DNA of 64,000 bases from Methanoculleus caldifontis. Lineage in GTDB: Archaea > Halobacteriota > Methanomicrobia > Methanomicrobiales > Methanoculleaceae. Every line of letters starts with the position of its first letter. The stretch's first letter is position 1. Below the pieces are notes generated by a model, which ran no database searches, had not been told where the DNA came from, and saw only the letters and a program-made list of their open reading frames with translations. The DNA is taken from NCBI RefSeq assembly GCF_032842345.1, contig NZ_WBKO01000001.1, positions 1,674,001 through 1,738,000 of the forward strand. Direction: 5' to 3'. Shown here piece after piece: positions 1 to 64,000 of the stretch. Position numbers and translations under genes: made by a program.

Positions 1-3000
1 ATGGGGGGGAGTGGCGGCGAGAACGACGTGTGGCGATCGCACGATTCCGGCGCAACCTGGACAGAGGTGAACGCGAGTGCCGGATGGGATGCACGAATCT
101 TCCACACCAGCGTTGCGCTACCGGACGGGAGCATTGTCCTCATGGGCGGCAGGGTCGGCAACGCCTATGAGAACGACGTATGGCGGTCGACCGATGGCGG
201 TGCAACGTGGACCGAGGTGACCGCGAGTGCCGGATGGGCGGGGCGGTGGAACCCCGCCAGCGTTGCGCTGCCGGACGGGAGCATCGTCCTCATGGGCGGC
301 AGTGACGGCACTACTACATTCAATGATGTGTGGCGGTCGACCGACAGCGGCGCAACCTGGACGCAGATGACCGGGAGTGCCGGGTGGACGGGACGGCACA
401 TGCACACCAGCGTTGCGCTGCCGGACGGGAGCATCGTCCTCATGGGCGGTGTCGACATGACCAGCACCAAACTGAACGACACGTGGCGGTCGACCGACAG
501 CGGCGCGACGTGGACGTGCGTGAACGCGAGCGCCGGGTGGGCGGTACGTGTGTTTGCCACCGGCGTGGCGCTGGCGGACGGAAGCATCGTCCTCATGGGC
601 GGGTTTGCCACCGATATTGGCAATATGAACGACGTGTGGCGGTTCCAGTTCGCGGGATCGTCGGAGCAGAGCCCGTCGCACACCTACACAACTCCGGGCA
701 CTTACTCGGTAACGCTGCAGGCATACAACGCCGGCGGCTGCAACGCATCTACGGCCGTCGACTACATCACCGTCGTCTCCCCCCCGACCGCAAACTTCAC
801 CGCGAACGTCACCGGCGGAACGGCTCCGCTCGCGGTGCAGTTCAACGATACTTCCACCGGGAGTCCGACCGGGTGGAACTGGACGTTCGGCGACGGGGCG
901 ACCTCCACCGAACAGAACCCGGTCCACACCTACGCGACCGCCGGGACCTACACCGTCAACCTGACGGCCGACAACGCGGTGGGAACCGACACCCTCTCCC
1001 GGACCGGGTACGTCACGGTCATGGTCCCGCCGCCGATAGCCGCATTCAACGGGACGCCTCGTACCGGCATCGCACCACTGACGGTGAACTTCACCGACGC
1101 ATCGACCGGGAGCCCGACCGGGTGGGCGTGGTTCTTCGGCGATGAGTCGTATGGCGAAGCCTGGACAGAGCAGAATGCGAGCGCCGGGTGGACGGGACGA
1201 TACTTCTCAACCAGCGTCGTGACGCCGGACGGGAGCATCGTCCTCATGGGGGGAACTCGCGGTGGCATTAGTATGCGCGACGTGTGGCGGTCGACCGATG
1301 GCGGCGTGACCTGGGCGTGCGTGAACGCGAGTGCCAGCTGGTCGGCACGAAGGTCTCATACCAGCGTGGCACTGCCGGACGGGAGCATCGTCCTCATGGG
1401 CGGGTATACCAGCACCAGCGGCAGCCGGTTGAACGACGTCTGGCGGTCGACCGATAACGGCGTTACCTGGACGTGCGTGAACGCGAGTGCCGGGTGGACT
1501 GAACGAAACGGTCATACCAGCGTGGCACTGTCGGACGGCAGCATCATTCTCATGGGCGGCAGTAACGGCTCCGCCAGTCTGAACGACGTGTGGCGGTCGA
1601 CCGATAACGGCGTTACCTGGACCTGCATGAACGCGAGTGCCGGGTGGACTGGACGAAACGGCCATACCAGCGTTGTGCTGCCGGACGGGAGCATCGTCCT
1701 CATGGGCGGCAACACTAAAAACGACGTGTGGCGGTCGACCGATGGTGGCGCGACCTGGACGCAGTTACCCGGCGCCGGGTGGTCGCCGCGTATGTATGCC
1801 ACCAGCGTGGCGTTGCCGGACGGGAACATCGTCTTCATGGGCGGGTCTGCCAGTGGTGGTATCAATATGAACGACGTGTGGCGGTCGCCCGATGGCGGCG
1901 CGACCTGGACGCAGTTACCCGGTGCCGGGTGGACGGCACGAATGTGTCATACCAGCGTGGCACTGCCGGACGGCAGCATCGTCCTCATGGGCGGTGATGG
2001 CGACAGTGACAGCCTGAACGACGTGTGGCGCCTCCAGCCCGCAGGGTCGTCGGAGCAGAGCCCGTCGCACACCTACACAACTCCGGGCACCTACTCGGTA
2101 ACGCTGCAGGCATACAACGCCGGCGGCTGCAACGCATCCACAGTCGTCGGCTACATCACCGTCATCGACGCCCCGACGGTGACCGGGATCGAGCCCGACT
2201 TCGGGATGGCCGCATCAAGCGACCCGAAGGTCAGGATCGTCCGGGGAACCGGGTTTACCGGGATGCCTGACGTGGCCCTCGTGGACGGGGCGACGACGAT
2301 CGCGGCCGCGAACGTCACCATCGTCTCGGACACGAAGCTCACCTGCACCTTCGATCTCGCGACTGCTCTGGCGGGAGCGTACGACGTGAACGTAACGACC
2401 GCGAACGGCACCGGCACTCTCGCCGGTGGGTTTACGGTCTACACCGTTCCCCCGTCAATGTTCCGCGCCGACCACTACCGGAGTGGCGCCTACCCCGACA
2501 CCGGGGCGGATATCCCGGGCACCGTGAAGTGGACGTTCTCAACCGAAGGTCCGGTAGGATATCCTTCTCCGGTCGTGTATGACGGCATCGTCTATATCGG
2601 GAGCAGTGACGCAAACGTCTATGCTATCGACGCCGCTACGGGCGTGAAGGTGTGGAACTACGCGATGGAGAATGTCGTCTGGTCCTCTGCATGCGTGAGC
2701 GGCGGCGTCCTCTACGTCGGGAGCGCCGACAACAGTCTCCACGCAATAGATATCGCCACCGGGACAAAGATATGGGCCTTCCCGACAGGGGAAGCGGTGC
2801 AGTCCTCCCCGTGCATCAGCAACGGGGTCGTCTACGTCGGAAGTCTCGACGGCAACGTCTACGCTATCGATGCCGCTACCGGGACGAATGTCTGGAACTT
2901 CGCGACCGGGGATGCCGTAATCTCCTCTCCGAGCGTGAGCGACGGCATCGTTTACGCCGGGAGTTACGATAACAACGTCTACGCCGTCGATGCCGCGACA

Positions 3001-6000
3001 GGGATGGAACTATGGCGCTTCCCGACCGGAAGCGTGGTTGATTCCTCTCCGAGCGTGAGCGACGGCGTCATCTACGTCGGGAGCGGCGACGGCAAGGTCT
3101 ACGCGCTCGACGCCGCAACGGGGGCACAGAAGTGGGCCTTTACGACGGGTTTGTATGTCTTCTCCTCGCCGTGCGTGAGCGACGGTGTCGTCTACGTCGG
3201 GAGCACCGATAACAACATTTATGCAGTGGATGCTGCGACAGGGACGGAGCTGTGGACCTTCCCGACCGGGGATGCGGTCTGGTCCTCACCCTCCATCAGC
3301 GACGGAGTCGTCTACGTCGGCAGCTGCGACGCAAAGGTCTACGCGCTCGACGCCGCGACAGGTGCGCCGAAGTGGGACGTCACGACGGGAGATGCAATAT
3401 ACTCCTCCCCGTGCGTGAGCGACGGCGTCGTCTACGTCGGGAGTGTCGACGGCAAGGTCTATGCCATCGGCCCCACCGTCCCGGCCGTGAACTTCACTGC
3501 GAACGTCACCGCCGGGATCGCCCCGCTCACGGTGGCGTTCACGGATAACTCCACTGGTTACCCGACAGCCTGGGCCTGGAACTTCGGCGACGGGGTGACC
3601 TCCACCGAGCAGAACCCGGTCCACACCTACGCCGCTCTCGGAAACTACACGGTCTCCCTGACCGCGAGCAATATTTACGGGTCCAACGTCTCCACGGTCG
3701 CCGATTGCATCCGGGTGCTTTCTGCACCGGCGGCGGACTTTACGTTTGCCCCCTCCGAAGGCAACGCTCCGCTCGCGGTGCAGTTCAATGACACCTCGTC
3801 AGGGGATGTTTCCGCCTGGTTCTGGAGCTTTGGCGACGGGAATACATCCACCGAGCAGAATCCGAGCCATACTTATACCGATGCCGGGGCCTATACGGTC
3901 TCGCTGAACGCAAGCAATGCTTATGCATCCGATATTTCGACGATTACGAACGCCGTTCAGGTGCTTGAGCCCCCTGCTGCCGGGTTTACCTTTGCGCCCG
4001 CTGAAGGGAACACACCGCTGACCGTAACCTTCATCGACACTTCTGCGGGGAGCGTCACGGCATGGCAGTGGGACTTCGGCGACGGGAACACCTCCACTGA
4101 AGCGAGCCCGTCGCATGCCTATGCAATCGCCGGGACCTACACCGTCTCGCTGAATGCGAGCAACGCCTATGGATTCAACATTTCCATGGTCGCGGATGCG
4201 ATCAGCGTTCTCCCTGTTCCGGTTGCAGACTTTACGTTTACTCCTTCTGAAGGAAACCTGCCTCTTGCGGTGCAGTTCAACGACGCATCCGCAGGCAACG
4301 TCACTGCATGGTCCTGGGATTTCGGCGATGGACAGACCTCTGCCGAGCAGAACCCCACGCACACCTACGTGACCGCCGGAACGTACACCGTCTCGTTGAA
4401 TGCGAGCAACACCTACGGGTTCAACGTCTTCACGACCACGGGCGCAATCAACATTCTCACCGCGCCGGTAGCAAACTTCAACTATGCCCCGGCCGAAGGG
4501 AACGGGCCTCTCACGGTGCAGTTCAATGATACCTCCGCGGGCAATGTTACGGCGTGGCTCTGGGACTTCGGTGACGGAAACACCTCCACCGAAGCGAGCC
4601 CGTCGCACGTCTACACAGGTGCGGGAACCTACACGGTTACCCTGAACGCCAGTAACCCCTATGGATTCGATGTCTCCACGGCGGCAGGCGCTGTTCACGT
4701 GCTTCCGGCACCAGTCGCGGAGTTTATCTACAGTCCGGGCGAGGGGAACGCTCCCTTGACAGTGCAGTTCACGGATGCCTCGAACGGGAATGTCACCGTG
4801 TGGACCTGGGACTTCGGTGACGGGAACACCTCCACTGAGGTGAGCCCGTTGCACACTTACACGACTGCGGGGACTTACACCGTCTCGCTGAACGCGAGCA
4901 ACGCCTACGGATTCAACGTCTCCACAGCAGCGAGCGATATCCGGGTGTTTTCAGCACCTGTTGCCGGGTTCATGTTCGCTCCTTCCGAAGGAAACGCGCC
5001 TCTCACAGTGCAGTTCAACGATTCTTCGGCAGGCGACATCTCGGCGTGGACCTGGAACTTCGGTGACGGGAACGTATCGTCTGAGCAGAACCCCGTGCAT
5101 GTTTACGCGACTGCAGGTATCTACACAGTTACCCTGAACGCGAGCAATGCTTATGGGTTTAACATCTCCACGGTCACGGATGCCGTCCAGGTGCTCCCGG
5201 CACCCGCGGCGGGCTTCACGCTCGCTCCCTCTGAAGGCAACGCGCCCCTGGCGGTGCAGTTCAACGACACATCATCGGGCAATGTAACAGGATGGACCTG
5301 GGACTTCGGCGACGGCAACATCTCCTTGCTCCAGAACCCGGTTCATATCTACGAGGCCGCCGGCACCTACACCGTCTCGCTGAACGCCAGCAACGCTTAC
5401 GGGTCCGACGTCTCAACTGTTTCCGATGCGGTTCTCGTCCTCCCTCCCCCGGTAGCGGGCTTCACGCTCGCTCCTCAGGAAGGGAACGCGCCTCTTGTGG
5501 TACAGTTCACGGACACCTCCGCGGGCAACGCCACCGCGTGGCTCTGGGCTTTTGGTGACGGACAGACTTCCGCCGAGCAGAATCCCGTGCATACCTACGC
5601 GAATGCAGGGGCCTACACCGTCTCGCTGAACGCGAGCAACGCCTACGGCTGGAACGTCTCTACGGTCACGGACGCCGTCAGTGTGCTCCCGGCACCCGTA
5701 GCGAACTTCGCCTACACGCCGGAAGAAGGGAATGCTCCCCTGACCGTGGCCTTCACCGATACCTCTTCGGGCAACGTCACTGCCTGGCATTGGGGTTTCG
5801 GTGACGGGAACGAGTCAAGTGAACAGAGCCCGTCGCACACCTATGTGACGGCTGGAACCTACACTATCTCGCTGAACGCCAGCAACGCTTATGGGTTCAA
5901 TATCTCAACCGTTTCTGATACGGTTCTCGTACTCCCTCCACCTGCCGCGAACTTCAATTATACGCCCGGTGAAGGAAATGCACCCATGACGGTTCAGTTC

Positions 6001-8412
6001 AATGACGCCTCGATCGGGAACATTACCGCGTGGCTCTGGGACTTCGGGGACGGGCAGACCGCCACCGACCGGAACGCAACCCACACCTACACGAACGCGG
6101 GGACCTACACCGTCACGCTGAATGTCAGCAACGCCTACGGGTTCGATGTCTCCACGGTCGCGGATGCCGTCCAGGTGCTCCCGGCGCCCGCGGCGGGCTT
6201 CACGCTCGCTCCCTCTGAAGGCAACGCGCCCCTGGCGGTGCAGTTCAATGACGCCTCCATCGGGAATGTCACGGCGTGGGCCTGGGATTTCGGTGACGGG
6301 AATACCTCGACCGATCGGAACCCGGTCCATATCTACGCGAACGCCGGGATCTATGCGGTTAGCCTGAACGCCAGCAACGTCTATGGGTTCAACGTCACCA
6401 CGATTACCGATGCAGTCCGGGTACTTCCGGCTCCCTCAGCGGGGTTCACGTTCGTCCCGGACGAAGGAAATGCGCCCCTGACCGTGACGTTCACTGATGC
6501 CTCTGTGGGGAACATTACAGCATGGGTCTGGGACTTTGGCGACGGAGAGGTTTCAACTGAACAGAACCCATCGCACACTTACGCGGGCGCCGGGAGTTAT
6601 ACGGTCTCCCTGAACGCGAGCAACGCCTACGGGTTCAACGTCTCCGCGGTCACCGATGCCGTCCGGGTACTCCCGGCACCTGTGGCAGGGTTTGCCTACG
6701 CGCCGGGCGAAGGGAATGCACCCCTCGCGGTGCAGTTCACCGACACTTCGAGCGGGAACGTCACCGCCTGGTATTGGGATTTCGGTGACGGGCAGACTTC
6801 AGCCGAGCGGAGCCCGTTGCACACCTATGCGACCGCAGGCACCTACACCGTCTCGTTGAATGCCAGTAACACCTATGGGTTCGACATCTTTGCGGTCACG
6901 GATGCTGTCCTGGCGCTTCCGGCACCGGTTGCTGGATTCGCTTACACGCCGGAGGGAGGAAATGCACCCCTGGCAGTGACCTTCACCGACACATCCTCGG
7001 GCAACGTCACCGCCTGGCTCTGGGCTTTTGGTGACGGGCAGACCTCCGCCGAACAGAACCCCGTGCATACCTACGTGAGCGCGGGAGTTTACACCGTCTC
7101 GCTGAACGCGAGCAACGCCTACGGCTGGAACGTCTCTACGGTCACGGACGCCGTCCTGGCGCTTCCGGCACCCGTAGCGAACTTCACCTGCACCCCGGGC
7201 GAGGGAAATGCCCCCCTGACCGTAGCCTTCACCGACACCTCTTCGGGCAACGTCACTGCCTGGTATTGGGACTTCGGCGACGGGAATGAGTCGACAGACC
7301 GGAGCCCGGTTCACACTTACGCAAGCGTGGGCACCTACACGGTCTCGCTAAACGCGAGCAACACTTACGGGTTCAATATCTCGACGGTTGCGGATGCGGT
7401 CAATGTGCTTCCTGCCCCGGCGGCGAGCTTCGCTTACACCCCGAATGAAGGAAACGAGCCTCTGGGCGTAACATTCACGGACACCTCCACTGGCGACATC
7501 ACGACGTGGCGCTGGGATTTTGGCGACGGGACGACCTCCACTGAGCGGAGCCCTGCTCATATCTACGCCCCTGCAGGCGCTTATACGGTCTCACTGAATG
7601 TCAGCAATGCCTACGGATGGGACACCCAGACGGTGCCGGATGCAGTTATCGTCACGTCGCACAGGCGTGGCGGAGGAGGCGGAGGGGTTACTCCGATGGA
7701 TACCTCGACCCCAGCGCCGACTCCGACCTCTACCCCGGTACTGACTCCCACGTCCACCCCGGTACCGACTCCGACCTCGATCCCAACCCCGAACCCGACT
7801 CCGGCGCCGGTCCCGGTCGTAGCCGATCTGCCTACGGATACTGAAGGCAGGGTTGTGGAGACCATCGAGATTGTCGCCTCGGATACGGTCGGCGTGCTGA
7901 CCATCCCCGGCGGTGTGCAGGGGTGGGACGCACACGGAGGGACCCTGCGAGAGATCGTCATCGAGCCTATGGATACGGTCAACCTCACCGAAGCGCACGA
8001 TGTCACGGAGGATACCGCCTCCGCATATCTCTTCGGGCAGTACGCCTACCGGGTCGGACCCGACGGCGCGACCTTCAGCTCCCCGATCACCCTGACCTTC
8101 AACGTCCCGCGGGACGTCTGGGCGACGCTGGATACGGCCAACATGTCAATCATGTGGCAGGGTTCGGCGGCTGGAGCATGGGAGGAGATCCCGATCGCAT
8201 CGATCGAAGGGAATGAAACCCACGTGTGGGTCTCTGCCGCGATCACTCACTTCAGCACCTACGAACTCTTCATACCCGGGTTCGATCAGGCGACGCCTGT
8301 GGTGACGCCTGCGGAAACCGCGACACCGTGGCTCCTGCCGGTCATCATCCTGGCTGTGATCGGTACAACCCTGTATCTATGGAGAAGGAAGAGGAAGGAC
8401 CAGGACCAGTAA
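1..8412 (+). CDS. Giant membrane-anchored surface protein: kelch-like blades, PQQ propeller, 17 PKD domains (5' partial)
   Basis: The frame is open from base 1 and the first Met lies inside a repeat, so the N-terminus and signal peptide are outside the window. Order of parts: at least five kelch/BNR-like blades (residues ~1-217, each with PDGSIVLMGG and NDVWRSTD), a PKD second half (~219-258), a full PKD (~261-340), a PKD first half (~344-384), six more kelch-like blades (~385-677), the matching PKD second half (~681-722), an IPT/TIG-like domain (~723-815), an eight-blade PQQ-type propeller (~819-1158, YVGS and VYAIDAATG), 17 tandem PKD domains of ~82 aa (~1160-2550, WDFGDG core), a Gly and Thr/Pro stalk (~2554-2607), a beta-rich pre-anchor domain (~2609-2758), one membrane helix (~2777-2794) and a basic tail RRKRK. 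Such proteins are exported and held in the membrane. Adhesion or cell-envelope structure is inferred; no enzyme motif is visible. Confidence 0.9.
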   Translation: MGGSGGENDVWRSHDSGATWTEVNASAGWDARIFHTSVALPDGSIVLMGGRVGNAYENDVWRSTDGGATWTEVTASAGWAGRWNPASVALPDGSIVLMGGSDGTTTFNDVWRSTDSGATWTQMTGSAGWTGRHMHTSVALPDGSIVLMGGVDMTSTKLNDTWRSTDSGATWTCVNASAGWAVRVFATGVALADGSIVLMGGFATDIGNMNDVWRFQFAGSSEQSPSHTYTTPGTYSVTLQAYNAGGCNASTAVDYITVVSPPTANFTANVTGGTAPLAVQFNDTSTGSPTGWNWTFGDGATSTEQNPVHTYATAGTYTVNLTADNAVGTDTLSRTGYVTVMVPPPIAAFNGTPRTGIAPLTVNFTDASTGSPTGWAWFFGDESYGEAWTEQNASAGWTGRYFSTSVVTPDGSIVLMGGTRGGISMRDVWRSTDGGVTWACVNASASWSARRSHTSVALPDGSIVLMGGYTSTSGSRLNDVWRSTDNGVTWTCVNASAGWTERNGHTSVALSDGSIILMGGSNGSASLNDVWRSTDNGVTWTCMNASAGWTGRNGHTSVVLPDGSIVLMGGNTKNDVWRSTDGGATWTQLPGAGWSPRMYATSVALPDGNIVFMGGSASGGINMNDVWRSPDGGATWTQLPGAGWTARMCHTSVALPDGSIVLMGGDGDSDSLNDVWRLQPAGSSEQSPSHTYTTPGTYSVTLQAYNAGGCNASTVVGYITVIDAPTVTGIEPDFGMAASSDPKVRIVRGTGFTGMPDVALVDGATTIAAANVTIVSDTKLTCTFDLATALAGAYDVNVTTANGTGTLAGGFTVYTVPPSMFRADHYRSGAYPDTGADIPGTVKWTFSTEGPVGYPSPVVYDGIVYIGSSDANVYAIDAATGVKVWNYAMENVVWSSACVSGGVLYVGSADNSLHAIDIATGTKIWAFPTGEAVQSSPCISNGVVYVGSLDGNVYAIDAATGTNVWNFATGDAVISSPSVSDGIVYAGSYDNNVYAVDAATGMELWRFPTGSVVDSSPSVSDGVIYVGSGDGKVYALDAATGAQKWAFTTGLYVFSSPCVSDGVVYVGSTDNNIYAVDAATGTELWTFPTGDAVWSSPSISDGVVYVGSCDAKVYALDAATGAPKWDVTTGDAIYSSPCVSDGVVYVGSVDGKVYAIGPTVPAVNFTANVTAGIAPLTVAFTDNSTGYPTAWAWNFGDGVTSTEQNPVHTYAALGNYTVSLTASNIYGSNVSTVADCIRVLSAPAADFTFAPSEGNAPLAVQFNDTSSGDVSAWFWSFGDGNTSTEQNPSHTYTDAGAYTVSLNASNAYASDISTITNAVQVLEPPAAGFTFAPAEGNTPLTVTFIDTSAGSVTAWQWDFGDGNTSTEASPSHAYAIAGTYTVSLNASNAYGFNISMVADAISVLPVPVADFTFTPSEGNLPLAVQFNDASAGNVTAWSWDFGDGQTSAEQNPTHTYVTAGTYTVSLNASNTYGFNVFTTTGAINILTAPVANFNYAPAEGNGPLTVQFNDTSAGNVTAWLWDFGDGNTSTEASPSHVYTGAGTYTVTLNASNPYGFDVSTAAGAVHVLPAPVAEFIYSPGEGNAPLTVQFTDASNGNVTVWTWDFGDGNTSTEVSPLHTYTTAGTYTVSLNASNAYGFNVSTAASDIRVFSAPVAGFMFAPSEGNAPLTVQFNDSSAGDISAWTWNFGDGNVSSEQNPVHVYATAGIYTVTLNASNAYGFNISTVTDAVQVLPAPAAGFTLAPSEGNAPLAVQFNDTSSGNVTGWTWDFGDGNISLLQNPVHIYEAAGTYTVSLNASNAYGSDVSTVSDAVLVLPPPVAGFTLAPQEGNAPLVVQFTDTSAGNATAWLWAFGDGQTSAEQNPVHTYANAGAYTVSLNASNAYGWNVSTVTDAVSVLPAPVANFAYTPEEGNAPLTVAFTDTSSGNVTAWHWGFGDGNESSEQSPSHTYVTAGTYTISLNASNAYGFNISTVSDTVLVLPPPAANFNYTPGEGNAPMTVQFNDASIGNITAWLWDFGDGQTATDRNATHTYTNAGTYTVTLNVSNAYGFDVSTVADAVQVLPAPAAGFTLAPSEGNAPLAVQFNDASIGNVTAWAWDFGDGNTSTDRNPVHIYANAGIYAVSLNASNVYGFNVTTITDAVRVLPAPSAGFTFVPDEGNAPLTVTFTDASVGNITAWVWDFGDGEVSTEQNPSHTYAGAGSYTVSLNASNAYGFNVSAVTDAVRVLPAPVAGFAYAPGEGNAPLAVQFTDTSSGNVTAWYWDFGDGQTSAERSPLHTYATAGTYTVSLNASNTYGFDIFAVTDAVLALPAPVAGFAYTPEGGNAPLAVTFTDTSSGNVTAWLWAFGDGQTSAEQNPVHTYVSAGVYTVSLNASNAYGWNVSTVTDAVLALPAPVANFTCTPGEGNAPLTVAFTDTSSGNVTAWYWDFGDGNESTDRSPVHTYASVGTYTVSLNASNTYGFNISTVADAVNVLPAPAASFAYTPNEGNEPLGVTFTDTSTGDITTWRWDFGDGTTSTERSPAHIYAPAGAYTVSLNVSNAYGWDTQTVPDAVIVTSHRRGGGGGGVTPMDTSTPAPTPTSTPVLTPTSTPVPTPTSIPTPNPTPAPVPVVADLPTDTEGRVVETIEIVASDTVGVLTIPGGVQGWDAHGGTLREIVIEPMDTVNLTEAHDVTEDTASAYLFGQYAYRVGPDGATFSSPITLTFNVPRDVWATLDTANMSIMWQGSAAGAWEEIPIASIEGNETHVWVSAAITHFSTYELFIPGFDQATPVVTPAETATPWLLPVIILAVIGTTLYLWRRKRKDQDQ

Positions 8413-8764
8413 TCCCCTTCTTTGATACATTTTTCATCTCGGTGCAGAGAGGCCAGACGGGGGATTCCCGATCTATCTCTGGGGGCATGCTCTCAATTAC
8501 CGGGGCCAAGGCACTTGATCTTAATCCGGCAGAACGAGAAGATCGTGGGCAAGGCCGGTTCGTCGATATGCGGCGCCTCAAGGAGAACATGATCGAAGCG
8601 TGAGCAGGGGGGGAGGGATACTGCCCCAATATACATCGAACAAACGCTGATAGAATCTGCCGACCTGACAGGCAGAAGACCGGAGAACGCCCCGTCCCCT
8701 CTCCTCTGGCGCAGAAGGGGCAGGCGGCTCATGAGCCCGATCTCCGCCTCCCCGGACGCCAGGG
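8413..8764. other. Intergenic region with T-rich tract after the surface-protein gene
   Basis: About 350 bases with no gene I can support. A T-rich stretch just after the TAA (about 8417-8438) fits an archaeal oligo-T terminator for the surface-protein gene. Short open frames here show no recognisable domain or start signal. Confidence 0.5.
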
Positions 8765-9238
8765 TTACAGCCCCAGATCGGACAGTCCGGGGTGGTCGTC
8801 GGGGCGCCGTCCCGGCGGCCAGCGGTACTTCCGCTCCCCCTCCTTGATCGGGAGATCGTTGATGCTGGCGTAACGGCGGCGCATCAGGCCGGACTCGTCG
8901 AACTCCCAGTTCTCGTTCCCGTAGGAGCGGAACCAGTTGCCCGAGTCGTCATGCCATTCGTACGCGAACCGCACGGCGATACGTGCCTCGTGAAACGCCC
9001 AGACCTCCTTTATCAGGCGGTAATCGAGCTCTTTTGCCCATTTTCGCTGCAAAAATGCGACGATCTCCTCGCGGCCGTTGATGAACTCCGCTCTGTTGCG
9101 CCATACGCTGTCGGCGGTGTACGCGAGCGAGACCCTCTCGGGGTCACGGGAGTTCCAGGCATCTTCGGCCATACGGACCTTCTGCACCGCTGTTTCGTAC
9201 GTGAACGGCGGCAGTGGCGGGCGACTCTTCTCGGTCAT
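8765..9238 (-). CDS. NTF2-like SnoaL-fold protein, DUF1348 type
   Basis: 157 aa, single domain. It has the NTF2/SnoaL pattern: an N-terminal helix ([20 protein letters not shown]), then [20 protein letters not shown], then beta strands rich in Trp, Tyr and Phe ([20 protein letters not shown] region) forming the cone-shaped pocket. This matches the DUF1348 group of about 150 aa, whose biochemical role is not established. The ATG at 9238 is chosen because GGGAGGG lies about 5 bases upstream; an earlier in-frame start would add about 29 unconserved-looking residues. It stands alone, divergent from the alcohol dehydrogenase gene. Family is fairly sure, function unknown. Confidence 0.75.
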
Positions 9239-9389
9239 ACGTCCCTCCCCCTCCGCATGAGATGATAAAGTTGCGGTCGGTGCGAGCAACTCCAGGAAAT
9301 GTATTCCGGCAAAACAATGCGGCACCGGCCGGGCGGCGCGGGGATCTAATTTATCCGCAAAGTCGCGCCTTTCTCTACGGCCTGCCCAA

Positions 9390-9483
9390 ATTTTAAATAA
9401 AATTTCGTAATCGACATGAATTCGCCGACTGTGATTCAGTACTATATATTAGTCTGTTATGACCATTCGCCAAGATATATATG
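9390..9483 (+). promoter_or_regulatory. AT-rich promoter region upstream of the alcohol dehydrogenase
   Basis: Several TATA-like boxes lie in otherwise GC-rich DNA: around 9390-9405, 9442-9450 and 9474-9483. Any could serve the gene at 9548; the last would leave a leader of roughly 40 bases. The choice among them cannot be made by eye. Confidence 0.45.
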
Positions 9484-9547
9484 GATACGGCTCAGTACAA
9501 CTGGTTGGGAATCTAGCTTCGATCTCCGGAACACTACCTGTCACATC

Positions 9548-10696
9548 ATGATCCGAAGAAGCCAGCTTGACCTGAGAAAGTTTGTAGCCCCCGAGTTCAT
9601 CTGTGGATACGGAGCACTCCAGCTTGCCGGCCGGTGTGCACGCAACTTCGGGGTGAAGCGGGTGCTCCTCGTCACCGATCCGGGTGTCCGGGCGGCAGGA
9701 TGGGCGGAGGCGGTCGGGGAGAGCCTGACCGAGGCGGGGATCTCGTTTTCCGTCTTCGACTCCGTCTCCGTCAACCCCCGCTCCACGCAGGTGATGGCGG
9801 GGATGGAGGCGTACCGGTCCGAAGAATGCAACGGTCTCGTCGCCGTCGGCGGAGGGAGCCCGATGGACTGCGCCAAGGGGATCGGGATAGCGAGTTCCAA
9901 CATGCGGGACATCCTCGCGTTCGAGGGCGTCGACCGGGTGCCGGTGCCTGCCCCGCCTCTCATCTGCATCCCGACGACGGCCGGGAGTTCTGCCGACGTC
10001 TCCCAGTTCGCCATCATCACGGACGAGGCACGAAAGCGGAAAGTCGCCATCATCTCCAAGACGCTCGTCCCTGACATCTCTCTGCTCGACCCCGAGCCGC
10101 TGACGACGATGCCCCTGGAACTGACCCTGGACACCGGCATGGACGCCCTCAGCCACGCGGTCGAGTCCTACGTCTCGAACGCCAGTTCCCCGATGACCGA
10201 CATGCATGCCCTCGAGGCGATACGGCTCATCCGCGACGCGCTGCCTGCGGTCATGGAGAGGCCCGACGACCTGGACCTGCGGTTCTCGACACTCCTTGCC
10301 AGCCTTTACGCCGGTCTGGCGTTCTCGAACGCCAGCCTCGGAGCCGTACACGCGATGGCCCACAGTATCGGCGGGGCCTGCGATCTTGCCCACGGGCGGT
10401 GCAACGCGCTGCTTCTCGAGCACGTGATCGCGGCCAACTATGAGGCGGCGCCGGATCGATACGATCGAATAGGGGAGATCTTCTGCCCGGTACAGGACGG
10501 GCGGACATCCCCGGCAGAGAGTATAGCGGCGTTCCGGAGATCGCTCGGCATCACCGGGACCCTCGCCGCGGTCGGTGTCCGGAAAGATGCGATCGGGACG
10601 CTCGCCCGGCGGGCGTATGCCGACCCCTGTATGGTGACGAACCCGCGCAGGCTCACCTGCGAGGATATCGAGCGGATCTATGAGCGTGCACTCTGA
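9548..10696 (+). CDS. Iron-containing (group III) alcohol dehydrogenase
   Basis: 382 aa, the usual family length. Predicted NAD(P)-dependent oxidation/reduction of an alcohol/aldehyde pair in the cytoplasm. Visible motifs: GGGSPMDCAKG for nucleotide binding, PTTAGSSADVSQFAI, then the metal ligands in DTGMDALSHAVE (Asp and His), AHSIGG (His) and AHGRCN (His), so the site looks complete. The ATG at 9548 gives an N-terminus (MIRRSQLDLRKFVAPEFICG) typical of methanogen members; an upstream in-frame ATG at 9416 would add 44 atypical residues. The 3' end overlaps the PAS gene by 17 bases, so the two are probably co-transcribed. The physiological substrate is unknown; reduction of short aldehydes or use of secondary alcohols is possible. 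Confidence 0.88.
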   Translation: MIRRSQLDLRKFVAPEFICGYGALQLAGRCARNFGVKRVLLVTDPGVRAAGWAEAVGESLTEAGISFSVFDSVSVNPRSTQVMAGMEAYRSEECNGLVAVGGGSPMDCAKGIGIASSNMRDILAFEGVDRVPVPAPPLICIPTTAGSSADVSQFAIITDEARKRKVAIISKTLVPDISLLDPEPLTTMPLELTLDTGMDALSHAVESYVSNASSPMTDMHALEAIRLIRDALPAVMERPDDLDLRFSTLLASLYAGLAFSNASLGAVHAMAHSIGGACDLAHGRCNALLLEHVIAANYEAAPDRYDRIGEIFCPVQDGRTSPAESIAAFRRSLGITGTLAAVGVRKDAIGTLARRAYADPCMVTNPRRLTCEDIERIYERAL

Positions 10697-11822
10697 ACCT
10701 CCCGACGACCCGGATACGCTCCGGGAGAAGATCATCGGTCTTGGGGAGACGTCTCTGCACAAGAGTTACTACCCGGAGCTGCAGAGCCGGCTTGCGGAGC
10801 TCGAGCGGTTCAGGGCACTCCTTGACCAGACGCACGACGCGATATTCCTGATCCGCACAGAGACCGGGAATCTCGCGGACGTGAACGCATCTGCGAGCAC
10901 GTACCTTGGCTACTCAAAGGAGGAACTGCTGGCGACACCGTTCTCCGGCCTGCTCTGCCCGCGAAAGAGGGCAGGATTTGCCGAACTCCTCCGGAAGAAC
11001 AGGGATATATCGTCCGGGTTCCGGCAGACTTACATCGCGTCGCTCGTCTCGCGAGAAGGAAGGGAGATCCCGATGGAGATCACCGTTCGGTTCGTCGCTT
11101 TCGGCGGCGACCAGTACATGGTGGCGATTGCGCGAGACATCACGGATCGGCTCCGCACCGAGAGGGAACTCAAGATAAAAGAGAGCGCTCTTGAGTCCTC
11201 GACCAACGGTATCCTGATCGCCGATCTCGCCGGGACCATCCTGTATGCCAACCCGAGTTTTGCCTCGATGTTCGGGTACGGGGAGGAGGGATCGGTTGCA
11301 GGGAAGACCCTGGAGGCGTTCTTTGCCGATCCCACCATCGGGGAGAAGATTACCGGCCATCTCCTCGACAACAGCGTCCTCGTGAAAGAGACGATCGGGC
11401 TGCGGAACGGCGGAGTGCCGTTCCATATCCATCTATCGGGCAGCATCGTGCAGAACGATGCCGGGCAGCCGCTCTGTACCATGCTGATCGTTATGGATAT
11501 CACCGAGCGGATACTCACCGATCAGATGAAGCGCGAGACGTATACGCAGCTTGGGAAGAACATCGAACAGTTTGCTATTCTTGGCGATCATATCCGGAAC
11601 CCGCTGCAGGTGATCGTCGGGTATGCGGAGATGATCGACGATCCGCTCACCGAGAAGATCCTCGAACAGTCATGCCGGATCAACGGGATCATCACCCAGC
11701 TCGACCGGGGGTGGGTCGAGTCGGCGAACGTCAGGCAGTTCCTGCGAAGGCATGGAGACGGCGCGGAGCCACCTGCGCAGACGTTTGTTCGCATCTCGAC
11801 CACGGGGGAAGAGGATTCCTGA
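10680..11822 (+). CDS. PAS-PAS protein ending in a HisKA-like helix pair, no ATPase domain
   Basis: 380 aa soluble protein. A short helical N-terminus is followed by PAS 1 (~42-155, ending IARDITDRLRTERELK) and PAS 2 (~160-272, SSTNGILIADLAGTILYANP, ending VMDITERI). Next comes a HisKA-like dimerisation segment (~285-345) with a possible phospho-acceptor His304 in GDHIRNPLQVIVGYAEM. The protein then stops; no N, G1 or G2 box of a HATPase domain follows, either here or in the next DNA. It overlaps the alcohol dehydrogenase gene by 17 bases and is probably translationally coupled to it. It may be phosphorylated by another kinase or act as a dimeric sensor. Complete family members carry a HATPase, so this is truncated or a specialised adaptor. 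Confidence 0.8.
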   Translation: MSVHSEPPDDPDTLREKIIGLGETSLHKSYYPELQSRLAELERFRALLDQTHDAIFLIRTETGNLADVNASASTYLGYSKEELLATPFSGLLCPRKRAGFAELLRKNRDISSGFRQTYIASLVSREGREIPMEITVRFVAFGGDQYMVAIARDITDRLRTERELKIKESALESSTNGILIADLAGTILYANPSFASMFGYGEEGSVAGKTLEAFFADPTIGEKITGHLLDNSVLVKETIGLRNGGVPFHIHLSGSIVQNDAGQPLCTMLIVMDITERILTDQMKRETYTQLGKNIEQFAILGDHIRNPLQVIVGYAEMIDDPLTEKILEQSCRINGIITQLDRGWVESANVRQFLRRHGDGAEPPAQTFVRISTTGEEDS

Positions 11823-11861
11823 TCTCTGCTCCCGGTGGTTTTCAAGGTACATGAGCAGGCC

Positions 11862-11878
11862 GGAGGGGTAACCCCTCC
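11862..11878. other. Perfect short stem-loop downstream of the PAS gene
   Basis: GGAGGGG-TAA-CCCCTCC forms a 7-bp stem with a 3-base loop, about 40 bases after the PAS stop. There is no T-run behind it. It could be a processing or termination hairpin. The rest of 11823-12069 holds no gene I can support. Confidence 0.4.
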
Positions 11879-12069
11879 ACGGACGGCCTGAAAAACTCCG
11901 TTCGCGGGTGGACCAGCAGCCTGAGGCGGGTCGCCGGTAGGCCCGCACAGACATCGCCTGTCCGTGACGCCCTGGAGAGCGATGAAGAACAACCGGCCGG
12001 AGATCGCGAGCGTACGCTCGCCTGAAGAATGTGAAAAACTGACGGGGATTTGTACCCCGGAGGAAACGA

Positions 12070-12141
12070 CGCCCCGGCCGGGATTTGAACCCGGGTCAAA
12101 AGCTCCGCAGGCTTCTAGGATATCCACTACCCTACCGGGAC
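12070..12141 (-). tRNA. tRNA-Arg (anticodon GCG)
   Basis: 72 bases on the minus strand fold as a complete tRNA. The acceptor stem pairs GTCCCGG with CCGGGGC, the anticodon stem GAAGC pairs with GCTTT (one G-T) around loop CTGCGGA, and the T arm is CCGGG-TTCAAAT-CCCGG. The discriminator is G and CCA is not encoded. The anticodon GCG reads Arg CGC codons. No intron is seen. A TATA-like TTTTTAAGG lies about 41 bases upstream, at 12182-12191. Confidence 0.95.
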
Positions 12142-12316
12142 ACAGGGGCCTGTGCCTTTCCCCTAATTACTACGTTGTCCTCCTTAAAAAGACTTCGCCT
12201 TCGGAAGAGAGGGGTCCTGTGGGGAAGGCTCCGGGATCCGGCCGTCCCCGGATGAAAAACCGGGGATCGAGGCGATCGCCGCGGCAGGCACGGGGCAGGT
12301 GGCGACCTCGAAGGGG

Positions 12317-12961
12317 TCAGACACCTCCTGCGCGCATCACGACATGCACCTTCGCCTTGTTCCCGGTAAGTTCGATCAGGAAGTCCCCGTGCCTGCCGAT
12401 AAAGACTTGTTTACGGGTATCCGCGCTGTAGAGTTTCCCGAATCCGTCCTCCGCCACGATCCTGCCGGACCCGCGCTCCCTGACCGTCACCTTGAACCAC
12501 GCGTCTTCGCTCGGAAAGGTCTGCTTGTACTCTTTGTACTGCTTCTTCTCGTAGTCGCTCTTCGCCTCGATGATCCTCGTGACCATCTCCGGCTCCACCT
12601 TAAACTCGATGAGGAGGGGCGGCGCGGTCAGGTTGAAGGAGAAGGCTTCCACCGTATGCGTGGCGTTGAACTGCGTCGTCCGGTTATAGATGATCACGTA
12701 GGGCTCCGGCGTCGGAGAGGCCTGCGGCGCCTGGCTGAGCGTGGGGCTGGTCCTGCTGCTTGTGGGAGTGGGATACGGGGTCGCCGGCGTCAGGTACCCC
12801 GGATCGGGCTCCCCCGCCGGGGGTATCTCCTGGGTCTCGGAGGGCGAGAAGAGGCCGGACCACCCGGATTCGCCGCTCGGCGGCAGCTCTGCACATCCGG
12901 CAGATGCAAGGAGCAGTATCAGCACGGCGGCAACAGAGAACGATTTATACACCCTGGTCAC
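12317..12961 (-). CDS. Predicted surface lipoprotein with Ser/Thr/Pro linker
   Basis: 214 aa from the GTG at 12961. The N-terminus is a lipoprotein signal: KSFSVAAVLILLLASAGC with Cys23 after ASAG, so lipid attachment at the outer face of the membrane is expected. A Pro/Thr/Ser-rich linker (~45-85) leads to a mature domain of ~130 aa with alternating beta strands (AWFKVTVRERGSGRIVAEDG) that I do not assign to a named family. There is no clear ribosome site, but AATAAATA lies about 25 bases upstream, fitting a leaderless transcript. Other in-frame starts further upstream would put the signal sequence inside the protein and are rejected. Function unknown. Confidence 0.75.
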   Translation of the reverse strand: MTRVYKSFSVAAVLILLLASAGCAELPPSGESGWSGLFSPSETQEIPPAGEPDPGYLTPATPYPTPTSSRTSPTLSQAPQASPTPEPYVIIYNRTTQFNATHTVEAFSFNLTAPPLLIEFKVEPEMVTRIIEAKSDYEKKQYKEYKQTFPSEDAWFKVTVRERGSGRIVAEDGFGKLYSADTRKQVFIGRHGDFLIELTGNKAKVHVVMRAGGV

Positions 12962-13238
12962 GTATGAGGGATTATGCAAGGGGGTATTTATTCTTTTACC
13001 CCCGTATTGCTGAAGAAATATTCTACACGTAAAATATATCTGGCGAGCTGCATTTGTGGTCGGCACCCCCGAGATGTGCAAAAATCGTGCGTTCGCGGTA
13101 GAGCGGCGCTCTGATGGGGGTCCGGGCACCGTAGATGCCTGCTGCCGGACTCCCTTGCCGCAATAGGGGCATCTGCCGGTTTCCATGGCCTTCCGGGGAC
13201 ATCCAGTAACGTATATCAGCGGCTGGGGCCAACGGTTG

Positions 13239-14747
13239 ATGATAGCGATGAGTAAAAAGCAGGGAAAATACGAGGCACGAGCACGATACGATGATAGCGG
13301 GGATCCCGGCGCATCCTCGCCGGAACTCCCGGAGACGTCGCTTGCGGCCGCCGTCAGGGCCAGCAGGCACTTGCAGGCCCTCATCGGGCTGACGGTTGCG
13401 GGGCTCCTCCTCCGGTTCTACAACCTCGGCGGAAACTCGCTCTGGCTCGACGAGGCCTCGACCCTCATGTTTGCCCGGCAGTCGCTCATCGGCATCTGGG
13501 AGAGCACCGCAGGCGGGGAGTTCAACCCGCCGCTCTTCTACTGGCTGGAGCATGGGATGCTCATCTTCGGGGAGAGCGAGTTCGTGCTCCGTCTCCTCCC
13601 CGCGTTCCTCGGCGTCCTGACGATCCCTGTTGTGTATTATATCGGAAAGGAGTTCAGGGACAGAAACGTCGGGCTCATCGCCGCCGCCCTCCTTGCGTTC
13701 TCGCCCTTCCACATCTTCTACTCGCAGGAGGCCCGGGCCTACGCCCCGATGCTCTTCTTCTTCTCCCTCGCGCTGCTTTTCTACGTCCGGGCGAGCCGGT
13801 CGGATGAGGCCCGCTCCTGGGTTCTCTTCGGGGTGTTCTCCGCGATCGCGTTCTGGATGCACTTCTACGCCATCGTGCCGGTCGCCGTCCTCGTCTTCCA
13901 CGCCCTCGTCACCCGTGCCGGCGAGATCCGGCGCGACCCCCGGAGCGCGAGAAAACCGGCAATGGGGCTTGCTGCCTTCATCGTTGCCGCCCTGCCTCTC
14001 CTCATCGTCACCGTCAATCTCTTCTTCGTCCGGACATCGTCCGCCCCGACCTTCGGGGTGCAGGGGTTCGACGTCATCTACCAGACCCTTCTCCAGGTAT
14101 CGGGGTTCAGCGACCTCCTCATGGCGCTCTTCCTCCTCCTCTTCCTGCTCGGTGTCGCCGTCACCTGGCGCGAGGACCGGAACGGGGCGCTCCTCCTCCT
14201 CTTCATGCTGGTCCTCCCCCTCGCGGCAAGCATCATCCTCTCCTCGAGGATGCCGATGATCCCGCGCCATCTCATCTTCCTTCTCCCGATCTACTTCGTC
14301 GGGATAGCCTCGGCGTATCCCGCACTCCATGCCCTGGTCCGGGATAGGCGGGCGGTCTACGTCGTCGTGATAGCGGCGTTCCTCATCAGCACCCCCTTCC
14401 TCGCGACCTACTACACGACCCCGCAGAAGAACGACTGGCGCGGATTCTCCACGGAGCTCGGCGGGATGACTGCGGAGGGGGACCTCGTCGTCGTGCTGCC
14501 GCCCTACATGGCGCAGCCGCTCGACTACTACTACAGCAACGCGACCGACGGGACTATCGAGCTCGGGGCGACGACCGGGGACGAACTCCGGGCTATCCGC
14601 GAGCAGTATCCCGACCGGCGCGCATTCTACGTGGTGACCGGAGATATCCTTGCCGTGGACCCCAGCGGCGACGCGGTCAGCTGGCTTGACGGGAATGCGG
14701 AGTTTGCCGGACAGCATATGGGGATCTTCCTCTTCCGGTCGGCATAG
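13239..14747 (+). CDS. GT-C fold membrane glycosyltransferase (family 39 / PMT-like)
   Basis: 502 aa with about 10-12 membrane helices and a polar C-terminal region. The first extracytoplasmic loop carries the Asp-Glu motif NSLWLDEASTL seen in GT39/ArnT-like enzymes, followed by FNPPLFYWLEHG and FSPFHIFYSQEARAYAPM. These enzymes transfer a sugar from a polyprenyl-phosphate carrier to an acceptor outside the cell. A TATA-like gtatatc about 28 bases before ATG 13239 supports a leaderless start there; ATG 13248 is a second option. The next genes (2-epimerase, GT2, flippase-like protein) point to surface glycan or protein glycosylation. Acceptor and sugar are unknown. Confidence 0.82.
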   Translation: MIAMSKKQGKYEARARYDDSGDPGASSPELPETSLAAAVRASRHLQALIGLTVAGLLLRFYNLGGNSLWLDEASTLMFARQSLIGIWESTAGGEFNPPLFYWLEHGMLIFGESEFVLRLLPAFLGVLTIPVVYYIGKEFRDRNVGLIAAALLAFSPFHIFYSQEARAYAPMLFFFSLALLFYVRASRSDEARSWVLFGVFSAIAFWMHFYAIVPVAVLVFHALVTRAGEIRRDPRSARKPAMGLAAFIVAALPLLIVTVNLFFVRTSSAPTFGVQGFDVIYQTLLQVSGFSDLLMALFLLLFLLGVAVTWREDRNGALLLLFMLVLPLAASIILSSRMPMIPRHLIFLLPIYFVGIASAYPALHALVRDRRAVYVVVIAAFLISTPFLATYYTTPQKNDWRGFSTELGGMTAEGDLVVVLPPYMAQPLDYYYSNATDGTIELGATTGDELRAIREQYPDRRAFYVVTGDILAVDPSGDAVSWLDGNAEFAGQHMGIFLFRSA

Positions 14748-14959
14748 GAAGGCAGCGGCTGAACCCTGCGGCCTGACGGCGACCCCCGGCGCTCAGTGAT
14801 GGGAGCGTTGCCGAAAAGGCCCGGTTGAGATCGTCCTCGGGGATGTAAACGGTCAAGACCGTTTCGATGAACTGCCCTGCCCATAGGGGGTGGGGCATCA
14901 GGCGCATCTTCCCGGGTTTACCGGGACGTATATTGGCGGGCTGAAAAAATGGAGGGATA

Positions 14960-16039
14960 TCATCGGGAATCGAGAAGTATCTCTACGGTCTTTCTACCCG
15001 ACTGACCGTCACCGAATGGATTCGCCCACGACGCCTCTCTCGATAGCATGGCCGAGACGGCATTCAGGATCCGGTGCGGCTCGGTTCCTGCGAGAACATT
15101 CGCTCCAACATCCAGCGTCTCCGGCCGTTCGGTATTCTCCCGCAATGTTATGCAGGGAACGTGCAGTATACACGCCTCTTCCTGGATGCCGCCGGAGTCT
15201 GTCAGGATCGCCCTCGCAGACTGCTCTAAGAGCAGAAATTCCAGGTAGCCCTGTGGATCGAGTATGCGCAGCCCTTCCGGAACGGAGAGGCCAAACTCGT
15301 CGAGACGCTTTAGTGTGCGTGGATGTGCGGGGAACACGATCGGGAGGTTATAGGCCGTATAGAGATCCCGCATTGCTCCGATCAGCCTCTCCAGTCTCTC
15401 ACGATCGTCGACGTTCTCCTGCCGGTGAGCGGTGAGTAAGAAGTATTGTCCCGGCTCGAGTCCGAGGTCATGGTGAATATCTGATCGTTGCTGTGCTATC
15501 TTGATATTCTGGAAAACGGCATCGACAACCGTGTTTCCGGTGACCCAGATCTTCTTCCCGTCGATGCCTTCCCGGAGAAGGTTGGTCTCCGCCGTCTCCG
15601 TAGGGGCAAACAGGTATCGTGCGATATGGTCCGTCAGGAGGCGGTTCACCTCCTCGGGCATCGTTCTGTCCCAGCTCCGCAGGCCGGCTTCTACGTGCCC
15701 GACCTCCACGTTCAACTTCGCGGCGGATAACGCCGAGCCCAGCACCGTGTTGGTGTCGCCCTGCACGAGGACAACATCGGATCTATCGCGCAGAAGGATG
15801 CGTTCCAGGCCGACCATAATCTTCCCGGTCTGCTCGGCATGTGTCCCGGACCCCACATTCAGCTTATACTCAGGTTGCGGGAGTTCGAGTTCGTCAAAAA
15901 ACATCGCGTCCATCTCGTAAGAATAGTGCTGGCCGGTGTGGACAAGAGAGTAGTCGAGACCTTGCTCTTCGCAATACCGGATGATGGGGGACATCTTTAT
16001 GATCTCAGGACGGGTTCCGATTACAACCGTTATACGCAT
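14960..16039 (-). CDS. wecB: UDP-N-acetylglucosamine 2-epimerase (non-hydrolysing)
   Basis: 359 aa, the full family length. Interconverts UDP-GlcNAc and UDP-ManNAc in the cytoplasm, the first step toward UDP-ManNAc or ManNAcA in surface glycans. Motifs in order: VVIGTRPEIIKMSPII at the N-terminus, VLVQGDTNTVLGSALSAAKL, GHVEAGLRSWDRTMPEEVNR, LTAHRQENV, FPAHPRTLKRL, DSGGIQEEA and RENTERPET. All active-site motifs look intact. The ATG at 16039 follows a GGTGAT ribosome site; a GTG nine bases earlier overlaps that site. It is convergent with the GT-C gene and follows the GT2 gene by 62 bases on the same strand. Confidence 0.93.
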   Translation of the reverse strand: MRITVVIGTRPEIIKMSPIIRYCEEQGLDYSLVHTGQHYSYEMDAMFFDELELPQPEYKLNVGSGTHAEQTGKIMVGLERILLRDRSDVVLVQGDTNTVLGSALSAAKLNVEVGHVEAGLRSWDRTMPEEVNRLLTDHIARYLFAPTETAETNLLREGIDGKKIWVTGNTVVDAVFQNIKIAQQRSDIHHDLGLEPGQYFLLTAHRQENVDDRERLERLIGAMRDLYTAYNLPIVFPAHPRTLKRLDEFGLSVPEGLRILDPQGYLEFLLLEQSARAILTDSGGIQEEACILHVPCITLRENTERPETLDVGANVLAGTEPHRILNAVSAMLSREASWANPFGDGQSGRKTVEILLDSR

Positions 16040-16101
16040 ACGGATCACCTTCGATGGTCACGAACTCGCTGTAGCTATGATAAATCAGGATTTAACCTGC
16101 G

Positions 16102-16833
16102 TCAATCCCAGTCTCCTTTGAAGATCCGGATCCTGGCGATCTTGGTCAGCAGTCGCACGTGGTTCACAATCTCCTTTCGAGTGTTGATCTTCGATTCGCC
16201 ATACTTGCGTGTATGGAGTTCAACCGGGATCTCTACCACCGACCTGCCGCTCAGAATTAATTTTGCCAGTATTTCGGCATTAATTTCAAAATTGTTACTC
16301 TGGATGTGCATCCCGTCCAGGGCCTCTTTCTTATAGAGCCGGAAGATGGGGCTTACGCAGGTAATCTTCGCACCAAGCGCGATCTGGTACAGCGTGTTCA
16401 CCACTTTGCTCGGCAGGTACCTGATGAAGGTGACCTCCTCCATCAGCCCCTGCTCGAGGTACGGAGACCCTGAGACACAGTCCGGATGCGACGCCCGGTA
16501 TGCGGCTACCAGGCCCTCGATATCCTCCGGGCGAAACGTGAGGTCGGAATCCATCGTCACGACGAGGTCTCCTTCGCAGTACCGCAGCCCGTGCTTGATT
16601 GCCGCGCCCATGCCTTTGTTCGTCCCGTTTGTCGCCGCGATGACGTCGGATCGTTCGCGTGCGAGATCCTGGATCAAGGGATACGTGTCATCCCGGCTTC
16701 CATCGTCGATAAGGATATATTGAAAGGATTCTCCTATGACTTCCGCAATATGCTCGACTTTTGGAAAAAGTTCGTCCTTATACGTCAGGATGTTATCTCT
16801 TTCGTTGTAGAGCGGAATGACTATGGAAATCAT
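16102..16833 (-). CDS. Family 2 glycosyltransferase, dolichyl-phosphate sugar synthase type
   Basis: 243 aa, single GT-A domain without the C-terminal membrane helices of GtrB-type enzymes. The N-terminus MISIVIPLYNERDNI, then ILIDDGSRDDTYPLI, NKGMGAAIKHGLRY and the metal-binding DSDLTFRPED define the DPM1-like clade, which moves a sugar from a nucleotide donor to polyprenyl phosphate at the inner membrane face. GAGG lies about 6 bases before ATG 16833, and AATAATACTT further upstream is a likely TATA box. Location between the 2-epimerase and the flippase-like gene supports a role in lipid-linked sugar supply. Exact donor sugar unknown. Confidence 0.85.
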   Translation of the reverse strand: MISIVIPLYNERDNILTYKDELFPKVEHIAEVIGESFQYILIDDGSRDDTYPLIQDLARERSDVIAATNGTNKGMGAAIKHGLRYCEGDLVVTMDSDLTFRPEDIEGLVAAYRASHPDCVSGSPYLEQGLMEEVTFIRYLPSKVVNTLYQIALGAKITCVSPIFRLYKKEALDGMHIQSNNFEINAEILAKLILSGRSVVEIPVELHTRKYGESKINTRKEIVNHVRLLTKIARIRIFKGDWD

Positions 16834-17032
16834 CGGATCCTCACCACGAAACGGTAAAGTATTATTTGCGTCTGGAGTTGATAAAATCTGGGCGATGGTT
16901 ATCGTTGCGGAGGGCTGGCGTCTGGCGGATTTCTACGCTGGTTTAATGTGTCGAGAAGACACATGGAGATGAGAATCCGGCTTCACCCGCCTGTCCTGCC
17001 TGCGTATACATGCCTGAAGTGCCGAGGATGCC

Positions 17033-17986
17033 ATGAGATTTCGTGTAACTCGCCAGGGAGCCATCCAGCTGCTGCTTCTCTTAATCGGCCTCGTCATCCT
17101 GGCCTACTTCATATCGCAATCGGGCATCATCGGCAACCTATGGATTATCACGACGATCAGTATTCCCCTGCTGGTCGTTGCATTTGCGCTGTCCCTCGCA
17201 AATATCGGGTCGAAGGTCTACCGATGGAAGTACCTGAGCAGATATTACTACCAGGAGATCTCATGGTACGATGCCTCCCTCGTGAGCGTATCCAGTCTGT
17301 TTTTTGCGAATATAACCCCCGGGAAGGTCGGCGACCTGTATAAAGCCTACTTCATGAAACGAAAGTACGGCCTCCAGTTCCTGGATGGGGTGTCCATGCT
17401 CTTTTACGAGCGTTTCTTTGAACTGACCATCCTCTTCCTGGTCGCTGCGGGGATCGTCATGATCCAGCTCAGGGCCGTGACGGTAATTGCACTGGAGTTC
17501 ACCCTGCTCGTACTCTTTCTATTGCTGGTCCTCTACTACAAAGCGGATTTCTTTATGGGGCTAGCGGAGAAGGTCCTGGTCAGGCTGCCCATCGAGAAGA
17601 GAGAACAGGGCCCCAGTCTGCATATCCGGAAGATGCCGCTCTCCAACATCATCGTGGTCTTCCTGATCACGCTCATCTCGCTCGTCCTGGAATTCATCAG
17701 GCTCTGGTGTGTGGCGATGGCGTTTGGCTTCCTCTTAAACCCGATCCAGCTATCGATATTTATGAGCCTCGCCTTTATCATCGGTCTTGCTTCACAGATC
17801 CCTCTCGGCGTAGGGGCGATGGAAGGTTCGCTGAATTACTTCATCACATCCATGGGGGTCCCTTCGGCGACGGCCATCGCCATCGTCCTCGTCGACCGCA
17901 CGATCTCGATGTATTTTGCCCTGGTCCTGGGCTTCGTCTTCTCGAAGTTCTCTCTTGACGCACTCAAGGATGCCGTAAACGCCTGA
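17033..17986 (+). CDS. Flippase-like integral membrane protein (LPG synthase TM / UPF0104 family)
   Basis: 317 aa with about eight membrane helices. Family hallmarks are SSLFFANITPGKVGDLYKAY around residue 90 and GLASQIPLGVGAMEGSLNYF around residue 250; both match the membrane part of lysylphosphatidylglycerol synthases and the archaeal UPF0104 group, without the catalytic synthase domain. Archaeal members often sit beside glycosyltransferases and are thought to help move lipid-linked products across the membrane; that role is inference. GAGG lies about 5 bases before ATG 17033. The gene is divergent from the GT2 gene across a 199-base gap. Confidence 0.8.
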   Translation: MRFRVTRQGAIQLLLLLIGLVILAYFISQSGIIGNLWIITTISIPLLVVAFALSLANIGSKVYRWKYLSRYYYQEISWYDASLVSVSSLFFANITPGKVGDLYKAYFMKRKYGLQFLDGVSMLFYERFFELTILFLVAAGIVMIQLRAVTVIALEFTLLVLFLLLVLYYKADFFMGLAEKVLVRLPIEKREQGPSLHIRKMPLSNIIVVFLITLISLVLEFIRLWCVAMAFGFLLNPIQLSIFMSLAFIIGLASQIPLGVGAMEGSLNYFITSMGVPSATAIAIVLVDRTISMYFALVLGFVFSKFSLDALKDAVNA

Positions 17987-18045
17987 AGGAGATCGGCCAG
18001 TCGCTCTGCACAACAGGTAGCGGTGAGAAAATAAGATGTCCCTCT

Positions 18046-19215
18046 TCACGCCGAGTACGCCCGGATGACCCCGCGGTAGACGTCCACCGCCCGCTCGAGC
18101 TGCTTCACGGAGACCCGCTCGTCCACCGCGTGCAGCGTCGGGACCTCTCCGGGCCCGTACTCCACGACGTCGAATCCCTTATCGCGGAGGTACTTCGCGT
18201 CGCTTGCGGCCCACTGGAGGAACGGGACCGCCGGCCTGCCGTAGACCCGCTCCACCTCGGCGCAGACCGTCCTGACGATCCGGGCGTCCGGGGGCGTCAG
18301 GGTCGGTTCGGCGACGTCTGTCTCGCATATCGCGGCGTCCGGGGCATGTTCGGCGATACCCTTCCTGAGGTCGTCGAGGGAGCATCCCCACGGCACCCGC
18401 ATGTCGAGTTCCATCCGGCACTGCTCCGCCACGATGTTCGCCTTCTCGCCGCCCTCGATCCGTCCCGGATTGAACATCACCCGGGTGAGGATCTTATCCC
18501 CTCCCTCGATCCCGAATATCTCGGAGAAGACCCGGGCGGACTGGGCGACCAGCGGCTTGAGATCTTCGCCGGGCGGGAACGGGCGTGCGTGGACCTCCCG
18601 CAGGTAGCCGATGAGGTCGAAGGCCGCCATGACGGCGCTCTTCCCGACGAGGGGGTAGAGGGAGCTGTGGCCGGGCCTGCCGCGGAAGGAGAGGTTGATC
18701 CGGTAGAGGCCTTTCTGGCCGAGGGCCGGGCTCATCTCCGGCGTCGGCTCGGCTATCAGGCAGTCGCAGGGCGAGAGAAGGTTCTGTGCGAGGAGCGACC
18801 GGATCCCGTGCTCCCCGCCGGTCTCCTCGTCGCAGACGAAGGCGAACTGCGCCTTCGGCTCCACCCCGCTCTCGACGAGGTCCCGGTAAGCGGCGAGGAG
18901 GGCGGCGCATCCCCCTTTCATATCGGTCGAGCCTCTTCCCCAGACGTAGCCGCCGGCAACCTCGCCGCTGTAGGGGTCGTGCGTCCAGTCGTCGGGGATG
19001 GCCGGGACCACATCGACGTGGCCGCAGAGGAGAAGCCGGGAGCCCGCCTCAGTCGTGATGAGGTTGTCCCGCCCGCCCGGATGAGAGACGATCCGGTTCT
19101 TCACCCCGAGCGAGTCGAGGAACTCCGCCATGAACGCGACCACGTCGGCGGTATTCCCCGGCGGGTTCTCACTCTTGATCCGGACGAGTGATGAAGCGAG
19201 TCGGGCGACATCCAT
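18046..19215 (-). CDS. M20 metallopeptidase, ArgE/DapE type deacylase
   Basis: 389 aa, the usual length. Predicted two-metal hydrolase of N-acyl amino acids. Motifs: GHVDVVPAIPDDW (first metal His and catalytic Asp), GRGSTDMKGGCAALL (bridging Asp), CDEETGGEHG (general base Glu and metal Glu), RGRPGHSS in the lid domain, and TLHAVDERV (last metal His). All metal ligands appear present. The nearby lysine genes dapA and dapB make succinyl- or acetyl-diaminopimelate a possible substrate, but the genes are about 6 kb away and in another operon, so dapE is not assigned. It lies 12 bases after the unknown gene at 19228-19737, likely as one operon. Confidence 0.85.
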   Translation of the reverse strand: MDVARLASSLVRIKSENPPGNTADVVAFMAEFLDSLGVKNRIVSHPGGRDNLITTEAGSRLLLCGHVDVVPAIPDDWTHDPYSGEVAGGYVWGRGSTDMKGGCAALLAAYRDLVESGVEPKAQFAFVCDEETGGEHGIRSLLAQNLLSPCDCLIAEPTPEMSPALGQKGLYRINLSFRGRPGHSSLYPLVGKSAVMAAFDLIGYLREVHARPFPPGEDLKPLVAQSARVFSEIFGIEGGDKILTRVMFNPGRIEGGEKANIVAEQCRMELDMRVPWGCSLDDLRKGIAEHAPDAAICETDVAEPTLTPPDARIVRTVCAEVERVYGRPAVPFLQWAASDAKYLRDKGFDVVEYGPGEVPTLHAVDERVSVKQLERAVDVYRGVIRAYSA

Positions 19216-19227
19216 ACATGGATCTCC

Positions 19228-19737
19228 TTATGGCGCTCTCTTCGCCGCGAATTCGTCGAAGAGGCGCGCAAGCGATGAGGTCTTGTAGAGCTGTTTGACG
19301 AACTTCGGGTCGAAGAACTCGTCGATGAACGCCGAGAGGTAGTCGGCGGGAAGCGCCTTCTTGTCGTCGGGGTTGAGCACGATCCGGAAGCTCCGGTACT
19401 GGGCGGGATCGGCGCGGTCGTAGACACCCGACCAGAGCATCGGGAGTTCCCCGAACTTCTCCGGGTGCTCTTCTTTGAGCCAGTTGATGAAGTCGGGGAA
19501 GTACGCCCGCTCCCCGACCTTCTCCTCGTCCAGCCGCCACCGCATGTATTCCATGCTCATGACGTTCCGGGGCGACATGTAATTGTAGGCGAGGATGCCG
19601 AGGGTGAAATCGATGTGGGCGAGGGCATCGGTGAAGTAGAAGTGGAGGACCGGGTGGAACTCGGAGGGGCTCTCCAGCATCAGCGATTTGCCGTACAGTT
19701 TCTGCATGACGCGGGCGTACTCGTTCGTTTCCAGCAT
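19228..19737 (-). CDS. Conserved-looking soluble protein of unknown function
   Basis: 169 aa, not recognised. No signal peptide, membrane helix or cofactor motif. It is rich in aromatic and acidic residues (HFYFTDALAHIDFTLGILAY, NYMSPRNVMSMEYMRWRLDE) and reads like a compact helical fold. GGAG lies 4 bases before ATG 19737, and 12 bases separate it from the M20 peptidase gene, so the two are probably co-translated. Codon use is like its neighbours. A role linked to the peptidase or to MoaA upstream is only a guess. Confidence 0.7.
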   Translation of the reverse strand: MLETNEYARVMQKLYGKSLMLESPSEFHPVLHFYFTDALAHIDFTLGILAYNYMSPRNVMSMEYMRWRLDEEKVGERAYFPDFINWLKEEHPEKFGELPMLWSGVYDRADPAQYRSFRIVLNPDDKKALPADYLSAFIDEFFDPKFVKQLYKTSSLARLFDEFAAKRAP

Positions 19738-19814
19738 ACACTCCTATTGGGGAGGGTGGTACAAAAAGTATTCCTTCTATGCAGAATGCGACTGCCGGAA
19801 CGGCAGGAGCTTGA

Positions 19815-19868
19815 GAAAATTGCGCAGCAATTTTCGAGTGGCGATGACCGTTCGAGTGGCGATGACCG
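19815..19868. repeat. Stem-loop plus 18-bp tandem direct repeat between moaA and the next gene
   Basis: A perfect 9-bp stem with loop GCA (GAAAATTGC at 19815-19823, GCAATTTTC at 19827-19835) is followed by two exact copies of TTCGAGTGGCGATGACCG at 19833-19850 and 19851-19868. They lie in the 200-base gap after moaA and could mark a terminator or a slippage-prone site. Confidence 0.6.
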
Positions 19869-19937
19869 GCGGGGAGAGGAGGAGGACGGGGGTTCTGGAA
19901 GCGGGACTTCGTTCGACCCCGCCGGCCTATCCGCTGT

Positions 19938-20816
19938 TCACGTGAAGAACGGCTTGCGCCTGTTGACGGCTTCGCGGAACGCGTCCTCAAGTTCCGCACC
20001 GTGCTTGCCCTGGATGTCGACCAGGTTGTCGCTCCGGAGGAGGCAGGGCTTGAGTTTGCCGTCCGAGGTCAAACGCAGGCGGTTGCAGAAGGCACAGAAC
20101 TCCGTGTTGTGGAGGGGGCGGACCACCTCGACCTCGGCGCCGTCGAGGCAGTACTTCCTCCGGTGGTGCATCCGGCGGGTGACGATCCGGGTCGCCCGCT
20201 CGTTCAACTCCTGCTCGATGCTGTCCACGTCGCCATGGAACTTGCACTCGTTGAACTCCATCAACTCGATAACCTGCAGGATGACGTCCTTTTTGCTCCG
20301 GACAAACGCCATGAAGTCGTCCATCTCGTCCTCGTTGATGCCTTCGAGGAGCACCATATTCAGCTTGACCGGGGTCAGGCCGACCTCGATCGCCGCATCG
20401 ATCCCCGCGAGGACGTCGGCGAGGTAATCCTTCCCCGTGATGGCCCTGTAGCGCTCGGGCCGGAGCGTATCGAGGCTGACGTTCACCCGGGCAAGCCCGG
20501 CCTCTTTGAGTTCCGCCGCCTTCGCGGCGAGGAGCGTCCCGTTCGTTGTCAGGGACGACTCGATGCCCTCCGGCACCGAACGGACGATATCGACGAGGTC
20601 CCGGCGGAGGAGGGGTTCGCCGCCGGTGAATTTTATACTCTTTATACCGAACTGCACGCCCACCCGCATCAACTCGGCGATATCTTCGGCGCTCATCTGC
20701 TCTTTCGGGCTCACCTCGCCCTCGGCGTGGCAGTAGATGCACCGCAGGTTGCACCTTGAGGTCAGGCTGATCCGGAGATTGGTCACGCTCCGGTTATAGG
20801 GGTCCTTCAGCACCAT
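19938..20816 (-). CDS. moaA: GTP 3',8-cyclase (molybdenum cofactor biosynthesis protein A)
   Basis: 292 aa. Radical-SAM enzyme converting GTP to 3',8-cyclo-H2-GTP, the first step of molybdopterin synthesis, needed in methanogens for formylmethanofuran and formate dehydrogenases. The N-terminal cluster motif is CNLRCIYC, followed by FTGGEPLLRRDL and NVSLDTLRPERYRAITGKD; the second [4Fe-4S] site is CAFCNRLRLTSDGKLKPCLL. The end KPFFT lacks the Gly-Gly tail of bacterial MoaA, which is common in archaeal forms. ATG 20816 has AGGG about 9 bases upstream and overlaps the rlmE end by 23 bases, so the two form one unit. An in-frame TTG at 20843 is less likely. Confidence 0.92.
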   Translation of the reverse strand: MVLKDPYNRSVTNLRISLTSRCNLRCIYCHAEGEVSPKEQMSAEDIAELMRVGVQFGIKSIKFTGGEPLLRRDLVDIVRSVPEGIESSLTTNGTLLAAKAAELKEAGLARVNVSLDTLRPERYRAITGKDYLADVLAGIDAAIEVGLTPVKLNMVLLEGINEDEMDDFMAFVRSKKDVILQVIELMEFNECKFHGDVDSIEQELNERATRIVTRRMHHRRKYCLDGAEVEVVRPLHNTEFCAFCNRLRLTSDGKLKPCLLRSDNLVDIQGKHGAELEDAFREAVNRRKPFFT

Positions 20817-21405
20817 CGCATTGTCCCTTGAAGTTCTTGGCAATAATGTAGGTCTCGGCGCTCCCTCTCCGCGACGCCTTCGTCCGGTAGCCCCGAACAG
20901 AGTAGAAATGCTTGCGCACCTCGGCGAGCAGTTCCGCGAAGAGCTCTCCCTGGAACGACTTGATCACCATGTTGCCGCCGGGTTTTAAGAGCGTGCAGGC
21001 GAACGCCAGGGCGTCCTCGCCGAGCCCGGTCGCCCGGGCCTGGTCGTAACTCTTCTGCCCGGAGAGCTTCGGTGAGGCGTCGGAGACCACGACGTTGACG
21101 ACCCCGCCTGCCTCCTCGTGGATCCGTTCCTGGACCTGAGGATCGGTGAAGTCTCCGACGATGGTGGTGATACGTTCCATCGGTGCAATCGGATTGAGAT
21201 CTACCCCGATGACCTTCCCGTCGGTCAGGTCGCGGAGCACCTGCAGCCAGCTGCCCGGCGCTGCCCCAAGGTCGACGACGTTGTCATCGGGCCTGATGAT
21301 CCCGTTCTTCTGCTGGATCTCCAGCAGCTTGTAGGCGGCCCGAGCCCGGTACCCCGCCTTCATTGCCTTGCGATAGACGCTGTCTCTTGTCCATTGGGAG
21401 CCCAT
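20794..21405 (-). CDS. rlmE: 23S rRNA (uridine-2'-O)-methyltransferase RlmE/FtsJ
   Basis: 203 aa, standard size. SAM-dependent 2'-O-methylation of U2552-type position in large-subunit rRNA. The catalytic K-D-K-E set can be traced: Lys in ARAAYKLLEI, Asp in VVSDASPKLSG, Lys in GGNMVIKSFQGE and Glu in RRGSAETYI. The SAM site is VVDLGAAPGSWLQVL. It is the first gene of a minus-strand run continuing into moaA by overlap. The start ATG at 21405 gives the usual N-terminus (MGSQWTRDSVYRKAMKAGYR). Confidence 0.92.
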   Translation of the reverse strand: MGSQWTRDSVYRKAMKAGYRARAAYKLLEIQQKNGIIRPDDNVVDLGAAPGSWLQVLRDLTDGKVIGVDLNPIAPMERITTIVGDFTDPQVQERIHEEAGGVVNVVVSDASPKLSGQKSYDQARATGLGEDALAFACTLLKPGGNMVIKSFQGELFAELLAEVRKHFYSVRGYRTKASRRGSAETYIIAKNFKGQCDGAEGPL

Positions 21406-21654
21406 TGCCAGATTCTCCTCCGCTTGGGGCTGATAGGCGGTTGCTCACCATCAGCGTGATCGGGAGATCACATGTACTAATCGATGCGTTCAACCTTGAA
21501 TGTATAGGATATGCCACCCGCCCGGACGGTGCGGCCCCGATGGATGTCATGCCGACCCGTTCCGGAAGACGGGGCACGATTGGGGCATATCGTAAAGCAC
21601 TATAATGAATAACGCGATTATATACTTTCAACGAGAGTTTGATAAGGGGTCAGA
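21406..21654 (+). promoter_or_regulatory. Divergent intergenic region with pcn promoter
   Basis: Between rlmE and pcn. A TATA box ATTATATAC at 21618-21626 and the ribosome site AAGGGG at 21644-21649 (5 bases before ATG 21655) define the pcn start. The left half of the gap shows no gene. Confidence 0.7.
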
Positions 21655-22398
21655 ATGTTAAAGGCAACGATTGATGCAGATATATTTCGGGAATCCATCG
21701 ACGCGATCGCCGCACTGGTGACGGAGTGCCGCCTCCACACGGCCGACGACCTGATCCGGACGCGGGCCGTCGATACCGCAAACGTGGCCATGGTCTCCCT
21801 GGAACTCCGGAGCACGGCGTTCAACTCGTTTATGGCGACAGCCGGAGAACTGGGCCTGGATATCGCAAAGATGAAGAATATCATCGGCATGATGGGGAAG
21901 GGCGATGCGCTGACCTTGAGTCTGCTCGACGAAGAGCGGAAGCTGGAGCTGAGCTTCGGAGGCTACCGCTACTCGATCACGCTTCTGGACGTCAACACCA
22001 TCCGGAAAGACCCGAACCCGCCGGGAATCGAACTCCCCGGGAAAGCGATCATCGCCGGCGACGCGTTAAACAGTGCCATCAAGGCGGCCGCCGTCATCTC
22101 CGACAAGATCGCGCTCGGGATCGACCCCGATGCCATGACCTTCTACATGGAAGCGGAAGGGGACACCGACCACATCAAGCTCGCCCTCGGCGAGGACGAA
22201 CTTGTCGCCCTAACTCCCGTCCGGGCCCGCTCGCTCTTCTCGCTCGACTACTTAAAGGACATGGGCCGGGTCATGGCACGCGCGGAGAAGGTGGAGGTCT
22301 ACCTCGGCATCGACCACCCGGTACGGTTTGCCTTTGACATTGCTGACGGCAACGGCCGCGTCGAGTACCTCCTTGCTCCTCGGATCGAGGCCGATTGA
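21655..22398 (+). CDS. pcn: DNA polymerase sliding clamp (PCNA)
   Basis: 247 aa, the normal PCNA length. Homotrimeric ring that tethers DNA polymerases, FEN1, ligase and RFC-loaded factors to DNA. The protein starts MLKATIDADIFRESIDAIAA, has the interdomain region DVNTIRKDPNPPGIELPGKA and ends in VEYLLAPRIEAD, the hydrophobic PIP-box binding tail. Its TGA overlaps the ATG of the primase large subunit gene (TGATG), so replication clamp and primase subunit are translationally coupled. Confidence 0.95.
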   Translation: MLKATIDADIFRESIDAIAALVTECRLHTADDLIRTRAVDTANVAMVSLELRSTAFNSFMATAGELGLDIAKMKNIIGMMGKGDALTLSLLDEERKLELSFGGYRYSITLLDVNTIRKDPNPPGIELPGKAIIAGDALNSAIKAAAVISDKIALGIDPDAMTFYMEAEGDTDHIKLALGEDELVALTPVRARSLFSLDYLKDMGRVMARAEKVEVYLGIDHPVRFAFDIADGNGRVEYLLAPRIEAD

Positions 22399-23402
22399 TG
22401 GATATTGCACTCGACCAGAAAGTACTCCCCAGATACCCCTTTTTGAAAGAGTCCCAGGAGCTGGCCCGCCGGCACGTGGAGTCGCTTGAAGAATTCCTCG
22501 CGAGCAGCCCGGGCGCGGCGGCGCTCGATCGGGCGAAGGAGCGGGTCATCGCCGCGCTTACCCAGAAGAAGGAGTTCCAGGACGAGGCGGCACGCAACTT
22601 AAGGCCCGAGTTCGAGATCGCCGGCTACGCGCTGGCCCGGGTGCTGGTCTCCTGCGTCGGCGACCGCTTGCTCGTCGACCGCCTCGCGCGGTACGAGTCT
22701 GAACGCGCATCGTTCTTTCTTGCGACCGAGGACCCGGAGATCCGCCGCTTCGTAGCCATGAGCATCGGCATCGATACCGGGGCCGATGCTCTCCCGGTCA
22801 TCGACTACGTGGAACTGGTGACCCATATGCGCGACTTGCGCTGGCGTCTCGTCAACCGTGACGTGCGGCAGGGGACGGTGCACCTTGCGCCGGGCGAGAT
22901 CGACGACCTGATCCGGGAGCGGATCCGGGTCATCCTCGTCGACCATATGCCTCTCCGGGTCCCTTCGGGGATCTGCGAGCGTCTTGCACCGGCCACAAAA
23001 GAGATCGCGGCGCTGCAGCAGCAGCAGGCCCTCGAACAGTTCGGCGAGATCAAGGAGGAGGCGTTCCCGCCCTGCATCAACGCGCTCATCCGGGCGATCA
23101 CCGAAGGGACGAACCTGACCCACATGGGCCGGTTCGCGATCACGTCGTTCCTCCACACCGTCGGGATGAGCACCACCGGGATCGCCGAGATCTTCTCGCG
23201 TGCGCCCGACTTCGACGTGGAGAAGACGATGTACCAGGTCGAGCACATCTCCGGCCGGGGCGGCACCGAGTATACCCCGCCGTCGTGCGCCACCATGCGC
23301 ACCTTCGGGCTCTGTGCGAACCGCAATAAAGACTGCGAACGGGTCAACCACCCCCTGAGTTACTACCGGCTCAGGAAAAACGTAAAGAAGAAGCGGGGCT
23401 AA
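22398..23402 (+). CDS. priL: DNA primase large subunit PriL (Fe-S)
   Basis: 334 aa. Regulatory, iron-sulfur subunit of the archaeal-eukaryotic primase; pairs with PriS, which is not in this window. The four [4Fe-4S] cysteines are visible in the C-terminal half: one in EEAFPPCINALIRAI, one in PPSCATMRTFGLC, that same segment's second Cys, and one in NRNKDCERVNHP. The C-terminal domain ends in a basic KKKRG tail. The start is ATG 22398, overlapping the pcn stop; a TTG one codon earlier is unnecessary. It converges on the small membrane protein gene, with overlapping stop codons. Confidence 0.93.
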   Translation: MDIALDQKVLPRYPFLKESQELARRHVESLEEFLASSPGAAALDRAKERVIAALTQKKEFQDEAARNLRPEFEIAGYALARVLVSCVGDRLLVDRLARYESERASFFLATEDPEIRRFVAMSIGIDTGADALPVIDYVELVTHMRDLRWRLVNRDVRQGTVHLAPGEIDDLIRERIRVILVDHMPLRVPSGICERLAPATKEIAALQQQQALEQFGEIKEEAFPPCINALIRAITEGTNLTHMGRFAITSFLHTVGMSTTGIAEIFSRAPDFDVEKTMYQVEHISGRGGTEYTPPSCATMRTFGLCANRNKDCERVNHPLSYYRLRKNVKKKRG

Positions 23403-23581
23403 ACGGCCATTTTGTCGACCATGTAGCCCGCAGTGCTGAGCACGGCGATAAAGATGACCAGCGCGACGATGTACGCGATCCCCTCCATTCCCACCATCAC
23501 AGCAGGCAGCATCACCAGCAGCACGATAAACAGTGCGAGGCACCCGAGTGCGACCAGCACCTCAAGAACCCGTAGATTCAT
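23399..23581 (-). CDS. Small two-helix membrane protein, 60 aa
   Basis: Translation from ATG 23581 gives 60 aa with two hydrophobic helices (VLVALGCLALFIVLLVMLPA and IAYIVALVIFIAVLSTAGYM) separated by a short glycine-containing turn and ending MVDKMAV. A longer in-frame start at 23698 would add about 39 polar, low-complexity residues in front and cross the promoter of the HD gene, so it is rejected. No family recognised. It may be a short membrane subunit or remnant; the balanced helices and clean start suggest a real gene. Confidence 0.55.
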   Translation of the reverse strand: MNLRVLEVLVALGCLALFIVLLVMLPAVMVGMEGIAYIVALVIFIAVLSTAGYMVDKMAV

Positions 23582-23696
23582 GTACAGAGGTGGGGCAGGG
23601 GCAGGTATATCTCTATCCCCGGAGGAGGAGCCGCCCGATTCGTGCCGGCGCGGGAGACCCGCATACTTATGGTGCAGGGGCGACAATCCATCCCGC

Positions 23697-24245
23697 ATGG
23701 AGAGAGACGAGGCAGTGGCCCTGCTCCGGCGTTACGTGGCGTCGCCGTCACACATCGTGCACAGTCACGCCACGGCGGGGATCATGAGGAAGGTCGCGGA
23801 ACACCTCGGCGAGGACGCCGCGACGTGGGAGATCATCGGCCTCCTGCACGACATCGACTACGACCTCGTCGGAGGGGATATGGATCGCCACGGGGTCGAG
23901 GGCTACCGGATCCTCCGCGACAACGGGGTCCCTGAAGAGATTGCGGACGTTGTCAGGCGCCACAACCATATGCTCACCTCCGACTACGAGCGCCCGGTCG
24001 AGCTTGCGCTCCAGGCCGCAGACAGTGTATCGGGCCTGATCCTCGCCTGCGCTCTCGTCAAGGGCGGGGCGCTCGACGAGGTCACCCCCCGGACGGTGAA
24101 GAAGAAGTTCAAGGAGAAGGCGTTTGCCGCCGGCTGCGAACGCGAGAGGATCCGGCTGATCGAGCCCCTGGTGGACCTCGAGACGTTCTACGGCCTTGCG
24201 ATCGAGGGGCTCAAGGACGTCCGCGGCGACCTCGGCCTTGCCTGA
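23697..24245 (+). CDS. HD-domain phosphohydrolase (HDIG type)
   Basis: 182 aa single HD domain. The metal-binding pattern is clear: His in HSHATAGIMRKVAEHLG, the HD pair in IIGLLHDIDYDLVGGD, His residues in VRRHNHMLTS and the final Asp in ALQAADSVSGLI. Such proteins hydrolyse nucleotides or phosphoesters; the substrate is unknown. A TATA-like atacttat lies about 30 bases before ATG 23697, fitting a short leader. It begins a plus-strand set that runs through ThiN, S17e, dapA and dapB with short gaps. Confidence 0.82.
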   Translation: MERDEAVALLRRYVASPSHIVHSHATAGIMRKVAEHLGEDAATWEIIGLLHDIDYDLVGGDMDRHGVEGYRILRDNGVPEEIADVVRRHNHMLTSDYERPVELALQAADSVSGLILACALVKGGALDEVTPRTVKKKFKEKAFAAGCERERIRLIEPLVDLETFYGLAIEGLKDVRGDLGLA

Positions 24246-24285
24246 ACGCAACCCATATATGGCACCGGCGGCGAGGATAGAGGAC

Positions 24286-24837
24286 ATGGCACCGGAAGAC
24301 CGTGGAAGAGTGATCGAACGTCTAAATGAGGCGGTAGCGCTGCTTGTCGAACGGATGGACGTGCGGCTCATCCCGGAGGTCGGGATGAACGTCGTCTACG
24401 CGCTGCCCGACGCGCGCGGCAACGAGGACGTCGCGGCGGTCCTCGGCAGGATCGTCCGGCTCGGTGAGGCGGTCCACCCCGTCGGGGAGGTTCGCTTTGG
24501 GGCAAGCGATCATGTGGCCCGGATCGTCCTTACGGCGATGCGTTTCGATCCCCGGATCCGGAGCGCGGCAAACATCCGCTTCTCCGAGGCGCTCCTGCCG
24601 GAACTCGATAACCTTCTCTTCGAGGTCTGCTCCTTTGACCGGACGAAAGAGCCGCCCGGTGTCCGGACGATGGACTGGGGCGTCGCCTCCTGCTGCAAGG
24701 AAGGCGTCCCGGACATCATCTACGACCGGGGGGCCATGGGAAAAGAGCCGATGATCAGGGTGTTAGGAGAAGATCCGGTCGCGGTCGCACAAAATATTCT
24801 TAAACTGTCGAATCGCATAATCTATGCACAATTATAA
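24286..24837 (+). CDS. Stand-alone ThiN thiamine-phosphate synthase domain protein
   Basis: 183 aa covering one ThiN domain. Recognised by IPEVGMNVVYALPDA, VAAVLGRIVRLGEAVHPVGE, RFGASDHVARIVLTAMRFDP, IRSAANIRFSEALL, FDRTKEPP and the end VPDIIYDRGAMGKEPMIRV. ThiN makes thiamine phosphate from HMP-PP and HET-P in many archaea; it also occurs fused to ThiD or to a DNA-binding HTH as the repressor ThiR. Here neither partner is present, only a short helical lead. ATG 24286 has AGAGG 4 bases upstream; ATG 24259 would add nine residues. Catalytic thiamine synthesis is likely but a ligand-sensing role is possible. It is followed by S17e after 12 bases. Confidence 0.82.
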   Translation: MAPEDRGRVIERLNEAVALLVERMDVRLIPEVGMNVVYALPDARGNEDVAAVLGRIVRLGEAVHPVGEVRFGASDHVARIVLTAMRFDPRIRSAANIRFSEALLPELDNLLFEVCSFDRTKEPPGVRTMDWGVASCCKEGVPDIIYDRGAMGKEPMIRVLGEDPVAVAQNILKLSNRIIYAQL

Positions 24838-24849
24838 GGGAAGGTCCAC

Positions 24850-25038
24850 ATGGGTATAAAGCCATCTTATATCAAGAACCTCGGCGAAGAACTCCTGGTC
24901 AAGCACCGTGAGAGGTTCAGCGGAGACTTTGATGAGAACAAGCACGCCGTTTCTGAGGTCGCCATCATCGGGAGCAAGTTCGTCCGCAACAGGGTTGCCG
25001 GATACATCTCAAGAAAGATAAATACCAGGAAGCGGTAA
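24850..25038 (+). CDS. rps17e: 30S ribosomal protein S17e
   Basis: 62 aa, the archaeal length. The start MGIKPSYIKNLGEELL and the body VAIIGSKFVRNRVAGYISRK are diagnostic of the S17e family, found in archaea and eukaryotes only. AAGG lies about 6 bases before the ATG. It sits 12 bases after the ThiN gene and 10 bases before dapA, an arrangement suggesting one transcript. Confidence 0.95.
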   Translation: MGIKPSYIKNLGEELLVKHRERFSGDFDENKHAVSEVAIIGSKFVRNRVAGYISRKINTRKR

Positions 25039-25048
25039 ACCTCACTAT

Positions 25049-25924
25049 ATGTTTGAGGGAATCCTTCCGGCCATTATTACTCCTTTTCACCGGGACTCCG
25101 GGTCGAGTCTCGATCTTGAAGGATTACGGTCCAACATCGAATCGCTAGTGCAACGAGGGGTCCACGGCGTCGTGCCCTGCGGGTCGACCGGGGAGTCCGC
25201 CACGCTCACGTTCGAGGAGCATGAGCAGGTGATCGGCAAGACCGTCGAGGTCGTCAACGGGCGGGTGCCCGTCCTCGCGGGAACGGGCTCGAACAACACC
25301 GAGGAGGCCGTTCGCCTGACCCGGTCGGCGAAGAATGCCGGCGCGGACGGCGCCCTCGTCATCAGCCCGTACTACAACAAGCCGAACCGCTCCGGGCTCG
25401 TCAAGCACTTCACGAAACTCGCGGACCTCGACCTCCCGGTCGTCCTCTACAATGTTCCCGGCCGGACGGGACAGAACCTCCAGCCCGATCTGGTCATCGA
25501 GCTCGCCCGGCACCCGAACATCGTCGGGATCAAGGAGGCCAGCGGCGATATCACCCAGATCTCCCGCATCATCGAAGGGACGCAGGACGAGGAGTTCGTC
25601 GTGCTCTCCGGTGACGACGCGATGACCCTCCCCGTCCTCGCCATCGGCGGCGCGGGCGTGATCTCGGTGGCCGCGAACATCGACCCCGGCCGGATGGTCC
25701 GGATGTACGAGGCCTTCCGTGCAGGCGACCTTGCCCGCGCACAGGGCCTGCACCACGAACTCGCTCCGCTCATGCGGGCGATGTTCATCGACACGAACCC
25801 CATCCCCGTGAAGAGAGCCGTGGAGCTCATCGGGATGGCCGCAGGCCCCGTCCGGCTGCCCCTCGACGAACTGGACGGGCAGAGGACGGAACAACTGAGA
25901 GAGGTGCTGGTAAATTATGGTTAA
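25049..25924 (+). CDS. dapA: 4-hydroxy-tetrahydrodipicolinate synthase
   Basis: 291 aa. Condenses pyruvate with aspartate semialdehyde, the first committed step of lysine/diaminopimelate synthesis. The Schiff-base lysine is Lys162 in IVGIKEASGD; other motifs are VPCGSTGESATLTFEEH, SPYYNKPNRSGLVKHF and LYNVPGRTGQNL (Tyr of the catalytic triad). Length and motifs are typical. The 3' end overlaps dapB by 8 bases. The start follows a TATATG context with no ribosome site, so translation may rely on coupling to S17e. Confidence 0.95.
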   Translation: MFEGILPAIITPFHRDSGSSLDLEGLRSNIESLVQRGVHGVVPCGSTGESATLTFEEHEQVIGKTVEVVNGRVPVLAGTGSNNTEEAVRLTRSAKNAGADGALVISPYYNKPNRSGLVKHFTKLADLDLPVVLYNVPGRTGQNLQPDLVIELARHPNIVGIKEASGDITQISRIIEGTQDEEFVVLSGDDAMTLPVLAIGGAGVISVAANIDPGRMVRMYEAFRAGDLARAQGLHHELAPLMRAMFIDTNPIPVKRAVELIGMAAGPVRLPLDELDGQRTEQLREVLVNYG

Positions 25925-26675
25925 GGTAGTCGTATCCGGGGCCCTGGGACGCATGGGCACCAACATCGGCCGGCTCGTCGACGAGGCTCCCGACATGGAG
26001 CTCGTCGGAGGCATCGATGTGAAAGAGGGGACGCTCTTTGAGAAGGAAGTGGTCCCTGCAGCCAGAATCGATGAATTCCTCAAACAGACGAGGCCCGATG
26101 TCCTGATCGACTTCACCGTTGCGGCCGCTGCGGTCGAGAACATCAAGGCCGCAGCGCGGAACAACGTGGGGCTCGTCGTCGGGACGACCGGGTTCTCCCC
26201 CGAGCAGCGGGAGACGATCCGCGTCGCCGTCGAGGGGAACGTCCCTGCGGTGATCTCAAGCAACTTCTCGATCGGCGTCAACATCTTCTGGAAGCTCGTG
26301 CGGGAGGCCGCCCGCCAGCTCGGCGATTACGACATCGAGGTCACGGAGGCCCATCACCGCTACAAGAAGGACGCGCCGAGCGGGACGGCAAAGACCATCC
26401 TCGAGATCCTGGACCAGGAGCTCGGCGACCGCGAGAAGGTCTACGGCCGCGTCGGGGAGACCGAGCGGAAGAACGAGATCGGGATGCACGTCATCCGCGG
26501 CGGCGACATCGTCGGCGATCACTCCGTCCTCTTCGCGGGGAACTTCGAGTGCATCGAGGTCTCCCACCGCGCCTATGATCGGGCAGTCTTTGCCCGGGGT
26601 GCGGTCCGGGCCGCCCGGTGGGTCTCCGGCAGGGAACCCCGGATCTACTCCATGCAGGAAGTCCTCGAACTCTGA
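25917..26675 (+). CDS. dapB: 4-hydroxy-tetrahydrodipicolinate reductase
   Basis: 252 aa. NAD(P)H-dependent reduction following DapA. The N-terminal Rossmann motif is GALGRMGTNIGRLV, the domain joint is VGTTGFSPEQRETI, and the substrate-binding signature is EAHHRYKKDAPSGTAK, with the catalytic His-His-Arg-Tyr-Lys set intact. Overlaps dapA by 8 bases, so the two are translationally coupled. The substrate aspartate semialdehyde comes from Asd, encoded about 0.6 kb downstream in a separate unit. Confidence 0.95.
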   Translation: MVKVVVSGALGRMGTNIGRLVDEAPDMELVGGIDVKEGTLFEKEVVPAARIDEFLKQTRPDVLIDFTVAAAAVENIKAAARNNVGLVVGTTGFSPEQRETIRVAVEGNVPAVISSNFSIGVNIFWKLVREAARQLGDYDIEVTEAHHRYKKDAPSGTAKTILEILDQELGDREKVYGRVGETERKNEIGMHVIRGGDIVGDHSVLFAGNFECIEVSHRAYDRAVFARGAVRAARWVSGREPRIYSMQEVLEL

Positions 26676-26705
26676 ACAGTGTCTCCGGCCAATCCGGAGA
26701 AAGCG

Positions 26706-26767
26706 AAATTTATTTTTGATACCCTTCTAAAACATGTTAACATATTCGTAACGTACGTTTGGAGGAG
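26706..26767 (+). promoter_or_regulatory. Ferredoxin promoter with two 10-bp palindromes
   Basis: A TATA-like AAATTTATTTTT starts near 26706. ATGTTAACAT (26734-26743) and AACGTACGTT (26750-26759) are each perfect palindromes and fall around the expected transcription start and leader. GGAGGAG at 26761-26767 is a strong ribosome site 5 bases before the GTG start. The palindromes are candidate operator sites. Confidence 0.6.
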
Positions 26768-26772
26768 ACAAA

Positions 26773-26946
26773 GTGTCAGCAGTTATTGATATCGAGAAGT
26801 GTACCGCCTGTGAATCCTGTGTGGATATCTGTCCGGCTTCGGCCATCAGCATGGAAGACGGCAAGGCAAAGATCGACGCCGATCTCTGCGTTGACTGCGA
26901 GACCTGCGTCGACGAGTGCCCGTCCGAAGCAATATCGATGGAGTAA
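26773..26946 (+). CDS. Small 2[4Fe-4S] ferredoxin, 57 aa
   Basis: Short gene from GTG 26773 to TAA 26946. Two clusters are fully specified by CTACESCVDICP and CVDCETCVDECP, each a C-x2-C-x2-C-x3-C-P motif. Residues 1-9 (VSAVIDIEK) and the internal repeat symmetry are typical of clostridial-type ferredoxins. It is a cytoplasmic low-potential electron carrier; partner enzymes in methanogens include hydrogenases and formylmethanofuran dehydrogenase. It is transcribed alone between dapB and asd, with its own promoter and a hairpin terminator. Confidence 0.95.
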   Translation: MSAVIDIEKCTACESCVDICPASAISMEDGKAKIDADLCVDCETCVDECPSEAISME

Positions 26947-26951
26947 TCGGT

Positions 26952-26994
26952 CTCGCCCTGATGGGGCGAGGCTTCCTGCCTCTTTTCCCCTGGT
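26952..26994 (+). terminator. Hairpin and T-run after the ferredoxin gene
   Basis: CTCGCCC (26952-26958) pairs with GGGCGAG (26964-26970) around a 5-base loop, followed about 20 bases later by TCTTTT. It lies 5 bases after the ferredoxin stop. The remainder of the gap to 27281 has no gene; a TATA-like TTTTAATACC near 27248-27257 is the likely asd promoter, about 25-30 bases before its ATG. Confidence 0.6.
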
Positions 26995-27281
26995 GCGGCA
27001 GGTCCGCGGACTCGTTGCCGTACCCCGTACGGGATGCCGCTCCTGGCAATAGGTAAGATGACTGTTCCGATTGACACGTCGGATCTTCGGCCGCCCGGCG
27101 CATACGCCCGACGCCCGTATATCTCGAATCTGCGGGGTTTTATCCCGTTTTTATCCTCTATATGCCAGATTATTGAGAAACGGGGCTTTCTGGTCGGCCT
27201 ATCTCCCAACTCCGGCCCTTCATTCCGCAAAATGAAGAAACCATCTCTTTTAATACCACCTACACTACAGATATTTTGTCT

Positions 27282-28298
27282 ATGATTAACGTAGGAGTGC
27301 TTGGTGCCACAGGAGCGGTGGGACAGCGCTTCGTTCAGCTTTTAGCGGATCATCCCTGGTTTAATCTCCAGACGCTCACCGCTTCTGAACGGAGTGCAGG
27401 AAAACCGTATGGCAAGGTGGTCAACTGGCGCCTCGATGCGCCGTACCCGGACAACGTCAGCGATCTCGTCGTCACTCCCACAACCGTCGAGAGTGTCAAA
27501 GACTGCGACCTTGTCTTCTCAGCGCTGCCTGCGGATGTGGCGACGTCTCTTGAGACCGAGATCGCCGACGCGGGTATCGGTGTCTGCAGCAACGCCCGTT
27601 CGCACCGCATGGACCCTGAGGTCCCGCTGGTGATCCCGGAGGTCAACCCCGATCACCTGGGGCTGATCGACGTCCAGCGGGACCGCGGCCGCGGCGGGTT
27701 CATCGTGACCAACCCGAACTGCTCGACCATCGTCCTCGCACTGGCCCTCGCCCCTATCAGGTCGTTTGAGTTCCACGACGTGCGTGCAGCGACCATGCAG
27801 GCGATCTCGGGAGCCGGGTTTGCCGGCGTCTCTGCCATGGACATCTACGACAACGTCATCCCCTACATCGGCTCCGAAGAGGAGAAAATGGAGACCGAGA
27901 CCCTCAAGATCATGGGGAAGTTCAACGGTTCCGAGGTGATCCCCGCACCGTTCCGCGTGAGCGCAAGCTGCCACCGGGTTCCCGTCATCGACGGGCACAC
28001 CATTGCGGTCTGGATCGACGTGAAGGAGCCGGTTGACGAAGTGAAAAAAGCTTACGCAAACTTTAAGTCACCTTTAAGCAATCTACCCTTGCAGCCGGCA
28101 AAGGCAGTTGAGCTCCTCGACCAGTCCGACCGTCCGCAGCCGCGGCTCGACCGTAACCGGGGGCGGGGCATGACGGTATCTGTCGGGAGAATCAGGGAAG
28201 GATTGCGGTTCGTTGCGCTCGGACACAACACCATCCGTGGGGCCGCAGGCGCATCCGTCCTCAACGCGGAGCTGATATGCTCGAAGAAGTACCTTTAG
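27282..28298 (+). CDS. asd: Aspartate-semialdehyde dehydrogenase (archaeal/fungal type)
   Basis: 338 aa. NADPH-dependent reduction of aspartyl phosphate to aspartate semialdehyde, the branch point for lysine (through DapA) and threonine/methionine. Motifs: [17 protein letters not shown], the catalytic Cys147 in [13 protein letters not shown], and [14 protein letters not shown] with the conserved His. ATG 27282 is used; a TTG two codons earlier is the only alternative. A TATA box about 30 bases upstream suggests a leaderless transcript. Alba follows after 13 bases, probably in the same operon. Confidence 0.95.
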
Positions 28299-28311
28299 AC
28301 GAGGTGGGCGA

Positions 28312-28587
28312 ATGATAAAGGATAACACAGTATTCGTTGGAAACAAGCCAGTCATGAACTATGTGCTCGCGGTGGTCACCCAGTTCAACAACGGAGCGGA
28401 GGAAGTCGCGATCAAGGCCCGGGGGAAGGCAATCTCACGTGCGGTCGATACGGCCGAGATTGCGCTCAACCGGTTCCTCGAGAACGTGAACAAGAAGGAG
28501 ATCTTCACCTCGACCGAGATGATCGACACCGACACAGGCAAGACGAACGTCTCCAGTATCGAGATCGTCCTCACGCATGCGAGGTAG
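28312..28587 (+). CDS. albA: Chromatin protein Alba
   Basis: 91 aa. Dimeric DNA/RNA-binding protein of the archaeal nucleoid. The N-terminus [19 protein letters not shown], the basic [16 protein letters not shown] helix and the beta hairpin with TSSIEI-like [11 protein letters not shown] are diagnostic. The central lysine in the KARGKAIS segment lies where acetylated Lys16 neighbours are found in other Alba proteins. It follows asd by 13 bases and is followed by two T-tracts. Confidence 0.92.
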
Positions 28588-28599
28588 GGTTAGAGGCAC

Positions 28600-28620
28600 T
28601 TTTTTATTCCATCGTTTTTT
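28600..28620 (+). terminator. Double T-tract terminator after alba
   Basis: Runs of seven T (28600-28605 region) and six T (28615-28620) lie 12-33 bases after the alba stop, fitting archaeal oligo-T termination of the asd-alba unit. No hairpin needed or seen. Confidence 0.6.
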
Positions 28621-28830
28621 ACTCTATCGGGATGCACGACGGAACCTATCCGCCGGGCTCCCGTACAGTTCACGCGGTACCTCTCCGTCCCGAGATCTGC
28701 GCTCCCGGGCACCGGAGTACCGAAAAATCGGGTCTTATTTGAGTGAGGATGCCGATATGCCGGTAAAACGGCCTCTCCTACGCCGGTGCACCATAAAGCA
28801 TTTATGACCCCTTCCATAACTATTCTATTA

Positions 28831-29280
28831 ATGAAGTGGCTGGCCTTCGGCGTCATGCTGATGCTGATATCCACTCTCGTCTTGCCCGTAGCAGCGGAGG
28901 GCGAGGAGCGGTACAGTTACATCACCGTTCAGGACGTTACCGTCCGGCTGGAGAACGAGGATGCTTTCGTCACCATGAACTATACGGTCGACGGCGGCAT
29001 CAAGTTTCTCGTTCTCCTCCTCGGAAAATCCGACCTGAGACAGAAGGCGCTCGGCATACTGAACTTCAACGATACGGAGGTCCGCCGTCTCGATCTCGAG
29101 TGTATCGAGGTGCGCGTCAACAACGTCTCCGATGATTACGGACGGGGATCCTACTGGTTCCCGGCGCACAGGTTCGGCGTGGTCGTGCCGTCGGTCACCA
29201 TCGTCACCCCGCACGACATCAAATACTACGAGAACATCAGCGAGTTCCCTGAAGGGTTCGGCTATTTTGCCGGGCAGTGA
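28831..29280 (+). CDS. Exported protein of unknown function, 149 aa
   Basis: From ATG 28831 the protein begins with a signal peptide (MKWLAFGVMLMLISTLVLPV, cut expected near VAA). The mature part of ~125 aa alternates beta strands and turns (YSYITVQDVTVRLENEDAFV, ECIEVRVNNVSDDYGRG, FGVVVPSVTIVTPHDIKYYE). A TATA-like gcatttatg about 28 bases before this ATG supports it as a leaderless start; an in-frame ATG at 28786 would hide the signal peptide. No family recognised. It probably acts at the outer surface or in the envelope space. Confidence 0.72.
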   Translation: MKWLAFGVMLMLISTLVLPVAAEGEERYSYITVQDVTVRLENEDAFVTMNYTVDGGIKFLVLLLGKSDLRQKALGILNFNDTEVRRLDLECIEVRVNNVSDDYGRGSYWFPAHRFGVVVPSVTIVTPHDIKYYENISEFPEGFGYFAGQ

Positions 29281-29324
29281 GAGGGCCGGGGATCCGGTCT
29301 TCGTGGGCAGGTTTCTGCCCGGCT

Positions 29325-30002
29325 TTACGTTTTCGGCAGCAGCCCTATCTCCTCCAGGGCGCGGCGGGTATGACGGGCAACGGTCCCGTCTTTGGGCGAC
29401 GGCGCCACCTCGCGGCAGAGGCGGTCCAGATCGGCTGGCGTGTCGATGTCGTACCAGGGGTCAAGCAGGGAGACCGTGAGGTCCAGGCGCCCGGCAACCT
29501 CGACGGTCCGCTGCGTCACATGAGCCGAGCTCCAGGGGATGCCGGAGAAGAGGCGGGGGATGGATCCGTGCATCCCGATCAGGTAGTAACCGCCGTCGTC
29601 GCAGGGCCCGATGACGAGATCGCTCTCGCGGAGTCTCCGGAAGGCCTCCTCGATATACCGGCCGGGAAGGGTCGGGCTGTCGCTGTCACAGAGCACGGCC
29701 GCCGTTGCCCCCCGCGAGAAGAGCGCCTCTGCAACGGAGGCGAGGCGTTGCCCCAGGTCTCTGCCGGTCTGGGGGAGCATGGGGATCTCCGGGGGGACGA
29801 GCCCGGCGAGGTGCTCGCCCGGAGCCGGAGGCGTGTAGGCCACGAACGGGGCGATGCCATCGAGCCGGGCGAGACGGGCGATCGCGTCCTGGAGGAAACC
29901 GGTGTATAGCCGCGCCGCTTCCGGGGGCGTGAGCGGCGGGATGAGCCGCGTCTTCACCTCTCCCGGGACCGGCACCCGGGCCATAACGGCAGCCGCCTCC
30001 AT
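29325..30002 (-). CDS. rSAM-associated transferase 1 (TIGR04282 / DUF2064 nucleotidyl- or glycosyltransferase-like)
   Basis: 225 aa with a GT-A-like fold. Motifs: the N-terminus VMARVPVPGEVKTRLIPPLT, then DLGQRLASVAEALF, AAVLCDSDSPTLPGRYIEEA, LVIGPCDDGGYYLIGM and LDPWYDIDTPADLDRL. This is the TIGR04282 family, first named for linkage to radical-SAM genes and now often labelled arsenosugar-biosynthesis glycosyltransferase. Its ATG (30002) overlaps the methyltransferase TGA (TGATG), so it is coupled to it. Its usual partner, transferase 2, lies nearby at 31952. The true donor and acceptor are not known. Confidence 0.85.
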   Translation of the reverse strand: MEAAAVMARVPVPGEVKTRLIPPLTPPEAARLYTGFLQDAIARLARLDGIAPFVAYTPPAPGEHLAGLVPPEIPMLPQTGRDLGQRLASVAEALFSRGATAAVLCDSDSPTLPGRYIEEAFRRLRESDLVIGPCDDGGYYLIGMHGSIPRLFSGIPWSSAHVTQRTVEVAGRLDLTVSLLDPWYDIDTPADLDRLCREVAPSPKDGTVARHTRRALEEIGLLPKT

Positions 30003-30787
30003 CACTCTTTCCTGCCCACGACGCGGCACCTGCCGACCTTCCCCTCGTCGGCGGCCCTCGCCCAGAGGTCAAGGCCGCGCTCCACGTCCAGAAAGAGATC
30101 TATCCCGAAGAGCTCGACGATCCGCTCTTTCAGGTCGTTTGCGAGGGCGTCCTGATAACGGTGCAGGTGCGATGAGAACTCCCTGCTGAGGTCTTCGCAC
30201 CGCTCCACGACGAACCCGTGCCGCCGGAGCAGCCTCTGGTATCCGTTCAGGGTCTCCATGGAGGAAAAGAGCATGAAGGCGTTGAGGCTCTCGCGTTCAA
30301 CGTCGCCCATGGGCCCGGCCTCAATCCAGTCGGTGAAGGCGATCCTGCCGCCGGGAGCCGCTACGCGGCGGCACTCGCGTATTAGCCGGTCTTTATCGGT
30401 CACGTAGCACCAGGCGTCCTGCCCCCAGACAATATCGAACGTCCCCGATCGGAAGGGCATATCGAGGGCGTTCCCGAGCCGGAAGGCGACTCGATTGCTG
30501 AGGCCTGCGTCTGCGGTGCGTCTGACCGCCTCGTCCACCATCCGTCCCGTTGCATCGAGACCGGTCACCCTCGCGCCGTAGGTGCGTGCCAGGTGACGGG
30601 CAGGGCCCCCGAGACCGGAGAGGACGTCCAGCACCCGCGTGCCCGCATTCACGCCCGCAACCTCCGCGAGAATCCCGGTCTCCTCTCTCCCGCCGACATG
30701 GATCTCCTCGCCCATCAGCATCTCCCAGATCCTGCCCACAGGCCCCTCGTAGGCCGCAACGACGTCGCCGATGTTGATATCGGGCAC
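30002..30787 (-). CDS. SAM-dependent methyltransferase, class I, GSMT/UbiE-like
   Basis: 261 aa. SAM-binding motif I is VLDVLSGLGGPARHLARTYG, with VTGLDATGRMVDEAVRRTAD and the post-I acidic region, motif II FRSGTFDIVWGQDAWCYVTD and motif III VAAPGGRIAFTDWIE. The GLGGPARHLA form of motif I recalls glycine/sarcosine methyltransferases rather than arsenite methyltransferase ArsM, and the conserved ArsM cysteines are not apparent. GGAAGGTG lies 5 bases before ATG 30787. It sits 6 bases after the radical-SAM gene and overlaps the transferase 1 gene, so it belongs to that pathway. Substrate unknown. Confidence 0.85.
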   Translation of the reverse strand: MPDINIGDVVAAYEGPVGRIWEMLMGEEIHVGGREETGILAEVAGVNAGTRVLDVLSGLGGPARHLARTYGARVTGLDATGRMVDEAVRRTADAGLSNRVAFRLGNALDMPFRSGTFDIVWGQDAWCYVTDKDRLIRECRRVAAPGGRIAFTDWIEAGPMGDVERESLNAFMLFSSMETLNGYQRLLRRHGFVVERCEDLSREFSSHLHRYQDALANDLKERIVELFGIDLFLDVERGLDLWARAADEGKVGRCRVVGRKE

Positions 30788-30793
30788 CTTCCT

Positions 30794-31867
30794 TCACCTC
30801 CCGCCCGCCGCCCGCCAGCACTTCGGGTCGGGCCCCAGGGGGTCTCCGGTCTCGTAGTACGCCATCGCCCGGCAGCCCCAGCAGACGGAGTTCTGCTCAC
30901 ACCGGGCGCAGGCGGATGAGCTCGGGCCCTTCCGTCTCATCCCTGAAAAGAGCAGTTCGTCACGGTGATCCGTTACGATCTCGCAGAGTGTCCGGTCCCT
31001 GATATTCTTGAATCCCTCCCTGATGACCGAGCAGGGCGTAATGTCGCCGTCCACCGTCACGCAGATCGCGGTCCCGCAGTAGAATTTATCGACGTCCATC
31101 GTCCCGAACGAGCGGGGCGAGCCCGGGCAACAGATCGCGTCCCGTGCACGGCAGGCGTCGCGGATCTCGGCAACGGTCGGCACCCATTCCGGGCGGGAGC
31201 ATGCCCCGCCGACCGTGCACATCTGCGTCAGGCAGACCGTCATCCCGAGTTCCTCGCAGAAGTACCGCATCGTCCTCGCAAGGTCGCTCCCGGCAAGCGG
31301 CCGCGTGAACGTGATGCAGTTGACCAGCTCGCTCGCGGGTTTGCCGAAGGCCTGAAGGTTCTCGATACCGCGGCAGATCGCCCGTATCTTCTCCCGGGCA
31401 TCCCCATCGTGGAGCCGGGCATAGATCGCGGGGTCGAGGGTATCCAGGTGGACGGAGATGAAGCCGCCTTCCGTTACGGCGACGGCCTGCTCCGCGATAG
31501 AGGGATCGGCGAGCGGGATGCCGCTCGACCAGATGTTGTTGACGAGACCGAGATCCCGGGCCTGCAGTGCGAGATCGTGCCAGTCTCCGCGGGCCAGCGG
31601 GTCGCCTCCCAGCCAGTCGACGACTCTCACGCCCATCGCAGCCGCCGAGGTGAGGACGGCTGCGATATCGGCGGCGGGGAGTTCCCTGACCTGGCCGGCA
31701 TCGGGCGGGGCGTAACAGTAGCGGCACCCCTGCGGGCAGGCGAGGGTCGACTCGATCTGCAGCGAGTAGACCCGTTCCTCCTCAAAATAGCGCATCACGT
31801 CTCCTGCAGCGGGATGAAGGCAGCCCCGCGTGATGGCCGTATCGACGTTCCGTCCCTCATCGTTCAT
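30794..31867 (-). CDS. Radical-SAM protein with SPASM-type C-terminal cluster domain
   Basis: 357 aa. The radical-SAM cluster motif is CPQGCRYCYAPPDAG (C-x3-C-x2-C) at residue ~43, followed by VVDWLGGDPLARGDW (GGE-like motif) and FISVHLDTLDPAIYARLHDG. The C-terminal part holds more cysteines: FYCGTAICVTVDGDITPCSV and CARCEQNSVCWGCRAMAY ending KCW, as in SPASM/Twitch auxiliary cluster domains. It is the first gene of a three-gene minus-strand unit with a methyltransferase and transferase 1, divergent from transferase 2. It lacks the features of ArsS (DUF3641). The chemistry could be C-C or C-S bond formation on a peptide or small molecule; the product is unknown. Confidence 0.85.
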   Translation of the reverse strand: MNDEGRNVDTAITRGCLHPAAGDVMRYFEEERVYSLQIESTLACPQGCRYCYAPPDAGQVRELPAADIAAVLTSAAAMGVRVVDWLGGDPLARGDWHDLALQARDLGLVNNIWSSGIPLADPSIAEQAVAVTEGGFISVHLDTLDPAIYARLHDGDAREKIRAICRGIENLQAFGKPASELVNCITFTRPLAGSDLARTMRYFCEELGMTVCLTQMCTVGGACSRPEWVPTVAEIRDACRARDAICCPGSPRSFGTMDVDKFYCGTAICVTVDGDITPCSVIREGFKNIRDRTLCEIVTDHRDELLFSGMRRKGPSSSACARCEQNSVCWGCRAMAYYETGDPLGPDPKCWRAAGGR

Positions 31868-31951
31868 GGCAGCAGCCTCGCGAACACGCTCCTACCATGC
31901 GCATCATCATATATCTCGGTGACGGAGATGTGGCTGAGGAGAGGACTCTTC
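31868..31951. promoter_or_regulatory. Divergent promoter between the radical-SAM gene and transferase 2
   Basis: An 84-base gap with a TATA-like CATATATC near 31908-31915 that reads as a box on both strands. GAGGAGAGG at 31936-31944 is the ribosome site for ATG 31952. Shared control of both arms of the cluster is likely. Confidence 0.55.
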
Positions 31952-32644
31952 ATGCTCTCGATCGTCACGCCGGTGCTCAATGAGGAGGAGAATGTCCCCG
32001 CATTTCTGGCCCATATCGAGGCTCTCGAGGGACCGCTTGAGCTGATCGTCGTCGACGGCGGGAGCACGGACGGCACGTGTGCGGCACTCCGGGCGGCAGC
32101 GGGCTCGTTCTCCCGTCGAATCGCCGTGCTCTCCTCCCCGGCAGGGAGGGCCATCCAGATGAACGCCGGAGCCCGGCACGCCACGGGAACCGTTCTGCTC
32201 TTCCTTCACGCCGACTGCAGAATCGCTCCGGATGCCCCGGGTGCTATCGGTCGGGCGCTGGAAGAGGACGGGGTGATCGGCGGGGGTTTCCGTCATGCGT
32301 TTGAGAGTCGCGATCCCCTCCTCTCCCTGACGAGCTGGTTTGGGAACCTGCTGGCGGCGCGGACGCAGACCTTCTTCGGCGACTTCGGCATATTCATCAA
32401 AAAAGAGGCCTTCTTTGCGATCGGGGGATACGAGCCGCTCCCCTACCTGGAGGACGTGGAGTTCTCGCGGGCGGCACGCCGGTATGGAAGGCTGGTCCTG
32501 GCGGACCGTCCCATCGGCGTATCGCCGCGGCGGTATCTCGAGGTCGGGAAGTATCGCCTGAGCGCCGTCTACATCCTGGTGATGCTCCTCAACGTGGCCG
32601 GTATCAGGCCGAAGCGGTTCCTCCGCTACGTCGTTGATAAATGA
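31952..32644 (+). CDS. rSAM-associated transferase 2 (TIGR04283 family GT2 glycosyltransferase)
   Basis: 230 aa, GT-A fold family 2. Motifs: MLSIVTPVLNEEENVPAFL, LIVVDGGSTDGTCAALR, SPAGRAIQMNAGARHATG, LLFLHADCRIAPDA (the DxD-like HADC), FFGDFGIFIKKEAFFAIGGY and YLEDVEFSRAARRYG, all diagnostic of TIGR04283. The ATG 31952 start is preferred because of GAGGAGAGG 7 bases upstream; longer in-frame versions run back through the opposite-strand radical-SAM gene. The pairing with transferase 1 in one locus is typical of the rSAM-associated system. The C-terminal hydrophobic segment (VYILVMLLNVAGI) may associate with the membrane. Confidence 0.88.
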   Translation: MLSIVTPVLNEEENVPAFLAHIEALEGPLELIVVDGGSTDGTCAALRAAAGSFSRRIAVLSSPAGRAIQMNAGARHATGTVLLFLHADCRIAPDAPGAIGRALEEDGVIGGGFRHAFESRDPLLSLTSWFGNLLAARTQTFFGDFGIFIKKEAFFAIGGYEPLPYLEDVEFSRAARRYGRLVLADRPIGVSPRRYLEVGKYRLSAVYILVMLLNVAGIRPKRFLRYVVDK

Positions 32645-32660
32645 GGGGATGCCCGAACCT

Positions 32661-33785
32661 TCACGCGCCTCTCTTCAGCGGGACCGGCTCTCGCTCGTCC
32701 ACCCAGCGGCCGAGGAGCGACTGGAGGTAGACGCCGAAGAACGCGCAGAAGAGACCGCCGATCGTCGCGAAGATGATGTACTTCACTCCATCCGCACTCG
32801 TTATGGGGAAGCCGGGGATATCGCTGATCGAGAGGATGTAGATGCTCGCACCGTAGGCGATGGCCCCTATGGCGAGCACGAAGAACGGCAGGGCGACCAC
32901 CCGCTGGATCGCCTCCCGCTCGTTCAAGAAGACGTCGATGATCTTTCCAACCGATGCAACGAGGCCGGCGGCGGTGAACCAGATGATGGCACCGTAGATG
33001 AACGCGAGGATCTGGAAGAAGATGCCGAACGATGTGTAGTACTCAAGGAGGCTGATGAGGCCGAGGACCAGCCCGACGATCCCGAGCAGTATCGCGGCGA
33101 TATAGGAGACGAAGGTGAACCGGCCGCCGTGCAGCGACGACTTCAACGAAGTGACCAGGTAGCCGAAGACCTCGTCGATACCGACGCCCTTGAAGAGCAG
33201 GTAGGTGCCGATGACGCCGACGACGACGATGGTTGCCCCCTCGGGATACCCGAGCAGGTACCCGAGGGCATACAGGAGCATGGCGAGGCCGACCGGGACC
33301 AGCACAATCTTCGAGACCTTCGGGTCGTCGAGAAGCCGCTTGAGGATATAGTAGGTCCCTTCGAGGTTCGGCATCTGGTTGACCACGACCCGCCGCACGC
33401 TGCTGACCGGCACCCGGGACTGGATGATCGGGAGGACGTACTCGTCCTCGGCACCGTCCGTCACCAGGATGCAGGATGTGGAACCCGTTGCCGTGAGGAT
33501 CGTATCGATGTCCGCCGCAATCCTCCGGTCGCCCTCGAGCATGTTCATGTGGTTGCCGCAGAGGACGGCGACGGCGACCTCCTCCCCCCGCTTGACCAGG
33601 TCGTCGTAGAGCCGGATCGTCTCGAAGATCGCGTTGATGTCGGAGTCTTCGGGATCGGTCAGGGCAAGGGATGTGGCCGCATGGAGGCATGCCTCTCTGC
33701 CCACGATGGGACCATCGATCCGGGCTTTGAACCCCAGATCGTCATCGCGATCGACACAGAGGACGAGCGTCCGCTCTTTTGCCAT
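32661..33785 (-). CDS. DUF373 family integral membrane protein
   Basis: 374 aa. The N-terminal soluble domain (~1-150) begins with TLVLCVDRDDDLGFKARI and includes AVLCGNHMNMLEGDRRIAAD and VTDGAEDEYVLPIIQSRVP; the C-terminal part (~155-360) has about seven membrane helices. This is the archaea-specific DUF373 group, of unknown biochemical role; the Asp-rich N-terminus suggests metal or nucleotide binding. ATG 33785 matches the family start; an ATG four codons upstream sits directly against GAGGAG and is too close to it. It converges on transferase 2. Confidence 0.88.
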   Translation of the reverse strand: MAKERTLVLCVDRDDDLGFKARIDGPIVGREACLHAATSLALTDPEDSDINAIFETIRLYDDLVKRGEEVAVAVLCGNHMNMLEGDRRIAADIDTILTATGSTSCILVTDGAEDEYVLPIIQSRVPVSSVRRVVVNQMPNLEGTYYILKRLLDDPKVSKIVLVPVGLAMLLYALGYLLGYPEGATIVVVGVIGTYLLFKGVGIDEVFGYLVTSLKSSLHGGRFTFVSYIAAILLGIVGLVLGLISLLEYYTSFGIFFQILAFIYGAIIWFTAAGLVASVGKIIDVFLNEREAIQRVVALPFFVLAIGAIAYGASIYILSISDIPGFPITSADGVKYIIFATIGGLFCAFFGVYLQSLLGRWVDEREPVPLKRGA

Positions 33786-33842
33786 GCAATAGAACATCTC
33801 CTCGGATCTATTAAATAATTTGCAGCAGGGGATAAAAAAGTA
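33786..33842 (-). promoter_or_regulatory. DUF373 promoter and upstream gene's T-tract
   Basis: On the minus strand, ACTTTTTTATCC after the coiled-coil stop looks like a T-rich terminator and AATTATTTAATA about 25 bases before the DUF373 start looks like its TATA box. Confidence 0.5.
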
Positions 33843-34703
33843 TTAAATAAGTTTTGCACGCTGCAGCAGGAGCAGGTCGTCGGTCGTGAGTTTTTCTCCG
33901 CCGCGGAACTGCTGGAAGATGCGCTCCGCCTCTTTCCGGACGGCCTTCTGCTCCTTGGTGACTTTGGTCTTCTTGGTCTTCTTACGCAGGCCGGAGATGA
34001 CCTTGTCGTAGTCGCGGAGCTCCTTCTGGCAGGCGATGAACTGCTTGTGCTCCTCGTCGGCCGACTCCTGGGCCTCGACGAACTGCTGGTGAGCCTTGTC
34101 CGCCTCCTCGCGGGACTTGTCGGCCTTCCGGTAGGACTCCACCATCAGGTCGTGGTGCTGCTGTGCGGCCTCGGCCTTCTCGGTGACGTCTTTGTGGATC
34201 TCGGAGGCAAGCCTGCGAAACTCGCGGGCGTCGGTGAGCTTCGTCCGCATCTCCTTGTTCTGCTCGAACTCGGCCTCCTGGTCCTTTGCCGCCGCCTTCA
34301 GCTGCTTGATCTTCTCGATCAGCTCGCGCTCTTTATCGGTGCTGTAGACCTCGGTCTGCTGCTTGAACTCCAGGTGCTCGATCTGCTTCTGGATCTCCTT
34401 GACGCCCCGGTTCTTGAGGTTGCCGTGGTCCTTCTTGAAGGACTCGATCTCATCGAAGAGCGTGTTGGCCTTGTCGTTGTAATCGTTTCTCTGGTCCTTC
34501 AGCGCCTGAACTTCCTCGTTGATCTTGTCCCGCTGCTCCTTGTGCTGCTGCGCCTCCTCGACGAACTCGCGGGTCTGGGTGTTTAAGGTGTTGCGTTCGC
34601 GGGCGTTTTTGCTGGCGAGCGCGTTCAATTCATTGCGCCGGTCTTTGTGCTGTTCAGACTCCGCAAGGACTTTCTTTCTCTTCTCAATCAGATCGTTCAG
34701 CAT
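33843..34703 (-). CDS. Long coiled-coil protein (COG1340-like)
   Basis: 286 aa, almost entirely charged heptad-type helix from residue 1 to ~245 (for example IEKRKKVLAESEQHKDRRNE, KIKQLKAAAKDQEAEFEQNK), with a short C-terminal segment FRGGEKLTTDDLLLLQRAKL. It matches archaeal coiled-coil proteins grouped as COG1340, sometimes mislabelled phosphoserine phosphatase; no phosphatase motif is present. It is probably a structural, filamentous or chromosome/cell-division-linked factor. It lies upstream of DUF373 and near ftsZ on the same strand, though a 357-base gap separates it from ftsZ. Confidence 0.8.
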   Translation of the reverse strand: MLNDLIEKRKKVLAESEQHKDRRNELNALASKNARERNTLNTQTREFVEEAQQHKEQRDKINEEVQALKDQRNDYNDKANTLFDEIESFKKDHGNLKNRGVKEIQKQIEHLEFKQQTEVYSTDKERELIEKIKQLKAAAKDQEAEFEQNKEMRTKLTDAREFRRLASEIHKDVTEKAEAAQQHHDLMVESYRKADKSREEADKAHQQFVEAQESADEEHKQFIACQKELRDYDKVISGLRKKTKKTKVTKEQKAVRKEAERIFQQFRGGEKLTTDDLLLLQRAKLI

Positions 34704-35060
34704 TCTCTACCAATCCTCGATATTCGGTACCTGTCTCATATCCCCGCCAGCAGGATCGCTCCCGTGTGTCCAGAGGGATACCGGAGGCTGATGTAGCGGC
34801 TACACCACAAGAAAAGACGTTTTCCGGACTCGTCTTCGAGGCCGTCGTTCAGCGGTCTGTTCATGTGTTCAACCTCGGTACTTGGCAATCGCAGAACTTG
34901 TGGTTCTGCGCCCTGCACAATACACCCCGTGCTGGAGGGATTATACAAGAACGTCTATATTTCAAACGTCATCTCTGCTATTAAGTATTTCGCAGGAGAA
35001 TCGGGCGGCGCGCTGCCGGGGGGCGATCGGGACAAAATGATATAAGGGGGTTGGGTGACT
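34704..35060. other. Intergenic region between ftsZ and the coiled-coil gene, with a stem-loop
   Basis: 357 bases without a supported gene. It includes GCAGAAC-TTGTG-GTTCTGC (34892-34910), a 7-bp stem with a 5-base loop, and an AT-rich patch near 34947-34985. On the minus strand a 42-codon frame starts near 34864, but no family or ribosome site supports it. The region may carry a leader or small RNA upstream of the coiled-coil gene. Confidence 0.35.
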
Positions 35061-36185
35061 TCAGAGGAAGTCGATGAGGTGTCCGCTCGGGGCGTCTCCG
35101 GCGATGCGCCTGCCCATGGGCGCGCCGGACCGCTGTGTCGCCGGTTCGTAGGTGCGGTGGCTCCCGAGGATCTGCGCGCTCTTGACGCCGGTCATGACCG
35201 CCATGACGCGGACTCTTCCCTCGTAGTCGCTGTTCACCCGCGCTCCCCAGATGACATCGGCGTGGGGGTCGAGTTCGTAGGTCAGGGAGCTTGCTATCTC
35301 TTCGGCGTCCTGGAGAGTCAGGTCGTTGCCGCCCGTGATGTGGATGAGGCTCCCCGTCGCCCCGCGGTAGTCGATGTCGAGCAGGGGGTGGTTGAGGCAT
35401 TCGTGGACGACGCTCTCGGCCTTGTTCTGCTGCTTGCTCTCTCCGACGAGCATCACGGCGACGCCTCCCTTGCTCATGATGGCGCGTACGTCGGCGTAAT
35501 CGATGTTGATGAGAGACGGTTCCGTGATCGTCTCGCTGATGCCCTTGACAGTCTCCGCGATGAGCTGGTCCATGACCGAGAATGCCTGGCCGAGCGGGAG
35601 GTTCGGCACGTACTTGATGAGGCGGTTGTTGTCGAGGACAATCACCGAGTCGGCCGAGGCCGAGAGCTGCTCAAGCCCTTCTTCCGCACGAAGAAGCCGG
35701 GCCTTCTCGACCTGGAAGGGATAACTGACCATGCCGACGACGATCGCACCCTGCTCCTTTGCGATCTGCGCGACGACCGGGGCAGTTCCCGTGCCGGTAC
35801 CTCCACCCATACCGGCGGTGATGAAGACGAGGTCCGCGTCGCAGAGCAGGGTTTCGAGGGTCGGACGGGCCATCTCGGCCGCACGCCTGCCGACGTCGGG
35901 GAACCCGCCGGCGCCGAGACCCTTGGTGAGCGACTTGCCGACAAGCACCCTCTTGTCCGCCTGGATCATGTCCAGGTGCTGCTTGTCCGTGTTGATCGCG
36001 ATCGTCTCCGCACCGTTCACCTGCATGTGATACAGGCGGTTGACGGTGTTGTTGCCCGCACCGCCGCATCCGACGATGACAATCCTCGGCTGGCCGAGGA
36101 TGTCGTCTTCTCCCTCAACCGAATCCGTCTTCAGGAATTTTTCGCGTTCCGCGTGTTTTAACGCCTCGTTGATGATCGTCTGCAT
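35061..36185 (-). CDS. ftsZ: Cell division GTPase FtsZ
   Basis: 374 aa. Tubulin-like GTPase forming the division ring. Visible: [20 protein letters not shown] (T1), the tubulin signature [20 protein letters not shown] (T4), [14 protein letters not shown] and the T7 loop [20 protein letters not shown] with both catalytic Asp residues, so GTP hydrolysis should be intact. The short C-terminal tail ends GHLIDFL, a possible partner-binding peptide. Which archaeal paralogue (FtsZ1 or FtsZ2) cannot be settled by eye, but the ribbon-helix-helix gene 10 bases upstream recalls the cdrS-ftsZ2 pair of haloarchaea. Confidence 0.95.
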
Positions 36186-36195
36186 TTAATACCTC

Positions 36196-36372
36196 CTAAA
36201 CCTGGAATGAAATCTGATCGGCCTCGCGTAGAGCACGGTTTCCATGTTTCTCCAGAAGCGCCCTGACCGAATACCTCACAGCCTCCGATACCGTGGGGAA
36301 CTCGCCAGCCTCCACCAGCCTCTCGAGCATCTCAACCTGCTGCCGGGGCAGTCTGATAGTTATCCGATCCAT
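36196..36372 (-). CDS. Ribbon-helix-helix regulator, CdrS-like, upstream of ftsZ
   Basis: 58 aa from ATG 36372 (an adjacent ATG at 36375 is equally possible). The sequence MDRITIRLPRQQVEMLERLV, then EFPTVSEAVRYSVRALLEKH is a CopG/MetJ-type ribbon-helix-helix domain: a short beta strand for DNA contact and two helices. It ends 10 bases before ftsZ on the same strand, so both are expected on one mRNA. In haloarchaea, the small RHH protein CdrS is encoded with ftsZ2 and controls division genes; by position and size this is a likely counterpart. A longer in-frame start would add ~58 residues through an AT-rich promoter and is rejected. Confidence 0.82.
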   Translation of the reverse strand: MDRITIRLPRQQVEMLERLVEAGEFPTVSEAVRYSVRALLEKHGNRALREADQISFQV

Positions 36373-36572
36373 CATCTCAATCACTCGTATCTGACATATG
36401 GCAGCCTGAAGTCTGCCATTTGTCAGACTACGGTGATCTTTTCGTCTGACTTCATCAGATAAGCCATAATAATATTTGTATCGTATATATACCTTCTGAA
36501 ATGAGTTTTTGTCCGACATAACGGTTTTATGGATAGCAGCCGACAACATACCTTCACAGGATTGCCAGAGAT

Positions 36573-37571
36573 ATGAGAGATAACCTTCCCGAACGGATGG
36601 AGCACGGTGGCCGGGTGCGCTGGCACCGCACCCGGGAGCAGGGCAGGCTGCTCGACTTCAGCGCCAACGTGAACCCCTACCCCCCGGAGATCCCCTGGAA
36701 CCCCGACCCTTCGGCGCTTTATGATTACCCGGACGACCGATATGAGGCGCTCAAAGAGGAGATCGGGAGAGCATTCGGGCGCGGGACGGATGAGATCGCC
36801 GTCGGCAACGGATCCGTCGAATTGATCCGCGCGTTCTGTTCCGCCGTGCTCGGCAGGGGAGACGCCGCCTGCATCGTCCCTCCGACGTTTGCCGAGTACG
36901 AGATGGCGGTGAGGCTTGCCGGTGCCCGTTGCACCCCCAAAGAGGCCGGGGCCGCCGTCCGGTTCCTCTGCAATCCGAACAACCCCACGGGAAGGCTCTG
37001 CAGCCGGGAGGAGGTCCTCCGGCTGCTCTCTGGGACGGCCGCCCGGGGGAGCTACCTCTTCCTCGACGAGGCCTTCATCGAACTCGCCGACCCCCGCCAG
37101 AGCGTTGTCGATGTCCGCCACGAGAATCTCTTTCTCCTGCGCTCCTTGACGAAGAGCTTCGCCGTGCCGGGGATCCGGTTCGGCTACGCGTTCGGCACGC
37201 CCGAACTGATCGCGAGGGTGGAGACGGTTCGCCTCCCCTGGACGGTCAACACGTTTGCCGAGGCCTTTGCCATAGAGGCCTTCCGGCACTATGACCTGCT
37301 CCGTGCGTCGCGGGAGCGGATCGCCCGCGAGCGAGAATGGCTCTCTGCCGGCCTTGAGAGCCTCTGCCTCACCTACGAGCCGCCGTCTGCAAACTATATC
37401 CTTATAGAAATCCCGCTCCCCGCGGAGCTGCTTGTCGAACGGCTCCTCTCGCGCGGCATCCTCGTCCGGGACTGCCGGTCGTTCGGGCTCCCCTGTCATA
37501 TCCGCGTGGCCGTGCGGACCCGTGAGGAGAACCGGCAACTGATCGAGGCGCTCGAAGCATGCTTGCCCTGA
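36573..37571 (+). CDS. cobD: Threonine-phosphate decarboxylase (CobD), aminotransferase class I/II fold
   Basis: 332 aa, PLP-dependent. Predicted to make (R)-1-amino-2-propanol phosphate for the cobamide side chain. The start EHGGRVRWHR followed by LLDFSANVNPYPPEIPWNPD is the CobD hallmark and separates it from HisC. PLP site: Lys194 in LRSLTKSFAVPGIRFGYAFG; also NPNNPTGRL and FLDEAFIELAD. The 3' end overlaps cobY by 13 bases, which strongly supports the cobalamin role. A HisC-type aminotransferase is the alternative. It is divergent from the RHH-ftsZ unit. Confidence 0.88.
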   Translation: MRDNLPERMEHGGRVRWHRTREQGRLLDFSANVNPYPPEIPWNPDPSALYDYPDDRYEALKEEIGRAFGRGTDEIAVGNGSVELIRAFCSAVLGRGDAACIVPPTFAEYEMAVRLAGARCTPKEAGAAVRFLCNPNNPTGRLCSREEVLRLLSGTAARGSYLFLDEAFIELADPRQSVVDVRHENLFLLRSLTKSFAVPGIRFGYAFGTPELIARVETVRLPWTVNTFAEAFAIEAFRHYDLLRASRERIAREREWLSAGLESLCLTYEPPSANYILIEIPLPAELLVERLLSRGILVRDCRSFGLPCHIRVAVRTREENRQLIEALEACLP

Positions 37572-38164
37572 TCATGGCCGGGGGGCAGGGCTCCCGGCTC
37601 GGGATGGGCGAGAAGCCGCTCGTCACGATCTGCGGGCGGCCGATGCTCGCCTACGTCGTCGACGCTTTTAGGGCTGCAGGACACGAGGTGGTCGTGGTCG
37701 CCTCGCACCGGACCCCGTTCACCAAGAACTGGTGCCGGGCGCAGGGGGTCGCCCTGTATGCGGCCGAAGGGCTCGGCTATGTCGAGGATATCCGTGCGGC
37801 GGCGACGGACCTCGCGGGGGTCGGAGAGCCCTTCTTCACCTGTGTCTCCGACCTTCCTTGCCTTGCGTCCGATATCGTCGCCGGCGTCGAGGAGGCCTGG
37901 CGCCGGGCGGGGACGGCGGCCTGCTCCACGTGGGTCCCCCGCGCCCTCTGCGAAGAGCACGGCTGCCGCACGCAGTACGTGGAGACGGTCGACGGCGTCC
38001 CGGCCTGCCCGGCCGGGATCAACATCCTGACGGCGGGCGACCTCGGCGGCCCCCAGGATGAACTCCAGCTTCTCCTCCCCGACCGGAGGCTCGTCTTCAA
38101 CATCAACACGCGCGAGGAGCTCGTGCTGGTGCAGGATTACCTCTGCCGGAATCGGAATCCGTAG
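37559..38164 (+). CDS. cobY: Adenosylcobinamide-phosphate guanylyltransferase CobY
   Basis: 201 aa, single nucleotidyltransferase domain. Archaeal, non-kinase counterpart of CobU that activates AdoCbi-phosphate with GTP in nucleotide loop assembly. The GTP-binding start is MLALIMAGGQGSRLGMGEKP, followed by RPMLAYVVDAF, TCVSDLPCLASDIVAGVEEA (metal Asp), and PAGINILTAG. It overlaps cobD by 13 bases, with GAGGCG inside cobD as ribosome site. Similar MobA-like transferases exist, but length and context favour CobY. Confidence 0.9.
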   Translation: MLALIMAGGQGSRLGMGEKPLVTICGRPMLAYVVDAFRAAGHEVVVVASHRTPFTKNWCRAQGVALYAAEGLGYVEDIRAAATDLAGVGEPFFTCVSDLPCLASDIVAGVEEAWRRAGTAACSTWVPRALCEEHGCRTQYVETVDGVPACPAGINILTAGDLGGPQDELQLLLPDRRLVFNINTREELVLVQDYLCRNRNP

Positions 38165-38265
38165 CCTCCGGGGCTGCCTGCCGCAGCCGGAGTGGGTCCC
38201 CGTCGCGGGATACGCCGCGAGCATGCGGGGAAACTGTATTATCCGACTATCACCGATCTCTATAT

Positions 38266-39498
38266 ATGGAGTTCTGCCGGGAAATCGAACTGGAGGGCCA
38301 TATCATCGATTCCGGCGTTATGACCCTTGTGTTTGACAGGATCATGGATATGGGAGGGGAATTCGAGATCCTCACGTTCAACGTCGGGAAGCAGAAGACG
38401 GACACGAGCTACGCACGGCTGCGCGTGGCGGCTCACGCAGAGGGGCAACTCGAGGCCATCCTCTCCGAACTGCACCGGCTCGGCGCACGCACCCCCGAGA
38501 TCGACGACATCACCCTTGTACCGGCCGAGGGTGACCGGATCGTCCCGAAAGGGTTCTACTCGACGACCAACCACCCGACCTTCGTCAAATACCAGGGTGA
38601 ATGGCTGCCTGTCGAGAACATCGAGATGGACTGCCATATCGTGATCGACGAGGAGCAGAAGAGGGCGTTCTGCACCCCGATCTCGAAGATCAAGGCCGGC
38701 AATCTCGTCGTCGTCAGCGAGGGCGGCGTGCGGGTGGTCTACCCCGAGCGGCCGCGGAAGGTCAGCACCTTCGAGTTCATGCACGGAACCGTCTCGTCGG
38801 AGCGGCCGAGCGAGGCGATCATCGCAAAGATCGCCCGCGAGATCCTCGTGATGAAGCAGAAGGGGGAGAAGATCGCGCTCGTCGGCGGTCCCGCCATCGT
38901 CCACACGGGAGCGGCCGATGCCCTTGCGAAGATGATCCGTACCGGCTACATCGACGTGCTCTTTGCGGGCAACGCGCTCGCCACGCACGATATCGAGTCC
39001 AACCTCTTCGGGACGTCGCTCGGGATGAACGTGAAGACGGGCACGCTCGTCACCGGCGGGCACAAGCACCATATCTGCGCCATCAGCGAGATCATGCGGG
39101 CCGGGTCGATCAAGAACGCGGTCGACCAGGGGGTCGTCACGGGGGGAATCATGTACGAGTGCGTGAAGAAAGGCGTCCCCTTCGTGCTCGCCGGCTCTAT
39201 CCGGGACGACGGGCCGCTCCCCGACGTGATCACGGACGTCGTGGAGGCGCAGGACGCCATGCGCCGTCACATCCACGATATCGGGATGGTGCTGATGGTG
39301 GGCACCCTCCTCCACTCGATCGCCGTGGGGAACTGTCTCCCCTCCTACGTCAAGACGGTCTGCGTCGATATCAACCCCGCGTCGGTGACGAAACTGATGG
39401 ACCGGGGCACGACCCAGGCGATCGGCGTCGTGAGCGACGCCGGGACGTTCCTCCCGCTGCTCTGCGAGCAGCTGAAGGAACAAAAAGAGAAGTGCTAG
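38266..39498 (+). CDS. Archaeal ornithine cyclodeaminase (TIGR00300 family)
   Basis: 410 aa. The family (TIGR00300, LOR/SDH-like) converts ornithine to proline and ammonia in methanococci, where the enzyme was identified experimentally; recent database names describe it as dependent on a nickel-pincer nucleotide. Domain layout: N-terminal ~1-100 regulator-like part (REIELEGHIIDSGVMTLVFD), a middle linker with NHPTFVKYQGEWLPV, and a C-terminal Rossmann-like catalytic part (ALVGGPAIVHTGAADALAKM, AGNALATHDIESNLFGTSLG, GGHKHHICAISEI). The ATG lies inside a TATATATGG context with no ribosome site; a further upstream AT-rich element suggests a leaderless message. It ends 4 bases inside the convergent RaSEA gene. 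Confidence 0.85.
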   Translation: MEFCREIELEGHIIDSGVMTLVFDRIMDMGGEFEILTFNVGKQKTDTSYARLRVAAHAEGQLEAILSELHRLGARTPEIDDITLVPAEGDRIVPKGFYSTTNHPTFVKYQGEWLPVENIEMDCHIVIDEEQKRAFCTPISKIKAGNLVVVSEGGVRVVYPERPRKVSTFEFMHGTVSSERPSEAIIAKIAREILVMKQKGEKIALVGGPAIVHTGAADALAKMIRTGYIDVLFAGNALATHDIESNLFGTSLGMNVKTGTLVTGGHKHHICAISEIMRAGSIKNAVDQGVVTGGIMYECVKKGVPFVLAGSIRDDGPLPDVITDVVEAQDAMRRHIHDIGMVLMVGTLLHSIAVGNCLPSYVKTVCVDINPASVTKLMDRGTTQAIGVVSDAGTFLPLLCEQLKEQKEKC

Positions 39499-40481
39499 CG
39501 GGTGAGCGGCATACAGAACGGTTCTTCCCGTTCCAGCACGAATTCCCACTCTTCTTTACACCCGCACTCCGTCTCGGCGAGGGCACGGAGGAGTTCGACG
39601 TCTTCCGTCAGCGAGTAGTCGCCGATCCCCTTCACGATCGGGCCATCGCAGGTGCCGCAGTTGTGTGGGCCGCGGGCCTGCCCGCCGCCGACGGGGTCGC
39701 AGAGGACGTGCACGGGCGATCCGATCAGCACGTCAAGGACGCTCCAGAGGTAGGGCGGGCGGAAGGCCTGCTGGTTCCAGAGGCGCTCGACCTCGGTCCT
39801 GCTCTGGACGGTGCAGAGGTTCATGGAGATGCTCTCGGCGACCGTGGAGACGTCCCTGATGGAGCGGACCATGTCGTCGCGGGCCTCGCGCTCGGTAAGA
39901 AACGGGGGTTTCATCATCAGATAGGCCTTCACGTCGGTCCCGGCGGCGTGTGCGACCCCTGCGGCGCGGAGGAAGTCGGCGTAGGTGAACCCCTTATCGA
40001 TGCTCTTCTCCCTGATGGCGTCGTTCGTGGTCTCAAGCCCCATCGCGACGGCGAGCGGCCGCGACCAGGTGCCGGTATCGATGCCGTCCCGAAACTCTTC
40101 GAGCGCCTCTGCATCGACATATTCGGGCCGGGTCTCGGCGATGACGAGCTTGCCCCTGAACGCCTCCGCGACGGCGCGGCGGGCTGCAGGGGGGACCTCG
40201 TTGGGGTCGAAGAAACTGCCGGAGGTGAAGATCTTGAGCATCTGGTAATCGTCGTCGCGGAAGTTCTCTTTGACCCAGCGGACCTGGCGGATCAGCCGCT
40301 CGGCGAGCTCGTCCCGGGGGAGGTCCGGGTAACGCTCGTGCCGGTAGCCGCACATCCGGCAACGGTTCCAGGAGCATCCGCCGCTCCGGAAGATAACCGT
40401 CAGCGTATCGAGGATCTGCCCGTCATAGCGGTCTTTCCCCCGCCAGGACGCCAGCGGTTTCTCGGTAAATTTGGATAGCAT
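39495..40481 (-). CDS. Archaeosine biosynthesis radical-SAM enzyme RaSEA
   Basis: 328 aa. Works with ArcS to turn lysine-modified preQ0 in tRNA position 15 into archaeosine. The radical-SAM cysteines are in FRSGGCSWNRCRMCGYRHER (C-x4-C-x2-C), the Elp3-like spacing of the TIGR01210 family. Other marks are FTSGSFFDPNEVPPAARRAV, AVAMGLETTNDAIREKSIDK and LMMKPPFLTEREARDDMVRS. The C-terminus has further Cys (PHNCGTCDGP and ETECGCKEEW). Its partner ArcS is not in this window. Convergent, 4-base overlap with the cyclodeaminase gene. Confidence 0.88.
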   Translation of the reverse strand: MLSKFTEKPLASWRGKDRYDGQILDTLTVIFRSGGCSWNRCRMCGYRHERYPDLPRDELAERLIRQVRWVKENFRDDDYQMLKIFTSGSFFDPNEVPPAARRAVAEAFRGKLVIAETRPEYVDAEALEEFRDGIDTGTWSRPLAVAMGLETTNDAIREKSIDKGFTYADFLRAAGVAHAAGTDVKAYLMMKPPFLTEREARDDMVRSIRDVSTVAESISMNLCTVQSRTEVERLWNQQAFRPPYLWSVLDVLIGSPVHVLCDPVGGGQARGPHNCGTCDGPIVKGIGDYSLTEDVELLRALAETECGCKEEWEFVLEREEPFCMPLTR

Positions 40482-40509
40482 TATACCTCATATTCGTTGA
40501 TGTACTGGT

Positions 40510-41595
40510 ATGAAAAGGATCGCATGGCTGACGCTTGTTGCTGCGATGGTGCTTGTCGGCACGGTGTCTGCCGCGTACGTCGCAATCAGCGGGCCGCAGA
40601 CCGTGTACGTCGGCAGCCCGCTCGATGTCACGGGCACCTCGATTCTGGGAGAGGCCGGAACGCCTTCGCTCAGCCCGGGATTCAGCACGGAGATCATCCT
40701 GTATAATGTCCAGCACGCAAAACGCGAAGTGGCCCGGAAGACGATCGTCGTGCAGCAGGACGGCAGGTTCTCCGCGACGTTTGATACCGGGGGCCTTACT
40801 GCAGGCCAGTACCTGATCGAGATCATCGATCCCACGCGGACCACCTTCGGGAGTACTTCAAAGACCCAGCTCTTCGTCACTCTGGTCGACCGTTCAGGGG
40901 ATCTCAGGGTAGATTCTCCGTCGAATCAGGAGTTCGACGGCAGCCTCGACCTCCGGGGCGCGATCAGCGGGATCGGTAGCGCCGGCGTGCAGATCGAGGT
41001 CGAGCACCAGGGCGCCACCGTCTACGGGCCGAAGTTCATCGCCACCAACGCCGACGGGGCGTTCTCTACGGCGGTGCCCATCTCCGCCGCGGGCGTCTAC
41101 AGGGTCACCTTCGGAGATTCCAGGGGCTACATCGGCACCCGTGAGTTCGTGATCTCCGGAACCCCCGGCCCGACGGCGACGCCGGCGATGATCTCCGCGA
41201 GCGCCCCCGCGACGCGGTCCGCCCCGGCATACTTTGAGGTTGATACGAAGAGCGGCACGGTGACGATCGTGACGTCGGCCGGGATCGACTGGGTGGTCGA
41301 GTACATCGACGAGGACAACAACTCCCGCAAAGTCAACGACAAGGGCATGCTCGAGCCGGAGACCGTGACGGTTGCGGCACGGGGAGGCCCGGTCTACGTG
41401 AAGGTCTACCCTATGAGCTACAACGACAGCGGAGCGGTGCAGGTCTCGGCGTCGAACGCGGACGCAGTCCGGGTGAGCCAGACCGCGCCCGGCCTCTTCG
41501 GAGACGCGGTTCCCACCCCGGCGCAGGCCGCACCGGTCCCCGCGCTCCTCGCGCTCCTCGCACTCCTTGCGGTCGTCCTCGCGCGCCGGGGATGA
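40510..41595 (+). CDS. Exported surface protein with archaeosortase-type C-terminus
   Basis: 361 aa. N-terminal signal peptide MKRIAWLTLVAAMVLVGTVS, cut near VSA. Residues ~25-220 form two beta-sandwich-like modules (SGPQTVYVGSPLDVTGTSIL, SGDLRVDSPSNQEFDGSLDL), then a Thr/Pro/Ala linker, a third domain (~245-330, FEVDTKSGTVTIVTSAGIDW) and a C-terminal TPAQAAPVPALLALLALLA plus VVLARRG. That Pro-hydrophobic-Arg tail resembles archaeosortase sorting signals of the PGF/PEF-CTERM class, where the helix is replaced by a lipid. The module layout recalls methanogen S-layer-like proteins. Identity as S-layer component is uncertain. The tRNA-Ser gene follows 39 bases later. Confidence 0.78.
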   Translation: MKRIAWLTLVAAMVLVGTVSAAYVAISGPQTVYVGSPLDVTGTSILGEAGTPSLSPGFSTEIILYNVQHAKREVARKTIVVQQDGRFSATFDTGGLTAGQYLIEIIDPTRTTFGSTSKTQLFVTLVDRSGDLRVDSPSNQEFDGSLDLRGAISGIGSAGVQIEVEHQGATVYGPKFIATNADGAFSTAVPISAAGVYRVTFGDSRGYIGTREFVISGTPGPTATPAMISASAPATRSAPAYFEVDTKSGTVTIVTSAGIDWVVEYIDEDNNSRKVNDKGMLEPETVTVAARGGPVYVKVYPMSYNDSGAVQVSASNADAVRVSQTAPGLFGDAVPTPAQAAPVPALLALLALLAVVLARRG

Positions 41596-41634
41596 ACAAC
41601 CTTTTTTTATCCGCCGACCAATAGGTTAAGGCGA

Positions 41635-41719
41635 GCCGGGATAGTCTAGTCCGGGAAGGCGGTGGCCTTGAAAGCCTCTGGTGCCTGGCACCTCGGGAGT
41701 TCAAATCTCCCTCCCGGCG
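41635..41719 (+). tRNA. tRNA-Ser (anticodon TGA)
   Basis: 85 bases, type II tRNA. The acceptor GCCGGGA pairs with TCCCGGC, discriminator G, no encoded CCA. The anticodon loop CTTGAAA gives TGA (Ser UCA codons). The variable arm GGTGC-CTG-GCACC is perfect and the T arm GGGAG-TTCAAAT-CTCCC is complete. The anticodon stem GTGGC/GCCTC contains one T-T mismatch at 28-42. A TATA-like TTTTTTTATCC lies about 25-34 bases upstream. Confidence 0.93.
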
Positions 41720-42266
41720 CTCACTGTTTATGTCCGGGCCGTGGCGAAGAGCACGGCGCCTTTTGATCCCTGTTGACAGAACTCAATACTTCGCTAAATC
41801 TTGCACCTGGCATCACGTGATGCGGTCTCGCGCAACGCCGCGATGTGCGGGCGGGTCGAACGACTGGAGCTCAAGCACCGAAGGTGCGAAGAAGCGCTGA
41901 CGGTACCCCGGACACTGGACTTCGCGTTCTTCGCGCCTCGCACCTGCGGTGCTCAAGCTCGCTTACGCTCGCACTTCGCGTGAGGTACTTGGTGCTGATA
42001 TCGATACAGTCTCACACGAAGACGCGAAGCCGCGAAGGGGGGGCGAAGTGCGATGGGCCGAAGGGTGCGACGTTCCAACGGAACGGAGCTGGAGCACCGA
42101 AGGTGCGGGTCCGGAGTTCGAGCACCGCTAGGTGCGACGCGAGGTCGATGGTTTACCTTCGAGCGGGCTTCCTCACAACATTAGTGAAGTACTGGAGCTC
42201 GCGTGTGTGTAACGCGGCTGCCCGGGCTTGGGAAAGAGTGGTTGAGACCGTTACAGCCGCCCGGTC
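41720..42266. repeat. Gene-free region with GCACC/GGTGC hairpins and cgcgaag motifs
   Basis: 547 bases with no supported gene. Four small hairpins share the same 5-bp stem: GCACC-gaa-GGTGC at 41875-41887 and 42094-42106, GCACC-tgc-GGTGC at 41940-41952, and GCACC-gcta-GGTGC at 42122-42135. Between them are arrays of GACGCGAAG/CGCGAAG and their complement CTTCGCG (41921-41945, 42014-42038). The short peptides encoded are low-complexity. It resembles an interspersed repeat family; 51287-51545 looks related. Confidence 0.6.
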
Positions 42267-42941
42267 TCACTCGTCCCTGATCCAGCCTTCCCGCACCCAC
42301 CGTTCGTACTCGTCCGGCCGCCAGTCCCGGTTCGCCCGCACTATCCCGGCAAAATAATCCCGGTTCTCCGCCATTTCGGCCTCCTGGTCCGGGTATCGCG
42401 GCCGGTCGCCGAGGGCACGGACGAGCCGCCGGCCGAGATCGCGTGCCGCCGGCTCCGCCCGGTCGATCGCCTCCGGGCCGTCGTCGAGCGCGACGCTCAT
42501 CCCTCCGACCGCCGCCACCCCGAGATAGTTGAGGGCGTGGTTCAGGTAGCCGACGACCGCGTCGCCGCCCGATACCTGCGTGGTCGCGAGACTGCAGCCG
42601 TACTTCCCGGCGAGAGTCTGGTAGTGGATGGCGTCCGCCAGACGGTCGATGAAGACCTTCATCTGCCCGCTGACGTTGTCGACGTAGACCGGCGAGGCGA
42701 GCACCAGCCCGTCGGCGTCCAGCATCCGGTCGTATGCGGCAGCAAAGTCATCGGCAAAGACGCACGTTCCATCCAGGCTGCAACTCTCGCAGGCGGTGCA
42801 GGGGACGATCTGGAGGTCGGCGAGGTCGATGAGGTCGACCCCGGCCCCGGCACTTTCGGCCCCGGCAAGCACGAGGCCTGCAAGTTTTCTCGTCCTGCTC
42901 CGCATCCCCCGCGGGCTTCCCACTATTGCGGCAATCTTCAC
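42267..42941 (-). CDS. Iron-sulfur flavoprotein, NADPH-dependent FMN reductase family
   Basis: 224 aa. Flavodoxin-like fold binding FMN: KIAAIVGSPRGMRSRTRKLA at the N-terminus and LVLASPVYVDNVSGQMKVFI at the second FMN loop. Between them, PCTACESCSLDGTCVFADD is the compact C-x2-C-x2-C-x5-C motif that holds a [4Fe-4S] cluster in the ISF family common in methanogens, where it takes electrons from ferredoxin. A C-terminal acidic helical extension (~190-224) is atypical in detail. It stands alone, with the EEP gene upstream on the same strand at 90 bases. Physiological acceptor unknown (oxygen or peroxide detoxification is proposed for relatives). Confidence 0.87.
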   Translation of the reverse strand: MKIAAIVGSPRGMRSRTRKLAGLVLAGAESAGAGVDLIDLADLQIVPCTACESCSLDGTCVFADDFAAAYDRMLDADGLVLASPVYVDNVSGQMKVFIDRLADAIHYQTLAGKYGCSLATTQVSGGDAVVGYLNHALNYLGVAAVGGMSVALDDGPEAIDRAEPAARDLGRRLVRALGDRPRYPDQEAEMAENRDYFAGIVRANRDWRPDEYERWVREGWIRDE

Positions 42942-43031
42942 GCTTCCGTCACTTCCGGGGGAAGCGTTAGCCCCGATGCGGGAAAATAGTTTAGAACCGG
43001 GAAGCGGCCCCCTGTGGAGCGAAAGGATCGT

Positions 43032-44000
43032 TCACGGCTCGAAGTCTACCACCACGGCCGAGTGGTCGCTCAGCCCCTGCCCCCGGAGGTCGTGCAGGTA
43101 CCAGCACGCCGTCGGGTTCAGGCGCGCGGAGGCGAAGACATGGTCGTAGCGCTTGCACTTCGGGACGTCCTCGGGGCCGCGGTCGGGGCACCAGCTGTAC
43201 TCCCGTGCCCGGTAGCCGTGCAGTCTCCGGAAGACGTCGGGGAGGTCGTACTCCGCAAGGCCGGAGAGGACGTTCATCTCGGCGTTATACCACCACTTCC
43301 TCGGCCGGCCGAGATACTCGTCGTTCTCGGAGACCGTGGTGGTATAGGCCTCGTCCGGGACGATGTCGCGGTAGAAGGGGACGATCGTTCCGTCGGAGAG
43401 TTCCGCTTCAGGGATATGGAGGTCACCGCAGAGGATCCGCGGCCTCATCGATCTCACGGCGAGACGCTGGTAGATCCCGACCAGCGTTTCCGCCTTGACG
43501 ATCTCGTTCCTCCGGCCGCCTATCGCCGTCGGCACATGAGCGTTGTGGAGCTCGAACTCGCCCGTGGGTGCGCTGACGGCGGCGGAGACCAGCCGCTGCT
43601 TCCACGGGATGTCGAAGTCGAGCGGGTTTAACGGCGTGAGGGGATACCTGCTCGCGATAAGGCACCCGTAGTCCTTCGCTTCGGCGGTCGGCGAGCACTG
43701 CTCGGAGAGCCGGGAGATGTTGTATGCGAACTGGAAGGGATCGTTCGCGTTCCGCGAACGGAGTTCGTTCAGACGCTCGGCCATATATGCCACCCGGGCG
43801 ATCTCCACCAGGCCCAGGCTGTCGACGGAGTAGACCAGCCCGAAGTTCTCCAGTTCTTCACGGAAGAGCGGCAGTGCCCGGTCCGTCACTTCCTGGAAGG
43901 CGACGATATCCGGCGAATGCTGGCAGACTGCTTCGACCTTCTTCTCCACGCTCTTTAAACCGGAGCGGAAGAGATCTATGTTCCACGATATGAGCCGCAT
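43032..44000 (-). CDS. Endonuclease/exonuclease/phosphatase (EEP) fold protein
   Basis: 322 aa. The start MRLISWNIDLFRSG, then DIVAFQEVTDRALPLF (metal Glu), ILCGDLHIPEAEL (GDLN-like metal Asp), a tyrosine-rich middle, and KRYDHVFASARL with LSDHSAVVVDFEP (catalytic Asp-His pair) outline a complete EEP active site. Members cut DNA or hydrolyse phosphoesters; within archaea similar proteins act as nucleases of unknown target. No signal peptide or membrane helix. Located 30-40 bases before the gap that precedes the second giant surface-protein gene. Confidence 0.85.
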   Translation of the reverse strand: MRLISWNIDLFRSGLKSVEKKVEAVCQHSPDIVAFQEVTDRALPLFREELENFGLVYSVDSLGLVEIARVAYMAERLNELRSRNANDPFQFAYNISRLSEQCSPTAEAKDYGCLIASRYPLTPLNPLDFDIPWKQRLVSAAVSAPTGEFELHNAHVPTAIGGRRNEIVKAETLVGIYQRLAVRSMRPRILCGDLHIPEAELSDGTIVPFYRDIVPDEAYTTTVSENDEYLGRPRKWWYNAEMNVLSGLAEYDLPDVFRRLHGYRAREYSWCPDRGPEDVPKCKRYDHVFASARLNPTACWYLHDLRGQGLSDHSAVVVDFEP

Positions 44001-44232
44001 GGTGCCAATACATTGCGCGTTGGCGTTCCTTGCTCATTAAGACATCGAGTTTAGAACGGTGTTGCGGGACCTGTTCAGGATGTTTGAGCGGTCTGCCGCA
44101 GAGCGCACGCCAAAAAAAGGGGAACTTCCGGTCGGCACCGGCCTCCCGGCAAAGGGGCCGCTCTCCGCACAATCTCCGCGCCGGAAGCGCCCGGTGCTGC
44201 CTCGCCCGGACAGAGGAGTCTCTCCCGCGGGC

Positions 44233-47205
44233 CTACACATACACAATGCCGCTTTCATTCGTCTCTCCTTGCGGTGTCATCTCCTCTTCCGGCGTCACCT
44301 CCTCTTCAGGTGTTGTCTCTTCTTCCGGCGTCACCTCCTCTTCAGGTGTTATCTCCTCTTCCGGAGTCACTTCTTCTTCAGGTGTCATCTCTTCTTCCGG
44401 CGTCACTTCCTCCTCCGGCGTCACCTCTCCTTCCGCGACCGGCGGTACGAGCCCCGCGTTCCAGTCGGTCTGCTCCTCGCCCGGGTCGAGTTCAAACTGC
44501 GGCGTCGTACCGGTGGCGGGATCGGCGGTGCTGTCCTCGCCTGCCGGGCTGAAGGTGTAGCCCTCCGGCGGCGTGAAACGCACGGCGTAGGCCCCGGCGG
44601 CAACATCAGTAAACCGGTAGGCTCCGGCATCATCCGTCATCATCGTCCCGGCTTCCGCACCACCCATGTCGAGGAGGGTCACCACGATCCCCGCGAGTCC
44701 CATCTCGCCGGCATCCCGGATACCGTTCGCGTCCGTATCGTTCCAGGCAATCCCGCCGACAGTAGCGGTCGCTTCTTCGGATACCGCGAGTCCTGCATCG
44801 CGGGTGAGGCCCTCTCCCGTCAGTTCAAAGGGCCCGGTCCGGCCGGTCTCCGGGAGGATGTCGCTGTCCAGCGTGTCATCCCCGGCATCCGGCGCAACAA
44901 AGGTGAAGCCTTCAGGTGGCATGACCTCGACGATGTAGGTCGTGCCGACCACGCCCTGCAGGGTGTAGTATCCGTCTTCTCCTGTGGTCGTTTCAACGGG
45001 GGTTCCGGCCGCATCCGTGACCTGGCTCTCATTTTCGTAGAGGAGCCGCACGAGTACCCCGGGCACCCCTTCTTCGCCCTCGTCCTGAAGCGCGTTCGCG
45101 TTCGTGTCATTCCAGACAAAGCCGCCGATGGTGGCGTTCTCGTCAGCTGGTTCTATTACAGCCGTCACGTTCGCCCCGGCATCCCAGTCGGACTGCGTCT
45201 CGTTTTCGGCGAGCGTGATCTTCTCCGTCCTCCCCGTTGCCGGGTCGGCGTCGCTGTCAAGAGCGTCGTCGGTACCCTGGTCCATCGGTGTGAAGTTGAA
45301 GCCGTCCGGCAGTTCAAAGTGCAGGTAGTAGTCGCCCGCCAGGAGGGCATCGAACTCGTAGGTCCCGTTTGCATCTGTTGTTGTGGAGTTAACGAGTGTC
45401 TCATTTATGTGGTAGAGTTCGACGCCGGCATCGGCGATGCCCCCCTCCTCTTCGTCCTGGAGGCCGTTACCGTCGGTATCGTTCCAGACGAAACCGCCGA
45501 TAGTGCTGTTTGCGGTTGTGTTCGGCACCGGCGGTTCCTGCTGCCTGATCAGCCCGGCATCCCACCAGCACTGCCATTCTCCTGCTTTCAGGGAGATCCT
45601 GTCGGTCCTGCCGGTCGTTACGTTCGCATCGCTGTCCAGTCTATCGTTCTGACCGGCATCCTTCACGGTGAACGCGTAGCCCTGCGGGAGGCTGAACCTG
45701 ATGTAATAATTGCCGGGGTTGAGACCGCTGAAGGAGTATCCCCGGGAGGTGGTAGTCGTGGTGGTGATCGTCCGCTGCTGCGCATCGAGGAGGGTGACGG
45801 TGACTCCGGTTATCACTCCCTCGTCTTTGTCCTGGATACCGTTGGCATTGGTATCGTTCCAGACGAAGTTACCGATGCATCCGGTTGTTGGTGCGGGCGG
45901 TTTCGGCTTCGGTGTCGGCGGGGGGCACTGCACGGGGCAGACCCTCGGCGGTTTCGGCGGTTTTGCCGGTGGCTGTGTCACACTCTTCTCTATCGTTGCA
46001 AGTTTCACGACCCAGGCATCGGTCTCTGGCGTGCCGCCTATCGCCGTGTTGTTGAAAGTTCCGGCGACAACATACCCGGATGCCGCTGTCTGGACGACCG
46101 ATGCGGCCCGGTCACCCGGGTTTACACCTCCAAACGCCAGGTCGCCCTCGACGGCCCCAAGGCTATCAAGTTTCACGACCCAGGCGTCGTTGTCGGTAGA
46201 AAGATTCCCGCTCCTGCCGGCAAAGAGGTACCCGCCGCCGAAGGTGGCGATGATCGATTCGGCCGACTCGTTCTCGTTCGCGTCTCCATAGGTCCAGTTC
46301 CAGACGATCTCTCCGTCGGGATTGATTTTGGCGACCAGGGCGTCATCCTCCGTACTGTTGGGGGCGGTCCGGCTCATGTAACTCCCGGCGAAGACGAAGT
46401 CCCCGTCCGGAGCAAGGACGATCGAACGGGCAGTATCGTTCTCCTGACCGCCGAAGGTCACGTTCCAGAGCTCGTTCCCGGAGGAGTCGAGCTTCAGGAT
46501 GAGTGCATCCGTTCCGAACGACTCGAACGATTCCGTGCTTCCTGCAACACCGATCTCACCTGATTCGGTCTCAACAACCGCATAGGCCGAGTCGTTCCAC
46601 CCCGGTTCCCCGAAGGTCCGGGTCCATTCCTCGTATCCGGAACTGTTGAGTTTGATCACCAGGGCATCGGTATCCGGTTCGCCCCACAACGCTGTCTCAC
46701 CCGCAATGATGTAGCCTCCGTCCGATGCTCCGGCAACCGCGAACGTCGAGATGTTGACGTCCGGTCCGCCGAAGGTCTCATTCCAGAGGATCTCGCCCTG
46801 AGGAGTGAGTTTCATCACCCAGGCGTCGGTATCCTTCCGGTTCTCTTCGGTGACATAGGTGAGTGTCCCTGCAAGGAGGAGATTCCCGTCCGAGGTGTTG
46901 ATCAGTGCGCGGGCTGTATCTTTTTCCGGGCCGCCATAGGTTCTGTTCCATCGCTCGTCGCCCGATCCGGTCAGATTTACCAGCCAGGCGTCTGCCTCTC
47001 CCGCACCGAACGACCCGGTCTCGCCGGCAAAGAGGTATCCTCTATCCCCTGGCACCTGAACGATCGCGTATGCCGAGTCGTTTGCACCGGGTCCACCGTA
47101 TGTCTTATTCCATACCACAGAGATATCTACAGCGGCGGCACCGGCGATGGTCGCCAATGCCGAGGCTAACAATATGAAGATCAGAATTCTGCTCTTCTTT
47201 CCCAT
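44233..47205 (-). CDS. Large exported protein: propeller repeats, four SD-repeat B domains, acidic tail
   Basis: 990 aa from ATG 47205, with AAGGAG 8 bases upstream. Signal peptide KKSRILIFILLASALATIAG. Residues ~30-405 are about seven ~52-aa propeller-type repeats (WNKTYGGPGANDSAYAIVQ pattern with DAWVVKL). A Pro-rich linker with VCPVQCPPPTPKPKP follows, then four SdrD-B-like Ig domains (~440-905), each opening with IGGFVWNDTDGNGLQDEEEG-type Ca-binding loops. The last ~70 residues are nine near-repeats of TPEEEV/M/I/T ending GIVYV. No C-terminal membrane helix or sorting signal is seen, so anchoring is unclear. Likely a surface or secreted structural protein; upstream leader is long. Confidence 0.88.
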   Translation of the reverse strand: MGKKSRILIFILLASALATIAGAAAVDISVVWNKTYGGPGANDSAYAIVQVPGDRGYLFAGETGSFGAGEADAWLVNLTGSGDERWNRTYGGPEKDTARALINTSDGNLLLAGTLTYVTEENRKDTDAWVMKLTPQGEILWNETFGGPDVNISTFAVAGASDGGYIIAGETALWGEPDTDALVIKLNSSGYEEWTRTFGEPGWNDSAYAVVETESGEIGVAGSTESFESFGTDALILKLDSSGNELWNVTFGGQENDTARSIVLAPDGDFVFAGSYMSRTAPNSTEDDALVAKINPDGEIVWNWTYGDANENESAESIIATFGGGYLFAGRSGNLSTDNDAWVVKLDSLGAVEGDLAFGGVNPGDRAASVVQTAASGYVVAGTFNNTAIGGTPETDAWVVKLATIEKSVTQPPAKPPKPPRVCPVQCPPPTPKPKPPAPTTGCIGNFVWNDTNANGIQDKDEGVITGVTVTLLDAQQRTITTTTTTSRGYSFSGLNPGNYYIRFSLPQGYAFTVKDAGQNDRLDSDANVTTGRTDRISLKAGEWQCWWDAGLIRQQEPPVPNTTANSTIGGFVWNDTDGNGLQDEEEGGIADAGVELYHINETLVNSTTTDANGTYEFDALLAGDYYLHFELPDGFNFTPMDQGTDDALDSDADPATGRTEKITLAENETQSDWDAGANVTAVIEPADENATIGGFVWNDTNANALQDEGEEGVPGVLVRLLYENESQVTDAAGTPVETTTGEDGYYTLQGVVGTTYIVEVMPPEGFTFVAPDAGDDTLDSDILPETGRTGPFELTGEGLTRDAGLAVSEEATATVGGIAWNDTDANGIRDAGEMGLAGIVVTLLDMGGAEAGTMMTDDAGAYRFTDVAAGAYAVRFTPPEGYTFSPAGEDSTADPATGTTPQFELDPGEEQTDWNAGLVPPVAEGEVTPEEEVTPEEEMTPEEEVTPEEEITPEEEVTPEEETTPEEEVTPEEEMTPQGETNESGIVYV
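44271..44432 (-). repeat. 18-bp tandem repeat encoding TPEEE units
   Basis: Nine consecutive 18-bp units inside the coding sequence of the large exported protein, differing mainly at one codon (V, M, I or T) and at wobble positions. Likely to vary in copy number by slippage. Confidence 0.8.
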
Positions 47206-47676
47206 CACGTCAACTCCTTAAGCAGTTTGCCCGGGCAAGGCAGGTGTATCAGAACACGCCGGCGTCATTGCATTCGAGTCACGGCATACGGGTGGATGGG
47301 CGGCTATAGGCGGTCGTGTGAGCCCTTACGGGGCGGTAAGCGGGTACCTTGAAGGTTGCGTTATCGGTTGATCTTCTGTGAATCGGCGGTTGGTGCAGTT
47401 GCTGATACACCCCCGGTCTGCGAAGAAGGGATAATATTCTGAAATATATATTAATATCGATATATTTTTAGTGGGCAGGATTGATCCACCGTCTGTTCCA
47501 CAGATATACTCCTCTCCGGTACCTGCCGGAAGTGCGACCACTGCAACCCACCGTCCGGTTCTTCGTCATCCCCTCCGGCTTCGCCGGCTCCTGAACGCTC
47601 CGTCCTCTTGGGACACCGCAAAAGAGTCATCGGATACGCAGCAAGACGGGAAAGAGGGAGCCGGGACGGCCGCTCA
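47206..47676. other. Intergenic region with strong AT-rich island
   Basis: 471 bases between recQ and the large exported-protein gene. A 40-base stretch at 47431-47471 is almost entirely A/T (TATATATTAATATCGATATA) and is the best promoter for the exported-protein gene, implying a leader of roughly 200 bases. No gene I can support; short frames at 47326-47849 have no features. Confidence 0.5.
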
Positions 47677-49491
47677 TCACCCGCGGCGTCGCTTCGGCCC
47701 GGCCCCCTGCCCGGCACAGTGCTTCTCGATGGCGTCGAGGAATCTCCTGCCGTAACGCTGCAGTTTCGCCTCGCTGACGCCGGAGATCCGGAGGAGCTCG
47801 ACGCCGCTCGCCGGGCGGCGTCTCGCCATCTCCCGCAGGCTCCGGTCATTGAAGATGACGAACGGCGGCACGTTCTCGAGGTCGGCGAGGACCTTCCGAA
47901 GACTGCGGAGCCTGGCGAAGAGGGCCTCGTCGTAGTCCTCCTCCGCCTCCGCCGCGACGACGCCCTCTGGCTGTGGCTCCGTGAGCGGCACCGCGAGACC
48001 GCCGCCCGTCACCGCCCGGCTCCGGTCGTTCAGTACGACGACCGGATAGCGGCCTCCGGTCGACGCGACGAACCCTTTCCGGACCATCTCCTGGATGAAG
48101 AGGAGCCACTGATCGCGGGTGTAGCCCCTGCCCGAGCCGTAGGCGGGGAGGGTATCGTGCCCGTTCTCGCGGATCCTCGCGGTCTTCGCTCCGCTCAGGA
48201 CGTCCGCGATGTAGGATGCCCCGAAGCGCTCTCCTGTTTCGCGGATGCAGGCGACGATCGCCGATGCGGCCTCCGTCCCGTCAAAGACCTGGACCTGCGT
48301 CTCGCACCGGTCGCACCCGCCGCACCGATCTCCAGGGTAAGCCTCGCCGAAGTAGGCGAGCAGGAACTTCCTCCGGCACCCGGTGGTCTCGCAGTAGTCG
48401 AGCATCGCTCCCGCCTTCCGGTAGGCCACGTCCTTTATGCCCGCATCGGCAGACTCCTTCTCGATGAGGAACCGGATCATGCCGTAGTCGCCCCGGCTGT
48501 AGAAGAGGATGCAGTCGGCCGGGTCCCCGTCCCGCCCCGCCCGCCCGGTCTCCTGGTAGTAGGACTCCAGGTCCCTGGGGAGGTCGGTGTGGATGACGAA
48601 CCGGACGTCGGGTTTGTCGATCCCCATCCCGAAGGCGATGGTGGCACAGATGATCGTGGCGTCACCGTGGGAGAAGGCTTCCTGGTGCTCCGTGCGGACG
48701 GTCTCAGGTAGGCCTGCATGGTAAGGGAGCGCTGAAAAACCCTTGCTCCGGAGTTTCGTCGCGAGCGTCTCGACCCCCTCCCTCGTTGCGGCATAGACGA
48801 TCCCGGCGTCGTCCCGGTGCTCGTTCAGGTAAGCGACGAGTCTCGGGAAATAGCGGGCTTTGGGCACCACCCGGTAGGTGAGGTTCTTGCGGTTGAAGCT
48901 CCCGACGAACCGGACCGGGCTCTTCAGGGCGAGCTCTGCAACGATGTCGTCCTGGACGGCGGGGATCGCGGTCGCGGTCAGGGCGATGACCGGGACCCGC
49001 GGGAACCGCTCCTTGAGCACCCGGAGCCGGCGGTACTCCGGCCGGAAGTTGTGGCCCCACATCGATATGCAGTGCGCCTCGTCGATGGCGATGAGCCGGA
49101 CGTCCGCCCTTGAGAGGAGCGAGAGGAATGCCGGCTGAACGGCCCGTTCCGGCGAGACATAGAGGAGCCGGATGCGGCCTTCGAGGATGACCCGCTCGAT
49201 GATCTTCTGCTCCCCGTAGCCGAGCGAGCTGTTGATCGTCGCGGCCGCAACGCCGTTTGCCCGTAGGCTGTCGACCTGGTCCTTCATCAGGGCGATGAGC
49301 GGGGAGACGACGACCGTCAGCCCCTCAAAGACGAGCGCCGGGAGCTGGTAGCAGAGGGACTTGCCGCCCCCGGTCGCCATGACGGCGAGAACATCCTTTC
49401 TGGCAAGCACGGCATCGACGATCTCCTCCTGGTGGGGGAGGAACGAGGTGTAGCCGAAGTATCTCTCAAGAATGCTGTGTTTTGTCTCCAT
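47677..49491 (-). CDS. recQ: ATP-dependent DNA helicase RecQ
   Basis: 604 aa, full domain set. Superfamily 2 3'-5' helicase for recombination and fork repair. Motif 0 YTSFLPHQEEIVDAVL, Walker A VMATGGGKSLCYQ, aromatic-rich and DEAH box IAIDEAHCISMWGHNFRPEY, TATA-type motif III ALTATA, motif V GMGIDKPDVRFVIHTDLPRD and motif VI YYQETGRAGRDG. The zinc site CETTGCRRKFLLAYFGE with CGGCDRC, the RQC winged helix (~385-470) and the HRDC domain (~520-595, LFARLRSLRKVLADLENVPP) follow. Typical bacterial-type architecture, common in Methanomicrobia. Single gene, upstream of none on its strand within 70 bases. Confidence 0.94.
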   Translation of the reverse strand: METKHSILERYFGYTSFLPHQEEIVDAVLARKDVLAVMATGGGKSLCYQLPALVFEGLTVVVSPLIALMKDQVDSLRANGVAAATINSSLGYGEQKIIERVILEGRIRLLYVSPERAVQPAFLSLLSRADVRLIAIDEAHCISMWGHNFRPEYRRLRVLKERFPRVPVIALTATAIPAVQDDIVAELALKSPVRFVGSFNRKNLTYRVVPKARYFPRLVAYLNEHRDDAGIVYAATREGVETLATKLRSKGFSALPYHAGLPETVRTEHQEAFSHGDATIICATIAFGMGIDKPDVRFVIHTDLPRDLESYYQETGRAGRDGDPADCILFYSRGDYGMIRFLIEKESADAGIKDVAYRKAGAMLDYCETTGCRRKFLLAYFGEAYPGDRCGGCDRCETQVQVFDGTEAASAIVACIRETGERFGASYIADVLSGAKTARIRENGHDTLPAYGSGRGYTRDQWLLFIQEMVRKGFVASTGGRYPVVVLNDRSRAVTGGGLAVPLTEPQPEGVVAAEAEEDYDEALFARLRSLRKVLADLENVPPFVIFNDRSLREMARRRPASGVELLRISGVSEAKLQRYGRRFLDAIEKHCAGQGAGPKRRRG

Positions 49492-49570
49492 CGCGCCACG
49501 TAGTCCGGTTTGCCGGTAGGGTTGGACCGGGGCCGGGATAGCGTTTGCCGTCCCCGGCCAAAAAAAGAGG

Positions 49571-50677
49571 TTATTTGAAGATGAGCATCGTCGAGGTCTG
49601 GTTGATGTGCCCGATGTACTCCTCGCCGTAGGTGGAAAACCCGATCGTCGGGATATCGGTGAATATCGACCCGTATGCCTCTTCCTGCCCTTTTTCCTCG
49701 AGTTCCAGCGCCCTCAGGATGCAGTGGAAGTTGATGAGGGCAGAGGCTCCGCCCAGCTGTCGGACTTTCTCGTCGACGGCCCTGCGGGTGTCTTCGACGA
49801 TATCCGTGGCTTCCAGCAGCGCGAGTTCCATTCCCTCCTTGACCTTACAGTAGAAGAGGATGCCGCCGCCGTCGATCTGCCGGGGACTCCTGACGAAGAA
49901 GTCGTCACCGGTCACGAGTCCGACCGGGTTGTGCATGAACCTCTTCGGCGCATCCTCGACGGAGACACCGAGCGCTCTCGCGTACGCGAGGACCGCAGGC
50001 ATCCCGTTGAACTCGATGACCTCGCGCCGTTCCTCGTTCACTTTCGTCGGCACGAGGACGGCATCCAGGGTCCGGAAACTCTGGGTCTTGATAATGTCGA
50101 ACTCACCGGCGGGTTTCAGGAGCGCGAGCACGGCAGCGCCGGTATATGCCGCCCCGTTCAGGTAGACATGGGTAGACTGAAATTTGAGGTCGTCACCTGC
50201 AGAGCCACCGATGAACGCCACGTCGGTCAGGTCTCCGAGCCGGTCCATTACCTGCTCCTCGGCACCGCTCAACCCGTCGATCAGGATAACCCCCACGTAT
50301 TTCTGGAAATCGAGCTCCCTGAGCGGCGTACCGATACCGCCTTCGAGCCCCCTGACGGCATCCGCAAGTGCATCAGGAGAGGTTATGTCGGTGACGGCAC
50401 TGCAGGCGACACCCTCGATAGTGCCCTCGTCAAACGCCATGGCAACAATCGAGTCCTTCATAACCCGGCCGCTGGTGATCTCCCCGGCGGTCGAGCAGCC
50501 GATGACCTGAGCTCCAGGGAATGCATCGTGCATCGCTCTGCCGATCGACGCCGGGTTGTACCGGGAGGATGCGAAGAAGAGCACCAGCCGTGGAGAGATT
50601 CCGCTGCACTGATCCCTGATTTCGTCGACAGCCTGCTCGATCGATAGTGCCGTTGTAGAAGCGGTAGTAACGCTCAT
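49571..50677 (-). CDS. FIST-domain sensory protein
   Basis: 368 aa made only of FIST N (~20-220) and FIST C (~225-360) domains. Marks: LVLFFASSRYNPASIGRAMH, VIGCSTAGEITSGRVMKDSI, FIGGSAGDDLKFQSTHVYLN, and IGFSTYGEEYIGHINQTSTM at the C-terminus. FIST domains bind small ligands, possibly amino acids, in signal proteins; here no output domain is attached, so it should act through a partner. AGGAGGT lies about 6 bases before ATG 50677. The 66-aa gene lies 11 bases upstream on the same strand and is a good candidate partner. Confidence 0.88.
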   Translation of the reverse strand: MSVTTASTTALSIEQAVDEIRDQCSGISPRLVLFFASSRYNPASIGRAMHDAFPGAQVIGCSTAGEITSGRVMKDSIVAMAFDEGTIEGVACSAVTDITSPDALADAVRGLEGGIGTPLRELDFQKYVGVILIDGLSGAEEQVMDRLGDLTDVAFIGGSAGDDLKFQSTHVYLNGAAYTGAAVLALLKPAGEFDIIKTQSFRTLDAVLVPTKVNEERREVIEFNGMPAVLAYARALGVSVEDAPKRFMHNPVGLVTGDDFFVRSPRQIDGGGILFYCKVKEGMELALLEATDIVEDTRRAVDEKVRQLGGASALINFHCILRALELEEKGQEEAYGSIFTDIPTIGFSTYGEEYIGHINQTSTMLIFK

Positions 50678-50688
50678 GAAAAAACCTC

Positions 50689-50889
50689 CTAGATCTCTAC
50701 GCCCATATCCCGGGCGATCTGCCTGAGTTCTGCAATCTTTGCCGGATCGTCCTCGGACTGTGATGTCCAGCGTTCGGGGCTGTATCCCTTGATGATCAAC
50801 TTGGTACGGGTCGTATTCTTCAATGTTTCGTTTCCGTTGGACCGTTTTTCGATGATTGTTTCAATCATGCGCTTGATTTTGCCTACCAT
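50689..50889 (-). CDS. Small basic protein upstream of the FIST gene, 66 aa
   Basis: 66 aa. A basic N-terminal helix (MVGKIKRMIETIIEKRSNGN), a middle strand-like part (TRTKLIIKGYSPERWTSQSE) and an acidic C-terminal helix (DPAKIAELRQIARDMGVEI). No family recognised. The start ATG 50889 follows an A/T-rich CCATTATTTTAG, about 15 bases upstream, so a leaderless start is possible. It ends 11 bases before the FIST start, suggesting co-expression and a possible interaction. Confidence 0.7.
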   Translation of the reverse strand: MVGKIKRMIETIIEKRSNGNETLKNTTRTKLIIKGYSPERWTSQSEDDPAKIAELRQIARDMGVEI

Positions 50890-51069
50890 AACTAAAATAA
50901 TGGAACGTGAGGCGGTTATTTAACGATTGCCATTCCGGGCTGGGTAAACAGAAGCTGCTAAACCTGCACCAGTAGAACTCTTCAGCGCTCCCCTGTTGTC
51001 CGACGGCTCCACGCCACCCCGATCCGATCGATCAAAGCGCATATCTGTCCGGGCGTATGACGGATGAGT

Positions 51070-51249
51070 ATGAAGAACGTCGATATGACGATCGAGGGGA
51101 GCATCCTCACCATACGCGTGGACCTCGCAAAAGAGTTCGGTGAGTCAAAGAGCGGAAAATCGATCACGGTCGCCTCCACCGAGGGCAACGTCTCGGTGCC
51201 GGAGCATGAGGATATCAAGATCGGTCTGAACATCTACCGGAAGAAGTGA
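51070..51249 (+). CDS. Small conserved-type archaeal protein, 59 aa
   Basis: 59 aa from ATG 51070 (GGATGAG immediately upstream; ATG 51064 would add two residues). The sequence KNVDMTIEGSILTIRVDLAK then SKSGKSITVASTEGNVSVPE and KIGLNIYRKK reads as a compact beta-rich fold. Proteins with this pattern occur widely in methanogens and other prokaryotes as short uncharacterised proteins. Alone in its region, followed by the repeat-rich gap. Function unknown. Confidence 0.75.
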   Translation: MKNVDMTIEGSILTIRVDLAKEFGESKSGKSITVASTEGNVSVPEHEDIKIGLNIYRKK

Positions 51250-51590
51250 GCAGGCGTTGAACCCCCCTGCACCCGGTGGCGCCCAAGTTTCACACTTCGC
51301 AACTTCGGGTGAGCCAGTGACTGTAGGCGGGAGAAGTTTCGCGCGAAGTGCGAATTGCGAGTCGCGATGGTCCATCAGGACCGGAGCGTGAGAAGCCTTC
51401 AGGTTTCGAGTCGCGATGGTCCATCAGGACCGGAGCGTGAGAGGCCTTCAGGTTTCGAGTCGCGAAAGACGCGAAGATATGGGTGGCTAGCAAAGATACT
51501 GACTTCGCGTCTTCGCGCCTTCGCATGAGATAACAGTTGTAAGGGGACGGGATTTCGCGTGAAGCCGCGAGATGCGGCCGCCCGTCCCCA
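51250..51590. repeat. Gene-free region with 49-bp tandem repeat and cgcgaag motifs
   Basis: 341 bases without a supported gene. A 49-bp unit starting GAGTCGCGATGGTCCATCAG occurs at 51359-51407 and again at 51408-51456 with one or two changes; a third start at 51457 diverges after nine bases. Each unit holds the hairpin GGTCC-atca-GGACC. After it come GTCGCGAAAGACGCGAAG (51460-51476) and CTTCGCGTCTTCGCG (51503-51517). The same cgcgaag words occur in 41720-42266. Confidence 0.7.
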
Positions 51591-52271
51591 TCACCCCCGC
51601 GCGCCGGCGCACGCGAGCGTATCCCCGATCGTCCGGATCGGACAGCGGCCGCAGATCGGCGTCTTTCTGCAGACCGTGTTCCCGAGGAAGACGATCTGGG
51701 CGTGGTATTCGTTGAAGAGCGTCACGTCGGGCGCGAGGCTCTCCGTAAAGAGGCGCTGCATCTCGTCATATGACGCATCCTCGGGAATGAGGCCGTAGCG
51801 CGAGAATATCCGCCGCGTGTAGGCGTCGACGACGAAGACCGGCTTTTTGCAGGCATACAGCAGGATGGAGTCCACCGTCTCTTTTCCGAGTCCCCTGACC
51901 GCGAGCAGACGCTCGCGCAGGGCGTCGGTCTCCACGGCGGCCATCACCGCCGGGTCCGCCTCGAACTCCGCGGCGTAGACCCGGGCGAACTCCCGGATCC
52001 GCCCGGCTTTCTGGTTATAGAACCTGGACGGGACGATCAGGCGGGCGATCTCGCCGGCATCGGCCGCGGCGAGCCGGTCCGGGTCGAGCATCCCGGCGTC
52101 CTCCAGGTTCCGGACGGCCTGGGCTGCGTTCGTCCAGGAGACGTTCTGGGTGAGGATCGCCCCGATCATCGTCTCGAACGGCGTCTTCGCCGGCCACCAG
52201 TGCCGGTGGCCATGAGCAGCCAGGAGAGCGCCGTAGATCGCGAGCAGGTCTTTCGTGAGGGGCGCCGCCAT
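51591..52271 (-). CDS. HhH-GPD DNA glycosylase, MagIII/endonuclease III-like
   Basis: 226 aa. Base-excision repair glycosylase with helix-hairpin-helix. Marks: HWWPAKTPFETMIGAILTQN and VSWTNAAQAVRNLEDAGMLD at the substrate pocket, the HhH RLLAVRGLGKETVDSILLYA, and the catalytic Asp in VFVVDAYTRRIFSRYG. C-terminal cysteines VCRKTPICGRCPIRTIGDTL plus AC suggest a [4Fe-4S] cluster, but spacing (C-x5-C-x2-C-x10-C) differs from the usual C-x6-C-x2-C-x5-C. WWPA and the lack of the EndoIII catalytic Lys in the classic place make the MagIII-type 3-methyladenine glycosylase group most likely. ATG 52271 overlaps the nadE TGA (TGATG). Confidence 0.82.
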   Translation of the reverse strand: MAAPLTKDLLAIYGALLAAHGHRHWWPAKTPFETMIGAILTQNVSWTNAAQAVRNLEDAGMLDPDRLAAADAGEIARLIVPSRFYNQKAGRIREFARVYAAEFEADPAVMAAVETDALRERLLAVRGLGKETVDSILLYACKKPVFVVDAYTRRIFSRYGLIPEDASYDEMQRLFTESLAPDVTLFNEYHAQIVFLGNTVCRKTPICGRCPIRTIGDTLACAGARG

Positions 52272-53866
52272 CAGCGGGCGTCCCCCTGCCACCAGGGCCT
52301 CGCAGCGATCGGCATATGCCAGTCGGTGCTGAACGCCCGGCCGGTCACCCTGAGTCCGGGCGCAGCCTGCCGGCGCTTGAACTCCGTCTGCCGGATCATC
52401 AAAAAGACCTGGTAGACGGTCGCCGCGGGATACCCGGCGGCGACGATCTTCTCGGGCGACTCGAAGCAGTCGATGTGGCGGTGGAGGATCGCGTCGAGGA
52501 GGTCATAGGGGGGGAGGCTCTCCTGGTCGGTCTGGCCGGGCCGGAGCTCCGCGGAGGGGGGCTTCTCGAGCACCCGGCCGGGGATGACAGGGCGTTCCCT
52601 GTTCAGCTGTCTGGCAAGCCGGTAGACCATCCCCTTCGGGACGTCGGCGATCACCGAGAGCCCTCCTGCCGTATCCCCGTAGAGAGTGCAGTAGCCGACC
52701 GCGGCCTCCGATTTGTTCCCGGTGGAGAGAAGCATGGAGCCGAACTTGTTCGAGAGCGCCATCAGGACCGTCGCCCGGATCCTCGCCTGCAGGTTCTCCT
52801 CGGTGGTGTCACGGGGCCTGCCGGCAAAGACCCCCTGAAGGGCCCCGTCGAACGCCTCCATCATCGGGGCGATCGGGATGCACTCCACCCGGATGCCGAG
52901 GTTCCCCGCGAGTTCCTGGGCGTCCTCGACGCTTGCCGCGGAGGTGTAGGGGGAGGGGAGGAGCACGCCGAGGACGTTCTCCGGACCGAGCGCCTCGACG
53001 GCGATCGAGGCGACGAGCGAGGAGTCGATCCCGCCGGAGAGGCCGAGGTGAGCCGAGGTAAAGCCGCACTTGTGGACGTAGTCGCGGGTGCCGAGCACCA
53101 GCGCCTGCCAGATCTCGGACTCCGGTGCCGGGGCGGCAGGAGCGACCGCCTGCGGTGTGGGACGGGCGAGGTCGACGTTCACGACGTCCCCGGCGAAGGC
53201 CGCGCCGCGGGCGATGAGGGTCCCCCCGGCGTCAAAGGCAGAGCTCCGGCCGGCGAAGATGAGGTCGTCGTTCCCGCCGACGAGGTTTGCCGAGAGGATG
53301 GGGACGCCGTTCTCTTTTGCAAGGCGGGAGAGCGCCTCCTCCCGCCGGGCGGGAGCGCCGGCGGCAAACGGCGGTGCGGCGAGGTTCACGATCGCCTCCC
53401 CGCCGCCCCGGACCTCCTCGCCGATACAGACCCCGATCGTCCTTTCGCCGAGGCGGAAGACCTGCGGGGTCGGGGCCGCCGCCTCAAAGTAACGGCCCTC
53501 ATCGAGGATGCCGGAAGAGAGGCGGGCTTTGCGGAACGTCTCCTCCACCACCCCGCCCCGGAGGAGGGCGGCGGCGTTGTAGAGCGGTCGGCCTCTCCCG
53601 GAGAGGTTCGGCTCCGCAAAGCCGACGAGGACCGGCGGCGCGCCGGCAAGGTCGGCCGCAAGGTCCTCCAGGACGGAGAGACCCCGCTCTGCAAACCCTC
53701 TCTCGAGGAGCAGGTCCCGGGCGGGGCAGCCGGGCAGGGAGAGTTCGGGGGTCACGATCAGGTCCGGCCGGAAGCGGGACGCCTCCTCGACGCCCGCCGC
53801 TATCCGGTCGGCGTTGCCGGAGAGGTCGCCGACAACCGTATTCACCTGGAGGAGCGATATCTTCAT
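52271..53866 (-). CDS. nadE: NAD+ synthase with degenerate nitrilase/glutaminase domain
   Basis: 531 aa in two parts. N-terminal nitrilase-type domain (~1-240) keeps Glu41 (IVTPELSLPG) and Lys113 (FRKARLSSGILDE) but has Gly149 where the nucleophile Cys should be: RTIGVCIGEEVRGG versus the usual GVxICED. Cys147 lies two residues early. C-terminal NAD synthetase domain (~255-515) has the ATP P-loop SGGIDSSLVASIA and STGNKSEAAVGYCTLYGD, both intact. It forms NAD from deamido-NAD, ATP and ammonia or glutamine; the missing Cys suggests ammonia use. Stop overlaps the glycosylase start, so both are one unit. Confidence 0.9.
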   Translation of the reverse strand: MKISLLQVNTVVGDLSGNADRIAAGVEEASRFRPDLIVTPELSLPGCPARDLLLERGFAERGLSVLEDLAADLAGAPPVLVGFAEPNLSGRGRPLYNAAALLRGGVVEETFRKARLSSGILDEGRYFEAAAPTPQVFRLGERTIGVCIGEEVRGGGEAIVNLAAPPFAAGAPARREEALSRLAKENGVPILSANLVGGNDDLIFAGRSSAFDAGGTLIARGAAFAGDVVNVDLARPTPQAVAPAAPAPESEIWQALVLGTRDYVHKCGFTSAHLGLSGGIDSSLVASIAVEALGPENVLGVLLPSPYTSAASVEDAQELAGNLGIRVECIPIAPMMEAFDGALQGVFAGRPRDTTEENLQARIRATVLMALSNKFGSMLLSTGNKSEAAVGYCTLYGDTAGGLSVIADVPKGMVYRLARQLNRERPVIPGRVLEKPPSAELRPGQTDQESLPPYDLLDAILHRHIDCFESPEKIVAAGYPAATVYQVFLMIRQTEFKRRQAAPGLRVTGRAFSTDWHMPIAARPWWQGDAR

Positions 53867-54033
53867 GGTTTCTCCCGGTTAGTTCGATCAAGTATGGCGG
53901 AACGAAGGGCATATGCCTTTGCATGACCCCGTCCCCGGGGAAGGGACACAGGAGGAGCCGGCGGGCCCGTCCGCGCCGCCACATCGATCAGATCCATTTT
54001 AAGGCGCCGGGACCAAAGCGCCTTACAGGAACC

Positions 54034-55380
54034 ATGCCGAACACGCACCGTAGAGCAGCACTCCCGGCAGGAGCGAGCATGCGGCCTCTCCTGCTCGCGG
54101 CATCGGCCGCAATCGTCTTTGCCGTGAACGCCGCCGGGCTTTTTGCCGGGATCACGATCGTCCTCCCGCATCTGATCTACCTGCCGATCGTGCTTGCCGC
54201 CTACTGGTTCCCCCGCCGCGGCATCGTCTTCTCGCTCGCTCTCGGCCTCGGCTACCTGGCGATGGCCCTGCCGTTTGCCGGCGGTGAGCCCGGCGTGATC
54301 GTCTCGGCGCTCTCGCGGGCGGCGGTCTTCGTCGCCGTCGGTGCGGTCGTATCCTTCCTGACCCTGAGGCTCCGGGAGCAGGAGGAGCGTTACCGCGGGA
54401 TCTTCAACAACTCCGAGGCGGCGACGTTCCTCATCGCACCTGACGAGACCGGGCCGCGCATCGAGGAGGCCAACTATATGGGCACCGCCCTGCTCGGCTC
54501 CCGGGAGAGAGACCTGGTCGGCGAGCCGGTGACGCGATTTTTCGAGGATCCGGGAGCCTGGGAAGAAGTCCGGGCGCGGGTTTTCCGCGATGACGCCATC
54601 TACGGCTACGAGACGAGCCTCCGCCGCACGGACGGTGCCGCCGTCCGGGTGCTCGTATCGGGCGGCCGGCTCCCCGACGGGCGGGTCATCCTCACGCTCG
54701 TGGATATCACCGCCCGGAAGAACGCGGAGGACGCTCTCCGCGAGGCGAACACCAGACTCAACATGCTCGGCCGCCTCACCCGGAACGACCTGATGGCAGC
54801 GGTATCCGGCCTCCTCGGACGGATCGGCGGCGGCATGCAGCAGTTCCGCGACCCTGTCGTCCGCCGCTACTTAGACGACCTCTGCGAGGACGCCCGGCTC
54901 GTGCAGCGCCGTGCGGAGATCACCCGCGACTACCAGGACCTCGGTCTCCGGCCGCCGGCGTGGCAGCCTCTCCAGGAGGTCGTCCGGGGGGCGGCGTCGC
55001 AACTGCCGCTCCACGAGGTATCGGTCCGAGCCTGGGTGGAGCGGGTCGAGGTCTTCGCCGACCCGATGCTTGAGAAGGTCTTCTCGAACCTGATCGAGAA
55101 CGCGGTCCGCCACGGGAAGACCGTCTCGCAGGTCGTCGTCACCTACCAGCTCCGGGACGACGGGCTCGCGGTCTACGTCGAGGATGACGGCGTCGGTATC
55201 CCCGAGGCCGGGAAGGAAGAGATCTTCGCCTACGGCATCGGCGGGGGAGGCGGGCTCGGCCTCTTCCTCGTCCGCGAGATCCTCTCCATCACCGGCATGA
55301 CGATCCGGGAGACCGGGATGCCCGGCGAAGGGGCGAGGTTTGTCATCCACGTGCCGCCGGACGGATACCGGATCGTGTGA
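54034..55380 (+). CDS. Membrane PAS histidine-kinase-like protein lacking the phospho-acceptor His
   Basis: 448 aa. The N-terminus (~16-110) has about four membrane helices with short loops, a MASE-like sensor. A PAS domain (~118-228, GIFNNSEAATFLIAPDE to LTLVDITARKNAE) follows. The DHp region reads LNMLGRLTRNDLMAAVSGLL: Asn251 stands where the family has LTRHDI with the phosphorylated His. The HATPase domain (~320-445) is complete: NLIENAVRHG (N box), VEDDGVGIPEAGKE (G1), GGGGLGLFLVREILSI (G2). AGGA lies before ATG 54034. It is followed by a USP-GNAT gene after 9 bases. Confidence 0.88.
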   Translation: MPNTHRRAALPAGASMRPLLLAASAAIVFAVNAAGLFAGITIVLPHLIYLPIVLAAYWFPRRGIVFSLALGLGYLAMALPFAGGEPGVIVSALSRAAVFVAVGAVVSFLTLRLREQEERYRGIFNNSEAATFLIAPDETGPRIEEANYMGTALLGSRERDLVGEPVTRFFEDPGAWEEVRARVFRDDAIYGYETSLRRTDGAAVRVLVSGGRLPDGRVILTLVDITARKNAEDALREANTRLNMLGRLTRNDLMAAVSGLLGRIGGGMQQFRDPVVRRYLDDLCEDARLVQRRAEITRDYQDLGLRPPAWQPLQEVVRGAASQLPLHEVSVRAWVERVEVFADPMLEKVFSNLIENAVRHGKTVSQVVVTYQLRDDGLAVYVEDDGVGIPEAGKEEIFAYGIGGGGGLGLFLVREILSITGMTIRETGMPGEGARFVIHVPPDGYRIV

Positions 55381-55389
55381 GGCGAGAGC

Positions 55390-56655
55390 ATGTTTACGAA
55401 GGTGCTTATCCCGACCGACCTTTCCGTTGCCTCGATGAGCGTGGCCCAGCGGCTCCGCGAGATCCCGGGTATCCGTGAGGTCGTCCTCTTCCACGCCCGG
55501 GTATCGGCCGGCTCCCTGCCCGGTGAAGGGGTGCTGCGCGGGGTGCAGGAGGCGCTCGCGGCACAGGGCTTCTCCGTCGAGACGGTGATCGAAGACGACG
55601 ACGGGAGAGGCGTTTCGGAGAGGATACTCCGGGCCGCTGCCGGGACGGGTGCCGACCTGATCGCGATGGGCGTCAGGGACCATGGCCTGCTCTGGAACCC
55701 CTTTGCGGGGAACGTCGCGGCCGCCGTGCTCCGGGAGGCCCGGGTGCATATCCTGATCGCCCCGCAGTCGGGAGGAGGGGGGCCGCCGCTCTTTGCGCGG
55801 CTCCTGGTCCCGACCGACCTCTCGCCGCCGGCGCCGGAGATCCGCTCGATCCTGGAACGTCCTGCCGGCGACGGAGCGGCGGTGCTCCTGCACGTCGTCG
55901 AGCCCGGAAGCGCGGTGACCGGGCAGGAAGCAGGTACCCGGCTTGCTCTCCTCAAAGACGGCCTGACTCCCTCCGGTCGCGAGGTTCGCACACTGGTAAG
56001 AACCGGAGACCCGGCCCGCACCATCTGCGCCGTGGCGGACGAACTTGGTGCCTCCGCAGTCGTCATCCCGCGCATCGGGAAGCGCGACGCCCCGGGGAAC
56101 GTCTCGCTCGGGAGCGTCACCGCCGCCGTCGCGGGCTGCGCAAAACAGCCGGTGCTGGTGATCTCGGCCCCAACCGACCTGCGGATAGAAGCGCGGGAGC
56201 TCAGGAGCGATGAGTTCGCATTTGCCGAGGAGATCTGGACCGATTACCACCAGTTAAAAGCGGACCGGAAGACCGATCGGATCTTCGGGGTCTTCGCGGA
56301 CGGCACCCTCGTCTCCGTTGCCCGGTGCCGCCGGCATCCCGACGGCTACGAGGTCGACGGGGTCTTCACACCCGCCCGGTTCAGGGGAAAAGGGTATGCC
56401 CGGAGGGCGATGGACGCGCTCGTCGAAGCGTGCCAGCACGACACCCTGTACATGCACTCGGTCCTGAACCTCGTCGAGTTCTACGGGATGTACGGGTTCG
56501 TCTCGATACCCGAGAGCGATCTCCCGCCGACCATCCGGGCGAGGTTCGCGTTTGCCCTCGGCGAGATGGAGGGGGCAAACGTCCAGCCGATGCGCCGCGT
56601 CGCCGGGCCGTTCAGAAGAGGAGCCCGGGACGGCAAAACGCCTCAGTCGTCGTAG
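55390..56655 (+). CDS. Two universal-stress-protein domains fused to a GNAT acetyltransferase
   Basis: 421 aa. USP 1 (~1-127, MFTKVLIPTDLSVASMSVAQ to VHILIAPQSG), USP 2 (~136-262, LLVPTDLSPPAPEIRSILER to PVLVISAPTDL), GNAT (~268-400) with the acetyl-CoA motif FTPARFRGKGYARRAMDALV and FYGMYGFVSI. The ATP-binding G-x2-G-x9-G motif is degenerate in USP 1 (GVRDHGLLWNPFAGNV) and partial in USP 2. GNAT motif A (RFRGKGYA) is intact. GAGGCGAG precedes ATG 55390; the gene is 9 bases after the PAS kinase-like gene. Target of acetylation unknown. The fusion is unusual. Confidence 0.88.
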   Translation: MFTKVLIPTDLSVASMSVAQRLREIPGIREVVLFHARVSAGSLPGEGVLRGVQEALAAQGFSVETVIEDDDGRGVSERILRAAAGTGADLIAMGVRDHGLLWNPFAGNVAAAVLREARVHILIAPQSGGGGPPLFARLLVPTDLSPPAPEIRSILERPAGDGAAVLLHVVEPGSAVTGQEAGTRLALLKDGLTPSGREVRTLVRTGDPARTICAVADELGASAVVIPRIGKRDAPGNVSLGSVTAAVAGCAKQPVLVISAPTDLRIEARELRSDEFAFAEEIWTDYHQLKADRKTDRIFGVFADGTLVSVARCRRHPDGYEVDGVFTPARFRGKGYARRAMDALVEACQHDTLYMHSVLNLVEFYGMYGFVSIPESDLPPTIRARFAFALGEMEGANVQPMRRVAGPFRRGARDGKTPQSS

Positions 56656-56813
56656 ATTGTCGGCACTTCCGCATCGTCGTCGCAGTTGTCGGAGTACGGG
56701 AGATCAATGACAACCGCGCCGTCCTCAAGGATGTCGCCGATCTCGATAGACACCCCCGCAGGGAATTCACGCTCTTCTGTGCTGCCGTCGGGATACCTGA
56801 TATAAGCCCACAT
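56643..56813 (-). CDS. Small acidic protein, 56 aa
   Basis: 56 aa from ATG 56813, with a strong GGAGGT site 5 bases upstream. The sequence MWAYIRYPDGSTEEREFPAG, then SIEIGDILEDGAVVIDLPYS and a very acidic tail NCDDDAEVPTIYDD looks like a small beta fold with a metal-binding-like tail. The stop overlaps the end of the convergent USP-GNAT gene by 13 bases. No family recognised. Upstream in-frame starts would add 31 residues before the strong ribosome site and are rejected. Confidence 0.65.
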   Translation of the reverse strand: MWAYIRYPDGSTEEREFPAGVSIEIGDILEDGAVVIDLPYSDNCDDDAEVPTIYDD

Positions 56814-57108
56814 GCTGTACCTCCATGAATCCATTCTTCTCTCAGGGCTCCCGGTACATCGTATCCGATGCACTCCGGAGCATGCTCCTATTCCAGTATC
56901 AGACAATAGCCCGATAAAGAGCTTCCGGTGTAAATGGCCTGAGTATATACGCCTATTCGGGAATTGTGGGGGTTATTGTGCGTGAAGGCGCACGGCGGGA
57001 CGGAGAGAACGCGGTATATCCCGCACCATCGGCAGGCGGGGCGGCACCCTGCCCCCGGGTCGTTACGCAGCCGTCATCTATATCGTGACGGCGGCAAGGT
57101 AGTGATCC

Positions 57109-57606
57109 ATGCGTATCGGGATCCTCTCCGACACACACGACAACCTCGGGGCGGTGGATGCGGCCGTGAGGCAGCTCAACAGCGAGCGGGTGGACCTGGT
57201 CCTCCACGCGGGAGATTACGTCTCGCCGTTCGTCATCCCCCGGCTCGCGAACCTGCACTCGCCCATGATCGGCGTTATGGGGAACAACGACGGCGACCAC
57301 AGGCTCTTATCGGAACGGTTTGCCGAGCACGAGGCACTCAGCCTGCGCGGAGGCTTTGCCGCCGTAACCGCAGGCGGCATGACCATCGGGCTGCTGCACG
57401 GCGACGACCGTGAACTCCTGCAGGCGCTCATAGGGCAAAAGGCCTTCAACGTCGTGGTCCACGGCCACACCCACCGCGCGGAGGTCAGGGAATTCGGAGC
57501 GACGCTCGTCATCAACCCCGGAGAGGCCTGCGGTTACCTGACCGGGCAGCCGACCATCGCCGTGCTGGACACGTCGGGCCGGGACGTGGAGCTGCTCTCC
57601 CTCTGA
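57109..57606 (+). CDS. Metallophosphoesterase, YfcE/MJ0936 type
   Basis: 165 aa, calcineurin-like fold. Five metal motifs visible: GILSDTHDNLGAVD (DxH), VLHAGDYVSP (GDxx), GVMGNNDGDH (GNND), LLHGDD and VVHGHTHRAE (GHTH). This is the small archaeal/bacterial phosphodiesterase group that hydrolyses phosphodiesters with Mn or Ni. Physiological substrate not known. A plus-strand single gene between two unrelated units; a TATA-like tatatcg lies about 30 bases before the ATG at 57109. Confidence 0.9.
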   Translation: MRIGILSDTHDNLGAVDAAVRQLNSERVDLVLHAGDYVSPFVIPRLANLHSPMIGVMGNNDGDHRLLSERFAEHEALSLRGGFAAVTAGGMTIGLLHGDDRELLQALIGQKAFNVVVHGHTHRAEVREFGATLVINPGEACGYLTGQPTIAVLDTSGRDVELLSL

Positions 57607-57642
57607 TCGGACGGGGGAGGGTCAAAAAAAGCGTCGTGCGGG

Positions 57643-58950
57643 TTATACCGCACTCGCGTTGCCGGCCTCTCTCTCGAGGCCCCATGCGGGAGTGCCGGCA
57701 TACCCGAGTTCCGCCCTGAGTGTCGCCCCGGAGACCTCGAAGGTCGCGGGCACGTCGAAGTAGAGGTAACCCTTGAGTGTCTGATACCGGTCGAGCATCT
57801 TCCGATCGAAGGACTCTCCGAGCGATGTGAACGGGGGGGCCTCGAGAGGCGCATACGTCATCCCGTGCTGTTCGAGAACGAATGCGTCCCGTCCGGGTGT
57901 CTCGATGGTATAGAGGTCGGAGTCACCCTTGTGGCCGAGGTTGGTCGCCTTGACGGCGACGAGGAAGAATGCACGCCCCTCGTCCGCCTCGTTCATCACC
58001 ATCGAGCCGTTGACGGCGGCAGTCTCGTACTTCTTCACGACCCTCGCCGAGTCCGCGAGCAGCGAGATCATGTTCTCTCCCGGCTGGTCGTCGTAGGTGT
58101 ATCGTTCCCCGATACGGAGGGGCTCCGTGGGCGGTGCGGCCGTTCCGGTGCCCGTCCGGGTCCTGGACGTCTCCACCGTCAGGACGGTGGCGTCCGACGT
58201 GGAGCTCCCGGTGTCGATCGGCTGTACGGAGACGGCCTGCCGGCTGACCGTTTCAAGGTTCCCGGACGCTGTCGCCAGGTCCCTGAGAGCCACCGGAACC
58301 GCCTCTTCCTTCGTGGCAGCCGTTGAGTCGAGAAGCGTCTGGCTCGCCGTGGTGTATGCCGAGAGCGACCTGATGAACTCGTCCTTGACGGGCTGCTGGC
58401 CAGAGGAGACCTGGAGCGGCTGCACCTCGGCAAGCAGCCTGATGGAGAGCGCGTGCAGCCCGTCCGCGGCTACGGCGGCGGCGTCCGCATCCTGCATGTA
58501 GAGGGCATGGGCGTGCTCCATCGAGAGCCGCATCAGGCTGATGCCGGCGGTGTTGATCAGTCTCGCCAGCCGCTCGTCGTCGTACCCGCCTGTCCCGCCG
58601 GAGGGTGTCCCGGCCAGGGGAGCCGGATCGACAGGTTCGCTGCCGGTCTCCGGATCGGCGGGGGTCACCGTCTCCATTCCGGTGGGAAGGTCGGGAGACC
58701 CGGTATCCAGGGGGGCCGCGGGTGCATCGGAGATCTCCTCCTCGTCCGGGAGTGCCGGGGAGCCGGATGGTCCGGATCCGTTTCCGGGTGCCGTCAGGTT
58801 GCTGAACGGGGAGAGAAACAGCTCCCCTGACTCCAGCACCTGAAGCCCCTGGCCGGAACCGGCAACGGCCGGTACGGAGAGGAGGAATCCCGCGCAGGCG
58901 GCAATCCCTAAGAAAATCAGAGCGTTTGCATGGTGCTTGCTCATGCGCAT
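57643..58950 (-). CDS. Exported protein with helical middle and C-terminal Ig-like domain
   Basis: 435 aa. Signal sequence HHANALIFLGIAACAGFLLS with cut near AVAG (a Cys in AAC could be an alternative lipobox, but the hydrophobic stretch continues after it). A Pro/Ser/Thr-rich region (~40-125) follows, then a helical domain (~125-215, GISLMRLSMEHAHALYMQDA), and a C-terminal beta-domain (~285-420: FFLVAVKATNLGHKGDSDLY, MTYAPLEAPPFTS, GYLYFDVPATFEVS) resembling the DUF4352-type Ig fold found in lipoproteins. ATG 58950 or 58944. AT-rich TTTATATATATTAA about 20-30 bases upstream is the promoter. Function unknown. Confidence 0.78.
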   Translation of the reverse strand: MRMSKHHANALIFLGIAACAGFLLSVPAVAGSGQGLQVLESGELFLSPFSNLTAPGNGSGPSGSPALPDEEEISDAPAAPLDTGSPDLPTGMETVTPADPETGSEPVDPAPLAGTPSGGTGGYDDERLARLINTAGISLMRLSMEHAHALYMQDADAAAVAADGLHALSIRLLAEVQPLQVSSGQQPVKDEFIRSLSAYTTASQTLLDSTAATKEEAVPVALRDLATASGNLETVSRQAVSVQPIDTGSSTSDATVLTVETSRTRTGTGTAAPPTEPLRIGERYTYDDQPGENMISLLADSARVVKKYETAAVNGSMVMNEADEGRAFFLVAVKATNLGHKGDSDLYTIETPGRDAFVLEQHGMTYAPLEAPPFTSLGESFDRKMLDRYQTLKGYLYFDVPATFEVSGATLRAELGYAGTPAWGLEREAGNASAV

Positions 58951-59339
58951 TTTTCTTTTGATTAATATATATAAACATTATTATATTTTCTGTTTGGAAA
59001 AAGGGCCCCGGAGAGGAAACTGTTTCCGCTGCAGGCTGATGCCCGTCTGTCGTGGGCTTGCGAGAATGGACCGTTTGAAGCGGCCCGAGCGCGGCAGAAT
59101 ACCTGTAGTGCGTCTTCAAGAGATCCTTTTGCACCTTTAGTCACAGGAGGTATTCACGGGGGGATTGCTATTAGCCTGCACTACGAGGGCTGTGTCGGTC
59201 ATATAGGATCCGCACCGCCCTTTTTTGGTTGATAGTTATCTCTATGGGGTGTCTTATCGATCCAATCCCTGTTTTTGCCGGTTCACTCAGCAATAATTGT
59301 AGCATGCAGAGCAGGCATGCACCAGCCGACTTCCCGCAG
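58951..59339. other. Intergenic region with AT-rich promoter, no gene
   Basis: 389 bases. The right side of the exported-protein gene has the TATA-rich island 58958-58985. Beyond it I find no supported gene; GGGGGGATTGC near 59159 and CCTTTTTTTGG-like T-run near 59220 have no clear role. Confidence 0.4.
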
Positions 59340-59903
59340 TCACTCCTCCCGAACGGTTTTACCGACGCTTTCCGTGATTGGAGTTTTGTTGCGGTGAAAC
59401 CGGGCAAAGAACAATATGCGGCTCGAAAATGACGCGGCCGCGAATGCTACAAAAGCGACTTCTACGACTTCAAACGTCGTGCCTATGGGAAAGAGCAGTG
59501 TGGCGGCTATAGCGATGTAGAGGAAGCTCCCGAAGTATTTGCCCACGGGGTCTATGATTTGCACACGATGCAGACTCGTCAACACGAACTGGGCATAGGA
59601 GAACAGGATCAGGATTAAAACCCAGGCCGGGTAGAGGCCGTGCGCATAGAATAGTGCGAAGGAGCCCATTATCAGGGCGAAGTCGGCTGCTGAGTCGAAA
59701 AACGTGCCCATTTTGCAGGCTACGCCGAGTCTCCTCGCCAGATAGCCATCCGCAAGGTCGGTTGCGCACAAGAAGAGAAAGAACGGAAGACTCAGCAGAG
59801 AGTTCTGGCTCATCAGAAATAACAGAAGGGGGAGGGCGGCAATGCGGACTGCCGAGACGGTGCTGGGGATAGCTGCGTATTTTCGCATCTTTTCCACGCT
59901 CAC
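59340..59903 (-). CDS. CDP-alcohol phosphatidyltransferase
   Basis: 187 aa with about six membrane helices. Catalytic motif DLADGYLARRLGVACKMGTF and following FDSAADF match D-G-x2-A-R-x8-G-x3-D-x3-D fully. Such enzymes make archaetidyl-serine, -glycerol or -inositol phosphate, or similar polar lipids; the exact alcohol cannot be told. The start is taken as GTG 59903, which overlaps the stop (TGA, GTGA) of the decayed frame upstream; ATG 59888 is the alternative and has only a weak AAAAG site. No other lipid gene is near. Confidence 0.85.
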   Translation of the reverse strand: MSVEKMRKYAAIPSTVSAVRIAALPLLLFLMSQNSLLSLPFFLFLCATDLADGYLARRLGVACKMGTFFDSAADFALIMGSFALFYAHGLYPAWVLILILFSYAQFVLTSLHRVQIIDPVGKYFGSFLYIAIAATLLFPIGTTFEVVEVAFVAFAAASFSSRILFFARFHRNKTPITESVGKTVREE

Positions 59904-60163
59904 AGCAGAACGCTGCTTGCGGCCGGGTAAGGTTTGTCGGTGATGTTTCCGCCTCTGAAGATCGTAGTGACTCCGTAGACTGTGCTGTTTCCGCTCTGGA
60001 TGATGTTTCGCATGGCCTGTCGGTAGTTGAGCGGATCAATGCCGCCGCCCGCGGTTACTATGGCGGTTTTTGCTCTATCCCGGTTACCGGCACGGTGAAT
60101 GTAGTTGGCTGGCGTGGGGTTGAAGTCATATCCGGGCCATGTCGGCAGCCGGTGATTGGTACT
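59900..60163 (-). pseudogene. Open frame without start, likely gene remnant upstream of the phosphotransferase
   Basis: An 87-codon open frame ends at TGA 59900-59902 and runs back to a TAA at 60164-60166 with no start codon until residue ~48. Its codons look protein-like (GYDFNPTPANYIHRAGNRDR, TAIVTAGGGIDPLNYRQAMR, GVTTIFRGGNITDKPYPAAS), with no family recognised. Upstream on the same strand are more short open fragments ending VEITL (stop 60172) and ARAFQK (stop 60354), in other frames. This fits a decayed or frameshifted gene. Confidence 0.45.
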
Positions 60164-60675
60164 TTATCGACTTACAGAGTTATTTCTACCCACCAGCCTT
60201 CGGATGCCTGATTGTTCAGATACGCAGGCAACGTCGCGCGTAAAGGAAATTAATCCGGGGCGGTAAATATAGCTACTGGCTCAACATCTCTGAAGCGTAC
60301 CCGGGACCCCGGGCTTGTCTTTACTCTTTTCTCCCGATAACCTCTCTTCGCTGCTATTTCTGGAACGCCCTTGCAATCGCGGTTGTGAGATGCTCATAAC
60401 TCACGATGAATGACGCCGGGACCTTTCGCCTGGTCGATCGCCATGCTCGCAGCGTATCTCGGAGCACTGAAGACGTTTCAGTTCATGGACACGGTGCAAC
60501 GATGAGCACGGCTCCGGCGATGAGGAGAGATGTTATGGAGCACTACCGGTAATGACGGAAGGTTCTTGCTGTCAGGGCGACGGTAAACAGGGATTTTGCC
60601 CGCACAGGACAGAGTAAGCCCGCCGGGGGAAATCTATATGTACTCGTACAGGTTACCGGGATAAGAGGATGCCTG
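60164..60675. other. Gene-free stretch with decayed minus-strand fragments
   Basis: 512 bases before the PPOX gene. Minus-strand fragments (60172-60249 and about 60354-60434) look like pieces of coding sequence interrupted by stops. A plus-strand TATA-like CTATATG near 60634-60640 and GAGG before 60676 belong to the next gene. Confidence 0.4.
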
Positions 60676-61152
60676 ATGGAGATCGTGAAGATCCCGAGTA
60701 TGGATAAAGCAGAGTACGATAAACTCATCGCAGAGAGTTTTCTCAGCCGTATTGCGTTCCAGGGCGGTAAATACCCGTATATCGCCCCGTTCCTGTATGT
60801 CTTCGACGGGAAGTTCCTCTACTTCCTCGCGACCAAGTACGGCAGGAAGAACGACCTCTTCCGGCAGCACCCCTATGTCTCGGTCGAGATCGAGAAGTAC
60901 TCGAGCGATATGTCCTGTTACACCTTCGTGACGATGCAGGGCTACCTGGTGCAGCTTGAGGACGCCATCGAGAAGAAACTCATCCGGGAGAAGTTCGTGA
61001 GCATGATCCGGGCGCACAACCTCTCGCAGAATATCCTTGCCGCGCTCGGCCACAAGCCCGAGGAGCCGCTTGAGGCCATCGCTTCCGAAGAGCGCTCGAA
61101 TATCTGGAAGCTTACCGGCGTGACGGACATCGTTGCGTTGAAGAATTTATAA
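60676..61152 (+). CDS. Pyridoxamine 5'-phosphate oxidase family flavin-binding protein
   Basis: 158 aa split-barrel fold. Marks: MEIVKIPSMDKAEYDKLIAE, SRIAFQGGKYPYIAPFLYVF, FLATKYGRKNDLFRQHPYVS and SDMSCYTFVTMQGYLVQLED. Single-domain PPOX-like proteins bind FMN or F420 or heme, and most are reductases of unknown substrate; the canonical PdxH active-site residues cannot be confirmed. GAGG lies 8 bases before ATG 60676. Single gene; the next plus-strand gene starts 64 bases later. Confidence 0.82.
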   Translation: MEIVKIPSMDKAEYDKLIAESFLSRIAFQGGKYPYIAPFLYVFDGKFLYFLATKYGRKNDLFRQHPYVSVEIEKYSSDMSCYTFVTMQGYLVQLEDAIEKKLIREKFVSMIRAHNLSQNILAALGHKPEEPLEAIASEERSNIWKLTGVTDIVALKNL

Positions 61153-61215
61153 TTCCTTTTTGCCGGGGTCCCGCCGGGGCGGAACCATTATGGTTCCGGC
61201 GGGTGTGGCAGACCC

Positions 61216-62208
61216 ATGGCACCCGGACCACGCCTGACGCTCGTCGCTCTTCTCGTCGCTCTCCTCGGCGTAATCCCCGCTCTCGCCCACGTCCCCCTCT
61301 TCCCTCAGGACGGCTCCTCGCCGGAGTCGGCGATCGTCATCGAGGACCCGGCAAAGTCCTGGGCGATCTACGGCTCGCTGCCCGAAGGCCCCGCTGTCCG
61401 GTACTATCGGTTCCAGGTGGAGGAGGGGGAGCGGATATATGCGACCCTCCAGGTCTCCCGGGCCGGAGAGTTCGTCCCCGGCATGGTGCTCGCGGGGCCG
61501 CTCATCGAGACCTCCGGCCCCGTCCCGCCCTACGTCGCTGTCCCGGAGGGCGCCGGCGCCACGGCGGTTCCGGGGAGCCTTCCGGAAGAGGCGGAGTATG
61601 AACCGTTCACGCCGTCGAGACTCTACCCGGTCGCCCGGATCGATACGACGGCACCCGCGGCCGGCGACTACACCCTCGCGGTCTACACGGCCGGGCCGGG
61701 TGGGAACTATACTCTCGCGCTCGGCTTTGTGGAGTCGTACACCCTTACGGAGTGGATACGCGTCCCGGTCGACCTCGTCCGCATCCACCGCCACGAAGGG
61801 CAGTCCTACCTCCTGATCTTCGCCCCGATGATCGCCGTCATCGCCGTGGGAGCCTGGCTGATCTTCCGTCGGCGCGGGGACCTCTCCCTCTTTGCGCTCT
61901 CCGGAGCGGCCGCGGGTCTCCTCTTCATCGGGGGCGGCGCCATGACTCTCTCGCAGACGGTTATCGCGGCCATGGGGACGGCCCCCGGTGCCGCCGTCAT
62001 CCTGACCCTCGCCTTCGCGCTCGCCCCCATTCTCCTCGGCGTCCTCTCACTCCGGGTTGCCCTCCACGAACGGGTCGGAGCGTGGGAGCGGGTCGCCATG
62101 GCGGTGCTCGGCATCCTCGGCCTCGCCGTCTGGGCGGGGCTCGTGGTCGGCCCCCTGCTCGCCTTCGCCGCCGCCCTCATGCCGGCGGGCCGCGGCATCA
62201 CTCGATGA
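61216..62208 (+). CDS. Exported/membrane protein with N-terminal beta domain and five membrane helices
   Basis: 330 aa. Signal peptide MAPGPRLTLVALLVALLGVI, cut near ALA. An extracellular domain (~25-185) with strands RYYRFQVEEGERIYATLQVS and YTLAVYTAGPGGNYTLALGF, then a membrane part of about four helices (~195-325). I do not recognise the family. The layout (carbohydrate-binding-like jelly roll before helices) recalls some archaeal signalling or protease-associated proteins, but no catalytic motif is seen. Converges with, and overlaps by 11 bases, the next minus-strand gene. Confidence 0.75.
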   Translation: MAPGPRLTLVALLVALLGVIPALAHVPLFPQDGSSPESAIVIEDPAKSWAIYGSLPEGPAVRYYRFQVEEGERIYATLQVSRAGEFVPGMVLAGPLIETSGPVPPYVAVPEGAGATAVPGSLPEEAEYEPFTPSRLYPVARIDTTAPAAGDYTLAVYTAGPGGNYTLALGFVESYTLTEWIRVPVDLVRIHRHEGQSYLLIFAPMIAVIAVGAWLIFRRRGDLSLFALSGAAAGLLFIGGGAMTLSQTVIAAMGTAPGAAVILTLAFALAPILLGVLSLRVALHERVGAWERVAMAVLGILGLAVWAGLVVGPLLAFAAALMPAGRGITR

Positions 62209-62719
62209 GCGGCTCAAGCGTCGTCCTGGCCGCGTCCACCAGGGCGGCGAGCCCTTCCGGCGTGGCGGTGCCCCGCTCCATCCAGCGGATGATACCACGG
62301 CCGTCGAGGAGGTAGATGTGGGCGAGCGACGGGTCGCCGATCGCGTACGCCCGCCGGCACTGTTCGATATCCCCGGGTATGGTCAGCACCATATCGTGCT
62401 GCGCCGGGGGAACGCCGCCGCGCAGCCCCCGGCCGATGCTCTCGGCAAGGGACCTGCCGACAAGGCTGTCGCCGACGACCGCCACGAGGTAGGTCTTCAC
62501 CCGGGATTCTTCGGTGAACGCCCCGGCAAAGGGCCCGCGCCCTGGCTCCGTTATCGGCCCTGCGGATTCGAGGAAGACGAGGACGATGAGCGAGATCTCC
62601 CCCTCCGCGTCGTCGGGGAGGGTGACGACCCGGCCGGTGAGCGACGTGGCGAGGAGGGTGGGGAACGTCCTCCCGAGCGCTGCGGGCACCGTCTCCGTGG
62701 TTGCTGCCGTTCTGTGCAT
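62198..62719 (-). CDS. Thioredoxin-fold protein, ATP10/redoxin-like, no CxxC
   Basis: 173 aa from ATG 62719. Core pattern: LGRTFPTLLATSLTGRVVTL, EISLIVLVFLESAGPITEPG, VKTYLVAVVGDSLVGRSLAE, and YAIGDPSLAHIYLLDGRGII, typical of the redoxin/ATP10-type thioredoxin fold. The active-site CxxC of thioredoxins is absent (ESAG at that place), so redox catalysis is not expected. ATG 62719 lies ~28 bases after a TATA-like TTTATC, fitting a leaderless start; an in-frame GTG at 62764 is less likely. Function unknown, perhaps a binding or assembly factor. Confidence 0.65.
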   Translation of the reverse strand: MHRTAATTETVPAALGRTFPTLLATSLTGRVVTLPDDAEGEISLIVLVFLESAGPITEPGRGPFAGAFTEESRVKTYLVAVVGDSLVGRSLAESIGRGLRGGVPPAQHDMVLTIPGDIEQCRRAYAIGDPSLAHIYLLDGRGIIRWMERGTATPEGLAALVDAARTTLEPLIE

Positions 62720-62826
62720 GGCCTGCGGGTGGCGGGCACTCCTGATAAATCCTCTCCCCGGCACCTGGCGGCCGGAAGAGAGCCCGCGGATCGGGCCGGA
62801 GGGGCGTTCCGTCAGGAACTATACCT

Positions 62827-63747
62827 ATGAGCCGCAATATCCTCTTCCGGAAGTTTATGATCAGGATCGGAGACGGATGGGAGGAACTCGCCGCGACGCT
62901 CGCGACGGGCGAGGGTCCGGAGCGGGTGTATGTCGTCGGGCGGACGGACTGCGGGAAGACGACGCTCTGCCGCTACCTCGTTGAAGCGGCCGCAGCCCAG
63001 GTGCGGACCGCGTACGTCGACTGCGACACCGGGCAGTCCCGGCTCGGCCCGCCGACGACCGAGGGGATGGTCCTCTATCCCGGCGCGCCGGAGCCGCCCG
63101 GCCGGCCTTATCTCCGGTTCGTCGGCTCGACCTCGCCGGGAGGCCACTTCGTCCAGACGCTGACGGGGGCAAAACGCCTCGTCGAGATGGCTGCCGAGCT
63201 CGGGGCCCGCGTGGTCGTCATCGATTCGCCCGGTCTCGTCGCCGGCGGGGTGGGCACCGAGTTCCAGGTCCAGATGATCGACCTGCTCCGTCCCACGCGG
63301 ATCGTCGCTCTCCAGCGAGGGCGGGAACTGGAGCGGATCCTTGCGAACTTCGCCCGGCACTCCGGGATCACGACTCACCGCCTCCCCGTATCCCCTGCGG
63401 CCGTCTCCCGGCCCCCTCTCGGACGGCGGCGCTACCGCGAAGAGCGTTTTCTGGCCTATTTTGCCGGTACAACCCCGCAGGAGGTCGTGCTTGAGGGGCT
63501 CGGCCTCCAGGGCCGGGTCCCCGACCTGAGAGCCCCCCGCGGGGTCGGGGGGAGGCTCGTCTCCTTCAACGACCCGGAGAACTTCAGCCTCGCCCTCGCC
63601 CTCGTCCGGGAGATGCACCCCGGAGGTCGCCTGATCGAAGTTCTGGCCCCGGCCTTCGACCATGCCGCCGCCGCATCGGTCCGGTTCGGCTCGCTCTCGC
63701 TCGACCTCGACGCGGAACCCGGCTCGATGGAGTCCTTCCGGCCCTGA
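62827..63747 (+). CDS. Polynucleotide 5'-hydroxyl kinase, Clp1/Grc3-like P-loop protein
   Basis: 306 aa. The Walker A motif VVGRTDCGKTTLCRYL, the Clp1/Grc3-type acidic motif YVDCDTGQSRLGPPTTEGMV and LRFVGSTSPGGHFVQTL are the marks of the archaeal/eukaryotic polynucleotide kinase family, which phosphorylates 5'-OH ends of RNA or DNA. The C-terminal ~100 residues form the small domain (LVSFNDPENFSLALALVREM). Start at 62827 or 62857 (GGAAG before the latter) is not decided. It converges on the partial permease. A role in tRNA or rRNA repair is possible by family. Confidence 0.85.
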   Translation: MSRNILFRKFMIRIGDGWEELAATLATGEGPERVYVVGRTDCGKTTLCRYLVEAAAAQVRTAYVDCDTGQSRLGPPTTEGMVLYPGAPEPPGRPYLRFVGSTSPGGHFVQTLTGAKRLVEMAAELGARVVVIDSPGLVAGGVGTEFQVQMIDLLRPTRIVALQRGRELERILANFARHSGITTHRLPVSPAAVSRPPLGRRRYREERFLAYFAGTTPQEVVLEGLGLQGRVPDLRAPRGVGGRLVSFNDPENFSLALALVREMHPGGRLIEVLAPAFDHAAAASVRFGSLSLDLDAEPGSMESFRP

Positions 63748-63754
63748 GCCACCC

Positions 63755-64000
63755 TTATACCGGGAGGAGCGAGAGGAAGAGGACGTAGACGGCGGTCTGG
63801 GCGACGGTGAGCGGGACGCCGATCCGGGCAAACTCCCCGAACGTCAGCGTCTCCCCCTCCTTCTCCGCGCCCTGGATGATGATGACGTTGCTCGCCGCGC
63901 CGAGGATCAGCATGTTCCCGGCGATGGTGCTGCCGGCCGCAAGCGCCATCATCCCGACCGTGGAGGCGCCGAGGTGCTCGAGGACCGGGAGGGAGAGGGC
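63755..64000 (-). CDS. Anion permease of the ArsB/SLC13-like ion transporter superfamily (partial, C-terminus)
   Basis: The window ends inside this gene, giving the last ~81 residues. The frame reads into GMMALAAGSTIAGNMLILGA and ASNVIIIQGAE, the hairpin motif typical of the ArsB/CitM/SLC13 C-terminal half, then FARIGVPLTVAQTAVYVLFL and a short tail LSLLPV. Substrate (sulfate, arsenite, dicarboxylate, sodium) cannot be told from this end. Converges on the Clp1-like gene, 7 bases apart. Confidence 0.8.
   Translation of the reverse strand, partial: ALSLPVLEHLGASTVGMMALAAGSTIAGNMLILGAASNVIIIQGAEKEGETLTFGEFARIGVPLTVAQTAVYVLFLSLLPV

Follow-up and report, generated by a model that had tools for sequence, protein, structure and literature searches.

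A four-gene radical SAM, methyltransferase and transferase cassette from Methanoculleus caldifontis as a candidate small-molecule pathway with an arsenosugar-like layout

A cassette of four genes, encoding a transferase of the family TIGR04282 (T1), a class I SAM-dependent methyltransferase (MT), a radical SAM/SPASM enzyme (rSAM) and a GT2 glycosyltransferase of the family TIGR04283 (T2), is described here from a 64,000-nucleotide stretch of the archaeon Methanoculleus caldifontis (contig NZ_WBKO01000001.1), referred to below as the window. The four genes constitute one unit, in which the methyltransferase is not ArsM and the radical SAM enzyme is not ArsS, and it appears probable, at roughly 60%, that they serve a single small-molecule pathway with an arsenosugar-like layout. 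By analogy, the likely product is a sugar or nucleoside-type unit, methylated and radical-modified, which would be activated and attached to an acceptor. An earlier note, made from the sequence alone, had put the cluster forward as a candidate for an undescribed system, and no described system was matched in the libraries and literature searched. The arsenosugar-linked transferase pair is thus joined by two enzyme families for which no named model exists, the SPASM radical SAM enzyme and the methyltransferase.

All four genes lie within positions 29325–32644 of the window, where the earlier note had placed them. The minus-strand operon consists of rSAM (30794..31867; 357 aa), MT (30002..30787) and T1 (29325..30002; 225 aa), and T2 (31952..32644, plus strand; 230 aa) diverges from the rSAM side across a shared promoter region of exactly 84 bases (31868..31951). 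The compact arrangement proposed for the operon was recovered in detail, the rSAM and MT genes being separated by 6 bases and the T1 start and MT stop sharing one base in the sequence TGATG. This ATG at 30002 is most likely the true start of T1, in preference to the upstream GTG at 30029, while the start of T2 is the ATG at 31952, a longer reading frame from the GTG at 30965 being mechanical. The divergent region holds a TATA-like core, GCATCATCATATAAG in most relatives and GCATCATCATATATC in this genome, which is kept in 13 Methanoculleus loci and recognisable in both loci of a sister genus (g5). Differences per codon position (1/2/3) amount to 0.127/0.116/0.252 for rSAM, 0.154/0.126/0.279 for MT and 0.106/0.086/0.259 for T2, the lower values at the first two positions indicating constraint on these genes at the protein level. 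On either side of the cluster lies a convergent gene: a 164-aa ORF without a name, whose end is at 29280, and a DUF373 gene, whose end is at 32661; the former (28786–29280) has no Pfam or NCBIfam match and is conserved next to Alba in Methanoculleus.

Both transferase assignments made in the earlier note are sound, since T1 scores 185.8 bits against TIGR04282 (curated cut-off 134) and T2 202.8 bits against TIGR04283 (curated cut-off 182). T1 also matches PF09837 (DUF2064) with 109.8 bits (cut-off 25.8), corresponding to a CofC/MobA-like nucleotidyltransferase fold, and T2 matches PF00535 with 72.4 bits (cut-off 23.3), i.e. the family GT2. The TIGR04282/TIGR04283 pair is known by its linkage to arsenosugar synthesis; in the parts of the literature on their function that were covered, TIGR04282 is mentioned in passing and TIGR04283 is not.

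The methyltransferase reaches the cut-off of no named NCBIfam family, scoring 88.9 bits against NF041675 (sarcosine/dimethylglycine N-methyltransferase; far below the cut-off of 550) and 87.7 bits against NF045667 (DVU_1556 family methyltransferase; cut-off 155). Its structure, predicted by AF2 with a pLDDT of 94.8, falls into the fold group of the sarcosine/dimethylglycine N-methyltransferase, the phosphoethanolamine N-methyltransferases (PMTs) and RebM (Foldseek matches 2o57, 3bus and PMTs), with which it has the fold, motif I, the N-terminal substrate helix and a conserved tyrosine in common; the fold matches are thus N- and O-methyltransferases of small metabolites. The homologue alignment revealed the invariant motifs LMGExIHxGG, WGQDxWCY, AFTDW and VGR. 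The invariant Y13 corresponds in the alignment to Tyr19 of a phosphoethanolamine N-methyltransferase from Plasmodium, and the invariant Tyr128 occupies the position of the catalytic histidine of that enzyme, His132. The GLGGPARHLA motif, emphasised in the earlier note, does exist and is conserved; it corresponds, however, to the common SAM-binding motif I and is not diagnostic. All 22 aligned rSAM and MT homologues that were scanned matched the same families as the window proteins. The DVU_1556 family being the second-best match of MT, the TrsS/TrsM selenoprotein system was also considered; it was rejected, since rSAM did not match TrsS at E <= 1e-10.

Weaker MT paralogues exist in four Methanoculleus genomes (G000, G021, G024 and G033). 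They are without the IHxGG motif; the one of G000 lies outside the window at G000:C1:1645009-1645770 (locus L099), and those of G021 and G024 are 46–50% identical to the cassette MT and adjoin a proline-dehydrogenase-like gene. In the tree, the diverged paralogue groups with the cassette MTs of Methanoculleaceae. A TIGR04255 gene (L101, 3137–3919) adjoins an MT paralogue.

The radical SAM enzyme carries the core CxxxCxxC motif as C44/C48/C51 (PF04055, 51.1 bits, cut-off 29.5) and SPASM cysteines at positions 264, 269, 279, 320, 323, 329, 332 and 350, all conserved in the homologue alignment. The SPASM model TIGR04085 is matched at 27.3 bits (cut-off 27), with PF13186 reaching 19.3 bits, just below its cut-off of 21.5. 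No named subfamily model was matched at cut-off in the NCBIfam search; the core and SPASM cysteine pattern is common to the PqqE, AhbD, NirJ2 and TIGR04053 families, although against these rSAM scores 65–75 bits versus cut-offs of 381–500. None of its homologues was found on plasmids or viral contigs.

It could be asked, given the transferase scores above, whether the cassette is a genuine arsenosugar pathway with non-orthologous counterparts of ArsM and ArsS, in which MT would methylate arsenite and rSAM would adenosylate the product. Two further invariant cysteines of rSAM, C184 and C212, would suit this reading, as would the higher frequency of true ArsM in genomes with the cassette (12/17 versus 14/64, p = 0.0003, a value confounded by kinship). 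It is nevertheless quite unlikely. In an alignment with true ArsM of the same order, MT lacks the paired cysteines and the Cys-rich N-terminus (the earlier note had likewise found it to be without ArsM cysteines), its single invariant cysteine being C127; against the ArsM model NF008823 it scores 62.1 bits (cut-off 263), i.e. it is not ArsM by score. With ArsS defined as TIGR04167 above 300 bits, no genome among the 81 relatives has one, and the window rSAM does not match that model at E <= 1e-10, in agreement with the earlier view that it is not of the ArsS type. ArsM is above its cut-off in 26 of the 81 genomes; five cassette genomes, M. caldifontis included, are without it, and no ars genes were seen among the cassette neighbours read. 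The identity of MT with ArsM and of rSAM with ArsS, named in the earlier note as the finding that would speak against a separate system, is accordingly ruled out by score, cysteines and distribution.

The resemblance of the rSAM fold to SuiB/SkfB, together with weak matches to SPASM maturases of the PqqE/MftC type and the similarity of T2 to MftF (42.3 bits), brings to mind a RiPP or a mycofactocin-like redox cofactor, for which rSAM would modify a peptide, T2 would glycosylate it and MT would methylate the glycan. This is very unlikely: the cut-offs are missed (MftC 44.9/265 bits, MftF 42.3/280 bits), and mycofactocin or any other RiPP was rejected because the free stretches of 84, 6, 16 and 44 bases leave no space for a precursor peptide between or beside the genes.

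Evidence for a single unit comes from the distribution of the four genes, whose linkage is far above chance expectation. Among the 81 relatives, rSAM occurs in 17, each time next to the other three genes, so that the neighbourhood anticipated in the earlier note is indeed kept; both T1 and T2 are above cut-off in the same 17 genomes and in one more, G046. A sample of the phylum (~390 genomes) yielded 15 with rSAM. Exactly these 15 also have strong MT matches (E <= 1e-120), and T1 was found in them and in G046, i.e. in 16 genomes. The association between TIGR04282 and rSAM gives, with shared ancestry ignored, a Fisher p of 1.4e-16 among the relatives and of 4e-26 in the phylum sample. The genome G046 (L047, G046:C13) has a divergent T1/T2 pair near trehalose synthesis genes, without MT or rSAM, from which it follows that the two transferases can occur apart from the front end.

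The order rSAM-MT-T1 is found in every archaeal locus, and T2 is divergent in all loci of Methanomicrobiales. The earlier proposal of a related but different pathway in methanogens holds as far as the linkage and the non-ArsS, non-ArsM nature of the enzymes are concerned, its product being a matter of inference; the confinement to methanogens or Methanomicrobiales does not hold, the triad being present also in three archaeal families outside the order and in a Gemmatimonadetes MAG, where T1 precedes rSAM and MT. Among other Gemmatimonadota, 1/200 genomes was positive. Only a few links to cultured species can be drawn, including Methanoculleus sp. MH98A and M. sediminis. In the family f7 no T2 was seen beside the triad, nor was one seen on the contigs of G346, G387 and the Gemmatimonadetes MAG, which are short; two f7 genomes without T2 nearby have a different GT2 just downstream of the triad. 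Outside Methanoculleus, the loci occupy differing chromosomal sites; the path distances of rSAM, MT and T1 correlate (r = 0.79–0.90), and the loci of families outside the order fall among those of Methanomicrobiales in the trees, which together fits transfer of the whole unit. It should also be mentioned that an MttB-superfamily methyltransferase gene (L026, 2565–4010) directly adjoins the Gemmatimonadetes cassette and that a TIGR04255 gene (L044, 8203–9078) adjoins another one.

Within its own genus, the cassette is present in 13 of 35 genomes. Of the 13 cassette-less Methanoculleus sites examined, 7 still show degraded remains of one or both outer genes (T1 and T2) but no intact gene. In one genome (G015), the remains span ~330 bases, in which the T2 end is fused to that of T1. 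No examined genome keeps only two or three intact cassette genes at this site. It follows from these remnants that the cassette was most likely present here in the ancestor of Methanoculleus and has been lost repeatedly, as a whole unit. Taken together with its distribution, it appears to be a horizontally mobile and easily lost biosynthetic unit. With such natural losses inside a genus that can be cultured, comparative metabolomics offers a way to find the product.

This patchiness bears on two further explanations. The aminopentanetetrol lipid head groups, which are known with one, two or three methyl groups (PMC11346949; PMC6423904), are attractive for their close chemical analogy, 5-deoxy-5-dimethylamino-pentitol corresponding to the arsenosugar unit with nitrogen in place of arsenic, and MT belongs to a fold group of N-methyltransferases. 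These head groups are, however, characteristic of the whole order Methanomicrobiales (PMC2686161), whereas the cassette is restricted to 17/81 relatives plus a bacterium; the idea that it makes or methylates them is highly improbable and was rejected, the distribution being too patchy for an order-wide lipid. A surface glycan cassette, in which T1 and T2 would build a methylated or radical-modified sugar of an exopolysaccharide or S-layer without arsenosugar-like logic, agrees with a patchy, repeatedly lost accessory unit, with a GT2 replaceable by another GT2 and with the other glycan genes near some of the loci. It is still unlikely, as the cassette is not accompanied by polymerase, flippase or sugar-nucleotide genes and T1 is a member of the arsenosugar-linked family.

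For the preferred reading, i.e. one small-molecule pathway of arsenosugar-like layout, the sequence of steps and the sugar character of the product are both drawn from an analogy in gene content to the arsenosugar loci of bacteria. MT would methylate a small acceptor X, which is probably not arsenic, and rSAM would then introduce a carbon-centred modification into methylated X, perhaps, as in the case of ArsS, by attaching the 5'-deoxyadenosyl group of SAM to it. A sugar phosphate would be released by a phosphorylase encoded outside the cassette, the CofC/MobA-like T1 would activate it with a nucleotide, and T2, as a GT2 enzyme, would transfer the activated unit to an acceptor. For most enzymes of the SPASM type, the reaction is hydrogen abstraction from a peptide or small molecule; adenosyl coupling is therefore not what one would expect by default, and this step is regarded as possible but doubtful. 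Somewhat less likely still is a full non-arsenic counterpart of arsenosugars, with rSAM adenosylating a methylated N, S, Se or C acceptor and T1 and T2 making a new class of glycosides from the 5-substituted ribose.

Concerning the known systems, two bacterial arsenosugar loci, both reached through the T1 and T2 searches, offer the closest comparison. In Cupriavidus sp. KK10 (L137), one run of genes comprises an ArsM-like gene, ArsS (465.7 bits, cut-off 300), T2, T1 and an MTA phosphorylase (MTAP), and the Burkholderia glumae plasmid carries ArsS (450.1 versus 300), MTAP (454.9 versus 453), a T2-like stretch and T1. Adenosylation by ArsS has been reported (PMC12159101). These loci have the T1 and T2 families in common with the archaeal cassette, as well as the combination, within a locus, of a SAM methyltransferase with a radical SAM enzyme; the enzyme classes thus coincide except for the phosphorylase, with the methyltransferase and radical SAM enzymes being non-orthologous. 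Where the bacterial loci have ArsM, ArsS of TIGR04167 and MTAP, the cassette has a non-ArsM methyltransferase and a SPASM radical SAM enzyme, MTAP being absent from it and from its neighbours in the loci read (present in L136 and L137). A third arrangement is seen on a plasmid of Methylobacterium aquaticum (L135, 8983–14062), where a TIGR04282-like transferase, a GT87, a radical SAM enzyme, a GT2 and a PLP aminotransferase follow each other. As in the cassette, a transferase of the TIGR04282 type, a non-ArsS radical SAM enzyme and a GT2 thus occur in one run, but the aminotransferase stands in place of the methyltransferase, the T1 is below cut-off (123 bits) and the radical SAM enzyme is no close relative of rSAM (27% over 173 residues, E 0.008). 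The nearest model of the latter enzyme is, below cut-off, a tungsten-cofactor maturase. The combination of the transferases with differing radical SAM enzymes in the archaeal cassette and in the Cupriavidus, B. glumae and Methylobacterium loci suggests that the T1/T2 pair is a reusable back end, with a role beyond arsenic.
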